Assembly (NCBI GenBank): GCA_022775905.1
Contig: JALFJX010000036.1
Coordinates: 1-64,000, forward strand
DNA: 64,000 bases
Direction of reading: 5' to 3'
Source of the DNA: Methanobrevibacter sp.
Lineage (GTDB): Archaea; Methanobacteriota; Methanobacteria; Methanobacteriales; Methanobacteriaceae
Shown in pieces: positions 1 to 64,000 of this stretch. Every line of letters starts with the position of its first letter. Position 1 is the stretch's first letter. The translations under genes and the position numbers were made by a program. A model generated the notes under the pieces. It worked only from the letters and a program-made list of their open reading frames with translations. It had not been told where the DNA came from and ran no database searches.

Positions 1-1487
1 TTACCGTTTGCATCTTGTAACAAAACTTTGTAGGTTTGAGTACCTTGATAGAATGATGTTCCACTTTTCCAAGTAAGTTTAGTAGAAGTTCTTTCTTTTA
101 CTGTAATAGAAGAAGATCCAGTTTTTGCATTTACTTTAGAAATACCATTGAATTTATATGTCATAGTATAGTTTCCAACATCCAATCCAATATTTAATGA
201 AACAACCCCATTACTATCAGTAGTTTTAGTATAAGATTTACCGTTTACAGTAAGTACGACTGTTTTTTTCACTAAAGGAACAGTACCTGAAGTTAAAGCA
301 ACTTTAAACGGAGTATTTGCACCTTTACCAAATGTAGTTGTACTTTTAACAGTGAAAGTTGCAGTTTTACTTGGGAAAATATACAATTTATTAGAAGCAC
401 TGGACTTGGAATAAACTGTATTTCCAGCAAAGCTGTATTTTACTGTATAAACACCTTCTTTCAAGTAAGGTAATTTAAGTGAAGCTACACCTTTACTGTT
501 GGTTTTAGCAGAATATGTCTTACCATTAACAGTGAACTTAATTATTTTACCTGCCTCTGGAGCATATCCTAAACCATTAAGCAAAGTAACTTTAATAGTC
601 TTACTATCACTTTTAAGGAAATTATATTCACTAGTAACAAGTTTGGAACTAGTTTTAGTAATTACTTTAACTGTGTTGGTTTTAGTCAAACCATCCTTAT
701 TATAAGAAACAATCTTATATGTTCCTGCTTTAAGTGATTTCATTGAAAGACTTGCAACACCATTAGCATTAGTTTTCTTAGAAAATGTTTTTCCATTAAT
801 CTTAAACTTAATGTAGGTATTAGCTAACACCTTACCATTACTTTTCAAAAAGGTTGCATAAAACTTTCTACTATCTGCATAAACTTTAGTAATATCGCTT
901 GATTTAATAGTAGATAAAATTTTGAATGTATTGGTTAACTTATATCCAGTAACAGGATTTTCTGAAACAACTTTGTATGTTCCAGGTTTAAGATTAATTG
1001 CTAAAGAAGCAACACCATTAGCATTAGTTTTTTTAGTGTAAGTAACACCATTAACAGTTATTTTAACATTAGTACCGGATAATGGATTACCATAGTTATC
1101 TAAAAATGTCGCTGAATAGCTTGCACTTCCTTTATAATATTTAGTAACATCTTTTGAAGTAATGGTTTTGGATACCTCAATAGGTTGAGGCTCAACAGTA
1201 GTATTATTAACTTCACTAGCATTACTTAAAGAGTTACTGTCCGAGTTAGTTGATAAAGTATTTGAGTTTTCAAATCCAGAAGACTGAGATGATACATCAT
1301 CAACATTAGATTCAGAAAGTACTGATGAATCGTTAACATTCTCTGTTGGAACTGCGACATTTGATGCATCATCTACTACACTTGACGTGTATGAATCTGT
1401 AACATTTACATCACTAGCCGAAATTGCACTGACAGACAAAATTACTGTAAACACAAAAAGAAAAGTGAGTAATATTTTTTTGTTCAA
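1..1487 (-). CDS. Adhesin-like surface protein with Ig-like repeats (3' end outside window)
   Basis: The gene runs off the left edge, so about 495 N-terminal residues are visible. I chose a TTG start at 1487: the sequence GGAGGT lies 8 bases upstream (1496-1501) and the reading then gives a clean signal peptide (two Lys, then a hydrophobic run ending in SAISA). A Ser/Asn/Asp-rich linker of about 90 residues follows. Then come about five Ig-like units of 85-95 residues, each with a core like TVNGKTYTKKTNANGVASL followed by an L-x-x-GTY strand. This is the usual build of Methanobrevibacter adhesin-like proteins, which are secreted and cell-wall associated. The binding partner cannot be read from sequence. 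The TTG start would make an ATG-only gene caller miss the gene. Confidence 0.85.
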   Translation of the reverse strand, partial: MNKKILLTFLFVFTVILSVSAISASDVNVTDSYTSSVVDDASNVAVPTENVNDSSVLSESNVDDVSSQSSGFENSNTLSTNSDSNSLSNASEVNNTTVEPQPIEVSKTITSKDVTKYYKGSASYSATFLDNYGNPLSGTNVKITVNGVTYTKKTNANGVASLAINLKPGTYKVVSENPVTGYKLTNTFKILSTIKSSDITKVYADSRKFYATFLKSNGKVLANTYIKFKINGKTFSKKTNANGVASLSMKSLKAGTYKIVSYNKDGLTKTNTVKVITKTSSKLVTSEYNFLKSDSKTIKVTLLNGLGYAPEAGKIIKFTVNGKTYSAKTNSKGVASLKLPYLKEGVYTVKYSFAGNTVYSKSSASNKLYIFPSKTATFTVKSTTTFGKGANTPFKVALTSGTVPLVKKTVVLTVNGKSYTKTTDSNGVVSLNIGLDVGNYTMTYKFNGISKVNAKTGSSSITVKERTSTKLTWKSGTSFYQGTQTYKVLLQDANG

Positions 1488-1999
1488 AATATTTTACCTC
1501 CATATCAATTTTTTCAACATCCATGAGATTTATATATCCCACTTTATATACAAATACTTTATATAAATCTTTTTATTTCCAAATTCCATTTAAATGCGTT
1601 TAATTTTTAAAAATAAGATTAAAATATTGTAAAAATAAAATATTAAGTGAAAATAGACTTAAATTAATTAATAGAATAACTATACAATAGGATAGAAAAT
1701 TTCAAGAAAAAAAAACAATATAAATTTATAAACATCAATGTTAGAGCTTATCATATGAAATAACACATTATTAAAACTTATCTAATATAAAATCATTGAT
1801 TTAATTCAAGTTAGAACAAAAAACAACAAGTTAAATGAATAATATCAAAAAATAAAGTAGAATAAAGAAAAAACGATTAGAGTGTTAAAAAAATAAAATA
1901 AAGCACAAATTAACTAAAATTACCTATAAAACAAGCATAAAATTATTTGAAAATTTTCATGAAAAAAATAAAATAAAAAATGTAAAATCAAAATTAATT
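1488..1999 (-). promoter_or_regulatory. Promoter of the adhesin gene within a 510-bp gene-less AT-rich gap
   Basis: On the minus strand TTTATATAAAG (about 1555-1566) and GTATATAAAG (about 1541-1550) are archaeal TATA-like boxes 55-80 bases before the TTG start. The ribosome binding site GGAGGT is at 1496-1501. From about 1600 to 1999 I see only low-complexity A/T sequence. Directly after the thermosome stop the minus strand is T-rich (about 1955-1995), as expected for an archaeal transcription stop. Confidence 0.5.
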
Positions 2000-3643
2000 T
2001 TACATCATTGGAGGCATTCCTCCACCCATACCAGGCATAGGAGGCATACCACTAGCATCATTACCAGACTCATCAGGTCCAGTAGAGTTAAGTGCATTTC
2101 TTGCTGCAATCATATCGTCGATACGTAAAATCATTTCACTAGCAGCACCTGCAGATTGTAAAGCTTGGATTTTTACTCTTAAAGGTTCAATAACTCCAGC
2201 TTCTTTCATATCTACAACTTCACCAGTGAATACATTGATACCGATTAAGTTAGAGTCTTCGTGAGCAGCTTTTAAATCAGCAATTAAGTTGATGGTGTCT
2301 AAACCAGCATTTTCAATTAAAGTTCTAGGAATAACTTCTAATGCTTCTGCATATTTTAAAATAGCTAATTGTTCTCTTCCACTTACGGTTTCACCATAGT
2401 CTCTTAATTGTTTTACTAAATCGATTTCACAAGCTCCTCCACCGATGAGAACTTTACCTTCTTCGATAGTAGCAGCAACTACTCCTAAAGCATCATCAAT
2501 AGCTCTTGAGATTTGTTCGGTTACGTAACGGGTACTACCTCTGAGAACAATGGAAGAAGCTTTTGGATTTTCACATTCTTCGATGAAAGTTAATTCATGG
2601 TCAAATATTTTATCGAGATATACATGGCCTGCAGAACCTAATTTGTCTTCAGATAAATCTTCAATATCAGTTACTAATTGAGCACCAGTAGCTTTTGCGA
2701 TTCTTTCCATGTCAGATTTTTTAACTCTTTTGAAAGTCATGACTCCTGCTTTTTTCAAGTAGTGTTCAGCCATGTCATCAATACCTTTTTGACAGAATAA
2801 TACGTTAGCACCAGAATCAACAACTTTGTTTACCATGTCTTTAATCATTTCTTCTTCTTGGTTTAAGAACAATTCAAATTGTTCAGGACTGGTAATGTCA
2901 ATTTTAGCATCAGTGTTGATATCTTTTAATTCAATAGGATATTTCATGATAGCGATTTTTGCATCTTCAATATCTTTAGGCATAGCTTTAGAAACAGGTG
3001 CTTTATCAATTACAATACCTTCAGCTAAGAATGAATCTTCAACAGCATCTCCGGAGACTCTTTGAATGTTAATGTTATCAATGTCGGATTTTCCGTCTTC
3101 TTCGATTCTTAATGCTGCTTCAACAACAAGGTCAGCTAAGTGTTCTTTTGCGTAATCTGATCCTTTACCACTCATTGCAGTTACAGCTACTTTTTTAAGA
3201 GTTTCTTTATCATCAGCATCTACAGCAATACCTTGTAAAAGTTCAACTGCTTTTTCTGTTGCATTTCTGAATCCTTTTACAACAACAGAAGTTGCAATTC
3301 CATCATCTAATAATTCTTCAGCTTTAGCTAATAATTCACCAGCAATAACAACAACTGATGTAGTACCGTCACCAACAATTTCTTCTTGTTTTTTAGCGGT
3401 TTCTACGAGCATTCTAGCTGCAGGTTGTGCAATATCCATTTCACTCATGATAGTTGCACCATCATTAGTTACAGTTACATCACCCATTGAATTAACTAAC
3501 ATTTTATCCATACCTTTAGGACCTAAAGTAGTTCTTACAATACCTGCTAATACTTTAGCAGCAGTGATATTCATTCTTAAAGCATCTCTTTTTGAATATC
3601 TTTCAGTCCCTTCAGGAAGGATGAAAATTGGTTGATTTGCCAT
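2000..3643 (-). CDS. ths: Thermosome subunit (group II chaperonin)
   Basis: This is an ATP-driven protein-folding chaperonin forming an eight-fold double ring in the cytoplasm. The 547 residues match the family length. The ATP-binding signature GDGTTSVVV is at residues 91-99 and an earlier conserved [11 protein letters not shown] at about 39-49. A C-terminal equatorial GGG motif (VLIGGGACE) is at about residue 400, and the protein ends in the typical Gly/Met-rich tail ([14 protein letters not shown]). The ATG at 3643 follows AAAGGTGATT. It is divergent from the TPR gene, with TATA-like sequences in the 120-bp gap. Several paralogues are common in this group, so I do not assign alpha or beta. 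Confidence 0.97.
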
Positions 3644-3763
3644 TTTTTAATCACCTTTAAAATTTTCTAATAAAATAATATAAAACTAAGTTTTTATACA
3701 TATATAATATGGATTAGAAGTTATATAAAAACATTACTTATTAAACTTACTTAAGGTGTTTTA

Positions 3764-4780
3764 ATGTATGAAGAAATAATAAAAGAAATTAAATTAAATT
3801 TGGGTGAAAATAAGGATTTAAACAGAAAATACCTGGCATCACAAATGGAGAAATATAAAGATCACCCTTACAATGTGGAAATTACCAAAGAGATTTCCCG
3901 TATGATGTGGGACTGCTTAACTGATGAAGAGAAAAGGCAATATATTGAAATTTCAGAAAATGACACACCAATAATTGATATCCTAGAAGAAATATTTCCA
4001 ATGATTGAAAATGGAAAATATGCTGATGCTTTGGAGAAACTTGACGAATTCATGAAAACCTTCAGACCACCATTTGAAGATGATGCAGTAAATGAATATC
4101 ATTACTTCACCAATCAACTAGAAGAAGACATATTCAATAAATATATTGGTGCTGAAAAAGAGATAAGACATATATCTCAGAACCAACCTTTACTTGACTT
4201 GTATTATGTATATGGATTCTTGCTTTTAGAGACAAAAGATTTGGAAAATGCTGAAAAATATCTTAAAAAAGCATTGAAACTTAATCCAGTATCTTCAAGA
4301 ATACTTCTGGAGTTGTCAGACATCTATAAAATTAAAGCACCCCGTTTTAATAAGTTTTTCATATATACAACACAAGCATTGGAATATGCATACTATCCAC
4401 AGGATATTGCCAGATGCTACAGAAATTTAGGTCAGTTCTATATGGAAGAGATGAATTTTGAAATTGCAGCTGCATTATATAATTACAGCATGAAATATGA
4501 ATTAAATCCTCTTGCATATACCAAACTCCAACACATACAATCAAAAGGAATAAAAGCTGAATTAAGCTTAGAAGAATGCATAAATCTAATTGAAAGTAAA
4601 AAAATACAAATTGGCCCAAATCCATTTATTTTAGAAAGATTAAATGCTCTATCAGATAGATATGATAAAAAACAAGACCTGAACAGCGCATTATATTTCT
4701 ATGAACTGCAATATGACCTAACACTTGATGAAAAAGTTCTTGAAAAAATCAAAGATCTTCAGAGAATAATAAAGCATTAA
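3764..4780 (+). CDS. TPR-repeat protein of unknown function
   Basis: This is a 338-residue soluble protein with no signal peptide. Tetratricopeptide-like helical pairs are visible, for example LENAEKYLKKALKLNPVSS around residues 155-175 and later helical pairs toward the end, including LNSALYFYELQYDL near 315. Such repeats form protein-binding scaffolds; the partner is unknown. A TATA-like TTATATAAAA lies about 35 bases before the ATG, and AAGGTG (about 3753-3758) is the ribosome binding site. It faces away from the thermosome gene and is followed at 45 bp by a small zinc-ribbon gene. Confidence 0.8.
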   Translation: MYEEIIKEIKLNLGENKDLNRKYLASQMEKYKDHPYNVEITKEISRMMWDCLTDEEKRQYIEISENDTPIIDILEEIFPMIENGKYADALEKLDEFMKTFRPPFEDDAVNEYHYFTNQLEEDIFNKYIGAEKEIRHISQNQPLLDLYYVYGFLLLETKDLENAEKYLKKALKLNPVSSRILLELSDIYKIKAPRFNKFFIYTTQALEYAYYPQDIARCYRNLGQFYMEEMNFEIAAALYNYSMKYELNPLAYTKLQHIQSKGIKAELSLEECINLIESKKIQIGPNPFILERLNALSDRYDKKQDLNSALYFYELQYDLTLDEKVLEKIKDLQRIIKH

Positions 4781-4825
4781 TATAATATATAATATTATAT
4801 ATAGTAATATTAAAGGTGATTTTTA

Positions 4826-4981
4826 ATGTGTTCAAGTGGAGGGCCAATGGCCGATATTGATTTAAAAAAATTAAAAACAAAAAAATACCATTGTAAAAAC
4901 TGTGGAAATTCCTTTAAAGGACTTGGAAGAAAAGTAGTTTGTCCATCTTGCCAAAGCGACAACGTTGAACTTGCAGAGTAA
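4826..4981 (+). CDS. 51-residue zinc-ribbon protein
   Basis: The short frame begins ATG TGT TCA AGT after AAAGGTGAT and ends TAA at 4981. The protein reads MCSSGGPMADIDLKKLKTKK, then a C-x2-C pair (YHCKNCGNSF) and a second C-x2-C pair (VCPSCQSD), forming one zinc ribbon. Its own promoter seems likely because a TATA-like run (TATAATATATAATATTATATA) lies just upstream. Proteins of this size are common in archaea as nucleic-acid or ribosome-associated factors, but nothing here fixes the role. The coding case rests on the ribosome binding site, the Cys spacing and good packing between its neighbours. Confidence 0.75.
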   Translation: MCSSGGPMADIDLKKLKTKKYHCKNCGNSFKGLGRKVVCPSCQSDNVELAE

Positions 4982-5019
4982 ATTTATTTTACTCTCTTTT
5001 TTTATTTTTTAGTGATAAT

Positions 5020-5472
5020 ATGAATATTGATTTTAAAAATGATGAAATACTATTTCTTGAAGGAGAAACCGGAATCGTAGGTATAATCAAAGTAGCATAT
5101 GAAAATAAAATGCTATTCATTGCAACACAAGATAACGAAGAAATAGTGCAATTTTTAGAATCAAATGATATTATTGCCGTATCAAACTTTAAAAAAGACA
5201 AAAGAGCAATTCGTTCACAGGCATACCTAAGCCGTGAAGAATCTTCCCCACTTGTAATCTTGAATAAAGATCATCCATCCACCAAACGTTTAGAAACTGT
5301 CATATCAATTGGAGATGAAGTTAACCTAAATTGCAATATTATTCCTGGAACCCATCCTGAACAGAATGTATTATGTTCTTGTGACAGTTTATCTGGACTT
5401 AAAATAATAAAAACACAAACTGGAATTAAATTAAATAAAGAGTTTGATAATTTCACAATTGAAAAATTTTAG
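5020..5472 (+). CDS. Conserved hypothetical protein (150 aa)
   Basis: I do not recognise this family. It is 150 residues, soluble, without a signal peptide, and mixed alpha/beta in appearance (ILFLEGETGIVGIIKVAYEN near the start). Several Cys lie in the C-terminal third (LNCNI, VLCSCDSL), which might bind metal, but there is no complete classical motif. It starts 38 bp after the zinc-ribbon gene and ends 8 bp before the DUF116 gene, so the three are probably one transcript. Confidence 0.7.
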   Translation: MNIDFKNDEILFLEGETGIVGIIKVAYENKMLFIATQDNEEIVQFLESNDIIAVSNFKKDKRAIRSQAYLSREESSPLVILNKDHPSTKRLETVISIGDEVNLNCNIIPGTHPEQNVLCSCDSLSGLKIIKTQTGIKLNKEFDNFTIEKF

Positions 5473-5480
5473 GTTAAAAC

Positions 5481-6119
5481 ATGATTATTGATTCATTTTA
5501 TACAATTATAGGTCAAGCAGTAGTTTTTCTAGCTATACTAATCATAATATTGTTCTTAGTGATTATAATTTTAGGAGTTTTACTTGCTAGAAAAAATAAA
5601 ATCAAATTTCCAAGATTCATATTGTTTGTTGTTGACTCCCTATATTTTCCATTTAAATCAATAGCAAATTTCCTTAAACTAGATGAATATCTTATTGATG
5701 ATATTGCAATTAGAGTTAGAGATGAATTAAATAAAGAAAAATTCAAATCAGTTCCTGCTGAAAAAACATTAATCTTTTTACCTCACTGTTTAAGACATAG
5801 AGATTGCCCTGCAACACTCCAAAAAGAAGGATTAAACTGTACTGAATGTGGATTATGTTCCATAGGTGTCATCAAGAAAAAAGCAGAACCAATGGGATAC
5901 AAGTTATATATTGTACCTGGATCAAGTTTTGTTAAAAAAATAGTTATGGAAAATAAGTTCAAGGCAGTTCTCGGTGTAGCTTGTCATGAGGATTTAAACC
6001 AGATGATGATGTTATTATCAGATTTTTGCCCTCAAGGAGCACTACTTGAAAAAACAGGCTGTTTTGAAACAAAAGTAAATATTAAAAAAGTATTTGAGAA
6101 ATTAGATTCCAAATACTAG
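5481..6119 (+). CDS. DUF116 family membrane-anchored protein
   Basis: One long hydrophobic segment at residues about 12-37 anchors the 212-residue protein in the membrane. The rest is a soluble DUF116-type domain with conserved Cys: LPHCLRHRDCPA (about residue 94), LNCTECGLCSIG (about 115) and VACHEDLNQ (about 165). The Cys spacing suggests a metal or iron-sulfur site; the biochemical role of DUF116 is not established to my knowledge. It is 8 bp after the preceding gene and is the last gene of that group. Confidence 0.8.
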   Translation: MIIDSFYTIIGQAVVFLAILIIILFLVIIILGVLLARKNKIKFPRFILFVVDSLYFPFKSIANFLKLDEYLIDDIAIRVRDELNKEKFKSVPAEKTLIFLPHCLRHRDCPATLQKEGLNCTECGLCSIGVIKKKAEPMGYKLYIVPGSSFVKKIVMENKFKAVLGVACHEDLNQMMMLLSDFCPQGALLEKTGCFETKVNIKKVFEKLDSKY

Positions 6120-6566
6120 TCATAGCAAAACATGTATGATTAATATACAAAAAGTTAAAAGATTGTACAAAAATAGGTAAGTTTTTTTGCTAAAAATTTA
6201 TGATTAAAATTTACATAATATCATACACCACAAATGCCAATCTTTTGTGAATAGTATATTGTTTTTATAAATTATTATCCTTATTTTTACCTTTTTATCA
6301 AATCTTCATCAACAATACAATCACTATTCGACAACTATCCACTATTCAGCTCACCCAGTATATACTAGATCCTGCAAAAACACTCATTTCTACCAACTTT
6401 CATCCATAACTACCTAATTTTAGCGACCCAGTTGCAATTGAATATGACCCAGATGAGCTTTCGCCAGTTATCGACAATTTTACAATAGCAAAGCAATATT
6501 GTATTATCATAAAAATTATAACCTGTTAAACACAAAAATAAATATCATATTAAAAGGTGATAAAAT
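6120..6566. other. 450-bp gap before the restriction operon
   Basis: No gene is convincing here. The stretch 6300-6480 is less AT-rich than the usual spacer and holds a short open stretch on the plus strand (about 6412-6530, containing SDPVAIEYDPDELSPVIDNF) that lacks a start codon. It could be a gene remnant or chance. The last bases hold AAAAGGTGAT (6552-6561), the ribosome binding site of the next gene. A clear TATA box for the operon was not identified. Confidence 0.35.
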
Positions 6567-6579
6567 ATGACAAACATTA

Positions 6580-8556
6580 GTGTTCATATGGAGCATTTCA
6601 GACTCAACCCTAAGAGGAGCATACAAAAGAAACGAATACCAAAAGGTAATCTTACCGTTTACCGTGCTTAAACGATTTGATAGTGTATTAGAGTATTCCA
6701 AAAAAGATGTAGTTGATACATACGAAGCTAACAAAAACAAAACAGAATTCATCGCACCCCTTCTAAATGCAAAAGCAGTTGATGAAAATGGTCGTAAACT
6801 CGGATTCTACAACTATTCCAAGTTCAACTTTGAAATATTATTACAAGATCCAGACAACATAGAAGAAAATCTAAAATTCTACATCAATAGTTTCAGTAAA
6901 AATGTTAAAGACATTCTGGACAACTTTGACATTGAAAAACAAATAGCAAAACTATCCAAAGCAAACCTACTATACTTATTGATTAAAAAATTTAACGAAA
7001 CAAGCCTTGATTTATCACCTAAAAATATATCCAACCACGATATGGGAACAATATTTGAAGAACTCATACGTAAGTTCTCTGAAACATCCAATGAAGAAGC
7101 AGGAGAGCACTTCACACCAAGAGATGTAGTTAAACTAATGACAGAGTTGTTATTTGTAGGAGAAGAAGAAAGCACAGGAACCATCAAACTGGTATACGAT
7201 CCAGCTTGTGGAACTGGAGGGATGCTCACCAGCTGCAAAGAATTCATCACCAAAACTAATCCAGACATGGATGTGGTACTGTACGGCCAAGAAATCAACG
7301 ATGAAATATACGCTATATGTAAAGCAGATATGTTAATGAAAGGAGAAGATGCAGAAAACATCAAAGGACCATCAAGCACCCTATCCAATGACCAATTAAA
7401 AGATAATAAATTTGATTATATGATTTCAAATCCACCATATGGTCGTGACTGGGAACAAGATAAAGAAGTGGTTGATGCTGAAGCAGAACTAGGATTTGAT
7501 GGAAGATTTAGGGCAGGACTGCCACGTAAATCTGATGGACAACTACTCTTTATCCAACACATGATATCAAAAATGAAGGATAATGGAAAATCAAGAATAG
7601 CAGTAATTACAAATGGGTCACCATTGTTTACAGGGGATGCAGGATCAGGCGAAAGTAACATAAGAAAATGGATATTTGAAAATGATTATCTCGAGGCACT
7701 CATCGCATTACCTGACCAACTATTTTTCAACACAGGAATTGGAACATATGTATGGGTATTGACAAATGAAAAAACATTACAAAGGGAAGGAAAAGTACAA
7801 TTAATAGATGCACGTGAAGAATTTGTTGGAATGAGAAAATCTTTAGGTAGTAAAAGACACTTAATACCAGAAAAATCTATTATTAACATTGTAAACATAT
7901 ATAAAGAATTTAATGAAAATGATAAAGTCAAAATCTTTGACAATGAAGACTTCGGATACACAAAAATAACTGTTGAAAGACCAATGCAACTAAACTACCA
8001 AGCAACTCCAGAAAGACTTGAAAACTTATATTCTTATGCTCAATTTAAAAAATTAGCTGAAAGCAAAAGTAAAGACCTTGAAACAAAAATGGCTGAGGAA
8101 GAAGAAGGTAAAAAACAACAAGAAGCAATTAAAGAAGCATTACTCACAATAGGAGATGAATTATATGCAGACTGGGATACTTTCGAAGCTAAGGTTAAAC
8201 AGGCATTAAATCAATTTAATTTTAAACCAGCATTCATCAAAAATGTAATCGAAAAACTATCAGAACATGATGACACAGCAAAATATGTAACTGATAAAAA
8301 AGGTAAACCAAAGGCAGACAGTAACCTTCGTGATACAGAAAAGATTCCATTGGTTCAAAATATTGATGATTACTTTGAAGAAGAAGTAAAAAAATATTAC
8401 TCTGATGCATGGTATGATGATAAAAAGAACAAAATTGGTTATGAAATTAATTTCACACAATATTTCTATGTATATGAACCTCCAAGACCATTGGAAGAAA
8501 TAGAATCAGATATTAACAAAGTAACTAAAGAAATACAAGATTTGCTCAAGGATTGA
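6580..8556 (+). CDS. hsdM: Type I restriction-modification DNA methylase subunit (possible 5' frameshift)
   Basis: This is the N6-adenine methyltransferase subunit of a type I restriction enzyme, using SAM to protect the host recognition site. An N-terminal HsdM_N helical domain begins FIWSISDSTLRG. It is followed by SAM motif I DPACGTGGMLTS (about residue 207) and catalytic NPPY in SNPPYGRDW (about 284). The C-terminal 170 residues are a charged coiled-coil-like extension. The start is odd. The only start in this frame is GTG at 6580, 18 bases after the ribosome binding site GGTGAT (6556-6561). An ATG at 6567 has ideal 5-base spacing but is out of frame. Dropping one base near 6580-6582 would give MTNISFIWSIS, so a one-base insertion is likely. 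hsdS follows after 4 bp. Confidence 0.93.
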   Translation: MFIWSISDSTLRGAYKRNEYQKVILPFTVLKRFDSVLEYSKKDVVDTYEANKNKTEFIAPLLNAKAVDENGRKLGFYNYSKFNFEILLQDPDNIEENLKFYINSFSKNVKDILDNFDIEKQIAKLSKANLLYLLIKKFNETSLDLSPKNISNHDMGTIFEELIRKFSETSNEEAGEHFTPRDVVKLMTELLFVGEEESTGTIKLVYDPACGTGGMLTSCKEFITKTNPDMDVVLYGQEINDEIYAICKADMLMKGEDAENIKGPSSTLSNDQLKDNKFDYMISNPPYGRDWEQDKEVVDAEAELGFDGRFRAGLPRKSDGQLLFIQHMISKMKDNGKSRIAVITNGSPLFTGDAGSGESNIRKWIFENDYLEALIALPDQLFFNTGIGTYVWVLTNEKTLQREGKVQLIDAREEFVGMRKSLGSKRHLIPEKSIINIVNIYKEFNENDKVKIFDNEDFGYTKITVERPMQLNYQATPERLENLYSYAQFKKLAESKSKDLETKMAEEEEGKKQQEAIKEALLTIGDELYADWDTFEAKVKQALNQFNFKPAFIKNVIEKLSEHDDTAKYVTDKKGKPKADSNLRDTEKIPLVQNIDDYFEEEVKKYYSDAWYDDKKNKIGYEINFTQYFYVYEPPRPLEEIESDINKVTKEIQDLLKD

Positions 8557-8560
8557 TATT

Positions 8561-9877
8561 ATGAGTTACAAAACTTATGATGAATATAAAGAATCAAAAA
8601 TGTTCTGGATTGATAAAATACCTTCTACATGGGACACTATTAAAGCTAAACATTGTTTCAATTTAAGTGGAGGATATGCATTTAAAAGTGATGATTTTAC
8701 CGAAGAGGGTATTCCTTTAGTTAGAATAGGAGATATAACTAATGGTACAATAGATTTTAACAATTGTAAAAGGTTACCCTTAGAATATGCCACCATGATG
8801 AAAGAATTTTTGGTGGAATCTGGAGACATACTAATAGCACTAACTGGAGCAACAATTGGAAAAATTGGACAGGTGCCAAAAACTAACGAAAAAATACTAT
8901 TAAATCAAAGAGTTGGAAAATTAAGTTCTGATTCATCTAATTACTATAAATATATTTTAAGTTCTGATTTGATTAAAAAACAAATAAATTTAATTGCAGA
9001 TGGTTCTGCACAAGAGAACATAAGTAATGAAGATATTGGCAATTTTGAAATATTTGACATTGATAATGGATTAAAACAACAAATAGCTAACTACTTAGAC
9101 AAAAAAACTGCTAAAATTGATGCAACTATTGCTAAAAATGAAGAACTTATCGAATTACTTGAGGAAAAAAGAGTTGCTTTAATTAATCAAGTAGTTACTA
9201 AAGGTTTAGATTCTGATGTGCCTATGAAAGATTCTGGTGTTGAATGGATTGGTGAAATTCCTGAAAACTGGGATGTTGTTTTATTCAAAAGACTTTTTAA
9301 TCTTATTAAAGATGGAACTCATGGGTCTTTTGAACGTGTAGATGATGGAGAACCTTTGCTAAGTGCTAAGAATATCTTTAATGACAAAATCAACATATCG
9401 AAAACTGAAAGTTGCATAAGTAAAGATAATTTTCTATCTATTGTTTCTAATGGATTCCCTAAAAAAGATGATTTATTAATGACAATAGTTGGAACAATAG
9501 GAAGATCATGTGTTTATGATAAAGAATTCCCCTTAGCATTTCAAAGAAGTGTGTCATTCATAAGACTTACTTATGACAATCCCTATTATTATAATTATTT
9601 TATTAAATCACAAATATTCCAATCACAATTACTTGTTAAAGCTAAACAAAGTGCACAAAAAGGAGTTTACTTAAATGATATAAAAGAATGTTTAGTGATT
9701 AGACCTCCATATGAAATTCAAATTGAAATTGCAAAGTATTTGCAAAATAGAATTACAAAAATTAATGAAACCACATCTAAAATTCAAGATAACATTAATC
9801 TTCTTGAAGAGTATAAAACTTCTTTAATTCATCATGTAGTTACTGGCAAAATTGATGTTCGAGGTGAGGAAATATGA
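8561..9877 (+). CDS. hsdS: Type I restriction-modification specificity subunit
   Basis: This 438-residue protein sets the DNA target of the HsdM/HsdR complex. It has the usual two-fold build. The first target-recognition half starts with MFWIDKIPSTWD and the second with GVEWIGEIPENWD (about residue 229). Each half is followed by a conserved coiled-coil spacer (NYLDKKTAKIDATIAKNEEL at about 182 and its counterpart KYLQNRITKINETTSKIQDN near 390). Both half-sites look full length, so a bipartite target is expected; the sequence recognised cannot be read by eye. Its last codons overlap hsdR by 4 bases (ATGA), which points to coupled translation. Confidence 0.95.
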   Translation: MSYKTYDEYKESKMFWIDKIPSTWDTIKAKHCFNLSGGYAFKSDDFTEEGIPLVRIGDITNGTIDFNNCKRLPLEYATMMKEFLVESGDILIALTGATIGKIGQVPKTNEKILLNQRVGKLSSDSSNYYKYILSSDLIKKQINLIADGSAQENISNEDIGNFEIFDIDNGLKQQIANYLDKKTAKIDATIAKNEELIELLEEKRVALINQVVTKGLDSDVPMKDSGVEWIGEIPENWDVVLFKRLFNLIKDGTHGSFERVDDGEPLLSAKNIFNDKINISKTESCISKDNFLSIVSNGFPKKDDLLMTIVGTIGRSCVYDKEFPLAFQRSVSFIRLTYDNPYYYNYFIKSQIFQSQLLVKAKQSAQKGVYLNDIKECLVIRPPYEIQIEIAKYLQNRITKINETTSKIQDNINLLEEYKTSLIHHVVTGKIDVRGEEI

Positions 9878-12750
9878 GTTCAGACACTTCTGAAAAAGGC
9901 TTCCAAAATGATATTATTGCTTATCTTACTGGCACAGGTTATGTGAAAAGAACAACTAATGATTATGATGTTACTTCTTGTTTGGATGTTGAATTGGTTT
10001 TGAATTTTATTCATGCCACTCAACCTAAGGCATGGAAGAAGTTTGCGAAGCATAATAAGTCTAATGCTGAAGTGAGATTTATCATGTCTTTGGTTAGACA
10101 GATTAAGAAGAAAGGAACTATTGCTGTTTTGAGAGAAGGATTCCGTGATATTGCTAAATTTGATTTGTTTTATCCAAGACCTAACAGCACTCTTAACCCT
10201 GAATTGAAAGCCAAATTCAATAAAAATATTTTTTCTGTTGTTGATGAGTTGGAATATCAAAACAAGGATAAAGGTAATCGTTTGGATTTGGTTATATTTA
10301 TTAATGGTATCCCCATATCAACTATTGAATTGAAAAATACTTTTACCCAAAGTGTTGACAATGCTGTTAACCAGTATAAGTTTACTCGTGACCCTCGTGA
10401 ACCCTTATTCAAGAATTGTTTAGTGCATTTTGCTATGAGCAATGAAGAAATAAAGATGACCACTAAACTTAATGGCGCTAAAACAAGATTTTTACCATTT
10501 AACAAAGGAATTGAAAACCCTGAAGTAAAAGATGATTATAATACTTCTTACTTATATACGGAAATACTTCAAAAGAACCAATTATCACGTTTGATTAATA
10601 ATTTTATATTTGAAGAAGACGAAACTGTAATCTTTCCTCGTTTCCATCAATTAGATTGTGTCAACATGCTGTTAGATAAGCCAGAACCTGGCCACAACTA
10701 TCTCATCCAGCATAGTGCGGGATCAGGTAAAACCAAAACAATTGCATGGTTAGCACATGGATTACTAAACAAATTCGATGACAACAACAAAAGGATTTAT
10801 GATATGGTTATTGTAATATCCGATCGTAAAGTTATTGATGCTCAATTACAAGACCAAGTTAAAGCTATTGAAAGAAAGCAAGGTGTTGTTGAAAAGATTG
10901 ACAAAGACTCCAAGCAGTTAGCTGAAGCTATTAAATCTGGAACTAATATTGTGGTTACTACATTACATAAGTTTTCATATATTTTGGATAAGATTGAAGA
11001 TGTTGAAGACCGCAATTATGCAATTATTGTTGATGAAGCTCATTCTTCTCAATCAGGTTCTCATGCAAAGCATTTACGTGAAGGTTTAACTAATGCTGAA
11101 GCAGACAAAGATACTTTAGATGAAGCTGAAGATGAATACGATGAAGCACTCTTAGATGAAATGGAAAAAAGAAGAAACACTCCTAACCTATCTTTCTTTG
11201 CATTCACTGCTACTCCAAAAGCTAGAACTTTGGAAATGTTTGGTGAAAAAGATGCTGAATTTGGTGATTTTAGACCTCATCATTTATACAGCATGAAACA
11301 AGCAATTAAAGAAGGTTTCATCCTTGACGTGTTGGAAAATTACTTAACGTATCCTACTTATTTCAAATTAGTGAAAACTGTTGAAGATGATCCAGAATTC
11401 GATGAGGATAAAGCAAAAAGGGTACTGCGAAGATTTGTTGAGTTGCATCCTCATGCAATTAAAGAAAAAACTGAAATAATGTTGGATCACTTTATGAACT
11501 CAACTATCCATAAAATCAAAGGTAAAGCAAAAGCTATGCTTGTTACTGGCAGTAGGAAAGAAGCGGTTTTATATAAATTGGAATTTGACAGACAAATTAA
11601 AGCCAGAAACTTGCCGATAAAAACATTGGCAGCATTCACAGGAACAATCAAACAGGACACAATAGAGTACACTGAAGCCAACATTAACGATACTAATAAA
11701 TCTGTAAAAGAAGCGTTCAAAAGTGACGAATACAAGATTCTCATTGTTGCTAACAAGTTCCAAACTGGTTTTGACCAACCGTTATTACATACAATGTATA
11801 TTAATAAGATGCTTAGAGGCGTTGCAGCAGTTCAAACATTGAGTCGTGCAAATAGAATTGCACCACACAAAGACGATACATTAATTTTGGACTTCGTTAA
11901 TGATACTGACACAATTCGTGAATCATTTGAGCCATATTATGGTCAAACATCACTTGAAAAAGAAACAGACTATCATATCCTTTATGATTTAATGGAAGAA
12001 ATTTACAAAGGAATGATATTTGACGAAGAAGAAGTTGAAGAGTTTGTAAAAGCATATCAAAAAGGTGTTCATCAATCCAAGTTACATAACCTTTTGGAAG
12101 AACCTGTCAAAAGATTTAAAAGAATATCTGATGACAAAGACAAACTCTTATTCAAAAAATTACTTAGGCGATATCAAAGTTTGTATTCTTTTATGGCTCA
12201 GTTATTGCCATTTAGTGATTTAAGCTTGGAGAAACTTTACATTTACATCAAATTCTTAAACAGATTACTGCCAGGTCAGGTGCCTGACATAATTCGAGGA
12301 TTACTTGATGATGTTGACATGGATTCCTATAAGATTGATACTCGTGACGAAGGCGGATCTATAATTCTTAATGATGGTGAAGGAGAATTAACTGGAATTA
12401 GTGGCGGAATTCCAAGTGTGTTTAATGATAAAGAAAAAACAAGATTGTCACAGATATTGGAAGCATTAAACGAAGCATTTGCTACTGACTTTACAGATGA
12501 AGACAGTTTATTCGTAACACAAATCGCTAATCACATAATGTCTGATGAGGGTTTCATAACTAAAGTAAAAAGTAATCCACGCGAAAATGTTGCAGCTATA
12601 TTCGGCAATATCTTTGAAGATGAACTTGTAACAATTTATGAAAGCAATGATACTTTTTACAACAAGATTAACAACAATCCAGAACTCAAAGAAAGATTGA
12701 AAAATGATTTGTTGGATTTTGTGTATGAAGAAACAGGTGAACAAACATGA
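9874..12750 (+). CDS. hsdR: Type I restriction endonuclease subunit R (translocase/nuclease)
   Basis: The 958-residue motor and nuclease subunit pumps DNA using ATP and cuts it when the site is unmethylated. The N-terminal PD-(D/E)xK-type nuclease shows LDLVIFINGIP then STIELKN at about residues 137-155. SF2 helicase motifs follow: Walker A SAGSGKTKT (about 282), DEAH in IIVDEAHSSQSG (about 386), TATP in FFAFTATPKA (about 446) and motif VI QTLSRANRIAPHKDD (about 655). No break is visible. The start overlaps hsdS (ATGA), and the stop overlaps the next small gene in the same way. Confidence 0.97.
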   Translation: MSSDTSEKGFQNDIIAYLTGTGYVKRTTNDYDVTSCLDVELVLNFIHATQPKAWKKFAKHNKSNAEVRFIMSLVRQIKKKGTIAVLREGFRDIAKFDLFYPRPNSTLNPELKAKFNKNIFSVVDELEYQNKDKGNRLDLVIFINGIPISTIELKNTFTQSVDNAVNQYKFTRDPREPLFKNCLVHFAMSNEEIKMTTKLNGAKTRFLPFNKGIENPEVKDDYNTSYLYTEILQKNQLSRLINNFIFEEDETVIFPRFHQLDCVNMLLDKPEPGHNYLIQHSAGSGKTKTIAWLAHGLLNKFDDNNKRIYDMVIVISDRKVIDAQLQDQVKAIERKQGVVEKIDKDSKQLAEAIKSGTNIVVTTLHKFSYILDKIEDVEDRNYAIIVDEAHSSQSGSHAKHLREGLTNAEADKDTLDEAEDEYDEALLDEMEKRRNTPNLSFFAFTATPKARTLEMFGEKDAEFGDFRPHHLYSMKQAIKEGFILDVLENYLTYPTYFKLVKTVEDDPEFDEDKAKRVLRRFVELHPHAIKEKTEIMLDHFMNSTIHKIKGKAKAMLVTGSRKEAVLYKLEFDRQIKARNLPIKTLAAFTGTIKQDTIEYTEANINDTNKSVKEAFKSDEYKILIVANKFQTGFDQPLLHTMYINKMLRGVAAVQTLSRANRIAPHKDDTLILDFVNDTDTIRESFEPYYGQTSLEKETDYHILYDLMEEIYKGMIFDEEEVEEFVKAYQKGVHQSKLHNLLEEPVKRFKRISDDKDKLLFKKLLRRYQSLYSFMAQLLPFSDLSLEKLYIYIKFLNRLLPGQVPDIIRGLLDDVDMDSYKIDTRDEGGSIILNDGEGELTGISGGIPSVFNDKEKTRLSQILEALNEAFATDFTDEDSLFVTQIANHIMSDEGFITKVKSNPRENVAAIFGNIFEDELVTIYESNDTFYNKINNNPELKERLKNDLLDFVYEETGEQT

Positions 12751-13265
12751 ATGGTGCGGTTTTGATGGATTTAGATTATGAAAAGGAAAGATTATTGGGT
12801 CTGATTGAAGTATATAATCTGTATGATGAAGATGAAATTAATATTAGTTTGTCTAATTTTGATTTGAATATTGAAGAAGTAGGTAATACTGATAAGCATA
12901 ATCTTACAATTATTTGTGATGTCAATGCTAATTCTGATAATTTTAAAAAATATGATAAATCTAATTCAGAAATTTGTTTAAATTACACATTTAACGATGA
13001 AGAATTCTCTACCATTCATATGGATAGTACTAGTTTTTATTTTGATAGTGGACTGTTTGAACCTGAATTTACTGGCCATAAAACAGTCAAATATACAGTT
13101 TACGATATAAATTTAGATAAAATTGAAGAAATCATTATTGATATCGAAGCATTTTTATATGAAAAAGAAGATGACAACGGCGAAGGAATAGAAATTGTCA
13201 TTGAATTTGACCAGGAGAAGTTTGAAAATGAGTTACGCAAGTTTGGATTTACAAAACACGATTGA
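12747..13265 (+). CDS. Unrecognised acidic protein between hsdR and the DUF4011 helicase gene
   Basis: I do not recognise this 172-residue protein. It is strongly acidic, with no Cys cluster, no signal peptide and no membrane segment. It looks beta-rich in the middle (ICLNYTFNDEEFSTIHMDST) with an acidic helix at the end. Its ATG overlaps the hsdR stop by 4 bases, and its 3' end overlaps the next gene by 38 bases, so it is locked into the operon. A second Met six codons in (at 12765) is an alternative start. The tight coupling suggests it is a working part of the defence system, for example a regulator, DNA mimic or subunit of the helicase protein; that is inference only. Confidence 0.75.
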   Translation: MNGAVLMDLDYEKERLLGLIEVYNLYDEDEINISLSNFDLNIEEVGNTDKHNLTIICDVNANSDNFKKYDKSNSEICLNYTFNDEEFSTIHMDSTSFYFDSGLFEPEFTGHKTVKYTVYDINLDKIEEIIIDIEAFLYEKEDDNGEGIEIVIEFDQEKFENELRKFGFTKHD

Positions 13266-16200
13266 AGGTTTAAGAGATAGTCTTTTGGATATGAGTTTGA
13301 GAAATAACTTGTTGAATTTTAGACCTAGGAAAAAGAATATTGAAATCGTTGATGAAGACATTGCTTCTTTGTACAATATTCTTGTTGTTAACGAACAAAA
13401 GATGAAATTCCTATCTAACGAGACGCTTGATGAAGATGCATTGTTAGATAATACTTGGGATTCCAATGCTGAATTAAAAGATACTCATGTAGATAAATTT
13501 CTCCAAACAAAATATGATGAAAACGAATTACAAAAAAAATTAACCCATCTTTACCGTGACAATAAAACAGTTCTTGAAGAACAAGGTTACAATGATTTCT
13601 ATTTGGCATTAGGTTTCTTGGAATGGAAAGAAATTGACTATGAAGAGGGTATTCATAAAGCTCCATTGGTTTTAGTTCCAATGACTATTGAAAGAACTTC
13701 CATTTCAAAACCATTTACTGTTAATTGGAATGGGGATGAGGTAAGGTCTAATTTATCATTGATATACAAGCTTCAAGAGCAAGGTGTTGAAATACCTGAT
13801 TTTGAGGAATTTGAATCAGAACAAGATTTGATAACTTATTTTAAAGAGATAGAGTCCATTATAGCCAATAAACCTGGTTGGAAAATATCTAAAGATATTT
13901 TTTTATCTAGTTTTAATTTTAAAAAGTTTGTAATGTTTAAAGACTTGAATTTAGACAATTGGGCAGGAATAGAGAATCATCCGATTAAAAGTTTATTTTA
14001 TGTTGATGAACATAATTTTGATTCAGATAATGAATTGGATTTAAATTCGATGAGTTCAACTGAAATATATAATGTTGTGGATGCTGATTCGTCTCAGCTT
14101 GCCGTTTTGGAAGAGGCAAAAAAAGGTAAAAATCTTGTTGTAGAGGGGCCTCCTGGAACTGGTAAATCTCAAACTATTGTTAATTTGATTGCAGAATTAA
14201 TGGCAAGAGGACAAACAGTATTATTTGTAAGTGAAAAGAAAGCAGCATTAGATGTTGTAAAAACAAGATTAGATAGTGTTGGCTTAGGTGAAGGATGCTT
14301 AGAACTTCATGGTAAAAATTCCAACAAAAAAGAGTTCTTAAATGAAATAGAACGTACCTTGAAGATTGATGCTGTAGAACTTTCAGATGAAAGTGATTTC
14401 AGACATTTAGATGAAATAAAAGATGATTTAGACGAATATGTTGACAAATTGCATACCATATATGAGGATACTGAGTTGACTCCATTTCAGTTAATTGGAA
14501 TATATGAATATCGCAGTCAAGAATTAATTAATAATGACCAAGAGATACTGAAATTAGATATTGACGATGTTTCACAGTTAGATAAAGAAAAAAGAGGAGA
14601 GATAGTTAGAAAATTGGATGAAATCGTCAAATATTATGATTTGATATCACCTGTTTCAGATAATGTATGGAGAAATACTTCACCTGATAATTTAAGTTCA
14701 CCAGAGGTCAAAGAATTAGCTGAAAAGTTAGAAGAATTATCCAATATATTAACCCAATTTGATGAATTGGATACAAACATTCATGAATTAATTGGTGTTG
14801 ATAAAATAAATAATCTAAATATCGAACCTTTAATATCCAACTCGAAAATACTTCGACCAAATTTAAAATTGCTAAGAGATAGTGACGATTTAGAAAAACT
14901 AATTAATGACATAGCCACATTCCAAGATAAAATTGGCAATACTGATTTGGATGTAATGGATTTAGATTTAGATGAAATGAAAAATGAAATTGACACATTA
15001 TTAGGGAATATTGATGGCTTAAACATCAACATGGAAATCGTAGATAAAGAAGATTTCAAAACAATAAGTGATGATTTCAAATCAAACAAAAACATCATTG
15101 AGGAATCCAATTTAGAACAAGCCCTTACAAATCCAAATCTTGAAGCAGAATTCAATGAATTCAAAACTAAAAGGAACTCTTTCTTCAAACGATTAATTGA
15201 CGGCAATTACAAAAGAATCAAAAACAACTTTAAAAGTTATTACACCACAGATGTAAGTGATGATCAAATTGAAAGTGATTTTGAAAAAGTTATCACTGCC
15301 AATAATGATTTAACTAAACTAAGAAACAAGATATCAGCATATTCCAAATCAGAAACTAACAATGATGATAAAATTGTTGTAGAATCTGAAAAGCTATTGT
15401 CATGGGTTTCTGAATTAGACAGAATCAAATCCAATTTATCTTCATATCAGATTTCAGTACAAAATAACACAATTAAAGAGAAAGTCAACAACCTCATTGA
15501 ACTAAAAGCACTACTGCAAGAAATTGAAAGTATGGACGATATTGGTGCATACTACTTCAATGATGATTGGAAATCTCATAAGTCTAATGTCCGAAAACTC
15601 AAAGAACAATTAAACAATATTCAAGAATTCAAAAAACAATATGATTCCAACTATTTTAATGACACAACAATAGAATTCATTGAATCCAATCAATTTGACA
15701 TATTAGATTCATATTTAAATGAACTTTCTGATGTTAAAACTAAAATCCAAAAGCAATATAATGACATTAACAGTAAATTACATTTTAAAAATGAACTTGC
15801 TGTAACTAGCATGGATGTTGCAGATGTCCCTGAAATGAAAAGCAATACTGATATGCTATTGGAACATATTGAAAACTTAAATGACTATAGGTTATTTACT
15901 AAGTATTGTAATGAATATGCTGATAAATACGCAAAACAATTAATCGAATACATCAAAGCAGATAAGATAAAATCAAATATGGTAACTAGTTTATTTTACT
16001 ACAATTTCTCCAATATTGCTTTAAAAGATATATTCACCAATGATTCTGTATTGGATGAATTTAATTCCAGATTACATGAGGAAAAATTATCCAAATTCAA
16101 GAAATTAGATAAAAACATAATTGAATCCAATAAATATAGGGTTCGTGAAGTTTTAGGTAGGAACAGACCGAACATGTCAATTGCTGCAGGACCAACATCT

Positions 16201-18528
16201 AGTTTAGGCATATTAAAAAGAGAAATGGGTAAAAAAAGAAAAATCAAACCAATCAGAAGAATTTTAACAGAAACAAGCGACATCATCTCGTATATAAAAC
16301 CTTGCTTTATGATGTCTCCACTGTCAATTGCACAATACTTAGATCCTAAAATATATGAATCTTACTTTGATTATGTTATTTTTGACGAAGCAAGTCAAGT
16401 AAAAATTGAAGATTCAATAGGTGCTATGCTAAGAGGTAACAGATATATCGTTATGGGAGACACAAAGCAATTGCCTCCAACAACATTCTTTGAAAAAGAA
16501 TTAGACATTGATGAAGACGATGATGAAGAAAGCTTAACAGAAAACATTGAAAGTATTTTACACTTATGTAAAAACACATTTGAAACAAAAATGCTTAAAT
16601 GGCACTACAGAAGTCGCCATGAGTCATTAATATCTGTTTCCAATCAAGAATTCTATAACAATGAGTTATATGTTTTCCCTTCACCTACAAAAGAATCAGA
16701 AGACCTTGGACTTAAATTTGTATATGATCCAACAACAGTCTATGACAGAGGCGGCGGAACAAACAACATTAAAGAAGCAGAAAATGTTGTAGAATATGCA
16801 TTTGATTGCTTTAGAAAATGGGGAAACTCCAGAAGTTTAGGTATCGGAACATTCAACCTAAAACAAAGAAATACCATAATGGACATATTAGAAAAGAAAC
16901 TAAAAGACCATCCTGACTTAGAACACTTCTTCAATGAAGATGGTGAAGACGGTTTCTTTGTTAAAAACCTTGAAAACATACAAGGAGACGAAAGAGACAT
17001 CATATTAATAAGTGTGGGTTATGGTATCGACCAAAATAATAGACTATCATTAAGCTTTGGACCTTTAAATAAAGAAGGTGGTGAAAGAAGACTAAATGTA
17101 TTGATTACAAGAGCTAAAAAACAATGCGTTGTATTTTGTAACTTCAAATCTTCATTAATGCACACAACTGAAAAAACACCAAGAGGTGTAGAAGCACTCA
17201 AAACTTTCCTATACTATGCTGAAAATGGAGAATTCCCAGAAAACTACCATACAGGAGATGATTTCGACTCACCATTTGAAGAAGCAGTATACAACTTCTT
17301 AACTGATGAAGGATACACTGTTGAAAAGCAAGTCGGATGTGCAGGATACAAAATAGACCTGGCCATTGTTGATAAAGATGACTCAAACAGATATATCCTA
17401 GGAATTGAATGTGATGGTGCAACCTACCATTCATCACCATTAGCAAGAGACAGGGACAGGCTAAGACAAGAAGTTCTTGAAGGTCTAGGATGGAAATTCC
17501 ATAGGATATGGTCTACCGATTGGTATCATGTCAATCAAACTGCAAAAGAAAGATTGCTAAATGCAGTAGAAGATGCAATGAAAAATAAAGATAACAAAAT
17601 GATTGCTGAAAAGTTTGAAAGCAATTACAAACCAAATGTTGTTGTTAAAACACAAGAAGACAAAAAACAAGAAGAATTAGACAAGTATTTTGAGGAATAT
17701 GAAAACTATTATGCGTATAGTCCTTATCCTTTAACAAATGTTGTTGGATTGGTAGAAACTGAAGGCCCTATCCATAAAGAGGATATTTATGACTTTATGA
17801 AAGTTGAAATGAATAGAAAAGCAACTAAAAGTTTTAAAACCGAAATCGATGGATATTTACTAAATGCAATCAGAAGTAATTTAATTGAACGAGACTATGA
17901 GTTTTATATGCCAAATAATTTCGATTTTGATGGAATGAAAGTTAGAAGGAGAGATTCTCCTAAAATTGATCGCATTCATCCAAAAGAAATTGAAAAATCA
18001 ATTATTTACACATTAAAACTGCAATATTCCTCTTCTGAAGTTGATTTAATCAAATCTGCTTCAACATATTTAGGTTTTAAATCTCTACGAGCAAATGTCA
18101 AAGAAAAATTTGAAATTGCAATTCAAGATTTACTTTTCGATAAAACGATTAAAGAAACAAATGGAACTATTGAATTAAATCAAGGAAATGCTAAAGAACG
18201 ACCCACAGATTTAATAGAAAATGTTGACAATACTATAACTCAGAAGAAACCTTATAAACACTCAATAAATTTAACAGAAGATATTGATAATACTATAACT
18301 AGGGAAAAAACTTACGAACACTCAACAAGTTTAACAGATAGTAGGACTGAGAAAAAGACGAATAATAACATGACATTTACTCCTGCAGAAATTAGAAAAA
18401 GATATGAAAATATAAATCTTCAATTAATAAATGAAGGTAAAATTGCAGGTGTAGAAGAAATAATGGATCGTGTTGGAGTAAAATATCGCATCATTGAAAA
18501 AAATAGGTTGTATGAAATTTTTGAGTAA
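13228..18528 (+). CDS. DUF4011 / SF1 helicase / Vsr-like nuclease / DUF3320 defence protein
   Basis: This is a giant 1766-residue protein. I chose ATG 13228, which follows GGAGAAG, over an upstream in-frame start lacking a good site. Domains in order: DUF4011-like N-terminus (LRDSLLDMSLRNNLLNF at about residue 14); SF1 Walker A GPPGTGKSQ (about 306); a long helical insertion (about 420-950); Walker B VIFDEASQ (about 1050) with GDTKQLPP; motif VI VLITRAKKQC (about 1293). A Vsr/MTES_1575-like nuclease follows at about 1345-1450 (KIDLAIV, then IECDGATYHS). A DUF3320-like domain (YSPYPLTNVVGLVETEGP) is near 1497. A Thr-rich repeat tail and a terminal domain end it. Such proteins occur in defence islands, to my recollection reported under the name Hhe. 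It probably unwinds and cleaves foreign DNA. Confidence 0.9.
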   Translation: MSYASLDLQNTIEGLRDSLLDMSLRNNLLNFRPRKKNIEIVDEDIASLYNILVVNEQKMKFLSNETLDEDALLDNTWDSNAELKDTHVDKFLQTKYDENELQKKLTHLYRDNKTVLEEQGYNDFYLALGFLEWKEIDYEEGIHKAPLVLVPMTIERTSISKPFTVNWNGDEVRSNLSLIYKLQEQGVEIPDFEEFESEQDLITYFKEIESIIANKPGWKISKDIFLSSFNFKKFVMFKDLNLDNWAGIENHPIKSLFYVDEHNFDSDNELDLNSMSSTEIYNVVDADSSQLAVLEEAKKGKNLVVEGPPGTGKSQTIVNLIAELMARGQTVLFVSEKKAALDVVKTRLDSVGLGEGCLELHGKNSNKKEFLNEIERTLKIDAVELSDESDFRHLDEIKDDLDEYVDKLHTIYEDTELTPFQLIGIYEYRSQELINNDQEILKLDIDDVSQLDKEKRGEIVRKLDEIVKYYDLISPVSDNVWRNTSPDNLSSPEVKELAEKLEELSNILTQFDELDTNIHELIGVDKINNLNIEPLISNSKILRPNLKLLRDSDDLEKLINDIATFQDKIGNTDLDVMDLDLDEMKNEIDTLLGNIDGLNINMEIVDKEDFKTISDDFKSNKNIIEESNLEQALTNPNLEAEFNEFKTKRNSFFKRLIDGNYKRIKNNFKSYYTTDVSDDQIESDFEKVITANNDLTKLRNKISAYSKSETNNDDKIVVESEKLLSWVSELDRIKSNLSSYQISVQNNTIKEKVNNLIELKALLQEIESMDDIGAYYFNDDWKSHKSNVRKLKEQLNNIQEFKKQYDSNYFNDTTIEFIESNQFDILDSYLNELSDVKTKIQKQYNDINSKLHFKNELAVTSMDVADVPEMKSNTDMLLEHIENLNDYRLFTKYCNEYADKYAKQLIEYIKADKIKSNMVTSLFYYNFSNIALKDIFTNDSVLDEFNSRLHEEKLSKFKKLDKNIIESNKYRVREVLGRNRPNMSIAAGPTSSLGILKREMGKKRKIKPIRRILTETSDIISYIKPCFMMSPLSIAQYLDPKIYESYFDYVIFDEASQVKIEDSIGAMLRGNRYIVMGDTKQLPPTTFFEKELDIDEDDDEESLTENIESILHLCKNTFETKMLKWHYRSRHESLISVSNQEFYNNELYVFPSPTKESEDLGLKFVYDPTTVYDRGGGTNNIKEAENVVEYAFDCFRKWGNSRSLGIGTFNLKQRNTIMDILEKKLKDHPDLEHFFNEDGEDGFFVKNLENIQGDERDIILISVGYGIDQNNRLSLSFGPLNKEGGERRLNVLITRAKKQCVVFCNFKSSLMHTTEKTPRGVEALKTFLYYAENGEFPENYHTGDDFDSPFEEAVYNFLTDEGYTVEKQVGCAGYKIDLAIVDKDDSNRYILGIECDGATYHSSPLARDRDRLRQEVLEGLGWKFHRIWSTDWYHVNQTAKERLLNAVEDAMKNKDNKMIAEKFESNYKPNVVVKTQEDKKQEELDKYFEEYENYYAYSPYPLTNVVGLVETEGPIHKEDIYDFMKVEMNRKATKSFKTEIDGYLLNAIRSNLIERDYEFYMPNNFDFDGMKVRRRDSPKIDRIHPKEIEKSIIYTLKLQYSSSEVDLIKSASTYLGFKSLRANVKEKFEIAIQDLLFDKTIKETNGTIELNQGNAKERPTDLIENVDNTITQKKPYKHSINLTEDIDNTITREKTYEHSTSLTDSRTEKKTNNNMTFTPAEIRKRYENINLQLINEGKIAGVEEIMDRVGVKYRIIEKNRLYEIFE
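18211..18345 (+). repeat. 60-bp in-frame tandem repeat in the helicase C-terminal tail
   Basis: Two copies of a 60-bp unit (18211-18270 and 18271-18330) plus the first bases of a third. Each encodes 20 residues with the shared core DNTIT followed by (K/T)Y(K/E)HS. The repeat lies in a linker between the DUF3320-like region and the last C-terminal segment. Being a multiple of three it can vary in copy number without breaking the frame. Confidence 0.75.
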
Positions 18529-18576
18529 TACAAAGTAGTTTTAGTATTACTTTATTTATTTCAAACAATCTGTTAT

Positions 18577-18807
18577 CTATTTACCATTATTTGTTAATCT
18601 ATAAAGTCTCCCTTTACGCATTTCAGGATTGATTATCTCAATCAAATCTTTACTTTTCAGTTCTGACAATACCTTGCTCACGTGATTAGTTTTGATGTTG
18701 CTGCGCTCGGCAATTTCGGTTGGCATCAGCACATCCTCATCTAAAGCTTTTAAAACCCTCTGTCTGTACGAAGACCTTTGAATGAATTCAAACGTTTCTT
18801 TATCCAT
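18577..18807 (-). CDS. Small winged-helix transcription regulator
   Basis: This is a 76-residue DNA-binding protein (MDKETFEFIQRSSYRQ onward). It is a nearly pure winged helix: helix-turn-helix IAERSNIKTNHVSKVLSELK, then a wing with RKGRLYRLTNNG. I prefer the ATG at 18807 to an in-frame ATG at 18879, because the extra 24 residues look non-coding and a TATA-like GATATATAG lies about 25 bases upstream of 18807. It is convergent with the defence operon. It is closely similar to the regulator at 41144-41440: both share TNHVSKVLSELKSK-type and RKGRLYRLT segments. It may regulate the surface-protein genes upstream or itself. Confidence 0.85.
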   Translation of the reverse strand: MDKETFEFIQRSSYRQRVLKALDEDVLMPTEIAERSNIKTNHVSKVLSELKSKDLIEIINPEMRKGRLYRLTNNGK

Positions 18808-18879
18808 AACAAAATCAACTCTTACAATACTATATATCGCCAATATGATATAAAATGTTGCTTGACATCTACAAAGCAA

Positions 18880-19426
18880 AGAATAACCTCTTCCGGAAAT
18901 AATGCTCCCAAAATATCATGATAATGATTGAGCAAAGATTACTTTACACAATAACCTATCAAAATAATCAGTCATCAAACGGATTAAATCATAGCTAATG
19001 GCAACATAGGATTTGTAATTGATATTCAAAATATTTTTTAACAATGAAATTATCTGTAAAAAAGAGATGAAGAGCTTGTCGTTTACTCCTCAAGTGAATT
19101 GATATGTCTACAATTAATAATTACAATGATAAAGTATAAAAAGAAGGAATCATCCCACGACACGAAGACGATCCCGCAATTTATCCTTGGTGTGATACAA
19201 TATATGCCCAATCAGCTATTTAAGGTCTTCTGCAGCATTTGTATAAAATAAAAATTAATGTAAACAGGTTGTTTGATATATACGTGAAGATTCGTTTTTA
19301 GTAGTGGGCGAAGGCGTTAATAGTTAAATAAAAGAATAGTTAATTTAAACCTATATGGAATCATTGAAGTGTGAAATGGTCTAGGTCATGATAAATTAAA
19401 ATAAATTGAAGGTGCAGTTGCACCAC
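18880..19426. other. Decayed 550-bp stretch with coding remnants
   Basis: No intact gene is present. Two overlapping plus-strand open pieces in different frames look like remains of one gene. One (about 19060-19250) contains DEELVVYSSSELICLQ; the other (about 19140-19223) contains GIIPRHEDDPAIYPWCD. Neither has a start with a ribosome binding site, and I do not recognise the family. Base composition here is less AT-rich than true spacers nearby, which fits a decayed coding sequence. Confidence 0.35.
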
Positions 19427-19873
19427 CTAAAATTTAACTTCAACTTCTTGGATTTCAACACCTTGGCTTACCGGATATCTGTGATACCCATCATAACCAT
19501 CTTCACCATTGCCCCATTCACTCCATTTCCACTCACCATCCATGTAGAAATAGGCACGGGACATATAAGAGTCTTTGTAAACTGATTCACCGTTTTTATA
19601 TAGGTGCACCTCAAATCCACCTACTGAACCACCCATCCACTTTTCTGCTTCTACAGTGTATTCCCCAACGGTTTCCGTATAGGTCTTGTCATATTCGGGT
19701 AATTCTACCGTTATAGTGTCTGGTGTAACAGAATTCTTTTCATCAGAGATTGTGTCATTAGTTATATCAGCATCATCTTGTTTATTCATACTTGGCATTA
19801 AAACAAGAATGCCAGCTAAAAGAATTATAATGACCACAAGCAATCCAATTATTACAATTTTATTGTTTTCCAT
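19427..19873 (-). CDS. Membrane-anchored small surface protein (148 aa)
   Basis: A single N-terminal hydrophobic helix (IVIIGLLVVIIILLAGILVL) follows MENNK, then an Asp/Thr-rich linker and a compact domain rich in aromatic and Gly residues (VEAEKWMGGSVGGFEVHLY, then a YDGYHRYP segment). The N-terminus is like those of the next four genes, but the outer domain is different and unrecognised. ATG 19873 sits after AGGTGAT; an upstream GTG is less likely. It is the last gene of a probable five-gene minus-strand cluster. Confidence 0.75.
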   Translation of the reverse strand: MENNKIVIIGLLVVIIILLAGILVLMPSMNKQDDADITNDTISDEKNSVTPDTITVELPEYDKTYTETVGEYTVEAEKWMGGSVGGFEVHLYKNGESVYKDSYMSRAYFYMDGEWKWSEWGNGEDGYDGYHRYPVSQGVEIQEVEVKF

Positions 19874-19956
19874 TTTTATCACCTATAAAATAAAAAAATT
19901 AAGTAACTGCCGAAGCAGAATACTTTTAAATTTGAAATGTTTTTTTATTGGACACT

Positions 19957-20550
19957 TTATTTAGATTTATCAACATACCAATGTCCCGCATTAGGATAAT
20001 CCACAGCATTCGGAACATTTGGATAATATTTCTTACTTGGACCTAAATTTTTTATAAAATTACCATTTCCATCAATAAGAGCATAATATCCATCTTCACC
20101 CATTACAACTTGAGTATTTGAAGTTGTACTTGAACTGGCAGGTTCGGCTTTGACAACTTCTTCTTTAATTGTTAATTTCTGTGTTGTGTTGTTGCCAGTG
20201 TAGTTTTCATTTCCACCATAAGTAACAGTAACATTATATTTGCCTTTTTTCAAATCAAGATCCAATTTTGCCTTACCCTTGGAATTAGTTTTTACAACAT
20301 CATCAACAACAACTTTACCTTTGCTGTTGGTTATTGTAATGTTAACTACTTCTTTTGATAGTGGAGTCTTATTCAAATCTGTTAATGTTATTGACAATTC
20401 TCCACCTTCGTATTGTTCCTTATCACTTGTAATTTTAATTTTTGTAGGTTCCTTTGCATGCATCGGATTAAACATGGCAAATCCTATTGCAGCTGCAAGA
20501 ATAACAATTATTACAATTAGTATTATAATTATGTTTTTGTTTTCCATCAT
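19957..20550 (-). CDS. Membrane-anchored Ig-like surface protein, type 1 copy
   Basis: This protein of about 197 residues has one N-terminal transmembrane helix after MENKN. One Ig-like domain follows (KITSDKEQYEGGELSITLTD to about residue 128, with VKTNSKGKAKLDLDLKKGKY). A Ser/Thr linker and a short C-terminal segment end it. It is nearly the same in its Ig part as the gene at 21223-21807 (TVTYGGNENYTGNNTTQKL occurs in both, with NVTYGG in the other), but its last 50 residues differ. The ATG follows GAGGTGATATG. It is probably exposed on the cell surface; the ligand is unknown. Confidence 0.8.
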   Translation of the reverse strand: MMENKNIIIILIVIIVILAAAIGFAMFNPMHAKEPTKIKITSDKEQYEGGELSITLTDLNKTPLSKEVVNITITNSKGKVVVDDVVKTNSKGKAKLDLDLKKGKYNVTVTYGGNENYTGNNTTQKLTIKEEVVKAEPASSSTTSNTQVVMGEDGYYALIDGNGNFIKNLGPSKKYYPNVPNAVDYPNAGHWYVDKSK

Positions 20551-20556
20551 ATCACC

Positions 20557-21180
20557 TCATGTATGGTATGTTCCGGTATTTGAATCACGGGCTGTGTACC
20601 CTCCAACTGTCACATACTCTCCAGGCCTGTCACCGTCTACTGTAATTTCAAGATAATGCATATCATTTGCAATTGCATACTCCTTGGTTATGCCTTGAGC
20701 ATCAACTTCAGGCCCATATTCCGGATATATTCCACCATCAGGAGCATATTTGCTTGCATGAGTTGTGGTTGATGTTTGATCATTACTAACTAATTCAGTA
20801 GTTGCCTTTTTAACGGTGATATTGTCAGCAATGGAGACCTGTGCATATTTATCATTTCCCTCAAATTTACATTCAGCAGAATAGTTGCCCTTTTCTTCCA
20901 TCTTGAATTTTGCTTTTCCTTTGGAGTTGGTTGTTATTTTCTCATCAATTGTTATTCCGTCATTATCAGTGAGTTTAATGCTTATAGTTTCATTTTCGAT
21001 TGGATTTCCGTGACTGTCAGTCAACACAACCACCAATGAATCGCCGACATTGATTTTTTTATCGGCAATTTTTAAATTTGACTTTTCTTTTGCTATTTGC
21101 TGAGAAAACATCACACCTACAGCTGCAGCAAGAATAACAATTATCACAATCAGTATTATGATTATATTTTTGTTTTCCAT
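20557..21180 (-). CDS. Membrane-anchored Ig-like surface protein, type 2 copy
   Basis: This 207-residue protein starts MENKNIIIILIVIIVILAAA, then has one Ig-like domain (INVGDSLVVVLTDSHGNPIE and TTNSKGKAKFKMEEKGNY). After a linker comes a distinct C-terminal module with YPEYGPEVDAQGITKEYAIA and an ending TGTYHT. The same module closes the gene at 21823-22431, so these two are one subtype. It lies 6 bp upstream of the type 1 gene in the reading direction, as the first member of the second gene pair. Confidence 0.8.
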   Translation of the reverse strand: MENKNIIIILIVIIVILAAAVGVMFSQQIAKEKSNLKIADKKINVGDSLVVVLTDSHGNPIENETISIKLTDNDGITIDEKITTNSKGKAKFKMEEKGNYSAECKFEGNDKYAQVSIADNITVKKATTELVSNDQTSTTTHASKYAPDGGIYPEYGPEVDAQGITKEYAIANDMHYLEITVDGDRPGEYVTVGGYTARDSNTGTYHT

Positions 21181-21222
21181 AAGAATACCTCAGATATACT
21201 TAATTTTAAATTAAAAATTTGT

Positions 21223-21807
21223 TTAATAACCTCCACCCTCTTCAATAAAATTACCGCTTGGGGTCCAAACGCCTTTTCTACCACCTTTATAACCTTCTAT
21301 AACACCACTATCCTCATCAACACTTTCAACTACAACGCTTTCACCAGATCCTCCACTTAAATCTCTGCCATTGTATTCTGTCGAAGAGGAACTGGATTGT
21401 ATACTAACTGTCTGTTTAATTTCCTCTTTAATAGTTAACTTTTGTGTTGTGTTATTTCCAGTATAATTTTCATTTCCACCATAAGTCACATTTACAGTAT
21501 AGTTACCTTTCTTTAAATCCAAATCCAATTTAGCTTTACCCTTGGAATTAGTTTTAATTGTTTCATTGATTACAACTTTACCTTTTTTATTTGTAATTGT
21601 GATGTTTACTTTTTCTTTTGAAATTGCAGTTTTATTCAAATCTGTTAATTGTATTGTTACTTTGCCACCTTCATATTGTGACTTATCACTTGTTATTTTA
21701 ACTTTAGTCGGCTCTTTAGCAGCAGGTTGCATAAACATTACACCCGCAACAACCGCTAAAACCACTATTATTGCTATTAAAATTATGATTATGTTTTTGT
21801 TTTCCAT
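21223..21807 (-). CDS. Membrane-anchored Ig-like surface protein, type 1 copy
   Basis: This 194-residue protein has an N-terminal transmembrane helix and one Ig-like domain (KITSDKSQYEGGKVTIQLTD to NYTGNNTTQKLTIKEE). The C-terminal tail is Gly/Ser-rich and ends SGNFIEEGGGY. The Ig part is almost identical to that of 19957-20550, showing a recent duplication, while the tails have diverged. I place the start at ATG 21807 (MENKN), matching its paralogues, rather than the GTG four codons upstream. Confidence 0.8.
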   Translation of the reverse strand: MENKNIIIILIAIIVVLAVVAGVMFMQPAAKEPTKVKITSDKSQYEGGKVTIQLTDLNKTAISKEKVNITITNKKGKVVINETIKTNSKGKAKLDLDLKKGNYTVNVTYGGNENYTGNNTTQKLTIKEEIKQTVSIQSSSSSTEYNGRDLSGGSGESVVVESVDEDSGVIEGYKGGRKGVWTPSGNFIEEGGGY

Positions 21808-21822
21808 TTTAACGACCACTCA

Positions 21823-22431
21823 TTAAGTATGATAACATCCGGCATTTGAATCATAAGGAACATACAATCCTGCATTTTGTCCATCAATTGTTTGAGGAAT
21901 ATAATGCCAGTTATTTGCTATTGCATCTTCACGGGTAGTGCCCAATGAATCGACTGCCGGCCCATACTCCGGATAATATGAATATCCATCTTCGCTTAAA
22001 CCTGATACTGAATCAAAATTACTAGTTTTCTTTTCACTAACAGTTTTGGTTGATACCTTTTTAACTTTAATATTATCTGAAAGAGAACTAGCAGCATATT
22101 TGCCTTCACCATCAAATGTGCATTCAACAGAGTATTTTCCTTTTTCTTCAACTTTTAATTTAGCTTTTCCTTTATCATTAGTTGTAACATCCTCCTCAAT
22201 TGTAATTCCATCTTCATCAGTGAGTTTTATATTGATTGTTGCATCGGGCAATCCAATACCATGAGTATCTGTTAATACAACAACTAACTTACCCCCTTCA
22301 TCAATTGTTTTATCTACAATTGCTAATTTGGATTCTTCTTTAAATGTGGGAAGTGCAAACATTGCAACACAAATGATGAGGATTACGATAATCACAGATA
22401 ATACAACAATTATACTTTTTTGTTTATTCAT
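21823..22431 (-). CDS. Membrane-anchored Ig-like surface protein, type 2 copy
   Basis: This 202-residue protein begins MNKQKSIIVVLSVIIVILII with one membrane helix, followed by an Ig-like domain (DEGGKLVVVLTDTHGIGLPD, TTNDKGKAKLKVEEKGKYS). Its C-terminal module (YPEYGPAVDSLGTTREDAIA, ending GCYHT) is shared with the gene at 20557-21180. ATG 22431 follows GGAG at a normal distance, whereas the in-frame Met 13 codons upstream has no such site. It is the promoter-proximal gene of the cluster. Confidence 0.8.
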   Translation of the reverse strand: MNKQKSIIVVLSVIIVILIICVAMFALPTFKEESKLAIVDKTIDEGGKLVVVLTDTHGIGLPDATINIKLTDEDGITIEEDVTTNDKGKAKLKVEEKGKYSVECTFDGEGKYAASSLSDNIKVKKVSTKTVSEKKTSNFDSVSGLSEDGYSYYPEYGPAVDSLGTTREDAIANNWHYIPQTIDGQNAGLYVPYDSNAGCYHT

Positions 22432-22473
22432 AATAGTCTCCAAATAATAAATATTAAATGAACAAATCACATT

Positions 22474-22677
22474 TTACTTAATTGTAATTTTTGCTTTTAT
22501 TTTATCAACATTTTTAACATCATAATATGTTACTGTTCTAGTTTTACTAAGATTTTTCCAAGTTCCAGATTTGAAATGCCACCAATAAGTTGCTTTATAT
22601 TTACTTTTAAGCATTGGTTTTTTGTTTTTTAGTAATGTTGTGGTTACACCATATAATCCATCAAGAAAATCATCCAT
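22474..22677 (-). CDS. 67-residue basic protein of unknown function
   Basis: I start this at ATG 22677, one base after the hmgA stop, where GGAAGAGGAT gives a ribosome binding site. The product (MDDFLDGLYGVTTTLLKNKK onward) is 67 residues and Lys-rich, with a Trp/Tyr-rich core (YKATYWWHFKSGTWKN) and a C-terminus alternating Lys and hydrophobic residues. There is no signal peptide or metal motif. The WHFKSGTWKN-like pattern recalls the end domain of some methanogen surface proteins, so it may be a detached fragment of such a gene; equally it may be a small coupled gene. Confidence 0.55.
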   Translation of the reverse strand: MDDFLDGLYGVTTTLLKNKKPMLKSKYKATYWWHFKSGTWKNLSKTRTVTYYDVKNVDKIKAKITIK

Positions 22678-22678
22678 A

Positions 22679-23881
22679 TTATCCTCTTCCAAGTTCCTGA
22701 TGAGCTCTTGCAAGGTGTCCTGCAGCCAGTGCACCGACAAGAGATAATTCTCCTGCAAGTACAGTACATGCTACAATCTCTGCAAATTCACGTGCTTTAC
22801 CTGAACCCGCAACACCAAGAATTTCCAATCCTTCATGAGCAACTTCAAGGCTTGTTCCACCACCAACAGTAGCTACTGGCAAATCAGGCAGATTAACTGA
22901 GAAATATAAATCCCCATTTCTGTTTTCTGCAGTTGTAATACCTAAAGAACCTTCTGCAACATGAGCAGGGTCTTGACCTGTTGCTAAAAATATAGCTGCA
23001 ACCATATTTGCATAATGAGCATTAAATGCCATACTTCCAGCTGCTGCTGAACCTATTAAGTTTTTGGCAGTGTTTACTTCAACAATTGCATCTGCAGTAG
23101 TTTTAAGTTTTTTTGAAACAATATCCTTTGGAACTAATATATCTGCTATAACACTTTTTCCTCTTCCTTCAACAATGTTAATAGCAGCAGGTTTTTTATC
23201 AACACAAACATTACCGCTTAATGCAATATGAAGTGCACTGGTATCTTGTGCTAATTTGTCTAAGATTTTTTCAGAAGCTATTGTTACCATATTCATTCCC
23301 ATACTGTCTCCGGTTGAGAATACAAATCTTGGATATACATAGCTTCCAACTATTAAAATAGGATCAATTTTAATTAATTTACCATGAGAGGTTGTACTTT
23401 CTGCAATAACTTTTAACTCATCGAAATTATCAATAAACCACTGTTTGATTTTCAATGCATCACTTACACCTTCACATTTGATAGCAGGTGCACGAGTCAT
23501 AATATCAGAAGTTACTCTTGCATTAGCTCCACCGGATGCAGTAATAGTTGATGCACCCCTATTAATTGAAGCTACAAGTGCTCCTTCAGATGTAGCGAGA
23601 GGCACAAATACTTCACGTTTGCAGTATTCACCATTGATTTTTAATGGTCCTGCTATACCCATAGGAAGTTGCAATACTCCAATAGAGTTTTCAATGTTAC
23701 GGGCAGATGCTCTTTCCATATCAAGAGTATAATTTGAGATATTATCTAATTTGATGGAATATTTTTGTTCTAAAAATTCCCTTCTAATATCTGTTGCTTC
23801 TTTTGCTGAAACTTCTTTATCAACTTGATAAAGTTTCATTTCACCATTCAATAACTTATCAATAATTTTCTGATTTGACAT
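22679..23881 (-). CDS. hmgA: 3-hydroxy-3-methylglutaryl-CoA reductase
   Basis: This enzyme reduces HMG-CoA to mevalonate with NADPH, feeding the isoprenoid chains of archaeal membrane lipids. At 400 residues it is a soluble class I enzyme without membrane segments. Visible motifs are LPMGIAGPL (about residue 72), FSTGDSMGMNMVT with its conserved Asp, and GTVGGGT-type VATVGGGTSL. The catalytic His is near the end (AAGHLARAHQELG). The ATG overlaps the stop of sucD (TAATG), so the two genes are co-transcribed and probably coupled. Confidence 0.97.
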   Translation of the reverse strand: MSNQKIIDKLLNGEMKLYQVDKEVSAKEATDIRREFLEQKYSIKLDNISNYTLDMERASARNIENSIGVLQLPMGIAGPLKINGEYCKREVFVPLATSEGALVASINRGASTITASGGANARVTSDIMTRAPAIKCEGVSDALKIKQWFIDNFDELKVIAESTTSHGKLIKIDPILIVGSYVYPRFVFSTGDSMGMNMVTIASEKILDKLAQDTSALHIALSGNVCVDKKPAAINIVEGRGKSVIADILVPKDIVSKKLKTTADAIVEVNTAKNLIGSAAAGSMAFNAHYANMVAAIFLATGQDPAHVAEGSLGITTAENRNGDLYFSVNLPDLPVATVGGGTSLEVAHEGLEILGVAGSGKAREFAEIVACTVLAGELSLVGALAAGHLARAHQELGRG

Positions 23882-24744
23882 TACATAACCTTTTTAAGTA
23901 AATCTACAATTTCTGATGGTTTTGCTGCTACTTCAACTCCAGCTTCATTTAAAGCTTTGGTTTTACTTGCAACAGTACCGGAACTTCCTTGAATAATAGC
24001 TCCAGCGTGTCCCATTCTTTTACCAGGTGGTGCAGTTCTTCCTGCAATGTAAGATACAACAGGTTTTGTCATTTCTTCAGCAATGAATTTTCCAGCCCTT
24101 TCTTCTGCAGTTCCACCAATCTCACCAATTAAAACAACAGCATCAGTGTCTTTATCATCTTCAAATCTTGTTAATATATCAACGTAGTTATCACCAGTTA
24201 CTGGATCTCCACCAATACCAACTGCAGTACTTTGACCAATACCCTCATTGGTAAGTTCATTAGCGATTTCGTAAGTTAAGGTACCACTTCTTGAAATAAG
24301 ACCAACATTTCCTTCTTTGAAAATGTGAGTAGGCATAATACCTAATTTACCAACACCAGGGGAGATAATTCCAGGAGTATTAGGTCCAATAATAGTTGTT
24401 CCCATTTGTTTTGCATATGCCATTATTTTCATACTGTCATGAACTGGAATATGTTCTGAAATAATAACAACTAAATCTAAATGTCTTATTGCTTCGAATG
24501 CAGCATCTTTTGCGAATTTTGCAGGAACAAAAATAATTGAAGCATTAATATCAGTTTCTTCTTTTGCCTCTTCGATTGAATTGAAAATTGGAACTTGGTC
24601 TAAAAACATTTGACCGCCTTTTCCAGGGGTAATTCCTGCAACAATATTAGTATTGTAGTTTAACATTTGTTCTGTATGGAATGAACCTTGTTTACCAGTT
24701 ATTCCTTGAACTAAACATTTTGTATCTTTATTTAATAAAATCAT
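23881..24744 (-). CDS. sucD: Succinyl-CoA ligase, alpha subunit
   Basis: This subunit binds CoA and carries the phosphorylated His in the interconversion of succinyl-CoA and succinate plus ATP or GTP. The 287 residues match the family. The CoA-binding start ([14 protein letters not shown]), a central SRSGTLTYE motif and the active-site His in [11 protein letters not shown] (about residue 246) are all present. In hydrogenotrophic methanogens the enzyme works in the incomplete reductive TCA path. The beta subunit is not in this window. It is followed by hmgA with a one-base overlap and preceded by an unknown gene at 12 bp. Confidence 0.96.
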
Positions 24745-24756
24745 AACTATTAACTC

Positions 24757-25482
24757 CTATCTTAATATCCTAGTTTTATTTTCAAATGGAACAGCTAAAT
24801 CAATCATATTTCCATTCATAAATGCAGTAGCGGAAAATATTACGCTACCAGGTAATACATTACAAGTTGTTCCTCTTTTAACTAAATAAACATTTTTATT
24901 TCCAAGTGCAGCTCCAATCATTGCACTAGCTATTACTCCAACTGATTCTATATTTTCAACAGTTGCAACAACGACAGGATCATCAGTTTCTGGTGAAACA
25001 TAACCTACACCAGGTATTTCTCTTATTTTAGGTTCAATATAATCTGAAACATCAGTTAAATTTTTCATGCCTTTTGCAGCATCAATAGCAGAATTAGCAA
25101 CATCTGCAACAAATGGTTCTCCACCATAAGTATCAAAACCTAAAACGATTGCATCAGGATACCTGTCTTTTCTAATGCTTGCTTCAGCATATGAAATTCC
25201 TTCACCAGCACCTTCTGGAGTTGATGAAATTCCAGACAAATCTCCTAAATTTTCTGCACTTTCTCTTAAAACATTAACAAGACCTTCATTAACAGTTTCA
25301 AGTAAATCATCTTCAACGAATGCACTTACAACAACATCATCACCAGTGACATTGGTTAAAGCAACATCCCTTGCACCTAATTCCTTGACTTTATAAAGGT
25401 TTTTTTCAATAGTTTCTACTAGCATAGAACTACAGGATACATCATTCTTTGATATATCTGCACCTATAGCAGTAATTTTCAA
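24757..25482 (-). CDS. Conserved methanogen protein of unknown function (241 aa)
   Basis: I cannot name this family with confidence. It is soluble and has repeating Val/Ala/Gly-rich beta-alpha segments (DVALTNVTGDDVVVSAFVED; YPDAIVLGFDTYGGEPFVAD). A GISSTPEGAGEGISYAEA stretch near residue 90 could hold an anion or nucleotide. The C-terminal part VIASAMIGAALGNKNVYLVK resembles a small-molecule binding fold. It is the first gene of a three-gene unit with sucD and hmgA, so a link to CoA or isoprenoid metabolism is possible. TATA-like sequence lies in the 210-bp gap upstream, which otherwise holds nothing I can identify. Confidence 0.75.
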   Translation of the reverse strand: MKITAIGADISKNDVSCSSMLVETIEKNLYKVKELGARDVALTNVTGDDVVVSAFVEDDLLETVNEGLVNVLRESAENLGDLSGISSTPEGAGEGISYAEASIRKDRYPDAIVLGFDTYGGEPFVADVANSAIDAAKGMKNLTDVSDYIEPKIREIPGVGYVSPETDDPVVVATVENIESVGVIASAMIGAALGNKNVYLVKRGTTCNVLPGSVIFSATAFMNGNMIDLAVPFENKTRILR

Positions 25483-25693
25483 ATTAACACCTTGAATAAT
25501 TGATTTTTGAAATAAATAAAATTTTAAATTTTATTGATATATTATTTGTTATTTAATTTATTTAAGTATTAGTAATTTACAATTCAGCATATAGACATTA
25601 TTCAATTTTTTAATAAAAATAAGTTGATTAAATGAATAATATTTTAAAATAAATAATGAAATTAGCATGATAATTTTAATGAGTGAATTTTAA

Positions 25694-27480
25694 TTAAATG
25701 CAATCTTTAAATTTCATGTTAATTCCAAAACCTTTAGGCAAATCCAAAGCATTATATTCACCATCTAATTGATTAATGAGATTTTTAATAATTGTAAAAC
25801 CTAATGTAGTTGGATTATTAATATCAATTTCATCAGGTAGACCCACTCCATCATCCCATACGTCAACTTCATACATACCATCCATTAATCTGAATTTGAC
25901 ATGAAAATTACCGCATTCATTCTCATCAAAAGCAAAATTAAGTGAATTTAATGCAAGTTCATTTAAAATTAACCCGATTGGAATTGCTTTATCCATATGA
26001 ACTTTACATGATTCAACATCCAGATTTAATTTGATATTAGATTCATATGCTTTGAATAATCCAATGTCAAAGTAGTATATTCCAAGGAATCTACATAGGC
26101 AAAGTCAGAAGAATTGAAAACTTGATGATGGATTGTAGCCATGGAGGAGATTCTGTTTCTAGTTTTCTTTAAGATCCATTCATAATCTCCATCATTGAAT
26201 CTCAATTCAAGATTAAGCAGACTTAATATAATCTGCAAGTTATTTTTAACTCTATGATGAACCTCTTTAAGCAAAACTTTTTGACCATTGAGAGAAACTT
26301 CCAACTCTTTTTCTCTTTCCAATTCGCCAGTTACATCTTTAATACCCATAAATGATATATTATTCAAATTGTCATCATAATTTTCCAAATATATGAATAG
26401 ATATTGGATTTTATGATAAAATGGAGATTTATACTCTATTACTTTTTCAACATTGTCCATTTCAATTAATTCAAATTTCTGAACAATTAATCTATCATCC
26501 CTATTTACAATATATCCTCTAAAATCTTTTAATAGCTCAGTGATGTCCTTTTTTGGAATGTGTAAAATATCATAAAATGCATTACTTATTATAAATTCAC
26601 CTTTTGTATTTCTGATTAATGTGCCAGCACCCAATTTTGCATCGAGTTGGGTTAATAGTTTATTTGACAGAAAATCGTCAGGTTTATTAACTTCAGTAAT
26701 ATCATTGATATAAACTATTGTTTGTGAAATAGGACCACTAGTGCGTAAATGTTCTGAATCAATTTTTAAAGTTTTATTTGTACCTTTTTCAGTTTTAATA
26801 TGAATAATATTATCTTCATCGACAGCAGCACTTTCCACTAAAAATTCATATAATATTTTATCTTCAGGAACAACTAGATTATGGAGAATATCTTTTTTAG
26901 AATCAGTTGCATTTCTTTCTTTTTCCAATAATTCATAAATCTTAGAAGTCCAGAAATAGTTACCACAAATATCTTTAATATAAACGTAAGATTCCCCAAT
27001 ATCATCAGCATCAATAATTTTTCTGTTGGGATAAAAGTAACTGATCTGTAGTATTGTTAATAAATACCAACAGATTATCATTTTCATAAATAATTTCAAA
27101 GGACAAATATTTCACATATCCTTCTTCATTTTCAAAATAGATATGAAGAACTCTAGTCCCTTTTGTTTGATAGACTTCTTTAAAAATAGGAAATAGAATA
27201 TCTTTTAGATATTTGTAACTATCAGCATAACTTGTTCCGACAATGCTGTTGTTAGTATTTATCCCAAATTCATTAATGAAAACATTTGAATAAATAAATG
27301 CATAATCCTGAAAATCATTTACAGGTATTAGAATATCTAGGTTAACTGATGTTTCTTTTAAAAATCCATTATATTCTACAACATCATAAGTTATACTACT
27401 TGGAGTAACCACTCACAATCAGCATATTTTGAAATGAAAATAGAAGAACTTTCTTTATCAAAATTAACCTCATATCCCAT
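25694..27480 (-). pseudogene. PAS-domain sensor histidine kinase, broken by frameshifts
   Basis: Four pieces in changing frames together make one kinase. They are a start at ATG 27480 (MGYEVNFDKESSSIFISKYA); 27412-27011 (PAS-like sensor); 27099-26026 (further PAS segments, then the phosphoacceptor-type LLKEVHHRVKNNLQIILSLL); and a C-terminal ATPase with IGLILNELALNSLNFAF and DVWDDGVGLPD (up to 25694). The HHRVKNNLQ motif marks the HisKA_2/HWE-like class common in Methanobacteriales. Shifts occur near 27415, 27035 and 26083. Either the gene is dead or the sequence carries indel errors. No response regulator is adjacent. Confidence 0.8.
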
Positions 27481-27674
27481 CTAATCGCCATCCACAAATA
27501 ATCATGTTTAATCATTATAAATATATTTGTTTATAATATTATGAGTTTATAAATATTTTTATTTAATTCATGAAAATACTCAGATATAATTTTCATCAAA
27601 TCACATACGGGAAAATTAATCTTCAATATAATATACTAAAATTTAATTAATAGAAAAAAACTAACATTATATTA

Positions 27675-28352
27675 ATGTATTCTCAAACAAAAATCGCAAT
27701 TCCTATTTTTCAAAAGGATTGTAAAAACGTAATTAAAGTGGCTAATGATTGTATTAGGAAAGGAGCGGATGTATTGGAATTTAGAATTGATGCTCTTGAA
27801 AATCCAGATATTAATGAAATAAAACAGACAATTGAAGAAATTAATTTTCCAATGATTGCTACTAATAGAATCAGCACAGAAGGTGGATCTTTTAAGGGAA
27901 CAGAGGAAGAAAGATTCAATATATTATATGAATGCTGTGATTTAGTTGATTATGTTGATATTGAGCTTCAAAGTAACGAAGAATACATTAAGAAAATTCA
28001 TGAGACCAGTGCTACAACAATTATTTCTTATCATGATTTTGAAAAAACACCAAAATTAAGTGAAGTAACATATATTGTTGAAAAAGAACAGGAATTAGGT
28101 GACATTGCTAAAGTTGCTTTCATGCCACAGAATCTTGAGGATACTTTAACTATATTGGCTGTTCTTTCCCATTGTGAAGACACAATTGCCATTTCCATGG
28201 GTGATTTGGGAAGTTACACAAGAGTCATGGCTTCAAAATTTGACTCACCAATTACTTTTGCTGCTGGAACTGATGTTACAGCACCTGGTCAAATCGATAT
28301 TGAAACAATGAAGGCATTACTCAATATGGATTTAAACATAATGGATGAATGA
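27675..28352 (+). CDS. aroD: 3-dehydroquinate dehydratase, type I
   Basis: This enzyme removes water from 3-dehydroquinate in the shikimate pathway through a Schiff base. The 225 residues fit type I enzymes. Visible are the EFRIDAL substrate strand (about residue 36), the catalytic His in ISYHDFEKTP (about 116) and the Schiff-base Lys in IAKVAFMPQ (about 142). The closing motif is SMGDLGSYTRVMAS with FAAGTDVTAPGQI. The ATG is close behind AT-rich sequence with a TATA-like box, so a very short leader is likely. Its stop overlaps the next start by 4 bases. Another shikimate gene, aroA, lies at 54669-55988. Confidence 0.95.
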   Translation: MYSQTKIAIPIFQKDCKNVIKVANDCIRKGADVLEFRIDALENPDINEIKQTIEEINFPMIATNRISTEGGSFKGTEEERFNILYECCDLVDYVDIELQSNEEYIKKIHETSATTIISYHDFEKTPKLSEVTYIVEKEQELGDIAKVAFMPQNLEDTLTILAVLSHCEDTIAISMGDLGSYTRVMASKFDSPITFAAGTDVTAPGQIDIETMKALLNMDLNIMDE

Positions 28353-28963
28353 TTTTAATGGCTAAAAAATTTATTTTAGCTTTAATATTACTTATTTTAA
28401 TTACAATTGCTCTTGGAACAATTTTACTCAATGACAATACAGTAAACATTTACATAGATGGTGAAAATGTAAGTGTTGAAACGAAAACTTTTGATGATAT
28501 TGATTCTAATAGCTTAAACAAAGCCATCTGCAATTATACGCTGAATGCAATGAATGACACAGAATCGAATGTAGATACTTTGAAAAATGGAGTTACCAGC
28601 ATTTGCAGAAATTATGGGCTTGAAGATCCTGAGGTAAATATTGATTCAAGTTTGGAGCCTAATCAAATTCCAATTATTGTTCATATTAATGGAACATCCA
28701 TGATGCCAACGTTGCAAGATGGACAGACAGTTTTATTAAATAAGACTCATGACATTGAAGTTGGTGACATTGTTGTTGCTGAATCTGATGAATATGGTGG
28801 AATTATCAAAAGAGTCGACCAAATTGAGGGAAATGAAGTTCATTTAATTAGTGACAATAAAAATATTTCATACGAATACATTAATGGTGTTTTATATGAA
28901 ATCAAAGGGATAACAACCTGGGTCGACATTTCTGATATCAATGGTGTGGTTATTGATTATTAA
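28349..28963 (+). CDS. Signal peptidase I-like membrane protease (S26 type)
   Basis: An N-terminal membrane helix (FILALILLILITIALGTILL) is followed by a stalk of about 75 residues. The S26 catalytic region comes next: nucleophile Ser in HINGTSMMPTLQDGQTVLL (about residue 120) and the general-base position in GGIIKRVDQIEG (about 151). The base is Lys as in bacterial enzymes, whereas many archaeal/eukaryal signal peptidases carry His. The active site is expected outside the cytoplasmic membrane. The start at 28349 overlaps the aroD stop (ATGA); ATG 28358 is an alternative. The stalk is longer than usual. Confidence 0.8.
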   Translation: MILMAKKFILALILLILITIALGTILLNDNTVNIYIDGENVSVETKTFDDIDSNSLNKAICNYTLNAMNDTESNVDTLKNGVTSICRNYGLEDPEVNIDSSLEPNQIPIIVHINGTSMMPTLQDGQTVLLNKTHDIEVGDIVVAESDEYGGIIKRVDQIEGNEVHLISDNKNISYEYINGVLYEIKGITTWVDISDINGVVIDY

Positions 28964-28977
28964 TTTTATAAAAAAAA

Positions 28978-29001
28978 GGAATAATTTATAAAAATTATTC
29001 C
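28978..29001. terminator. Perfect 10-bp hairpin between convergent genes
   Basis: The arms GGAATAATTT and AAATTATTCC are separated by ATAA. It stands 15 bp after the signal peptidase stop and 57 bp after the glnK stop on the other strand, so it may end transcripts from both sides. Archaeal termination rests mainly on T-runs, so this is a moderate call. Confidence 0.45.
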
Positions 29002-29058
29002 CTTAATTTATTTCCTTGGAAGGAGATAAAAGATTTTTTAGTTCAATTTATTGGGAGA

Positions 29059-29397
29059 CTACACTGCGCTATCCCCCTCTTCATGTGTTCTGATTCTTAT
29101 TACATTTTCAATAGGTTGGATGAAAATTTTTCCATCCCCAATGTTTCCTGTATAAGCCCCTTTAATGATCCTATCGATGAATAAATCCAATTTGTCATCG
29201 TTGACGACAATTTCAACACGTGTTTTTGGAATTAGGTCAATACAAAAATTTGAACCCCTGTATGATTCTCTGATACCTTTTTGGCTTCCTCTTCCTTTTA
29301 CTTCAGAAACAGTCATCCCGTCACAACCTGCTTCGACTAATTCTCTTTTAACATCTTCAAATTTTTCAGGTCTTATAATTGCAATAATACGTTTCAT
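29059..29397 (-). CDS. glnK: PII family nitrogen regulatory protein (GlnK type)
   Basis: This 112-residue trimeric PII protein senses ATP/ADP and 2-oxoglutarate and blocks the ammonium channel. The start MKRIIAIIRPEKFEDVKREL, the T-loop region (KGIRESYRGSNFCIDLIPKT) and the C-terminal signature YTGNIGDGKIFI are typical. The T-loop lacks the Tyr that bacteria uridylylate at position 51 (SNFC where YV or EY is usual), in line with methanogen PII proteins that work without that modification. It lies 10 bp after amt, in the conserved amt-glnK arrangement controlled by the operator at 30702. Confidence 0.95.
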   Translation of the reverse strand: MKRIIAIIRPEKFEDVKRELVEAGCDGMTVSEVKGRGSQKGIRESYRGSNFCIDLIPKTRVEIVVNDDKLDLFIDRIIKGAYTGNIGDGKIFIQPIENVIRIRTHEEGDSAV

Positions 29398-29407
29398 TTA
29401 AACCACC

Positions 29408-30622
29408 TTAGTTAAAGTTATATGCAGATTCTTGGTGAAGACTAGTGTCTAATCCAATCACTTCTTCACTTTCTTCAACTCTGATTCCGCCAAGTGCTTT
29501 ATCTAATACTTTAGCAAGGATGTAACTTATTACAAATGCATAAACAATAGTAGCTACAACACTTATTACTTGGATTATAACTTGGTTTGCATTTCCTGCA
29601 ATTAATCCAGCTGCTTCATTTACTGTTGGGACTGCAAAGATACCAGTTGCAATTGCTCCCCATACACCAGACATACCGTGTATTCCCCATACATCTAATG
29701 CATCGTCGTAACCGAGTTTTGGTTTTAAGTAATAGACTGCGAAGTATGATACTACTGATGCAACAGCACCAATAACTAATGCACCATATACATCAACAAA
29801 TCCTGCTGCAGGAGTAATACCTACAAGTCCTGCAACTGCACCGGAGATTGCACCTAATACGGTTGGTTTTCCAACAATTTTGGTATCAATCATAGTCCAA
29901 ACAATAAGACCCATTGATGCTGCAACATTTGATACAATAATTGCGTTTGCTGCAAGTCCGTTAGCTGCTAAACCAGATCCTCCGTTGAATCCCATCCATC
30001 CAAACCAGAGTAATGCTGCACCTAAAACAGCATATCCTAAGTTGTGAGGAACTGAAATATTTTTTCTTCTACCTAATACTAATGCGACAGCTAATGCTGA
30101 AATACCTGAGTTAATGTGAACAACAGTACCTCCTGCAAAGTCAAGAGCACCCATTTGCATTAACCATCCGCCACCCCATACCCAGTGAGCGATAGGGACA
30201 TAAACAAGACAGACCCATAAGATAGTGAAAATTACCCAAGCTTTTGTTTTCATTCTTCCAACTAAAGCTCCAGACATAATTGCACATGTTAATCCTGCAA
30301 ATGCACATTGGAACATGACGAATAATAATGTTGGAATTGATCCACTTAAATCATCCATTCCAATTCCTTGTAAGAAGAAATTAGTTGGTGAACCTATTAA
30401 TCCATTAATATCTGCACCAAATGCAAATTGATAACCGAAAATAACCCAAATTACACTGATTATTGAAAATGCAATAAAGGTTAAGAAAATTGTGTTTAAA
30501 ACATTTTTCCTTTTACTTAATCCTCCATAAAAGAATGCCACTGCGGGAATACTCATGATAAGTACGAGTAATGTACAAACAAGGATCCAAGCAGTGTCAC
30601 CTCCACTAAACATAACATCCAT
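29408..30622 (-). CDS. amt: Ammonium transporter
   Basis: This 404-residue Amt/Mep/Rh channel takes up ammonium across the cytoplasmic membrane. It has eleven hydrophobic segments, the pore twin His in [18 protein letters not shown] (first) and [16 protein letters not shown] (second), and the [12 protein letters not shown] signature. The start [20 protein letters not shown] has no long signal peptide. It is transcribed with glnK, whose product would plug the channel in ammonium excess. It is probably repressed by NrpR when nitrogen is plentiful, given the operator at the promoter. Confidence 0.97.
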
Positions 30623-30701
30623 ATTATCAAACTCTTAAATTATATTAAATTATAAATTTTGTCCAACATGTTTTTCCAATAAACATTGTCGGAAGTGATG
30701 T

Positions 30702-30754
30702 GTCGGAAGCATTATTCCGACATACAACTATTATACCCCATCATATATAAACTT
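30702..30754 (-). promoter_or_regulatory. NrpR-type operator and TATA box of amt-glnK
   Basis: At 30705-30718 stands GGAA-GCATTA-TTCC, exactly the GGAA-N6-TTCC nitrogen operator of methanogens, inside a longer palindrome GTCGGAA...TTCCGAC (30702-30721). A second GTCGGAA half-site begins at 30688. On the minus strand the TATA-like AAGTTTATATATGA (30741-30754) lies 20 bp upstream, so the operator covers the expected transcription start and repression by NrpR would be direct. Confidence 0.88.
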
Positions 30755-30964
30755 TTACCATATGAGACACCAAAGTACAAAAAAGAACAATAGAAAAAAA
30801 TGCCAGAACAATCAATGAAAATTAGAAATAATAATCAAAAATCCAAAATTAAGTGGAATATAAGTTTAAAAATTAATATTTTAAGAAAATATTAAATATA
30901 AGCTTTTTAAAAAAATAACACTAGTATAAACAGAATACTAACTAAAATTGAAAAAAGTGTTATT

Positions 30965-31267
30965 ATGAAAGACTCAGTTAAAGCAAAATTAATAGTATTT
31001 TTACTTATTGCACTCATTGCATTCGGTATTAGTTCTATATTTGCGAGTATAACAATAAGTGATTCACCTGATTCATACAAATTAATTCCAGTTAAAGATG
31101 ATTCATTTGAACCAAACTACATTCATAAAGTTCCAACTATCAAACCGAAAGTTGTAACAAATAACACTACAAACATTACAAAAAATACAACAGATTATAC
31201 AAATATAACCAAATTGAATGATGCAAATCAAGACTTGATTGAAACATACGAAGATAATGAGGACTGA
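30965..31267 (+). CDS. Small membrane-anchored Asn/Thr-rich protein
   Basis: This 100-residue protein has one N-terminal hydrophobic helix (LIVFLLIALIAFGISSIFAS). The outer tail is rich in Asn and Thr (VTNNTTNITKNTTDYTNIT), with many N-x-T sequons that could be glycosylated. I do not recognise a family. It ends just before the HD hydrolase gene (4 bp gap), so the two may be co-transcribed. The spacer before it (30760-30964) is AT-rich and holds the divergent promoters. Confidence 0.7.
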   Translation: MKDSVKAKLIVFLLIALIAFGISSIFASITISDSPDSYKLIPVKDDSFEPNYIHKVPTIKPKVVTNNTTNITKNTTDYTNITKLNDANQDLIETYEDNED

Positions 31268-31271
31268 TAAA

Positions 31272-32498
31272 ATGAGTGAAAAGAAAAAATTTATCAGAGA
31301 TAGTGTCTATGGGGATATTAACCTAAACGATTTTGAAGTAAAAATTATGGACATGCCACAATTCCAACGTTTGAGGAGAATTAAACAGTTAGGATTAATC
31401 AGTTTAATTTATCCAGGCGCAACCCATACCCGATTTGAACATTCAATTGGAACAATGAATTTAGGATCAAAACTCGCAGAAGAACTTGAATTAAAAAAAG
31501 ACGAAATAGAACTAATAAGAACCTCTGCACTATTACATGACATAGGCCATGGTCCATTTTCACATGTATCAGAAGGAGTTCTATCAGTTCCTCATGAAGA
31601 ATTAACCAAATTTGTTGTTACAAAAACATCAATGAAAGACTTACTTGAAGAAAAATTTGACGTAAATGAAATAGTAGATATCGTCAATGGTAAAGGATAT
31701 CTAGGTCCAATTGTTTCCGGAGAACTTGATGTTGATAGAATGGATTATCTTTTAAGAGATTCACATAACACCGGTGTTGCATATGGTATTATAGATTATG
31801 AAAGAATCATATCAAATTTAAAACTTGAAAATGGATTAACATTAGATATCAAAGGAGTTCAAGCAGCTGAAGGAGCTCTCGTATCCAGATATTTCATGTA
31901 TCCAAGCGTTTATCAACACCATACTACCAGAATAGTTAACTCAATGTTTAGAAGAGCAATGAAAAGAATCATTGATGAAAAAATAATAAATGAAAATGAC
32001 ATTTACAAATATGATGATGCTGATATGATTAGCTTATTCAGACATTGCGACAATAAATTTGCAAATGACATCATGAACAGATTAGATACAAGACGCATAA
32101 TGAAAAGGGTTAAAACAATCAGGTTAGATAATTTCAAATCACCTGAAAAAATGTATAAAATCAAACCACAAACCCTAAGAAAAGCTGAAGAGGAAATTGC
32201 TGAAGATTATGGTCTTGACAAAGATTATGTATTCATAAATATTGCAGAATATCCTCGTTTTGACGAAATGAAAACACAAGTCAATGTAGATGGCAGATTA
32301 TACCCATTGACCAAAATTTCAAACATTATTGGTGCATTGAGTAAAGCAAGATTCAACATACCAGACATTAGTGTTTATGTAGACAATGAGGAAAAATCCA
32401 AATTCACAAAATTCAAATTAGAAAATTACTTGGAATTACCTGAAATTGACAGAGAAAAGTTCCATGGAATTCATTATGATCAAATTAAATTAATATAG
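31272..32498 (+). CDS. HD-domain phosphohydrolase (dGTPase-like)
   Basis: This 408-residue HD superfamily metal-dependent phosphohydrolase shows the H...HD...D set: THTRFEHSIGTMNLG, then LLHDIGHGPFSHVSE, and later GELDVDRMDYLLRDSHN. Relatives include dNTP triphosphohydrolases such as SAMHD1 and bacterial Dgt, so nucleotide hydrolysis is likely, but the substrate is not shown. I place the start at ATG 31272 (MSEKKKFIRDSVYG), which matches the family, instead of an upstream ATG overlapping the preceding gene. ubiX follows after 10 bp. Confidence 0.88.
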   Translation: MSEKKKFIRDSVYGDINLNDFEVKIMDMPQFQRLRRIKQLGLISLIYPGATHTRFEHSIGTMNLGSKLAEELELKKDEIELIRTSALLHDIGHGPFSHVSEGVLSVPHEELTKFVVTKTSMKDLLEEKFDVNEIVDIVNGKGYLGPIVSGELDVDRMDYLLRDSHNTGVAYGIIDYERIISNLKLENGLTLDIKGVQAAEGALVSRYFMYPSVYQHHTTRIVNSMFRRAMKRIIDEKIINENDIYKYDDADMISLFRHCDNKFANDIMNRLDTRRIMKRVKTIRLDNFKSPEKMYKIKPQTLRKAEEEIAEDYGLDKDYVFINIAEYPRFDEMKTQVNVDGRLYPLTKISNIIGALSKARFNIPDISVYVDNEEKSKFTKFKLENYLELPEIDREKFHGIHYDQIKLI

Positions 32499-32508
32499 AG
32501 GAAAAATT

Positions 32509-33057
32509 ATGATAATTGTTGGAATTACAGGAGCAAGTGGAGTAATATATGGAATAAAACTCCTCGAAGCTTTAAAAGAATTAAATATTGAAAGTGCCTT
32601 AGTAATGAGTGACTTGGCTAAAGTTGTTATTGAATCAGAAACAGACTACTCCTCAGAAGATGTAATAAATCTAGCAGACAACTATTATGATTTCCATGAC
32701 TTAACCGCTTCTATAAATAGTGGATCATTTAAAACCGATGGTTTAGTTATAGTTCCATGTACAATGAAGACATTATCCTCAATAGCTAACGGATATGGTG
32801 CAAATACAATAACTAGAGTGGCAGATGTTAGTTTGAAAGAAAAAAGGCCAACTATTATTGTTCCTCGTGAAACTCCACTTAGAAGCATTCACATACAGAA
32901 TATGCTAACATTATCACAAGAAGGAGCTACTATTTTACCTGCAATGCCGGGATTTTACTCAAATCCTCAAACAATTGATGACCAAATTAATTTTATTGTT
33001 GGAAAAATTTTAGACTCATTAAAAATTGAAAATAACTTATTTAAAAGGTGGGAATAG
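32509..33057 (+). CDS. ubiX: UbiX-type flavin prenyltransferase
   Basis: This 182-residue protein of the flavoprotein family makes prenylated FMN, the cofactor of UbiD decarboxylases. The start MIIVGITGASGVIYGIKLLE holds the flavin phosphate loop. Later motifs are VIVPCTMKTLSSIANGYG and the prenyl/phosphate-site PTIIVPRETPLRSIHIQNM. ATG follows GAGGAAAAATT. It directly abuts cbiT. A UbiD partner is not in this window. Confidence 0.93.
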   Translation: MIIVGITGASGVIYGIKLLEALKELNIESALVMSDLAKVVIESETDYSSEDVINLADNYYDFHDLTASINSGSFKTDGLVIVPCTMKTLSSIANGYGANTITRVADVSLKEKRPTIIVPRETPLRSIHIQNMLTLSQEGATILPAMPGFYSNPQTIDDQINFIVGKILDSLKIENNLFKRWE

Positions 33058-33621
33058 ATGTTAGAAGATAAGGATTTTATCAAATCCTGTGATGTACCAG
33101 GACCTACAAAAGAAGCTATCAGAGCTATAATATTATATAAATCAGGAGTAACTTCCCAAGACAAAGTTGTTGACTGCGGATGTGGAACCGGCGGAATTAC
33201 CTGCGAATTCTCACAAAGAGCAAAAGAGGTAATATCCATTGATACAAACCCTGAAGCGATTGAAGTGACATCAAAAAATCTTAAAAAGTTTAGTCTTGGA
33301 GACAATGTCACATTAATTAATGATGATGGCTCAAAAGCCTTAAAAGATATTAAAGATATTGATATTGCTATTGTTGGGGGCAGTGGTAGACAACTTGAAA
33401 ATATCTTAGATATCGTTCATGAAAACTTAAATTCAAAAGGCAGAATAATAATTACAGCTATTTTAGTTGACACAAAAGTTGAAGCAATCAATAAACTCAA
33501 AGATTTAGGATATAATCCAAAAATAATGGAAGTCAACGTTTCCAATGGTAGAGTCCTTGATCGTGGAGTTTTAATGATTAGTGAAAACCCAATAGCCATT
33601 ATTACTGCTAAAAAAAGATAA
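33058..33621 (+). CDS. cbiT: Cobalt-precorrin-6B C15-methyltransferase (decarboxylating)
   Basis: This 187-residue SAM-dependent methyltransferase acts in the anaerobic corrinoid pathway. Motif I is VVDCGCGTGGITCEFSQ (about residue 38), followed by an acidic strand end ISIDTNPEA and VAIVGGSG-like DIAIVGGSGRQLENIL. Length and motif order fit CbiT rather than CbiE. Corrinoid is needed by methanogens for methyl transfer. The ATG immediately follows the ubiX stop codon with no gap. Confidence 0.9.
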   Translation: MLEDKDFIKSCDVPGPTKEAIRAIILYKSGVTSQDKVVDCGCGTGGITCEFSQRAKEVISIDTNPEAIEVTSKNLKKFSLGDNVTLINDDGSKALKDIKDIDIAIVGGSGRQLENILDIVHENLNSKGRIIITAILVDTKVEAINKLKDLGYNPKIMEVNVSNGRVLDRGVLMISENPIAIITAKKR

Positions 33622-33654
33622 AAAATCATTATTAAAATTATAGGAGATTATAAA

Positions 33655-34413
33655 ATGGACGAACATAAAAAATGGAAAATTAAATTTTCCATCTTAATGG
33701 TTATTTTAATAATCATTATTTATGGATCAAATTACCTCGTACTCGGAGATGGAGAACATATTATTTCATATGTGTGGACACACTTAGGTTTTATCCCAGT
33801 TGATATCCTTGTTGTAGCATTCATACTTGAAGAAATCATTGAAAGAAAAGAAAAAGAAGTTATACTTGAAAAATTAGATATGCTTATGAGTACTTTCTTT
33901 TCTGAAATCGGTAATGATTTAATCAGCCAATTAAGTGCAGCTAACAAATATAAAGCAAGTACTGCAAGTTTAAAATCCATTAAAAGTTGGAGCGATGAAG
34001 ACTACGAAAAGAAACTTGAAGAACTTGAAACTTCCCCTGTTGATTTCTCAGCAGATGTTGCACCAGAAAACAGAGAAGAATTCTTAAATGAATTAGGAAA
34101 TTTACTTGCTGATAAAAGAGAATTTATCATTAACTTATTAAATAATCCTAATTTACTAGATAAAGAAGAATTCACTAGCTTAACCAATGCAATTCTTCAC
34201 TTAGATGAAGAATTAGCACATAGAAAAGATTTAAGTTTAGTGACTGATGCGGACTTCGGACATTTGAATGGAGACATGAATAGAGTTTATACTATTTTGG
34301 TTCGTGAATGGGTTTACTATTTAAGATACCTCAATAAACATCACCCATACATGATTGCATTAGTAATCCGTACCAATCCATTTGACGAAGATGCAAGCGT
34401 ATACGTAGAATAA
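33655..34413 (+). CDS. Conserved membrane protein of unknown function
   Basis: Two hydrophobic segments at the N-terminus (ILMVILIIIIYGSNYLVL and SYVWTHLGFIPVDILVVAFI) are followed by a helical, highly charged cytoplasmic domain of about 180 residues. That domain carries IIERKEKEVILEKLDMLMST and a later WVYYLRYLNKHHPYM near the end. I do not recognise a functional family. ATG 33655 follows AGGAGATTATAAA. It stands between cbiT and mobA in a run of closely spaced plus-strand genes. Confidence 0.75.
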   Translation: MDEHKKWKIKFSILMVILIIIIYGSNYLVLGDGEHIISYVWTHLGFIPVDILVVAFILEEIIERKEKEVILEKLDMLMSTFFSEIGNDLISQLSAANKYKASTASLKSIKSWSDEDYEKKLEELETSPVDFSADVAPENREEFLNELGNLLADKREFIINLLNNPNLLDKEEFTSLTNAILHLDEELAHRKDLSLVTDADFGHLNGDMNRVYTILVREWVYYLRYLNKHHPYMIALVIRTNPFDEDASVYVE

Positions 34414-34431
34414 ATAATGGAGAGATTTAAT

Positions 34432-35061
34432 ATGAGTAATACAATTGAAAATAATGAAAATATTAAATCTTGCATCATTTTATGTGGAGGACAAAGTAGA
34501 AGAATGGGTCAAGACAAAGGTTCTATGATTATTCAAGACAAACCTATGATAAAACACATACTTTCTACTTTAAACAACCATATTGATGAAGCAATAATTG
34601 TTTTAAATGACCAAAGTAGGGTTGACAAATATAACAAATTTATCAATCCTGAAGACTATGATTACACCATCACATTTTTAGAAGACAAAATTAAAAATAA
34701 AGGACCTATGCCTGGAATTATGACTGGACTTGGAGAGATTAAAAGTGAATATGCTTTAATCTTACCCTGCGATAGTCCATATGTTTCAGAAAATTATATC
34801 AAAACTATTTTTTCACAGATAGATCCTGATTATCAAGCTATTGTCCCTTATCATGATGAAGACAACAAATTAAAAACATCAGAACCTCTTCATTCAATAT
34901 ATAAAAAAGACATCATTTACGAAATTGAAGAATTATTAAATGAAGATATATTGCATATCAAGGGATTAATAGAAAAAATAGATACAAAATTTGTTTTAAT
35001 TGATAATAAAAAAATAGAAAAAAAAGAATTTAGAAATCTTAATCGTCCAGAGGACATTTAA
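34432..35061 (+). CDS. mobA: Molybdenum cofactor guanylyltransferase (MobA family)
   Basis: This nucleotidyltransferase attaches GMP to molybdopterin, giving the dinucleotide cofactor of formate and formylmethanofuran dehydrogenases. The nucleotide loop ILCGGQSRRMGQDKG (about residue 17) is diagnostic and ILPCDSPYVS supplies the metal-binding Asp. ATG 34432 is preferred because GGAGAGATT stands just before it; an ATG at 34417 overlaps that site. Its stop overlaps the stop region of rrp42 on the opposite strand. Confidence 0.9.
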   Translation: MSNTIENNENIKSCIILCGGQSRRMGQDKGSMIIQDKPMIKHILSTLNNHIDEAIIVLNDQSRVDKYNKFINPEDYDYTITFLEDKIKNKGPMPGIMTGLGEIKSEYALILPCDSPYVSENYIKTIFSQIDPDYQAIVPYHDEDNKLKTSEPLHSIYKKDIIYEIEELLNEDILHIKGLIEKIDTKFVLIDNKKIEKKEFRNLNRPEDI

Positions 35062-35843
35062 AGATATTCTACTAATTCTTTAACTTTTCCTATTGCAGTA
35101 TTTACACAATAGAAAATTTCATCCTTAGTTAAAGGTTCTTCGCCACCTTTTTGCATTGAGCAAATGTGACCATCTTTAGTAACACCAACATTCAAACGAG
35201 CACTAGCAACTCTTTGTTCATCCAAGGTTGGGTCGATTACCATCTTATCAGCTATTTTTACAAAAGTACATAATGCTAATTCATTGTTAATAGGTAACTC
35301 GAAAGTTTCATCTTCACTAAGAACTACTTCATCATCAACAATACTTGCAACAGGCAATTTAGTAGATTTTAAAGCAGCCATAACTGCTAATTCACATGCA
35401 TCAAAGAGATTTCCACAGTTATCAATAATGTGTAAGTCCACAAATAACATCCAAACGTGTTTTCCTTCTTCAACACATAATTTGTCTAAATCGATTAATT
35501 GACTTTCACGAATACCTCTGTCAACTACACGTGCAAGTTCAATAGAATCTTCACTAGGTGGTCCTGGTTCAAAACTAGGATCCGCCATTGGTAACATTTC
35601 ACAATTAGTCATTAAAACTCCTAAATCCGGAGTATCTGGGAATGGAGTTCCAAGTTGTGGTTTAATACCAACAATAACTTGAGTTCCACCAAGTCTAACA
35701 CGAGCGGAACCTTCAGCTTTAGAGACAACATTTGTTTCAATAGTAATATCCCTATATTCAGTTAAATCCCTACCATCTTCTCTTTTATCGTTTTTGATAA
35801 GGTCAGCAATACTTTGTCTTGTAATTTCTGGTACTATATCCAT
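35058..35843 (-). CDS. rrp42: Exosome complex subunit Rrp42
   Basis: This is the RNase PH-like, non-catalytic partner of Rrp41 in the hexameric archaeal exosome ring, which degrades and tails RNA 3' ends. The 261-residue protein has RNase PH-fold landmarks (EGSARVRLGGTQVIVGIKPQ, VDRGIRESQLIDL and a LHIIDNCGNLFDACELAVMA stretch). It lies 12 bp after rrp41 with a good ribosome binding site (GAGGGGATA). The gene order with rrp41, rrp4, SBDS and psmA is the known archaeal exosome superoperon. Confidence 0.96.
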   Translation of the reverse strand: MDIVPEITRQSIADLIKNDKREDGRDLTEYRDITIETNVVSKAEGSARVRLGGTQVIVGIKPQLGTPFPDTPDLGVLMTNCEMLPMADPSFEPGPPSEDSIELARVVDRGIRESQLIDLDKLCVEEGKHVWMLFVDLHIIDNCGNLFDACELAVMAALKSTKLPVASIVDDEVVLSEDETFELPINNELALCTFVKIADKMVIDPTLDEQRVASARLNVGVTKDGHICSMQKGGEEPLTKDEIFYCVNTAIGKVKELVEYL

Positions 35844-35855
35844 ATTATCCCCTCA

Positions 35856-36551
35856 CTATTCTTCTGTAGAATACTTTTTCATTAAAGCTTCTTTTTGAAG
35901 TTCACTTACTTTAAGACAACCTTCCATAGCTAATTCAATAGCAGTTTGGAATTCTTCTTCAGTTAAGTCACCATCACTTTGTAATAAAGTAATTTCCCCA
36001 GTTCTTGGCATTATAGCAATTGGGACATCAGCTTGACCTTCTTTATCTTCATATTCAGATAAATCGAGCACTACTTGATCATCAACTTTACCAGCAGCAC
36101 AACCTACAACAATATCTTTCATAGGGATTCCTGCATCAACAAGAGCAACAGAAGCTGCTGTAATTCCAGCACAACGAGTTCCACCCTCTGCTTCTATTAC
36201 TTCTATATAAATATCAATCATTGAACGAGGATAATTTTCTAACATTAAAGCTGGTCTCAATGCATCAACTGTAATTTTAGATATTTCAGATGATCTTCTA
36301 TCAGGTCCTGGTCTTTTTCTATCATCTACTGAGAACGGAGCCATATTGTATCTGCATCTGATTACTCCAGTATTCGGTTTAAGTAATCTTCTAATATAGG
36401 ATTCTCTAGGACCATAAACAGCTACTAAAATTTTATTTCCACCAAATTCCAAGTAAGCTGAACCATCTGCACGTTCAAGTACACCTGCTTCAATTTTAAT
36501 AGGACGTAATTCATTATATTTCCTACCGTCCTTTCTAATAAATTCTGACAT
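35856..36551 (-). CDS. rrp41: Exosome complex exonuclease subunit Rrp41 (catalytic)
   Basis: This is the phosphorolytic 3'-5' active subunit of the exosome ring. The 231 residues match the family. Visible are the start [20 protein letters not shown], the arginine/phosphate region [17 protein letters not shown] and the catalytic Asp region [20 protein letters not shown]. It follows rrp4 by 23 bp and precedes rrp42 by 12 bp, so the two ring subunits are made from one transcript. Confidence 0.97.
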
Positions 36552-36574
36552 TATATCAACCTCTCTTTGAAGAA

Positions 36575-37501
36575 TTATTTATTATTTAATATAAAAGAGT
36601 TATTTGAGTTATCCCCATAGGACAATCCCTCTTTTTTACTTTTATTTTTTCTTTTTAATTCTTCGATAACCTCAGCAATATTAGGTTTATCTCCTTTTTC
36701 TTTCTTTTCTTCTGCTTCGCGTTCTGCACGTTCTTCCTGTTCTAATTCTTCTTTAAAATTTTGAAGTTTAGGTTTTTCTAAAACAAATTCTTGTTCCTCT
36801 TCAACTTCTTCAACTTCTTCAGGAGGTAATTCCCCATCAATAGCTAAATATAATTTGTTTTTAATTTTATTAGTCAAACCAGAAGTATGAGCTTCAGCTT
36901 CAATTAAATGAATTATATTTTTGGTAAGTTGCTCCATGTCTTTATCTCCTTTTACCCAGACAAGACCGTTTTGACCAACAACAATTTTACAATTGGTTTT
37001 ATCTTTAATCATGTTGATCATAGAACCTTTTTTACCAATTAATCTAGGAACTTTAGTTGGAGCAATATCTACGATAATTCCTCCTTTGAATTTACCCATT
37101 CCCCTTCCTTTTAAACCGAGTTTTGCCTTTTTGATTTCATCAACATCGACAACTCTTAAAAATAGAACATCCCCAATATCATAAACTTTATTGAGTTCTT
37201 TTTTTTCACGACCAAACACTTCAAAAGCAGGTAAAATTCCAGAATAAGGGGAGTTAATGTCAACATTCCACATTGAGAATCTAACATCACTAATCTTACC
37301 TATTACAACATCTCCTTTTTTAGGAACATATTTACTTTTAAGAGGAATAACTCTAAGTTTTTTATTCCTCAAAGAAACAAGTCCCATTAAAGAAGAACAA
37401 ACTTTACCATTCTCTTTAAAGGTACCTCTTCCAGAATAGTATTCATCGTCAGCTAATACCTGACCAGGAATAACTAAATCTTTATTTTCCACATATATCA
37501 T
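36575..37501 (-). CDS. rrp4: Exosome RNA-binding cap subunit Rrp4, with a long charged tail
   Basis: Rrp4 sits on top of the exosome ring and feeds RNA in. The N-terminal region ([20 protein letters not shown]) and an S1 domain ([20 protein letters not shown]) are present. A KH domain follows ([20 protein letters not shown]). Family members end near residue 220-230; this one has about 80 extra residues, rich in Glu and Lys ([34 protein letters not shown]) and probably unstructured or coiled coil. Confidence 0.95.
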
Positions 37502-37521
37502 AATAATCCCATAAACATAAA

Positions 37522-38223
37522 TTATTTAATAGTTCTGGTTTCTGCTTCTCCACCTGAAATCTCAGCCATTTTTGCAGAAAACTTATCCTGAAGACCACCA
37601 GGCATATCAATAATACCAATCCATGAACCATCTTGCTGCCATTCTTCATTAATAATTTCACCAAAACCATGAATAACAGAATAAGCACTTCCAGCAGATG
37701 CTCCAGGTAATCTAACAGCGACTTTAACTCTTTCAAATCTAATTGGAATGAGTGGTTTGATTGCTTTTAGTGCTGTTTGTACTTGCTGGTCAACAGAAGT
37801 GAAAGGATCAAATTTAACTCTGGCCTCATCACATGCATTTTCAATTCTTTGAACAGGATGAGGTAAACCATTTTGAGGATTAACTGCTTCTTTAGCTATC
37901 TTATTAATAACCAATTTTCTCTTATCTTCTTGCATTTTCCTTTTTTGGTCAGCAGTTAATTGTACGGTCCCTTTTTCAAGTATAATTTTAGAAACTTCGA
38001 TAGGATCAGTAGTTTCAAATATTTTATTCATAGCTTCATCAGAAGCCTTATCTCCTTTTTTAGAGTCTTTAAAAATTTCTTCAACAGCTAAAAGGTCTTC
38101 AATGGCAACATCAGGGCCATCAGGATTTCTAAAATCAGCTGCTAAATCAGGGTCAACTAATATCTCAAAGTGTTCACCACAGTATTCATATTTAGCGATA
38201 ATAGCTTCATCAACATTTACCAT
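37522..38223 (-). CDS. sdo1: Ribosome maturation protein SBDS (Sdo1) homologue
   Basis: This archaeal member of the Shwachman-Bodian-Diamond family helps finish 60S-type (50S) ribosomal subunits. The 233 residues include the N-terminal RNA-binding-like domain with [16 protein letters not shown], central helices ([20 protein letters not shown]) and a ferredoxin-like C-terminal domain ([20 protein letters not shown]). It lies between psmA and rrp4, its classic position in the archaeal exosome cluster. Confidence 0.95.
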
Positions 38224-38259
38224 TAAAGTATCCCCTAACTAATATTAATTAAAGAGGAA

Positions 38260-39051
38260 TTATTCTTCCTCTTCATCAGAATCATCAGATTCTTCTACTT
38301 CATCTTCTACGTCTTCTTCTTCCTCTTCTTCAACAAGAATTTCATCAATGTATTTTTGTACTTCATCTTGAGAAAGTTTAACGTATTTTTCATCATCGAC
38401 TTTAATAACAGCTATTTCAACATTATTTGAAGTAGTATCATGATCAGTTGCTTCATTGATAGCAGTTAATGCCAATTCAATAGCACCCTCTAATGTTAAG
38501 TCATCTTCGTATTTTTCTTCAAAGATTTCCATAGCTGCAGATCTTCCTGAACCAATAGCAGTAGCTTTATATTCAATTAATGCTCCACTTGGGTCAGTTT
38601 CGAATAATTTGCATTTACCATCATATACACCACCAATGATTAAAGCAGAACCGAAAGGTCTTACTCCACCGTTTTGAGTGTATAATTGTAACATATCACA
38701 TAATTTTTTAGATAAGCTAGTTACACGAATAGGTTCACTATAAGTTATTTTATTTATTTGTGCTTCAACTCTTGCTCTTTCAATTAAAGCTCTTGCATCA
38801 GCAACAAGTCCTGATGTAGCTGCACCAATGTGTTCATCAATTTTGAATATTTTTTCAATGGATGATGCTTCAACTAATTTAGAAGTAGTCCTTTTATCAA
38901 CAGCTAAAACAATACCTTCAGAACTTTTTACACCAATAGATGTAGTTCCTCTTTTAACAGCTTCTCTTGCATATTCTACTTGGAAAAGTCTTCCATCTGG
39001 GCTAAATACAGTAATTGCTCTATCATATCCGGCATTTTGTAAAGGTTGCAT
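38260..39051 (-). CDS. psmA: Proteasome alpha subunit
   Basis: This subunit forms the outer, gating rings of the 20S proteasome. The 263 residues begin [20 protein letters not shown] and continue with the typical [20 protein letters not shown]. The C-terminus carries an unusually acidic tail ([19 protein letters not shown] and more). ATG 39051 follows GAGGTATTAAA. A 214-bp gap upstream holds its promoter and no gene. Beta subunits are not in this window. Confidence 0.97.
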
Positions 39052-39265
39052 TTTAATACCTCACATTTTAATAAATATTTTATAAATTTTAAGTTCAACT
39101 ACATAAAAAAATAAAACCAAATCTCCATGAAAAGGCAAATTTTCATTTTAAATTCCCACTTTGTAGAAAATTAAAATATTTTTATTCTTTTTTCCATAAA
39201 TCCAATTGATATTTATATTAATAAATTATTTATATAGTTTTCTATTTTAAAATAACAAAAAGTAA

Positions 39266-39622
39266 CTAAATGTATTTTTCAGACCCTTTGATAGTGCCAG
39301 ATAATCCAATAGTTGTAATGGCAATCCTATTCCCATTATATTTATTAGTAAGAGCAAAAGATGACCTTACCTCATCAACATAATCTCTTTGACATCTTAT
39401 AATTGATTTATATCTATAATAACCATCACATTTTTCAATTTCAAAGAACCTCATAACCCATAAATTAAAATTAGATGTATTAAGTTCTCCTTGAAAACGA
39501 ACACATGCATCCCAAATAATTGTAACCAATTCATCTTTTGTAATCTTTGAATTGATTTTAACATCAACTGTAAGATACCTATTATTTTTTCTTAGTGTAG
39601 GTGGCAATACTTTAAGCTTCAT
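39266..39622 (-). CDS. rnp2: RNase P protein subunit Pop5 (Rnp2)
   Basis: This protein component of archaeal RNase P helps the RNA cut tRNA 5' leaders. It starts MKLKVLPPTLRKNNRYLTVD, which is typical of Pop5, and continues with LWVMRFFEIEKCDGYYRYKS. ATG 39622 follows AGGAGGGTTAGAG and lies inside the last codons of rnp3; the two proteins form a known heterodimer pair in the enzyme. The 118 residues match the family. Confidence 0.9.
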   Translation of the reverse strand: MKLKVLPPTLRKNNRYLTVDVKINSKITKDELVTIIWDACVRFQGELNTSNFNLWVMRFFEIEKCDGYYRYKSIIRCQRDYVDEVRSSFALTNKYNGNRIAITTIGLSGTIKGSEKYI

Positions 39623-40322
39623 CTCTAACCCTCCTAACACCTTTTAAAATTAGATCTTCCCTATTTTTATTATATTCTAGGATATTAGATGAAGTTTCAA
39701 AAGACTTATTAATTTCTGCATCTGTCAAACCAGTCTGCTTGAAAAAAGCAACAAAATCATGAGTGGTTCTGATATCAAATACCGATTCCGCTCTTGAAGA
39801 CAACACCAAAGGAAAATCAAATTTCCTATATAAAGTATAGATATCTTTAAAATTAGAAATAACTTTTGATCTATGTGACAAATAACTTTTCAAAACATCC
39901 TTAAAACATAATTCAATAGCTACATTGTTTTTTACAGCTTCTTTTGCAAGTACATGATTTAAACCACTATCATATCTCCTAAGATAGGGTCTTGATAAAA
40001 CATCCACTTTTATATTTTCCAATGTTGACCTGTTGACTTTTAAATCACCACCAACAACAGAAATGCAGGAAGCTTTCTTCCTGAATTTGTTAACAGACTT
40101 CTGAATATCATTAATGTTTGATGATTTTATTTCCAATGTATAATTAAATTCGATAATTCCATCCAATGAATTTTCCAAATCATTCTTAAAATCAACAGCA
40201 TTTAAAAAGTCATTTGTATTATATGAAAAATTAATATGATTCCAACCATAAAAAGAAGCTTCATTAGCCAATTTAATATTGTTTTCCAGGCTGCTTCCCT
40301 TAATATTTAAATCAAAAAACAT
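39612..40322 (-). CDS. rnp3: RNase P protein subunit p30 (Rnp3)
   Basis: This is the PHP/TIM-barrel-like p30 subunit of archaeal RNase P. The 236 residues start MFFDLNIKGSSLENNIKLAN and include ISVVGGDLKVNRSTLENIKV and a later NNVAIELCFKDVLKSYLSHR, both typical of Rpp30. The gene overlaps rnp2 by 11 bases, so expression is coupled. It begins the cluster that continues through rnp2 and, after a gap with its own promoter, psmA. Confidence 0.92.
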   Translation of the reverse strand: MFFDLNIKGSSLENNIKLANEASFYGWNHINFSYNTNDFLNAVDFKNDLENSLDGIIEFNYTLEIKSSNINDIQKSVNKFRKKASCISVVGGDLKVNRSTLENIKVDVLSRPYLRRYDSGLNHVLAKEAVKNNVAIELCFKDVLKSYLSHRSKVISNFKDIYTLYRKFDFPLVLSSRAESVFDIRTTHDFVAFFKQTGLTDAEINKSFETSSNILEYNKNREDLILKGVRRVRDEA

Positions 40323-40392
40323 ATTATAATTTATATTTTTATCAATTAAATAATTTATTAAAAAAAAGAAAAAAGTGAAATTAAATCACTTT

Positions 40393-41004
40393 TTATTGAT
40401 ATCTTAAGAATTCAACTTCCCAACTTACAGTTTCATAATAATCAATAGTAAATGTCTCGGAGGTATCGGAAGTATAAGTGAATGAATCAGATCTAGTTTC
40501 AACAGCACTTTTTGAACCCCAATCCACACCACCAGACTCACCATTAGAACCGGAAACTGTTAAATGATTGGTTGCATAATTCTTAATAGGATATGCAGAA
40601 AGTTTTACTTTAATTTTACCCTCAGGAACAGTAATTGTTTTAGATCCAGACCCAGACCCCGAATAACTACCTATGGACTCCCATGACTTAGATTCAGTTG
40701 TTTGGGAAGATACCTCTTGAGTTTTAGCATCATCATCGCTACTTGAAACCTGACTACTTGCAGACCCAATTTCCTGAGATTCATTGCTTTGCTGCGGAAC
40801 ATCATTACTTTGACTATTAGAATTATTATTTAATGCAAAAAATCCAATAGCACAAACTAATAGCACAATAATAACAATTAAAGCAATTATTATACCTTTA
40901 GAGTTACCTCCAGATTTAGGAGGTACTTCTTCAAGTGAACTACCGCAACTTGTACAAAATTTAGCACCTTTTCTATTTTCAAACCCACATTCTTTACATT
41001 TCAT
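40393..41004 (-). CDS. Zinc-ribbon membrane protein with Ser-rich outer part
   Basis: The N-terminus is a cytoplasmic zinc ribbon (MKCKECGFENRKGAKFCTSC) followed by a Gly/Ser linker and one membrane helix (GIIIALIVIIVLLVCAIGFF). Then comes a long Ser/Gln/Asn-rich linker and a small beta-type outer domain (TITVPEGKIKVKLSAYPIKN onward). The start is at ATG 41004; an ATG three codons upstream is the alternative. It is divergent from the winged-helix gene at 41144, and the shared spacer contains an inverted repeat. No function is known to me. Confidence 0.75.
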   Translation of the reverse strand: MKCKECGFENRKGAKFCTSCGSSLEEVPPKSGGNSKGIIIALIVIIVLLVCAIGFFALNNNSNSQSNDVPQQSNESQEIGSASSQVSSSDDDAKTQEVSSQTTESKSWESIGSYSGSGSGSKTITVPEGKIKVKLSAYPIKNYATNHLTVSGSNGESGGVDWGSKSAVETRSDSFTYTSDTSETFTIDYYETVSWEVEFLRYQ

Positions 41005-41011
41005 ATAAATC

Positions 41012-41100
41012 ATACACTAAAGATAATTTAATATAATATTTTAATATTATACACTAATAAATTGATTGGAATATGTATAATAATTTAATTAGTGTGTAAT
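41012..41100. promoter_or_regulatory. Inverted repeat between divergent surface-protein and regulator genes
   Basis: ATTATACACTAAT (41046-41058) and ATTAGTGTGTAAT (41088-41100) form an inverted repeat matching at 12 of 13 positions, with a 29-bp spacer. A third copy of the half-site, ATACACTAA (41012-41020), overlaps the start region of the zinc-ribbon membrane gene. TATA-like runs occur between them. This is what an operator bound by the adjacent winged-helix protein would look like, controlling both genes; no binding data are available. Confidence 0.5.
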
Positions 41101-41143
41101 ATGTTATAAAACATTTTATAGTACGAATCACATAATATTCAAC

Positions 41144-41440
41144 ATGGGAAATGAAAATGATGAACTTTTGAAATTAACTTCATACGTTCAAATTTCTAAG
41201 TATAGAGAAAAAACATTAAAATCCATTGGTAATGACGTTAAAATACCAACCAACATTGCGAAAGATAGTGGAATTAGGACTAATCATATTTCAAAGGTTC
41301 TGAGTGAATTAAAAAGTAAAGAAATCGTCGAATGTATAAACGAGGAAGCCCGTAAGGGAAGATTATACAGATTGACCGATACTGGAAAAGATGTTTTAGA
41401 AAGTATTAAAGTGAAAGAGGATAAGGAAAATAAAGATTAA
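41144..41440 (+). CDS. Winged-helix transcription regulator, paralogue of 18577-18807
   Basis: This 98-residue DNA-binding protein has the helix-turn-helix DSGIRTNHISKVLSELKSKE and wing RKGRLYRLTDTG, and a Lys/Glu-rich C-terminal tail. The regulator at 18577-18807 is highly similar over the same core. The ATG follows ATTCAAC without an obvious ribosome binding site, so a leaderless mRNA is possible. It is divergent from the zinc-ribbon membrane gene and its stop overlaps the stop of the convergent metallopeptidase-like gene. Confidence 0.85.
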   Translation: MGNENDELLKLTSYVQISKYREKTLKSIGNDVKIPTNIAKDSGIRTNHISKVLSELKSKEIVECINEEARKGRLYRLTDTGKDVLESIKVKEDKENKD

Positions 41441-42423
41441 TTAAAATCAATCCCCTCTTTAATATTTTTTAACTCTTCAATAACTTCAGGATTTGAAGAT
41501 TCTTTTAAAACATCATGCAAAATTTTTATTAACAAACTATTTTTAATATTCAACGGGAAACAATCAACCGTTTCATTTACAATTGAATCATAATTTGGAT
41601 TTTTCAAATCCAACTTATATTGTAATTTTATTTCCTGTCTTAAATCATCATCAATGTACTTTTCGAGATATACTATTAATTCGTTTGCAAATGAATTACC
41701 AAATTTTTCCATAGTTCTTATTGAATCGTCATCAAAAGGAGTATTTTCAATTAATAGCTTAAAAGATCCATAATTCTGATACCCATATGGGATAAATCTA
41801 CCTTCAACAGTATGTGCACAGTATTCATTCATGATTTTGAATTCGGGAAGTGTTAAAAAATACCAGATGAAGCTTTGTAATGTTGAAGATGTTTTAACAT
41901 TAAGTATACAGCACAGCAATTCTTCAATAATTGAAAACAAAAGATAATGAGCTAATTCATGAATTATTGTTGCAATCTGAACAGATTCATCCAACCTATC
42001 ATCATAGAAAATATAATTACCTAAAAATATGAATCCTCTTTCATAGCCTCTTGCTTTAGTTTTACAAGGAGCAAATATGCTTGCCAGATTTAAAATTTTA
42101 TCTTTAATAGTACTACCATGAATTTCAGTGAAATCCGCTCTTAAAAATATATCTCTTAATAATTCATTATACTCTTCATCAGTTATTTGAGCATTTAATA
42201 GTAAATTTTCATTATATTCAGTGAATAACACGTCAAAATCATCAATTTCAATTGGATTTATCTGCCTGTTGCAATTAACGCAATAAACTGTATAATTTTC
42301 ATTAACTGAACCACAATAAGGACAAACATGTTCCAAAATAAATTTATTACCACAATGAGTGCAGTAATTATTTTCTTTAAAATTCAAGGTTCCACAAACA
42401 TCACAATTTTTCAAAATAATCAC
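41437..42423 (-). CDS. Zinc-ribbon protein fused to a predicted HExxH metallopeptidase
   Basis: This 328-residue protein has two N-terminal zinc ribbons (CDVCGTLNFKENNYCTHCG and CPYCGSVNENYTVYCVNC). A domain with the zinc-protease motif HELAH (ATIIHELAHYLLFSIIEE, about residue 159) follows, with a downstream Glu in MNEYCAHTVEGRF that could be the third ligand. No signal peptide is seen, so it would act in the cytoplasm. The start is GTG at 42423, overlapping the TAG of the upstream seven-ribbon gene, so the two are coupled. The protease function is inferred from the motif only. Confidence 0.7.
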   Translation of the reverse strand: MIILKNCDVCGTLNFKENNYCTHCGNKFILEHVCPYCGSVNENYTVYCVNCNRQINPIEIDDFDVLFTEYNENLLLNAQITDEEYNELLRDIFLRADFTEIHGSTIKDKILNLASIFAPCKTKARGYERGFIFLGNYIFYDDRLDESVQIATIIHELAHYLLFSIIEELLCCILNVKTSSTLQSFIWYFLTLPEFKIMNEYCAHTVEGRFIPYGYQNYGSFKLLIENTPFDDDSIRTMEKFGNSFANELIVYLEKYIDDDLRQEIKLQYKLDLKNPNYDSIVNETVDCFPLNIKNSLLIKILHDVLKESSNPEVIEELKNIKEGIDFN

Positions 42424-43310
42424 TACCTAAATCTATTTTTAAGGCTTTTTACTGTGTTTCTAAGAGAATTTTTCATTAAAAACATCTTTTTGATATTTTT
42501 ACCACAATTTGGACAAAATTCAGTATCCCAATCATTTACCTCACCACAAGAGCAAATAATTTTTGAAATGATTAATCTCTTTGGGTTCAATGGTCTTTGG
42601 CAATCTTGGCAAAATTTAGCGGAAATGGGATTTTTATGCCCGCAAACACAAACAATTTGTGAATTTTCCTTTTTTATGTTTGCTCCACATTCAATACAAA
42701 AAGAATCATTAATATCATTTAAAGTAGAACAGACACACAATACTGCCATATCGGGTAGATTACCATAATTTTTCAAAGGTAAACCACAATTTCTGCAAAA
42801 TTGAGCATTGCTTTCATTTTCTTCACCACAAAAACAAAAAATAGAATCATTAAATTCCAAATTAAAATTACTGTAATTGCTATTTTCATATACAATATTT
42901 TTGTTCAACTGCTTTCCACACATTTCACAGAATATATTTTCCTTGGAATTGATTGCACCGCAGTCGCATAGAACATTCTCCAAATTGAATTTTGGTTTGG
43001 ATTTGTTCTTTAAAATTTTAGCTAATTTGCCTTGTGCTCTTTTTGTTCCACACATATAACAAAATTCGTTGCTTACATCATTTATGTATCCGCAGTGGCA
43101 AATTTCATATTTAAAATCATCACGTTTGCTTAAAATATATGGTGAAAAATCAATGGAAAAATTAAAAAACCCAATATTATGTATTGGGGGTGTAAAAACA
43201 TGAGATTCTTCTTTTTCTGTGTTAAATGTTTTACATCCGCATTCCGGACAATACGGATCATTTGGAAGAATCCTATGACCGCATTTTTTACAGTAATTTT
43301 CTAAAGTCAT
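42423..43310 (-). CDS. Protein with seven tandem zinc ribbons
   Basis: In 295 residues I count seven repeats of the form C-x-C or C-x2-C, then about 10 residues, then F/YC-x2-C. Examples are CKKCGHRILPNDPYCPECG at the start, CHCGYINDVSNEFCYMCG, CDCGAINSKENIFCEMCG and CSCGEVNDWDTEFCPNCG at the end. There are no other domains. Such ribbon arrays usually bind partner proteins or nucleic acid. It is translationally coupled to the HExxH gene (TAGTG), so it may deliver substrates to it. It starts 8 bp after the RecJ-like gene. Confidence 0.8.
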   Translation of the reverse strand: MTLENYCKKCGHRILPNDPYCPECGCKTFNTEKEESHVFTPPIHNIGFFNFSIDFSPYILSKRDDFKYEICHCGYINDVSNEFCYMCGTKRAQGKLAKILKNKSKPKFNLENVLCDCGAINSKENIFCEMCGKQLNKNIVYENSNYSNFNLEFNDSIFCFCGEENESNAQFCRNCGLPLKNYGNLPDMAVLCVCSTLNDINDSFCIECGANIKKENSQIVCVCGHKNPISAKFCQDCQRPLNPKRLIISKIICSCGEVNDWDTEFCPNCGKNIKKMFLMKNSLRNTVKSLKNRFR

Positions 43311-43318
43311 GTTATATC

Positions 43319-45580
43319 TTAGTTTTTAGACAATGATTGAATTTCCTTAACTACTTTAGATAATACTTCTTCGCCTAATCCTTCAATGTATTTGATGGAT
43401 CCAGCGCATTCGTGACCTCCACCATCAATACCTGCTTGAGGCACTAACTCTATCATTTTGGATACAATTTCATTTACATTGAAACCATACTGTTCGTTGA
43501 CTGCATCAGTAGCTCTGAATACTCCGAAATCAGGACCGTGGCCTAAAGTCACAATAGGTTTGTCTTCACCTAACTCCTGTTTTACACTATCATGGACAAA
43601 ACCACATGTTTTACCTGGAGCAGGGAATGTAAATTTATGTGCATATTTTTCAACATCAATAAGGTTAAAGTAGATTCCATTTTCAAGTTGGGTTCTTTTG
43701 ATATTTGGAAGTGCTGCTTTAAGTTGAGTATCAACTCTTTTTTGATATTCTTTATACAATGCATTAATCATTTTTTCATGCTTATCAATATTGTCAACAG
43801 CCAAAATAGTGTCCATTATTCCTCTACCGTTCATGAATCTTAAGAAGTATGCTTCAAAGTCGACACATTCAGCGATTTTAGCCAAATGTTCCTTTTCAAA
43901 TCCTTTTTGACTTGCAAGTTCCAAGTACTGGACAACTTCACCACATTCTGCCTTATCTCCTAATGCTGCAATAGCAGGTAAATGTTTAATTGTTTCAGTT
44001 ACATTCGGATTAATTAAATGTGCAACTTCTGTTGCAAGGGCACCTGCAGTTAATTGTGAATCTCCACCAACTAGATATGGATTTACATGACAGTCAACAT
44101 ATTCATCAACTGCAACAGTAGCTCCATAAATTTCACCATCTCTTTCATCTTTAGTGAGCAATTCACCTGGAGAGTGGTGGTCTATTACAACAACTTCAAT
44201 ATCATAAATTTTAGCTTGCATCAATGCAACAATATCCTCTTCTGTTGATCCGTTATCTAAAAGAACAATTAAAGGCAATTTCTGACCATGTCTTTCTTGG
44301 TCTTCCAATGCAAAGGACAAATCTTTAACTACATCTTCAAGCTCATAGAAAGGAGCCTTACTTGGAGACCTTTTGAAATAGTAATATTGAGCATCATTGC
44401 TTGGATTTAATTTTTCGATTAATGGAATAATAGCTTTTTCCATTGCAACACCAGAACATATACCATCTGCATCATTATGATGTCTGAGTAAAATTGTTCT
44501 ACCATCAAGAATAGCTCTTCTAATTTTTTGTGCTGCTTCTCTCATCTTCGGTTTAAGTCTGTTTAAAATATCACTTTCGACTAAGAAATCAACATGTTGT
44601 GGTTCGGCTTTCTTGTTTAATGCATCATCAATTAATTTATGTAACTTGGCAGTGTTTTCTTCATTAAGTTTTACCATTGAAGATGACTCAATTTGTTTTT
44701 TACCACCATGTTCGTTGACTTCACCTACAACCTGTACTGCATCACCAAGTTCAATTTCAGGATATGATCTTTCACCAGCCTTATCAAAAGCAGCAATTTC
44801 AATAGTTGCAGTCTCATCACTGACTATGAAAATTGTAGGACCAGAAGTTTGTTGAATTTGTTGAACTTCACCATCAATTCTAACCATTCTACCTTTTCTA
44901 ACTTCAAGATCACCAATCAAAGTTCTAGGGAATGTTTTAGTTAATTTTTTAAGGTTATAAGATTCCACATGAGCAGGAGCCAAATCTATTTTTCTTTCTC
45001 TTGATTTGATTGCTGTGACATATACAATTACATCATCACCAACATTATATCCAAAGTTGTCTCCTCTCATTAATCCCCAAACATTATTATTTAAAGTTAC
45101 AAAGGCACCATATTTTTCGACTCTGGTAATCCTTCCTTTATATAACTTGTCTTTATCCATATCCCTCATTTGGCATAATGAATCTAAGACATAAACATCA
45201 CGGGTTGCACTTCTGCGAGCTTCAAATTTATCATGCTTAGCTTTTTCCAATTTTCTTTTTTCTTCACAGCTAGCACATAAATCATGCTGATCGCTAATTG
45301 ACTTACCACAGTCTCTGCACACATTAATTTGACCTGTTCCATGACAATGAGGACATTCTTCGAAAACTTCCACTTGACCTTTTCCATTACATACTTCACA
45401 TGGGACGTCTTCATCGCCACCTAAGTCAAATTTTGCTTTTGCATTGCTGTTTACTCCTTTAAAGTGTTTACCCACATTAAAAGCATCATCTTCATAACCT
45501 GTTCCACCACAGGCATCACATTCTTTATAGTCCACTACTACTGAACCTCTTCCTTTACATTTTGGACATTTTGTCTTCAT
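43319..45580 (-). CDS. Archaeal RecJ-like DHH protein with DnaJ-type zinc finger
   Basis: This 753-residue protein starts with a DnaJ-like zinc finger (CPKCKGRGSVVVDYKECDAC, then CEVCNGKGQVEV and CPHCHGTGQINVC). An S1-like domain (LYKGRITRVEKYGAFVTLNN) and an OB fold (VRKGRMVRIDGEVQQIQQTS) come next. Then a DHH phosphoesterase domain shows HHNDADGIC, LLDNGSTEED and VVIDHHSPGE. A C-terminal DHHA1-like GGGHECAGS closes it. This layout is the archaeal RecJ-like group (COG1107). A nuclease on single-stranded DNA or RNA is likely, but its cellular role is not settled. Confidence 0.92.
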   Translation of the reverse strand: MKTKCPKCKGRGSVVVDYKECDACGGTGYEDDAFNVGKHFKGVNSNAKAKFDLGGDEDVPCEVCNGKGQVEVFEECPHCHGTGQINVCRDCGKSISDQHDLCASCEEKRKLEKAKHDKFEARRSATRDVYVLDSLCQMRDMDKDKLYKGRITRVEKYGAFVTLNNNVWGLMRGDNFGYNVGDDVIVYVTAIKSRERKIDLAPAHVESYNLKKLTKTFPRTLIGDLEVRKGRMVRIDGEVQQIQQTSGPTIFIVSDETATIEIAAFDKAGERSYPEIELGDAVQVVGEVNEHGGKKQIESSSMVKLNEENTAKLHKLIDDALNKKAEPQHVDFLVESDILNRLKPKMREAAQKIRRAILDGRTILLRHHNDADGICSGVAMEKAIIPLIEKLNPSNDAQYYYFKRSPSKAPFYELEDVVKDLSFALEDQERHGQKLPLIVLLDNGSTEEDIVALMQAKIYDIEVVVIDHHSPGELLTKDERDGEIYGATVAVDEYVDCHVNPYLVGGDSQLTAGALATEVAHLINPNVTETIKHLPAIAALGDKAECGEVVQYLELASQKGFEKEHLAKIAECVDFEAYFLRFMNGRGIMDTILAVDNIDKHEKMINALYKEYQKRVDTQLKAALPNIKRTQLENGIYFNLIDVEKYAHKFTFPAPGKTCGFVHDSVKQELGEDKPIVTLGHGPDFGVFRATDAVNEQYGFNVNEIVSKMIELVPQAGIDGGGHECAGSIKYIEGLGEEVLSKVVKEIQSLSKN

Positions 45581-45595
45581 TATAAAAACCCCTTG

Positions 45596-46114
45596 TTATA
45601 TAACAAAATTTTGTTGTTTGAATAAGTCTGAATTATTATTAACTATTGCATTACTTTCATTTTGATATTGTGTAGCTTCATACATCAAATCATTAGCTTG
45701 TGAAGCATAATTTGTACCAGTATAATTTGAATAAACTTTAAAGCAATCAATAGCTTCTTTTAAATTATTAACAGCATCTATTTTTAATTCCAATTCTCGA
45801 ATAACAATATCAATATAATCTTCCTGAATATCATTTATATCTGAAGAGAATTTATTTTGAATATTTTTTAGTTTATTTAAACTATTATTATAGTTATCTC
45901 CTGCAGAATTAGCCTTATCCATTGCATCATTAAAGCTTTTACCATTAACTAACAGTACAGCTTCATTATAATCATTATCTCCATTGACAATAGCATCACT
46001 GATATCTGGCATGGATTTATTGATACTATCCATTGAACTATCAATATAAAAAATAGCTGCAGAAATGAATAGTAAAACTGAAATAAAAATTATTAATTTA
46101 CTATAACTAGACAC
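45596..46114 (-). CDS. Hypothetical protein with N-terminal membrane helix
   Basis: This 172-residue protein has one hydrophobic segment near the start (LIIFISVLLFISAAIFYI) and then an alpha-helical, Asn/Asp-rich outer part (LNKLKNIQNKFSSDINDIQE), probably coiled coil. No recognised family. It lies 15 bp upstream of the RecJ-like gene and may be co-transcribed with it. The 115-bp spacer before it holds only AT-rich sequence. Confidence 0.65.
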   Translation of the reverse strand: MSSYSKLIIFISVLLFISAAIFYIDSSMDSINKSMPDISDAIVNGDNDYNEAVLLVNGKSFNDAMDKANSAGDNYNNSLNKLKNIQNKFSSDINDIQEDYIDIVIRELELKIDAVNNLKEAIDCFKVYSNYTGTNYASQANDLMYEATQYQNESNAIVNNNSDLFKQQNFVI

Positions 46115-46229
46115 GATATTAAATATATGAAAAGATATTATTAAAATTTTTCATAAAAAGCATAGTTTTTAAAAAAAATAAACTATTATAAAAAAATAAA
46201 AAAAGAAAGTTTAAAAATTATTTTTAAAC

Positions 46230-46601
46230 TTATTCACTGGACCAAAGTCCGTGTAAATTACAGAATGCGTATGCTACTGCATCAGCAGCTTTGTCTGCAC
46301 CAACAGTGAAAGTTGCTTCTGCAGCTTCACCAGGTTTAAAGCATTTTGCATATAATTCTGAACCTGCTTCAACAGCGACAAATTGGATGTAATGATCATC
46401 ATCCATAGGATGAGCAGCTTCTCCAACTTTTACAGTTAAGTTGTCACCATCAATTTCTACTACAGGTTTGTGTTTAGGAGATTTTTCTCCTTCAGTTTGT
46501 ACAGGGATTTTGAGAATATCTGGGCTGCAAACTTCTCCTTCACCTTTAACAAACATTCCTAAGATACTTCCGCATTTGTCACATTTTACAAAATTTGCCA
46601 T
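46230..46601 (-). CDS. Desulfoferrodoxin-type superoxide reductase, modified N-terminal metal site
   Basis: This 123-residue protein has the superoxide reductase iron site: His in KSPKHKPVVEI, HPMDDDHYIQF (two His) and the Cys/His pair CNLHG near the C-terminus. It reduces superoxide without making oxygen, an expected defence for a strict anaerobe. The N-terminal desulforedoxin-like part has CDKCG but then only a single Cys (EVCSP) where a CC pair is usual. Center I is probably incomplete or absent. It stands alone with its own promoter region (46602-46665). Confidence 0.88.
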   Translation of the reverse strand: MANFVKCDKCGSILGMFVKGEGEVCSPDILKIPVQTEGEKSPKHKPVVEIDGDNLTVKVGEAAHPMDDDHYIQFVAVEAGSELYAKCFKPGEAAEATFTVGADKAADAVAYAFCNLHGLWSSE

Positions 46602-46665
46602 ATATAAACATCTCCAATAAATAGATTATTTAATATATTTTATATTATAATATAAATAACTATGC

Positions 46666-47040
46666 TTATTGCGGATTGTTTTCATAATAATTTGCAATAG
46701 CAGCTTGAAGACCATCAGCAGCAAGGTTTGAACAGTGCATTTTAACTGGTGGAAGACCATCTAATTCTTCTGCAACATCATTTCTTGAGATTTTTAATGC
46801 TTCTTCTAAAGTTTTTCCAACTGCAATTTCAGTAATCATACTACTGGTTGCAATTGCTGCACCACATCCGAAGGTTTGGAATGAAATGTCTTGAATAACA
46901 TTATCTTCAACTTTGATATAAATTGTCATTAAATCTCCACAGGTTGGGTTTCCAACTGTTCCAACTCCGTTTGCATCTTCCATTTTCCTACAGTTTCTTG
47001 GATTTGCAAAATGATCCATTACTTTTTCTGAATAATCCAT
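46666..47040 (-). CDS. iscU: Iron-sulfur cluster scaffold protein IscU/NifU-N
   Basis: This protein assembles [2Fe-2S]/[4Fe-4S] clusters from sulfur delivered by the cysteine desulfurase. The three ligand Cys are present: GNPTCGDLM (about residue 35), FGCGAAIA (about 61) and KMHCSNLAADG (about 103). ATG 47040 lies two bases after the nifS stop and is preceded by AAGGTG within the nifS 3' end; a GTG three codons upstream is less likely. nifS and iscU therefore form a coupled pair. Confidence 0.95.
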   Translation of the reverse strand: MDYSEKVMDHFANPRNCRKMEDANGVGTVGNPTCGDLMTIYIKVEDNVIQDISFQTFGCGAAIATSSMITEIAVGKTLEEALKISRNDVAEELDGLPPVKMHCSNLAADGLQAAIANYYENNPQ

Positions 47041-47042
47041 AC

Positions 47043-48254
47043 TTAACACCTTTTACAACTATCTTTATTTCCTTTTTTACACATTACACCATCGTAATCA
47101 ATTTCTTGATTCCAAAGTGGGGACATTTCTCTTAATCTTGCAACTGCTTCTGCAACAGTATTAACAAATTCATCAACATCAAAATTATCACTTTCAGGAG
47201 CGAGTGATATTCTAAGGGATCCATGAACATCTACAGGATCTAATCCTAATGCGGTTAAAACTGGGGATGCTTCTAATGTATTAGAAGAACATGCTGATCC
47301 AGTTGAAGCTTGATAACCTTTTGCATCAAGTAATAAAATTAAAGATTCACCTTCGATAGCTTTGAATCTGAAATTAAGTAAGTTAGGTAATCTTTTTTCT
47401 GCATCACCATTTAAGTAAGCTTCAGGAATTGTATTTAATATTTTTTCAGAAATTTCATTTCTGATTGAGATTAATTTTTCATAGTGTTCATCAAGTTGTG
47501 TTGCTGCAAGTTCGCATGCTTTTCCGAATCCGACGATTCCAGGAACATTTTCAGTACCTGAACGGATTCCTTTTTCTTGACCTCCACCATGGATTAAAGG
47601 TTCTACACGAGTACCTTTTCTAATATATAATGCTCCAACACCTTTTGGACCATTAATTTTGTGGGAAGATAAAGCAAGTAAATCAACATTTAATTTCTCA
47701 ACATCCACTTCAATCTTACCAAAAGTTTGAACCGCATCAGTGTGGAATTTAATTCCTTTTTCACGTGCGATTTTACCAATTTCTTCAATTGGTTGGATAG
47801 TTCCAAGTTCATTGTTACCGTGCATAATACTAATTAAAATTGTTTCATCAGTAATTGCTTCTTTCAAATCTTCAATTTTGATAATACCATTTTCATAAAC
47901 TGGTAAGTAAGTTACTTTAAAATCTAAAGATTCTAAGAATTGAGTAGTTCTTTTAACAGCAGGGTGTTCGATTTCAGTTGTGATTATATGTTTACCTTTT
48001 TTTGCTAATTTGAAAGCAATACCTTTAATTGCTAAATTATCTGACTCTGATCCACCACTGGTGAAATAAATTTCTTCAGGTTTTGCATTAATTGCATCAG
48101 CAACTCTTTGACGAGCTAAATCTAATGCTTTTTTGGATTCACGACCAATTTTGTAAAGAGTAGATGGATTTCCATACACATCAACAAAATATGGTTTCAT
48201 TTCTTCAAAAACTTCTTGGCTAACTTGTGTAGTAGCTGAGTTATCTAAATACAT
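47043..48254 (-). CDS. nifS: Cysteine desulfurase (NifS/IscS)
   Basis: This PLP enzyme releases sulfur from cysteine for iron-sulfur clusters. The 403 residues start MYLDNSATTQVSQEVFEEMK. The PLP Lys is in LSSHKINGPKGVGALY (about residue 195-210) and the catalytic Cys in STGSACSSNTLEASPVL (about 322). An unusual C-terminus carries three more Cys (MCKKGNKDSCKRC). It is the first gene of nifS-iscU, and its promoter contains a perfect inverted repeat (48309-48333). Confidence 0.96.
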   Translation of the reverse strand: MYLDNSATTQVSQEVFEEMKPYFVDVYGNPSTLYKIGRESKKALDLARQRVADAINAKPEEIYFTSGGSESDNLAIKGIAFKLAKKGKHIITTEIEHPAVKRTTQFLESLDFKVTYLPVYENGIIKIEDLKEAITDETILISIMHGNNELGTIQPIEEIGKIAREKGIKFHTDAVQTFGKIEVDVEKLNVDLLALSSHKINGPKGVGALYIRKGTRVEPLIHGGGQEKGIRSGTENVPGIVGFGKACELAATQLDEHYEKLISIRNEISEKILNTIPEAYLNGDAEKRLPNLLNFRFKAIEGESLILLLDAKGYQASTGSACSSNTLEASPVLTALGLDPVDVHGSLRISLAPESDNFDVDEFVNTVAEAVARLREMSPLWNQEIDYDGVMCKKGNKDSCKRC

Positions 48255-48308
48255 ACATTATCTCCCAATTGTATCAATATTAAAAAATTTTATGTTAAAA
48301 TATAATAT

Positions 48309-48333
48309 ACATCAAGTTATATAAACTTGATGT
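48309..48333 (-). promoter_or_regulatory. Perfect inverted repeat centred on the nifS-iscU TATA box
   Basis: ACATCAAGTT and AACTTGATGT are perfect 10-bp arms around ATATA. On the minus strand the centre reads TTTATATAAC, a good archaeal TATA box, about 55-70 bases before the nifS ATG. A protein bound here would block TBP, so this is a candidate iron-sulfur or sulfur-responsive operator. Because it also lies only 20 bp after the metY stop it could instead be a terminator hairpin, or both. Confidence 0.6.
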
Positions 48334-48352
48334 GAGTTAATAGTAACCAAAC

Positions 48353-49648
48353 TTATATTTTATCTAAAGCTTGAGTTAAATCTGCGATTAAATCATCAGC
48401 ATCTTCTAATCCAATAGAGAGTCTGATGAAATCAGGTGTTACTCCAGTAGCTGCTTGTTCTTCTGGAGTTAATTGTTGGTGAGTAGTACTTGCAGGGTGA
48501 ATTGCGAGACTTTTTGCATCACCAATGTTTGCAAGGATTGAGAATAATTCTAAGTTCTCAATAACTTTTTTACCTGCTTCTTCTCCACCTTCAACACCAA
48601 ATCCCAAGATACCTGCAAAGTGATCTTTTAAGTATTTTTTGTTAGTTTCATAGGTAGGGTGTGATTCTAATCCCGGATAGTTTACCCAATTAACTTTAGG
48701 ATGTGATTCTAAGAATTTAGCTACTTTAAGAGCATTTTCAGAATGTCTTTTTACACGTACATCTAAGCTTTCAAGTCCTTGTAAGAATATGAAACTGTGT
48801 ACAGGTGCTTGGGTTGCTCCTAAATCTCTTAATAATCTTGCTCTGATTCTTACAGTGAAAGCGAGGTTTCCAAGTTCTGGAACATCTCCGAATGCATCCC
48901 AAAATACTAATCCATGGTAACTTGGATCTGGTTTTGTGAAGTTATCAAATTTACCATTACCCCAGTTGAATTTACCTGAGTCTACAATGTATCCTCCAAC
49001 AGCAGTTCCGTGACCACCGACATATTTGGTTGCAGATGCTGCAATTACATCAGCTCCGTGTAATAATGGTCTTACTAAACCTACACCAACAGTGTTGTCC
49101 ACGATTAATGGAATGTCATGAGAGTGTGCGATTTCTGCTAATGCTTCAAAGTCAGGTACATCTAATTTTGGGTTACCTATGGATTCAACATAGATTGCTT
49201 TGGTTTTTTCATCAATAGCATCTTCGAAAGCTTGTAAATCTTGAGAGTTTACGAATTTAACTTCACGTGCTAAATCTTTGAATGTGTAATTGAATAATTG
49301 GTAAGTTCCACCGTAAAGGTTATCCGCAGAAACAATGTTGTCTCCAGGGCTGGTTACATTTAAAATTGCATATGAAATTGCTGCAAGACCACTTGCAGTT
49401 GAAATACCTGAATTACCGCCTTCGATAGCTGCAATTCTTGCTTCAAATACATCACTGGTAGGATTGGTAAGTCTGGAATAAATTTGACCAAACTCTTGAA
49501 GGGCGAATCTCCTAGCAGCTTCACCTGCATCTTTAAATACGTATGAAGTAGTCTGATAAATAGGAACTGCTTGAGCTCCAGTAGCAGGATCTGGTTGTTG
49601 ACCTGCACGTACACCTAATGTTGCTAAACCATAATCTTTATTAGTCAT
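48353..49648 (-). CDS. metY: O-acetylhomoserine sulfhydrylase / aminocarboxypropyltransferase
   Basis: This 431-residue PLP enzyme of the Cys/Met metabolism family makes homocysteine from O-acetyl- or O-phospho-type homoserine esters and sulfide. The PLP Lys is in SATKYVGGHGTAVGGYI. Other landmarks are YQTTSYVFKDAGEAARRF near the start, YSRLTNPTSDVFEARIAAIE and the C-terminal HPASTTHQQL. ATG 49648 follows AAGGTGATT. Upstream there is a remarkable array of four TATA/operator units, so expression is presumably tuned by sulfur or cysteine supply. Confidence 0.94.
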   Translation of the reverse strand: MTNKDYGLATLGVRAGQQPDPATGAQAVPIYQTTSYVFKDAGEAARRFALQEFGQIYSRLTNPTSDVFEARIAAIEGGNSGISTASGLAAISYAILNVTSPGDNIVSADNLYGGTYQLFNYTFKDLAREVKFVNSQDLQAFEDAIDEKTKAIYVESIGNPKLDVPDFEALAEIAHSHDIPLIVDNTVGVGLVRPLLHGADVIAASATKYVGGHGTAVGGYIVDSGKFNWGNGKFDNFTKPDPSYHGLVFWDAFGDVPELGNLAFTVRIRARLLRDLGATQAPVHSFIFLQGLESLDVRVKRHSENALKVAKFLESHPKVNWVNYPGLESHPTYETNKKYLKDHFAGILGFGVEGGEEAGKKVIENLELFSILANIGDAKSLAIHPASTTHQQLTPEEQAATGVTPDFIRLSIGLEDADDLIADLTQALDKI

Positions 49649-49714
49649 TAATAATCACCTTAATTAATTTAATTTTAATAATTTTGTAAATATTTCGCAC
49701 GTTATATTCACTAT

Positions 49715-50002
49715 ATAACAATAGTTATTTTTTATATATAAAGTTTTTGGCATACCTAAATTTTAAGATACCAAAAAAATAACTATAACTCATGTTATAA
49801 TATAACATATGTTATTCATTAATATATAAAGTTTTTGGCATACCTAAATTTTAAAATGTCAAAAAATAATCATGAAACATATCTTTATATATAACACAGT
49901 TATTCACCAATATATAAAGTTTTTGTTAACCTAAATTTTTAAATTTAGAAATAATATAACTATTGTTATATAATATAAATTAAGATATTATTAGTATATA
50001 AA
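49715..50002 (-). promoter_or_regulatory. Array of four tandem promoters with ATAAC-N4-GTTAT operators before metY
   Basis: Palindromes ATAAC-N4-GTTAT stand at 49715-49728, 49785-49798, 49802-49815 and 49956-49969; a copy with a 3-base spacer is at 49891-49903. TATA boxes TTTATATA (minus strand) stand at 49735-49742, 49823-49830, 49911-49918 and 49995-50002. In the first three units the palindrome begins 6-7 bases after the TATA box, between it and the expected start site, the standard place for repression. The same palindrome occurs before cysK, and weaker forms before cysE. Confidence 0.75.
49735..50002. repeat. 88-bp tandem direct repeats upstream of metY
   Basis: TATATAAAGTTTTTG and the following ACCTAAATTTT recur with starts at 49735, 49823 and 49911 (spacing 88 and 88). 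A fourth, shorter copy (TATATAAAG) starts at 49995, 84 bp on. The units have the sequence GGCATACCTAAATTTTAA in the first two copies and a diverged form in the third. The repeat multiplies a whole promoter with its operator. From 50010 to 50190 I see only AT-rich spacer. Confidence 0.85.
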
Positions 50003-50190
50003 GATTACTCTCTAAAAATTAAAAAATACAACAACAATACCATAGGTTATATTGAATAAAAATAAACTTTTAAAGAAAGAATTGAAAAATAATCAAATAT
50101 AATACATAAATTTTATACTAAAAATAATCAAATCAATATATTAAACCTAAAATTGAAAAAAATATAAAAAAGTAAGAGAAATTAATTCTC

Positions 50191-51540
50191 TTAATCGTTA
50201 ATATCATAACCTAATGCTTGAAGGTCATCTCTAATTTTATCTGATAAATCATATTGTTTATTAGCTCTTAATTCAGACCTAACTTCTGAAATTAAATTAA
50301 GCAAGTCATCAGATCCTGCATTAACTTCTTCAACCTCAAAGCTAACACCAAAAATATGAGATGCATCATCTAAAAATGCTTTAATAGCTTTCTTATCTCC
50401 ATCAGAATAATCAGATAAATCATTTTTAGTATCATTAATTAAACCAAATATAGCTGCAATAGCTTTTGGAGTATTGAAGTCATCATCCATACTATTAAAG
50501 AATTCTTCTTTGTGGGAAGTTAAAGCATCACATTCATATTTGCCTTCATCAACTTCAACATCTAAAAGTTCATAATATTTTCTAATTCTATCCAAACTTC
50601 TTTCAGATTGATGAAGTGAATCCTTAGAAAAGTCAATTGGACTTCTGTAATGAGTTGAAAGTACAAAGAATCTGAAGGTATCTGGTTCATAATCTTTGAG
50701 TAATTCACGAATAGTAATGAAGTTGTTTAATGATTTTGACATTTTTTCTCCATTTACATTCAAGAATCCAGTGTGTAACCAGAATTTTACCATTGGAGCT
50801 TTACCTGAAACCGCTTCCATTTGAGTAATCTCAGCTTCGTGGTGTGGGAAAATTAAATCTAAACCTCCACCGTGAGCATCATACTGTGGTCCAAAGTAGT
50901 ATTCAGTAATTGCAGTATCTTCAATATGCCATCCCGGTCTTCCTTCTCCCCATGGAGATGGCCAGGTCGGTTCATCAACTACGCCAATACGTTTTTTCCA
51001 AAGTGCAAAATCTTGTGGATTCTTTTTAGTGGTTTCTGCAATATCCCTGTGTGATTCTAATTCTTCGACATTTCTGTTGGAAAGCTTTCCAAATTCATGG
51101 AATTTATCAATTTCAAAGTAAACCCCATCTTCAGTTTCATAAGCAAATCCTTTATCAATTAATCTTTGAATTTGATCCAATATTTCATCAACATGATCAG
51201 TTGCTCTTGCAAATAAGTTAACGCCTTTGACATTTAACTTATGCATGTCTTCAATGTATCTTTTTTCAAACTTACGAGCTAACTCGCTTGCAGGAATTCC
51301 ACTTTCTTTTGATCTGTTAATGATTTTATCATCAATATCAGTAATGTTTTGAATATAAAATACAGCATAACCACTGTACTCTAAATATCTTTTTATTGTA
51401 TCAAAAGAGATGTATGTCCTTCCATGTCCAATATGTGCATCATCATAAACAGTTGGACCACATACAAATAAGTTAACTCTATTTTTATTAATAGTTACAA
51501 AATTCTCTTTACTACGGGTTAATGTTGAATAGACGTCCAT
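50191..51540 (-). CDS. cysS: Cysteinyl-tRNA synthetase
   Basis: This class I synthetase charges tRNA-Cys. At 449 residues it carries the HIGH motif in DDAHIGHGRTYISFD (about residue 36), the zinc-binding Cys/His set (CGPTVYDD; GRPGWHIEDTA; FPHHEAEITQ) and KMSKS in EKMSKSLNNFIT (about 262). ATG 51540 follows GAGGTTATTTTTT. It is 32 bp downstream of the tRNA-Cys gene on the same strand, so enzyme and substrate tRNA may share a transcript. Confidence 0.96.
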   Translation of the reverse strand: MDVYSTLTRSKENFVTINKNRVNLFVCGPTVYDDAHIGHGRTYISFDTIKRYLEYSGYAVFYIQNITDIDDKIINRSKESGIPASELARKFEKRYIEDMHKLNVKGVNLFARATDHVDEILDQIQRLIDKGFAYETEDGVYFEIDKFHEFGKLSNRNVEELESHRDIAETTKKNPQDFALWKKRIGVVDEPTWPSPWGEGRPGWHIEDTAITEYYFGPQYDAHGGGLDLIFPHHEAEITQMEAVSGKAPMVKFWLHTGFLNVNGEKMSKSLNNFITIRELLKDYEPDTFRFFVLSTHYRSPIDFSKDSLHQSERSLDRIRKYYELLDVEVDEGKYECDALTSHKEEFFNSMDDDFNTPKAIAAIFGLINDTKNDLSDYSDGDKKAIKAFLDDASHIFGVSFEVEEVNAGSDDLLNLISEVRSELRANKQYDLSDKIRDDLQALGYDIND

Positions 51541-51572
51541 AAAAAATAACCTCAAAAAATAGTATTTAAAAA

Positions 51573-51644
51573 AGGCAAGTGAGGGATTTGAACCCCCGTA
51601 TTATGGTCTGCAGCCACACACCTAAGCCACTCGGTAAACTTGCC
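51573..51644 (-). tRNA. tRNA-Cys (GCA)
   Basis: A cloverleaf fits on the minus strand. The acceptor pairs GGCAAGT with ACTTGCC, with U at the discriminator position as in other tRNA-Cys. The anticodon loop is CTGCAGA with anticodon GCA. The T-arm is GGGGG-TTCAAAT-CCCTC. The 72 bases contain no intron and CCA is not encoded. It lies between the regulator gene and cysS. Confidence 0.95.
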
Positions 51645-51716
51645 ATTAAAATTAATAGGATAATAAAGTATTAGTAATTGACGGTATAAATACTTTACTA
51701 TTTTTCCTAGATTTTC

Positions 51717-52091
51717 TTAATTTACTTCAGAACCTAAACAGGCTTGACAATCTTCACCCAAGTGAGATTTATCAATATTAAGCTGTTCCAATACATCTTC
51801 CACTTTAACATGATGACATATTTGACATGTTCTTGAAATTAAATCAGCTTTAGTAGCTTCACCTTCAGATAATTGACGTGCAAAATCTTGAATCATTTTT
51901 CTTACACTGTCTTCAAGCTTGATTCCACTACCTCTTTTGTCAGTAATATATTGTGATACAGCCGGTTGGGTAATATCCATAAGTTCTGAAACATCTTTTT
52001 GTCTCATACCCAAGTTTAAAAGTTCTTTTGCTAATTCTGACCTAATAGCTGGTATTACATACCAAACTACAATTTCACAAGGCGGTTTCAT
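51717..52091 (-). CDS. XRE-type transcription regulator with C-terminal Cys cluster, candidate cysteine regulator
   Basis: This 124-residue protein has the helix-turn-helix LGMRQKDVSELMDITQPAVS followed by YITDKRGSG, the pattern of a small archaeal XRE group (COG2522-like). Cys/His residues cluster in the C-terminal third (TCQICHHVKVED and EDCQACLGSE), two C-x2-C pairs that could hold an iron-sulfur cluster or zinc, with a further Cys near the start (PPCEIV). It follows cysE by 14 bp with a strong AGGAGGAAT site. Position next to cysE, cysK, tRNA-Cys and cysS makes it the best candidate to bind the ATAAC-N4-GTTAT palindromes; that link is inference. Confidence 0.85.
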   Translation of the reverse strand: MKPPCEIVVWYVIPAIRSELAKELLNLGMRQKDVSELMDITQPAVSQYITDKRGSGIKLEDSVRKMIQDFARQLSEGEATKADLISRTCQICHHVKVEDVLEQLNIDKSHLGEDCQACLGSEVN

Positions 52092-52104
52092 TATTTAATT
52101 CCTC

Positions 52105-52812
52105 CTATCTCTTAAATAAATCTTCGAGAGCTTCCTGTTCATCTCTAATATCATCAGCCGAACAAATTTCATTTTTATCAAATAAAAGTTGAATGTGCTT
52201 ATCATTTTCTTGAAGATGCTTATTAATAGTCTTAATTGCATCTGCAACAGGGTCAGGAAGTTTGTTGTGATCCAAATCAACTTTCTTATGAGGTACACCT
52301 TTATGTTTTACAATACGTCCAGGAACACCAACACAAGTTGATTCTGAAGGAACATCTTTCAAGACAACTGCACCAGTACCAATCTTGGAATATTCACCAA
52401 CAGTGATATTACCCATTACTTTAGCACCAGCCCCTATAATAACTCCTTTTTCGATTGTAGGATGTCTTTTAGTTTTTTCAGTACTAGTTCCTCCAAGAAT
52501 TACACCTTGATAAATTAATACATCATCACCAATAATTGCAGTTTCCCCAACAACAACACCCATACCATGATCTATAAATACACGTTTACCGAATGTTGCA
52601 CCGGGGTGAATTTCAATACCTGTAATAAATCTGGCCAAATTGGAATTCATACGAGCAAGAAGTTTGAAAGAATGAGTCCAAAGCCAATGACTGATTCTAT
52701 GCATCAATAATCCATAGAAGCCAGGATAACACAAGAAAATTTCTAATGTTGACCTAGCAGCAGGATCTTTTTCCTTAATAGCTTTAATTTCATCCTTCAA
52801 ATTATCAAACAT
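52105..52812 (-). CDS. cysE: Serine O-acetyltransferase
   Basis: CysE acetylates serine with acetyl-CoA, the first step of cysteine synthesis. The 235-residue protein has the helical N-terminus ([20 protein letters not shown]), then left-handed beta-helix hexapeptides with catalytic His in [20 protein letters not shown]. Further motifs are [20 protein letters not shown] and the end [14 protein letters not shown]. An extra C-terminal helical extension of about 45 residues is present. It has its own promoter in the 89-bp gap after cysK and shares a transcript with the regulator. Confidence 0.95.
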
Positions 52813-52854
52813 TCAATAAACCTCAACATAATCTAATATATCATATAAAAAAAT

Positions 52855-52895
52855 ATAACATATGATATAAATTATATAACATATAGTATATAAAT
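52855..52895 (-). promoter_or_regulatory. cysE promoter with degenerate palindromes
   Basis: On the minus strand TTTATATA (complement of 52887-52894) is a TATA box. Downstream of it lie two imperfect forms of the ATAAC-N4-GTTAT palindrome: ATAACATATAGTAT beginning at 52876, and ATAACATATGATAT at 52855-52868 (one mismatch). The weaker match suggests looser control than at metY and cysK. Confidence 0.5.
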
Positions 52896-52901
52896 GTTGT
52901 C

Positions 52902-53849
52902 TTATTCAAATAACCATTCAACAGAGAGATATCTTTCACCATTATCCGGTAAGATAGCAATTATTCTTTTACCTTTGTTTTCTTCCCTTTTAGCTAATTG
53001 TAAAGCAGCCCAAGTAGCAGCACCAGAAGAAATACCTGCAAAGATACCTTCTTCTTTAGCAAGTGCAACTAAAGTTTTTCCTGCTTCTTCACTAGGAACT
53101 GGGAAAATTTCATCAATGACATCAGAGTCATAAATAGATGGAACAAATCCAGCACCAATACCTTGGATTTTGTGTGGTCCTTTTACACCTTTAGCCAATG
53201 TTTGTGATTCTTCAGGTTCTACTGCAACGATTTTAACATCAGGAATTACTTCTTTTAATGCTTTTCCAATACCAGTAACAGTTCCACCAGTACCTACTCC
53301 AGCAACAACAATATCGACATTTCCATCAGTGTCTCTTAAAATTTCCTGACCTGAAGTTTCGTAATGAATTTTAACATTAGCTTCATTGTCAAATTGACCT
53401 AAAATGATTGAGTTTGGATCAGCTTCATTTAATTCTTTAGCTTTTGCAATAGCCCCACCCATTCCTTCAGAACCTGGAGTTAATACAATTTCAGCACCAT
53501 AGATAGCTAAAAGTTTTCTTCTTTCAATAGACATAGTATCAGGCATAGTCAAGATTACTTTGTAACCTTTTGCAGCTGCAGCAAAACCAATTCCAATACC
53601 AGTATTTCCACTAGTTGGTTCAATAATTGTTGATCCTTCTTTGAGTAATCCTTTTTCTTCCGCATCTTCAATCATTGCAACAGCAACACGGTCTTTTACA
53701 CTACCAGTTGGGTTGAATGCTTCCATTTTTACATCGACTTCTGCATCTAAATCTTTTGTCAAGTTGTTCAATCTTATGATTGGGGTGTTTCCGATTGCAT
53801 CAACTACACTGTCAAGTACTCCTCTTTTTAATTCTGGGACATTTACCAT
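52902..53849 (-). CDS. cysK: Cysteine synthase (O-acetylserine sulfhydrylase)
   Basis: This 315-residue PLP enzyme joins O-acetylserine and sulfide to cysteine. The PLP Lys is in NPTGSVKDRVAVAM (about residue 50), the substrate loop in EPTSGNTGIGIGFAAAA, the phosphate loop in GVGTGGTVTGIGKALKE, and a late SSGAATWAALQLA. ATG 53849 follows AGGAGAATAA. Together with cysE it makes the bacterial-type cysteine route, which many methanogens lack, so these genes may have come by transfer in an ancestor. Confidence 0.96.
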   Translation of the reverse strand: MVNVPELKRGVLDSVVDAIGNTPIIRLNNLTKDLDAEVDVKMEAFNPTGSVKDRVAVAMIEDAEEKGLLKEGSTIIEPTSGNTGIGIGFAAAAKGYKVILTMPDTMSIERRKLLAIYGAEIVLTPGSEGMGGAIAKAKELNEADPNSIILGQFDNEANVKIHYETSGQEILRDTDGNVDIVVAGVGTGGTVTGIGKALKEVIPDVKIVAVEPEESQTLAKGVKGPHKIQGIGAGFVPSIYDSDVIDEIFPVPSEEAGKTLVALAKEEGIFAGISSGAATWAALQLAKREENKGKRIIAILPDNGERYLSVEWLFE

Positions 53850-53915
53850 ATTCTTATTCTCCTAATAAATTATTTGTTTTAAATGGTATATTAAAAGGGT
53901 TATCTTAAAAGTCAT

Positions 53916-53967
53916 ATAACTATAGTTATAATAACTATTGTTATATAACAATGTTTTATTATATAAA
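53916..53967 (-). promoter_or_regulatory. cysK promoter with two perfect ATAAC-N4-GTTAT palindromes
   Basis: Palindromes ATAACTATAGTTAT (53916-53929) and ATAACTATTGTTAT (53931-53944) are placed side by side. A degenerate third copy follows at 53945. The TATA box (minus-strand TTTATATA, complement of 53960-53967) is 15 bp upstream of the nearer perfect copy. The layout parallels the metY units, so both genes are probably under one regulator. Confidence 0.72.
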
Positions 53968-54039
53968 TGTTTTGGAAAAATTTTGGCGTGACTAAAAATA
54001 ATTGTAAAAATCAAGAAAAATGTAATAAAAATTTAACAA

Positions 54040-54672
54040 TCATAATATATTTTCCTCAAAATAATCACAAATATCAGTGCAAGGACAAATTTCACACTGA
54101 GGAGACATCGGTTTACAAATATTTTGACCAAACTGAACCATCAAATCATTTAATTTAATCCATAAATCCTTAGGAGCTATTTTTGTAAGCTCAACTTCAG
54201 TTTCTTCAGGATCTTTAGTATCAACCAAACCTAACCTGTTGGAAATTCTGTGAACATGAGTATCTACCGGAATTGCTGGAAGCTCAAAAGCAAAAACCAT
54301 TACACAATTTGCAGTTTTTCTGCCCACCCCTGGAAGTTTTAGCATTTCTTCAACAGTATTTGGAACTTCACCACCATATTGATCAATCAAAATCTGTGAA
54401 ACTTCCTGAATTCTTGCAGCTTTTACATTATAAAAACCAGCAGGCCTTATTAATTCCTTTACATCATCAATTGGAGCTTCTGCAACTTCATAAATGTCTT
54501 TATATTTTGAAAATAAATTGTTGGTTGCTTGATCAGTATTTTCATCACGTGTCCTTTGGGATAAAATGGTTCTGACCAATACCCGATATGGGTCATGGTC
54601 CTGGAAAGTCCTTATTTCAAAAGTATCATCCAAATATTCAACCAATTTGATTACTCTTTCTTCTTTACTCAT
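54040..54672 (-). CDS. nth: Endonuclease III (DNA N-glycosylase/AP lyase)
   Basis: This base-excision repair enzyme removes oxidised pyrimidines. The 210 residues contain the helix-hairpin-helix [17 protein letters not shown] with the catalytic Lys, the catalytic Asp in [15 protein letters not shown], and the C-terminal 4Fe-4S cluster C-x6-C-x2-C-x5-C ([17 protein letters not shown]). The ATG overlaps the aroA stop by 4 bases, an unusual pairing of repair and aromatic biosynthesis that indicates joint transcription only. The 190-bp gap to cysK holds the cysK promoter. Confidence 0.95.
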
Positions 54673-55988
54673 TCAACCAACTCCAGTTCAAATCCAAGTT
54701 CTGCCATTGTTTCAATGAAATTAGGGAATGACACGTCAAATACGGCTCCATTTGTAATTTGAATATCATGTTTAAGACCAATAAGTGAAAATGCCATTGC
54801 AAGTCTGTGATCTCCGTGTGAATCCACTACACCAGAAGTTACACCACCTGTAATACTCATACCATCTTCATGCTCAACCAATTTACATCCAAGCTTTTCA
54901 AGTTCACGACAGGTAGTATCAATCCTATCAGTTTCTTTTACTCTTGCATGAGCAACACCAGTAATATTAGTTGTTCCTTCAGCCATTGCAGCAAGTACGG
55001 CAACAGTAATCAATAAATCAGGAGCATTTGAAAGGTCAACATCAATTGCTTTTAGATTACCATCAGAAGTGATTTCAACATAATCCTCACCACGAATAAT
55101 AGTTGCACCCATATCCTGAAGAATGTCTAAAATAAACTTATCTCCCTGCTTTGAAGTTCTAAACAAGTTTTTTATTCTAGCACTACCGCCGTTAATAGCA
55201 ATTAATGCAAGCAAATATGATGCAGATGAATAATCTCCTTCAACAGTATAATCAAAAGCAATATATTCCTGTTTAGGGATTTTGAACTCATCAATTCTGC
55301 AGCTTTGAACATCCTGAGTACAATCATCATGTTTTAAGTAATAAGCTTTAATTGATTTGGCGCCAAATTTTCTCATAATATCCCATGTCATATAGACATA
55401 GGGTTTTGATTTGAATTCAGGCAATACATATAAAGTAACACCACATTTAGACAATGGTGCAGAGATTAAAATTGATGAAATGAACTGTGAACTAACATTA
55501 CCCATAATATTAGTTTCACCACCCATATATCCTGGCTTAATCAATATTGGTGCTTTTTCATTATCATTCAATGATTCTGTTTCGACTCCTAAGGGTTTTA
55601 AAGCATCCATCAAAAGACCCATTGGTCTTGTCTGAAGAGATTCATCACCAGTTAAAATAACCTCATTATCACTTAATGCTGCTACAGATGTCATCAATCT
55701 AAGTGTAGTTCCTGAATTTGCAAGATCAATTGGACCATCATTGGAATTATGGAGCTTACCATTGGTTCCTACGACTTCCAAATAATCATCTTTTTCATTT
55801 ATTTGTGCACCTAATGCTTTACATACTCTAATAGATGCCAAAGTATCCTCAGAATACAACATATCATAAAGTTTAGATGTTCCTTTAGCTAAACTAGCAA
55901 GAATAACTGCTCTGTGAGAATAACTTTTAGATGGAGGTGCCTTAACCTCACCACCAATATTTGAAATATTTTTTACCTTAAGAATCAT
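54669..55988 (-). CDS. aroA: 3-phosphoshikimate 1-carboxyvinyltransferase (EPSP synthase)
   Basis: This enzyme couples shikimate-3-phosphate with phosphoenolpyruvate in the aromatic pathway. The 439-residue protein starts [20 protein letters not shown], followed by [14 protein letters not shown]. Other motifs are [17 protein letters not shown] (about residue 93) and the C-terminal [19 protein letters not shown] and [20 protein letters not shown] four codons upstream of ATG 55988 is a less likely start. aroD, another step of the pathway, is at 27675. Confidence 0.96.
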
Positions 55989-56111
55989 TTTATCGACCAA
56001 AAAAAGATATTAAACATACTAATATCCCATAACTTTTCTAATATAAGATTTAAACAAGATACTTAATTAAATTTTTGGAAAATACTATTATTTTAATTGA
56101 AATAATATTTT

Positions 56112-56546
56112 CTAATCAACAAGATTATCTATTTTATCAAAAAGTTCATGATAGTTATTAAAAAGACATTGATACTCCTCATCATTTTTAGACATTAAAA
56201 CTATTTTTAACTTTTTATCATCATGAAAGATTTTTACTTGATTAGATTCAAGAGTATTATGAGATGCATCATCAATTAATAATTTAATTTCATTATATGC
56301 ATTTTCAGTTAAATTATACATTCTATTATGATTTAATACATCCATTGCATGAATAATCCCACCATCTTCATTATCAATACAAGAAGACAATCTTATATTT
56401 GCAGTCATATAATAAGGGGCTTCTATTTTATCTCTACGTAGTACAATTGAAATTTTTGAGATTACATGATCATCATCACAATTTTCATTTACAAATTTAA
56501 TCAATTGAAACTGTTTTATATTTGCACCATTATTCCTAAAAGTCAT
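56112..56546 (-). CDS. Hypothetical protein (144 aa)
   Basis: This is a soluble 144-residue protein with no signal peptide and no recognised family. It is Asp/Asn-rich, with beta strands (HVISKISIVLRRDKIEAPYY) and a C-terminal helix (CLFNNYHELFDKIDNLVD). The start MTFRNNGANIKQFQLIKFVN has little ribosome binding sequence, so a leaderless mRNA is possible. It is flanked by aroA and by the decayed accessory stretch beginning near 56677. Confidence 0.6.
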   Translation of the reverse strand: MTFRNNGANIKQFQLIKFVNENCDDDHVISKISIVLRRDKIEAPYYMTANIRLSSCIDNEDGGIIHAMDVLNHNRMYNLTENAYNEIKLLIDDASHNTLESNQVKIFHDDKKLKIVLMSKNDEEYQCLFNNYHELFDKIDNLVD

Positions 56547-56676
56547 AATAATATATTATTTTTATAAAATATTTAAGTTTGAGGTAGTTAAAAAGAAACA
56601 AAGAACAAGAAGATAAAAAATCATTTAATTAATAATATCACCATATTTTTTAACTAAACTCAATAAATAATTATCT

Positions 56677-57239
56677 ATGAAGAAATTGAAAAATTAAAAG
56701 CTGGCCTTGAATACTGTTATGATGATGAAGAAGTAGATAGTCTAAAGCAAAATGCAATTAAAAACTGCAGAATCTACAATTCAATCAGTGATGAGGATAA
56801 ACAGGCACAATATGACTTTTTATGTGAAATGTTAGGATCCGTAGGTGATAATGTTTGGATTGCAAAAACATTTAACTGCGATAATGGAAAAAACATTTTC
56901 ATTGGAGACAATTTTACAGGAAACTTTAATTTAACCATTTTAGATGTAAAAGAAGTTTACATTGGAGACAATGTAATGATTGGACCTAATACAACAATAA
57001 CAACTGTTGGTCATCCTTTAACTCCGAAAGGTAGACGCCAGCACTTGGCACAAGCCAGTGAAATCCATATTGGTGATGATGTATGGATTGGAGCTAATGT
57101 AACAATTCTTCCAGGAGTCAGAATAGGAAACAATGTTGTAATCGGTGCGGGAGCCGTTGTAACAAGAGACATACCAGATGATTCATTAGCAGTCGGTGTT
57201 CCTGCAAGAGTTATAAAAGAACTTGAAAACGACATATAA
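56677..57239 (+). pseudogene. Maltose/galactoside O-acetyltransferase-like gene with broken start
   Basis: The beta-helix acetyltransferase part is intact: GDNVWIAKTFNCDNGKNIFI, then GPNTTITTVGHPLTPKGRR with the catalytic His, GDDVWIGANVTILPGVRIG and the end GVPARVIKEL. An N-terminal piece (EIEKLKAGLEYCYDDEEVDS) is in the same frame but has no start codon. The ATG at 56677 is one base out of frame; adding one base after it would restore the usual full-length enzyme of about 188 residues. Only an internal ATG (56829) would be left, giving 136 residues without the N-terminal domain. So it is either a pseudogene by one-base loss or a sequence error. Confidence 0.75.
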
Positions 57240-57288
57240 ATAGTATTAAGTTAATAACAAAATATATACTATTTAAGTCGTGTTAATT

Positions 57289-58163
57289 ATGGATACGGTT
57301 ACTAAAGAAAAATTGAAATTGGCTCAAAGATTCAAAAAAAATTGATGAAGCTGAAGACATTTACAGGGAATTTTGGCAAAAAACACCTGAAAGTTTCAAT
57401 CAGTTTGATAAAACTACTTTTAGTTGGATTTTATACAACAAATACATTAAAAATAATGAATACAATGAGGAGATGCTTGATGCTGCAGATTTGATTACTG
57501 AAGTCAAACAACAGGAAAATCAAACTCAAAACAGTAAATATCCATGTCCATATACCTTAGCGGTTTTGAAAGTGCTTGAATCATTAAACAAGAACAATGA
57601 CTTTGAAGAGGTTATAATGTGGAGTGAAAAAATCAATCCAGATTACTTAAACACTAAGGCCAGCGACTTCAATGGAAGGAAATACTCTTCAAATAAAGAA
57701 AAATTCTATAGTCAAATCACTAAAGCTCTTTTAAAACTTGATGATATTGATGCTTGCTATGAACTATCAAAAAAAGCACTCCAATTATTTAGAATACAGT
57801 ATTAGACTCAATAAAGAATGGTCTATTGAAGACCGACTAACTGAAGAAATTGAAGAAGCAGGACTTGATACCGCAAATACTGAATACTGGAAAATCAAAA
57901 AAGACCTTAAAAACTTCTGGAATAGTCTGAAATATAAAGACCAGGAACTCAAAACTGGAATAATCAGCAACATATTGCTTAATGGAAAAGTGGGATTCAT
58001 TGATGGAGATGATGGAAACTCATATTTCTTTAGAAAATTTGACTTTAGAGGTAACAACTCCGAATTTAAAGAATACACAAGTGTTAGTTTTTACATTGAA
58101 AATAGGCTTGACAAATCCAAAGGTGAAATTAAACCAAATGCAGTAAATATTAATACAATATAA
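57289..58163 (+). pseudogene. TPR-like / cold-shock-like domain protein, two frameshifts
   Basis: Starting at ATG 57289 (MDTVTKEKLKLAQRFKK), the frame breaks in a run of eight A (57334-57341). One base fewer gives KKIDEAEDIYREFWQKTPES. The helical repeat region continues to about 57790 (LDDIDACYELSKKALQLF), where a second one-base shift is needed to reach EYSIRLNKEWSIEDRLTEEI. The C-terminal LNGKVGFIDGDDGNSYFFRK resembles a cold-shock/S1-like RNA-binding fold. Intact, it would have about 290 residues. Confidence 0.7.
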
Positions 58164-58188
58164 TTAAAAATATATTATAGGTGATACT

Positions 58189-58593
58189 ATGGGATTATTC
58201 GATAAAGTAGTAGGTCATGCAGAAGTTGGTGGAGACACCGCAATCGTAGACGAATACCTCGCTCCAGGCGAAGAAATTATTCAATCTTTCCATTTTATAA
58301 GAGATTCAGTTATCTTAACTAATTATGGAATTTATACTATAGATGTACAAGGATTAAGTGGTAAAAAGGTAGAAGTAAAATTCTTCCCTAAAAAAACAAT
58401 TAAAACCATTTCTTTTGAAAGCGCAGGATCATTTGATTTAGATGTTGATATTAAAATTGGTGTAAGCAACAACCCAATAATTTTGGTTGAAGGCGGATCA
58501 ATGAATGTACCAATATCATTCAAAGTTCCAAAAGCACAAGCAGAAGAAGCAAAACAAATTGTACATTTAGTAAAAGAACACTATTTATTATAA
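58189..58593 (+). CDS. Small protein with bacterial PH-like domain
   Basis: This 134-residue protein is mostly one beta-sandwich of the bPH type. The chain DEYLAPGEEIIQSFHFIRDS, VILTNYGIYTIDVQGLSG, KVEVKFFPKKTIKTISFESA, then a final amphipathic helix (AEEAKQIVHLVKEHYLL), fits this fold. ATG 58189 follows AGGTGATACT. The role of such stand-alone domains is unknown. It is the only clearly intact gene in the accessory stretch 56677-60279. Confidence 0.8.
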   Translation: MGLFDKVVGHAEVGGDTAIVDEYLAPGEEIIQSFHFIRDSVILTNYGIYTIDVQGLSGKKVEVKFFPKKTIKTISFESAGSFDLDVDIKIGVSNNPIILVEGGSMNVPISFKVPKAQAEEAKQIVHLVKEHYLL

Positions 58594-58722
58594 GCTATTA
58601 TTTAGCTTATATTCTATTTTTTTAAATTATTATATATAATAAGAACCAAATTATAAATCATATACTTTTTTTCTCATATCACTACAACATGTAGAGATAG
58701 AATTATATTAGGGTAAGATTTT

Positions 58723-59729
58723 ATGTCAGTGAGTTATGATAAAAAGAACAATAGTTTTTCATTTATGGAACAGAAGAATTCAATTTGAATTTCGAAGATG
58801 AACCATACAAAATAGAAACATTCGAAAATTCATTAATTAAGGAACACAAAAGTATTAAAATCGCTATTTTAATACCTCATGAAAACAATACTAATTTTAT
58901 TTTCCAATATATGAGTCCGGAATTTGCTAAATACTATAATACTACATCCGAAAAGTTTATTGGAAGATCAATTAAACTGATTTATCCAACAATGAGCAAA
59001 AATATATGTTCTATTGTTAAAAATGTTTATGAAACAAAACAAAAGGATACAGTCTATTTTTATTATTATGACAATAATGAATTAAAATATGCTCTTAAAT
59101 TGAATATTCAATATACAGATGCTGGTTATTTGTCTGTTTTAGCAGAAGATTATACTGCCCAAATTAAAATTACAGAATTAAGTAGTTTGAATAAATCTTC
59201 ATCATATATTCAAAAAACAAAAAAGATTGCAATCGGTACAAGATTCAACAATGGAATTCACAGTTGGAGTGATGGAATCTATGAAATTCTTGAAAGAGAA
59301 CCCCATTCATCAGATAAAACACATAATATAATTTTTGATATTGTAGTTCCAGAAGAAAGAGAAAAACTTGAAGAACTCAAACAATTTTTAAGAGACAATC
59401 CTAAAAAAGCATACGAAGAAATATTTTCTATATTAACAGATACAAATAAAATTAAATCCATAAAAATTGATATAAAGAAAATATTTGATGATAATAATGA
59501 ACTTATAAAAACAGTTGCAATTTTATATGATGTTACTGAAGAACTTAAAACCCAAAAAAATACAGAATACTAAACGATTTAAATTCATCAATTAACTATT
59601 ACTTCAACATCAGCGGTTTTGTAATTAATTATGAAAACGATTATTATACTATTTCTGACAATACCATAAAAATGCTCCATCTCACTAAGAAAAACCCAAA
59701 ATTATTAATATATGATCTTAAAGTAACAT
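58723..59729 (+). pseudogene. PAS-domain sensor kinase, 5' fragment, two frameshifts and cut off at the 3' end
   Basis: ATG 58723 begins MSVSYDKKNNSFSF. A one-base shift near 58765 leads to EEFNLNFEDEPYKIETFENS and a PAS-like region (AILIPHENNTNFIFQYMSPE; KIAIGTRFNNGIHSWSDGIY). A second shift in a run of seven A (about 59553-59559) leads to ILNDLNSSINYYFNISGFVI. The reading then stops near 59729, where it meets an oppositely oriented adhesin fragment. No histidine-acceptor or ATPase domain remains. The N-terminal style resembles the broken kinase at 25694-27480. Confidence 0.7.
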
Positions 59730-60279
59730 GACTAGCAGTTATGTTAAAAATACGTGCTTCATTTACATCACCTTGAGCATCAATAGCAAAACCATTACCA
59801 TTAATAGTAACTGTTTTATTAATTTTAATTCCATGTTGTAAATCAGAATCACGATCAGGATTGTAAACATAGTCATTATCCAAATTTATGATCCCATTTT
59901 CAGGAGCTGCATCAATTAATGCTTGCAAGTCAACATAATTATATAGTTCACCTTCGCCAAGAACAGCATCATTTTCATCCACACCTAAACTAACCTTTTC
60001 ATCACTATCAACATTTGATACACTTAAAGGTTGAGATTTAGATGAAATATTTGAAGATATATTATCTGCTTTGATTTCTTGATCATCATTTAAAGTGTTG
60101 ACTGCAACATCATCATTTACATCAGACAAATCATTAGAATGCCCAACATCAGCACTTAATAATGCATCATTAGTACTATTAATAACATCTACAGCATCAT
60201 CTGCCGCAGAAACATTTGCAATTGAAAAAATAACCACAAATAATGCCAATAATACTAACAATTTATTATTCAAAGCCAC
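59644..60279 (-). pseudogene. Adhesin-like protein, N-terminal fragment
   Basis: A good start (ATG 60279 after AGGAGGTATG-type sequence) opens a signal peptide (NKLLVLLALFVVIFSIANVS), an Asp/Asn/Ser-rich linker and the beginning of a beta-helix adhesin domain (YVDLQALIDAAPENGIINLD, KINKTVTINGNGFAIDAQGD). Normal relatives go on for hundreds of residues after NITASHVTL. Here the next codons (SYINNFGFFLVRW) are the antisense of the kinase fragment, so the gene is cut at about 59716. The product, if made, would be a 211-residue stub. Confidence 0.75.
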
Positions 60280-61014
60280 ATACCTCCTTTTTATTAAATA
60301 ATTTATCAGTTTTACATATCATTTTCACCATATATAAATCATATGAAAAATTTCTAAAACAGTTAAATAAAAATATTAAAAATTTATATGAAACTGTTTA
60401 AAAATAATAAAATAATAATTAAATTATAAAGAAAAAATATCTTAAACATTAAACAAATCACTAAAATAAAAATAATTATGAAAACATAGAAAAGATAAAA
60501 AAATAATTATTGAATAAAACCACAATAAATCAATATAAAAATAATTATTTATATAATAAATATTCAAAATATTAAATTATAATCTAAATATAACAAATGT
60601 TATGTACAATAACATAATTTAAAACCAGATTAAAATTAAATAAAGGCAAATTTAAAACCAATCCCCAATTTTAAAGATATTTACATCATAAAATAAACAT
60701 TGAAAAATAATATCAAAAAAATATTACAGTATAAGCAAATTCAAACACTTAAATAAAAATTAAGCCCCAAAATAAAGGAATAAAGTTCAACATGAAATTA
60801 ATTAAAATGAAAAATATAGTTTACAATATAATTTTTTTCATAAATAATCAAAATAGCTTATTTTAATAAATACAATCTAAATTTAGAATAAATAAAAATT
60901 TAATAAAAAATTAAAACTATTTAAATTAATGCATAATCTAAATTAGTGTAATGACAAAATAAAGAAGAATAAAAATATTTTTAAAATTCTATTGTATAAC
61001 ATAGACAATAGAAT
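60280..61014. other. 735-bp gene-less AT-rich stretch
   Basis: No open frame of interest on either strand. The first 60 bases hold the adhesin ribosome binding site and promoter. The rest is A/T-rich spacer with many TATA-like strings and no clear repeat. One ATAAC-N4-GTTAT palindrome (60590-60603) occurs but no sulfur gene is near. Confidence 0.6.
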
Positions 61015-61659
61015 TTAGAAAAAAGATTGGATCCATTCACCAAACATTAATGTAAAATTTCCTTCAATAATACCTGCAATGACCATCAACACCAAAGATA
61101 AAATCAGCAATACAAGTGAATGTTTAAGTATACTCTTGTTCTTATCCCATGAATCTAGAAAACTCTCTTTTAGAGTTGTATTATTATTCTTAAACAATGT
61201 TTTGAAAGTATTGAATATAAATTTGAATAAAAAAATCCCTCCTGCTGATGAAAAAACCAATGAAGGAATTTCAAAAATTCCATGAGGTAATATCAAAGCT
61301 AAGAACATAATCCAATTAGATGGATCATTTGCAGTAATTGTACCCCCAACAACACCAATAATTAATCCATTAAAAATAATGGAGAAAAATGCCATAAATG
61401 CAAATAATATTGATAAAAAATAGGTCAATAAATTAGCACGAATATTATTAAGCATCAAAGAAATTGTTAAATTATCAGATCCTCCCAGTTCCACCATATT
61501 ATCTATAACTGGAGAAATTGAATCATAAATTGCATCATGGAATATTATACCAAGCACAACGGATGCAATAAAAATAACAAATAACAAAAATATTAAATTT
61601 TTGCTTTCAGATAATGCTTCTTTAACTTCATTCTTAATAATCAACAAATATCTATTCAT
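61015..61659 (-). CDS. SpoIIM/DUF95-like membrane protein
   Basis: This 214-residue integral membrane protein has about five hydrophobic segments (LIFLLFVIFIASVVLGIIF; LTYFLSILFAFMAFFSIIF; the last LVLLILSLVLMVIAGIIEG). The motif LALILPHGIFEIPSLVFSSA marks the SpoIIM family, found in archaea with no sporulation. Its role is unknown; a part in membrane remodelling or transport is only a guess. ATG 61659 follows AGGGGTAATTAA. It is alone, with a TATA-rich 239-bp spacer (61660-61898) upstream. Confidence 0.88.
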   Translation of the reverse strand: MNRYLLIIKNEVKEALSESKNLIFLLFVIFIASVVLGIIFHDAIYDSISPVIDNMVELGGSDNLTISLMLNNIRANLLTYFLSILFAFMAFFSIIFNGLIIGVVGGTITANDPSNWIMFLALILPHGIFEIPSLVFSSAGGIFLFKFIFNTFKTLFKNNNTTLKESFLDSWDKNKSILKHSLVLLILSLVLMVIAGIIEGNFTLMFGEWIQSFF

Positions 61660-61898
61660 TTAATTACCCCTAATTAAGTGGATATATCTCATTAAAAGTA
61701 ATTAAAATTTTTGTTGAATAATATATTGGATATTTTTATATATTGTATATATTCAAATTTCAAAAAATAACCTTATAAAACATACTTATTTCAACTATCA
61801 CATTATATGAAATTAATCAAATAGAAAAGTTTTGAAAAAAATATTTTAAAATAAATGAAAAGGTCAAGTATAAAAAAAGAAAAAATATGAGAAGTAAT

Positions 61899-64000
61899 CT
61901 ATCTAATTACTTCAACAATCATATCTAAGTTTTCAGATTGTAAGATGTCAACCTTCTTACCGGATGCACCAACAATCTCCTTTTTGATATTTAACATATC
62001 TTCAGGAACTACAATATCACCGATGGTGAGTTCATGAGATTCATCTAAGACATTAGCGATTTCTTCAATATCAGTAGATTTTAAATAACCGATAATTTTA
62101 CCAGCATCTCCTTTGAATTTAGGTCCAATTTGAGACATATCCGGTTCAACTTCGATGATTTTTTCATGTACATCAGGTTTTCCAGAACTGATTTCTAAAT
62201 TATTGATTTTTAAAGTACCTTCAATATCTTCACCAAATTGATTAAATACATCAACTAATTCTTTATCAGAAGTGTATACATTAACTTCTGCAAGTTCTGC
62301 ATTTAATGGAATTTTAGATGCTGATTTGAATCTTCTTACTTCATCGATTAATTCAACTGTAGTTTCTCCTTTGTTTTCCACATCTTCATTAATTAACTCT
62401 TCATTTATTTCAGGCCATGAAGTTGTATGAATTGACTGATCATCGAAGTATTGGTATACTTCTTCTACAAAGAACGGAACGATAGGAGCAAGTAATTTTA
62501 AGGATGTTTCAATTACACATCTTAATGTGTATTTTGCTGCTCTTCTTGATTCATCTGATACATCATTGTATAATCTGTATTTTACAGCTTCAATATACTC
62601 ATCACAGAAATCATGCCAGAAGAATTTTTCAATTGAACTGATTGTATTTGCATAGTTGTATTCAGCAAATGCAGCATCAACAGTCTTGTTTAAGTTGTTG
62701 AGTTTGGATAAAATCCATAAGTCCAATGGTCCTAAGTTATCTTTAACTTCATCGTATGATACTTCTTCATCAAAGATTTGCATGCTGATAAATCTGAATG
62801 CATTCCAGAATTTTCTTAAGAAACGGTATCCATGTTTGATTTCTTTCCAGTCAAATGCTACATCTGAACCAGGTACACTGTTTGCAGCCCATGTTCTGAG
62901 TGCATCTGCACCGTATTGTTCAATAACTTCTTCAGGACCAATTACGTTTCCTCTGGATTTACTCATTTTGTATCCGTCTTCACCGAATACCATACCATTG
63001 ATTACAATATCTGAAAATGGTTTTTGACCAGTGAGAGCTAAGCATCTAAGTGTTGTGTAGAACGCCCATGTACGGATGATATCATGTCCTTGTGGACGAA
63101 TATCTGCTGGGAAGTGATTAATGTAGTCTTCATCAGGCCATCCTGCAATGGATAACGGTGAAATGGATGAATCCATCCATGTATCAAGAACATCTTCTTC
63201 TCCAATAAACTCTTCGCATCCGCATTCACATGCATGTTTAGGTTTATCTTGAGTTGGATCAATTGGTAAATCTTCTGCATCAGGCAACATGACTTTTCCA
63301 CAGTCTTTACAGTACCATACTGGAATTGGGGTTGCAAAAATTCTTTGTCTTGAAATACACCAGTCCCATTCCATGGAATCCGCCCAGTTTACCATACGGG
63401 ATTTCATGTGTTCTGGTACCCAGTTCATTTCTTCTGCTGCATCTTTAGTCTTTTTGATTAATTCTCTTACAGCTACGAACCATTGTTTTTTAACAAGAAT
63501 CTCAATAGGAGTTTTACATCTCCAACATTGACCAACATTTTGATCTACTTGTTCTTGTTTTAATAAGTAACCTTCAGCATCCAAGTCATCTATGGTTTGT
63601 TTTTTAGCACTTGGTAAGTCCATTCCAGCATATCTTCCTGCTGCTTCGGTTAACTTACCAGTTTCATCCATAATGTCAATGATTTCTAAGTCATATTTGT
63701 TTACCCAACTTACGTCAGTTTTGTCCCCAAATGTACAAATCATTACTGCACCTGTACCGAATTCAGGATCTACTTCTTCATCTGCAATGATTTTTACTTT
63801 TTGATGTGATAATGGTACTTCCACATATTTACCTAAAAGATGAGTGTATCTTTCATCTTCCGGGTGAATTACAACAGCCACACAAGCAGCCATTAATTCC
63901 GGCCTGGTAGTTGCAATTAAAATACCTTCATCTTTAGGGTCTGCTTGTTTTCCTGATGCTTGTGAAGATACAATATCATCATATGAGTCTTCTACAGCAG
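61899..64000 (-). CDS. valS: Valyl-tRNA synthetase (5' part outside window)
   Basis: The frame continues through the right edge, so the N-terminus with the HIGH motif is missing and about 700 C-terminal residues are seen. The first visible part is the editing domain ([10 protein letters not shown], then [19 protein letters not shown]). It is followed by zinc-like Cys sets ([25 protein letters not shown]), a WMDSSISP stretch and the KMSKS loop in [20 protein letters not shown]. The anticodon-binding helical domain closes it ([20 protein letters not shown]). It attaches valine to tRNA-Val. Confidence 0.96.

What the first reader, a model, noticed from the sequence alone, without database searches (positions are those of the whole stretch)
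6567..18528. Five-gene defence operon joining a type I restriction system to a DUF4011 helicase-nuclease
hsdM, hsdS, hsdR, a 172-residue unknown and a 1766-residue DUF4011/SF1 helicase/Vsr-like nuclease/DUF3320 protein run in one direction with spacings of 4 bp or overlaps of 4, 4 and 38 bases. Seen: the coupling and the domain motifs. Known: type I restriction enzymes and, separately, DUF4011-helicase-nuclease proteins occur in defence islands. Inference: they act as one combined system, with the helicase protein possibly handling modified or cut DNA that escapes HsdR.
Basis: partly seen in the sequence, partly recalled or inferred. Interest (0 to 1): 0.8.

Follow-up and report, generated by a model that had tools for sequence, protein, structure and literature searches.

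The report
Restriction operon carrying a helicase-nuclease cargo
In a methane-producing archaeon, a standard type I restriction system carries, behind its cutting subunit, a second anti-phage helicase-nuclease gene; relatives carry quite different genes in that same place, so the pair looks like two defences travelling together rather than one new machine.

Summary
hsdM, hsdS, hsdR, a 172-aa gene and a 1766-aa DUF4011/SF1-helicase/Vsr-like-nuclease gene are tightly packed on one strand (6567-18528). The hsdM frame does not start at ATG 6567: an 11-bp deletion just after that ATG, seen against relatives, puts it out of frame; the first in-frame start is GTG 6580.

The interpretation as one combined system is only weakly supported. 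The same five genes occur in one other genome (Methanobrevibacter sp. RUG593), and there hsdR, orf172 and the DUF4011 gene were shared as a block. Eight other related hsdR genes in the family have other genes behind them: a Mrr nuclease, an AlbA_2 protein, a DEAD-HNH helicase, a nuclease-like protein and small unknowns. Twenty Bacillota relatives have no DUF4011 there. The nearest outside DUF4011 relative (74%) stands alone, and no other DUF4011 locus inspected has hsdMSR.

Best reading: a mobile type I restriction cassette with an exchangeable 3' cargo slot, here filled by PADLOC's known single-gene candidate PDC-S37 plus a small acidic partner. Embedded defences in type I operons are known (TgvAB, DarTG2). 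The new part is this combination and the cargo slot in Methanobacteriaceae.

The parts
6502..6566 (+). leader upstream of hsdM, conserved between related cassettes; AGGTGA ribosome-binding site at 6555-6560
   Evidence: DNA similarity to G040, G044, G168 and G059 starts at 6502-6512 and not further upstream
6567..6582 (+). ancestral ATG start of hsdM, now out of frame through an 11-bp deletion after 6582
   Evidence: alignment with G040, G044 and G168 leaders and starts
6580..8556 (+). hsdM, N6-adenine methyltransferase subunit, 658 aa from GTG
   Evidence: PF02384 224.7 bits, PADLOC MTase_I 860 bits; 89% to G040
8561..9877 (+). hsdS, specificity subunit, two target-recognition halves
   Evidence: PF01420 two stretches, PADLOC Specificity_I 345 bits; 38-42% to G040, dN/dS 0.63
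9874..12750 (+). hsdR, PD-(D/E)XK nuclease and SF2 translocase, 958 aa
   Evidence: HSDR_N, SWI2_SNF2, T1R_D3-like; matches EcoR124I HsdR structures
12747..13265 (+). orf172, small acidic protein (pI 4.2), no known family
   Evidence: no match in Pfam, PADLOC or NCBIfam; only in G000 and G040 among the relatives searched; purifying selection
13228..18528 (+). DUF4011 / SF1 helicase / Vsr-like nuclease protein, 1766 aa, PDC-S37 type
   Evidence: PADLOC PDC-S37 1465 bits, ProA model 1255, Hhe model 933
13282..13773 (+). DUF4011 domain (residues 19-182)
   Evidence: PF13195 143 bits
14146..14169 (+). Walker A motif GPPGTGKS of the SF1 helicase (residues 307-314)
17275..17565 (+). Vsr-like REase_MTES_1575 nuclease domain (residues 1350-1446) with ECDGATYHS
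   Evidence: PF18741 130.8 bits; motif
18184..18525 (+). 114-residue C-terminal tail found only in this genome
   Evidence: similarity to G040 stops at 18183; no homologue in 120 relatives

Best explanation
This is a horizontally moving type I restriction-modification cassette (hsdMSR) with an exchangeable cargo position behind hsdR. Here the cargo is a second, in principle independent anti-phage module: a PDC-S37-type DUF4011/SF1-helicase/Vsr-like-nuclease protein with a small acidic partner or regulator (orf172). HsdM2S methylates host DNA and HsdR2M2S cuts unmethylated invading DNA. The DUF4011 protein would unwind and nick or cut invader DNA by its own recognition, for example modified or replicating DNA that type I restriction misses. 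Shared transcription gives co-inheritance and joint expression; no physical complex is needed. Shown: the gene order, intact motifs, block transfer between two species, cargo switching in relatives and stand-alone relatives of the DUF4011 gene. Inferred: one transcript, anti-phage activity, complementary targets and the role of orf172.
For: hsdR relatives at 52-77% identity in the family have other genes right behind hsdR: a 197-aa Cys-rich protein (G168), a 182-aa TM-ribbon protein (G059), an AlbA_2 plus TM-ribbon pair (G191), a DEAD-HNH helicase plus a 177-aa protein (G182), a Mrr/PDC-S02 nuclease plus a 190-aa protein (G172), an HSDR_N-like nuclease (G129). Similarity to G168 and G044 ends at the hsdR 3' end. 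The HsdR tree shows cargo changing from branch to branch, and the DUF4011 tree puts the window and G040 copies beside the stand-alone G185 copy. None of 20 Bacillota hsdR neighbourhoods holds a DUF4011 gene. The cassette lies in unrelated surroundings in window and G040, and the window flanks are housekeeping genes. Papers report separate defences inside type I operons: TgvAB, PMC11411939; DarTG2, PMC12255303.
Against: The two genomes with this cargo exchanged hsdR, orf172 and DUF4011 as one block, as expected also if the three proteins cooperate. Only two examples of this exact combination were found, so independence is inferred from relatives. In TgvAB, protection against several phages was 10-100 fold stronger with the whole type I cluster (PMC11411939), so embedded systems may cooperate in part.
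Confidence: 0.66

Rival explanations
1. One combined system: HsdR, orf172 and the DUF4011 helicase-nuclease act in one pathway, with the helicase processing DNA that HsdMSR has marked, stalled on or cut. orf172 would be the adaptor linking them.
For: Overlapping genes; block exchange of hsdR-orf172-DUF4011 with low divergence (dS 0.49, 0.11, 0.37 against 0.87 for hsdM); orf172 is found only in this arrangement.
Against: Close hsdMSR relatives lack the DUF4011 gene and carry other cargo. The 74% DUF4011 relative has no hsdMSR or orf172 next to it. No DUF4011 gene beside hsdMSR was found in any other locus inspected.
Confidence: 0.17
2. orf172 plus DUF4011 form a two-gene module, orf172 being a dedicated inhibitor, immunity protein or sensor of the DUF4011 nuclease, possibly acting as an acidic DNA mimic, placed behind hsdR by chance of insertion.
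For: orf172 is acidic (19 D and 23 E against 12 K and 2 R; pI 4.2), overlaps the DUF4011 gene by 38 bases, and is under purifying selection.
Against: The closest stand-alone DUF4011 gene (G185) has no orf172 homologue upstream, and no relative was found in plasmids, phages or viral contigs. The fold prediction was unusable (pLDDT 37). This can be true together with the best explanation.
Confidence: 0.12
3. The type I part is crippled in this genome and only the cargo is maintained: the 11-bp deletion removes the normal hsdM start, so methylation and restriction are weak or off.
For: Out-of-frame ATG with a good ribosome-binding site; in-frame GTG 6580 lies about 20 bases from it and the product lacks about nine N-terminal residues.
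Against: The rest of hsdM, hsdS and hsdR is open with intact motifs. The deletion could be an assembly error or be tolerated through GTG initiation.
Confidence: 0.15

Closest known systems
Type I restriction-modification system (HsdMSR, EcoR124I-like HsdR)
   Same: three subunits in one operon, intact catalytic motifs, hsdS diverging fastest
   Different: HsdR and HsdM score below the NCBIfam cut-offs (TIGR00348, TIGR00497); extra cargo genes follow hsdR
PADLOC PDC-S37 (single-gene putative defence candidate)
   Same: DUF4011 protein matches it with 1465 bits
   Different: extra 114-residue tail and an upstream orf172; sits at the 3' end of a type I operon
Hhe and ProA anti-phage proteins (NCBIfam NF042953, NF058533)
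   Same: DUF4011-helicase-nuclease architecture; 933 and 1255 bits
   Different: below the curated cut-offs of 2000 and 1500; ProA model residues 1-356 not covered
TgvAB embedded in the VPI-2 type I operon; DarTG2 embedded in the EPEC type I operon
   Same: a second defence placed in a type I operon (PMC11411939, PMC12255303)
   Different: those sit between type I genes; here the cargo is behind hsdR and is a DUF4011 protein

Membership tests
Type I restriction-modification system | N6-adenine methyltransferase HsdM with DPACGTGG/NPPY motifs | tested here: met
   PF02384, motifs at residues 207 and 284; start codon damaged
Type I restriction-modification system | HsdS with two target-recognition domains | tested here: met
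   PF01420 two stretches
Type I restriction-modification system | HsdR with PD-(D/E)XK nuclease and SF2 translocase | tested here: met
   HSDR_N, SWI2_SNF2; motifs; below the TIGR00348 cut-off
Type I restriction-modification system | methylation and restriction activity | not testable with these tools
   needs methylome or transformation data
PDC-S37 (PADLOC) | strong match to the PDC-S37 profile | tested here: met
   1465 bits; the PADLOC search gives no curated cut-off
Hhe | NCBIfam NF042953 above its cut-off of 2000 bits | tested here: not met
   933.1 bits
ProA | NCBIfam NF058533 above its cut-off of 1500 bits | tested here: not met
   1255.3 bits, model residues 357-1902
MADS (methylation-associated defence system) | MAD2 and MAD5 above their cut-offs | tested here: not met
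   54.7 of 720 and 76.3 of 400 bits
single combined hsdMSR-DUF4011 system | DUF4011 gene travels with hsdMSR across relatives | tested here: not met
   2 linked cases (G000, G040); none in the other loci inspected

The most novel reading that the evidence does not exclude
hsdR, orf172 and the DUF4011 protein form a functional unit in which a type I translocase hands DNA to a second helicase-nuclease through a small acidic adaptor, and the other cargos behind hsdR are alternative effectors plugged into the same type I sensor.
Probability: 0.12. Interest if true: 0.8.

Novelty: new variant of a known kind. Interest (0 to 1): 0.4.

Why it matters
It adds an archaeal case to the growing evidence that restriction operons serve as carriers for further defence genes, and it points to a concrete discovery handle: the position behind hsdR in Methanobacteriaceae type I cassettes, where at least six different candidate cargos were seen. 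If the cargos prove to depend on the type I complex, type I systems would be modular sensors with swappable effectors.

Tried and rejected
Structure prediction of orf172 from the single sequence: pLDDT 37, not usable, so no fold search was run. A sequence hit of orf172 to a designed TIM barrel covers 46 residues and was disregarded as a composition match. Distant relatives of orf172 in plasmids, phages and viral contigs: none. I suspected that L055 and L056 were hsdM-hsdS-DUF4011 operons because of gene sizes; Pfam showed PP2C phosphatase and protein kinase instead. A leader motif upstream of hsdM, thought to resemble the leader of the stand-alone G185 DUF4011 gene, has no second good match in the genome. 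The bacterial promoter/terminator scan gave no more than chance and does not suit archaea. No held paper names PDC-S37, and the primary guilt-by-embedding preprint is not held, so what it says of PDC-S37 was not read.

Full report
What is there. Profile searches identify HsdM (PF02384, HsdM_N), HsdS (two Methylase_S stretches), HsdR (HSDR_N, SWI2_SNF2, T1R_D3-like), a 172-aa protein without any family, and a 1766-aa protein with DUF4011, split SF1 helicase motifs and the Vsr-like REase_MTES_1575 nuclease domain. Motifs for catalysis are intact. The genome is 1.83 Mb in 37 contigs. The relative G040 is Methanobrevibacter sp. RUG593 of the same genus.

Correction to hsdM. ATG 6567 follows a good ribosome-binding site but is out of frame. 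G040, G168 and G044 share the same start region with small differences; G040 reads ATGACAAACATTAGTGAAATATCAGGTTTCATATGG, while the window has ATGACAAACATTAGTGTTCATATGG, 11 bases shorter. The open frame can start only at GTG 6580 or later. This may weaken or silence the type I enzyme in this strain, or be an assembly error; I cannot tell which.

Relatives with the same order. Among 100 relatives only G000 and G040 have orf172 (95% identity), and G040 has all five genes in the same order. Protein identities to the window are HsdM 89, HsdS 38, HsdR 97, orf172 95 and DUF4011 95%. DNA identity is about 84% through hsdM, falls in hsdS, and is about 92% from 9781 to 18183. The thermosome gene, a core gene, is 83% identical between the two genomes. 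So hsdR-orf172-DUF4011 was shared more recently than the rest, and as a block. Outside the cassette the 64-kb window has no long match to the G040 contig stretch examined: the cassette sits at a different place in each genome. The window flanks are housekeeping genes (thermosome, HMG-CoA reductase, CoA ligase), not a defence island. The last 114 residues of the window's DUF4011 protein begin where similarity to G040 ends and have no homologue in 120 relatives, so the 3' end has been rearranged.

Is the association general? A family-wide search for the HsdR (139 genomes) gave 11 genomes with strong relatives, the window's own included. In those at 52-77% identity the gene or genes behind hsdR differ: a 197-aa Cys-rich protein (G168), a 182-aa TM-ribbon protein (G059), an AlbA_2 protein with a TM-ribbon protein (G191), a DEAD-HNH helicase with a 177-aa protein (G182), a Mrr nuclease of PADLOC type PDC-S02 with a 190-aa protein (G172), an HSDR_N-like nuclease protein (G129), a 105-aa ORF (G173) and a DUF1802-like fragment behind a decayed hsdR (G044) (families). 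Similarity to G168 and G044 ends at the hsdR end. In 20 Bacillota loci with related HsdR no DUF4011 gene lies beside hsdR. Conversely, the closest outside relative of the DUF4011 protein, 74% identical in G185, has no hsd gene and no orf172 next to it, and that genome's own hsdMSR lies on another contig. Other DUF4011 loci from the family and from Bacillota show no hsdMSR within the stretches fetched; one (L118) has a weak, short HsdR-like match only. Thirteen annotated plasmid neighbourhoods show none. Limits: neighbourhoods were cut at contig ends in several genomes, and only blastp similarity to the window's subunits and to a few divergent ones was used.

Trees. HsdR of window and G040 pair together, then with G168 and G044, then G059, so the cargo changes at nearly every step. 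The DUF4011 tree pairs window and G040, then G185, then G172 and G029, none of the latter with hsd genes beside them. The simplest history is one capture of orf172-DUF4011 behind hsdR in the ancestor of the G000/G040 cassette; this is inference.

orf172. It is acidic (pI 4.2) and shows 9 synonymous and 10 non-synonymous differences to G040 over 92 and 424 sites, p about 0.003, so it is a selected gene. No family, no relative in plasmids, phages or viral contigs, and no usable model. A role as inhibitor or adaptor is a guess from acidity and gene overlap.

Compared with what is known. The restriction part is a type I system by content. The DUF4011 protein fits PDC-S37 of PADLOC and falls below the curated cut-offs of Hhe and ProA. 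A 2026 survey describes single-gene PDCs as candidates found by 'guilt by embedding' (PMC12988326). Further defences inside type I operons are documented: TgvAB in Vibrio VPI-2 (PMC11411939), DarTG2 in EPEC (PMC12255303). TgvAB worked without the type I genes but 10-100 fold less well against several phages, which keeps partial cooperation open here.

Verdict. The operon is real and the block has moved as a unit, but the evidence favours a type I cassette with exchangeable cargo over a single combined machine. Step status: gene content, order, block transfer and cargo switching are shown by sequence; co-transcription, activity, targets and independence are inferred.

Noticed in passing
L053 10635-17915 (G000:C21 55634-62914): A second, larger DUF4011 protein (2426 aa) next to pdxT; large DUF4011 proteins occur in nearly all genomes searched of the genus, so this copy may be a core gene rather than a mobile defence gene.
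   Followed up: partly
L055 4966-13885 and L056 5744-13858: Gut bacteria carry a PP2C phosphatase, a protein kinase and a DUF4011 helicase-nuclease in a row, with a VWA protein in L055; a rumen plasmid (L079) has DUF4011 with kinases, FHA and phosphatase genes.
   Followed up: partly
L078 11992-20272 and L193 3710-13118: DUF4011/Hhe genes on Vibrio and Klebsiella plasmids lie beside a pair of DUF262 (GmrSD-like) genes.
   Followed up: no
L035 19377-20000: In G040 a 208-aa gene with a weak GIY-YIG match follows the DUF4011 gene by about 20 bp; the window has an in-frame tail there instead.
   Followed up: partly
window 19957-22470: Four consecutive minus-strand genes of 197-215 aa; some have weak matches to pilin-like N-termini and Ig-like domains, as if small secreted proteins.
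   Followed up: no
L070 411-6559: In G044 the related hsdM and hsdR are broken by stops or frameshifts, a decayed copy of the same cassette.
   Followed up: no
L159 5043-6059, L165 11301-12200: Bacillota type I operons with an extra 338-aa or 299-aa gene between hsdS and hsdR; the L159 one may be an embedded gene, the L165 one may be the split N-terminal part of hsdR.
   Followed up: no
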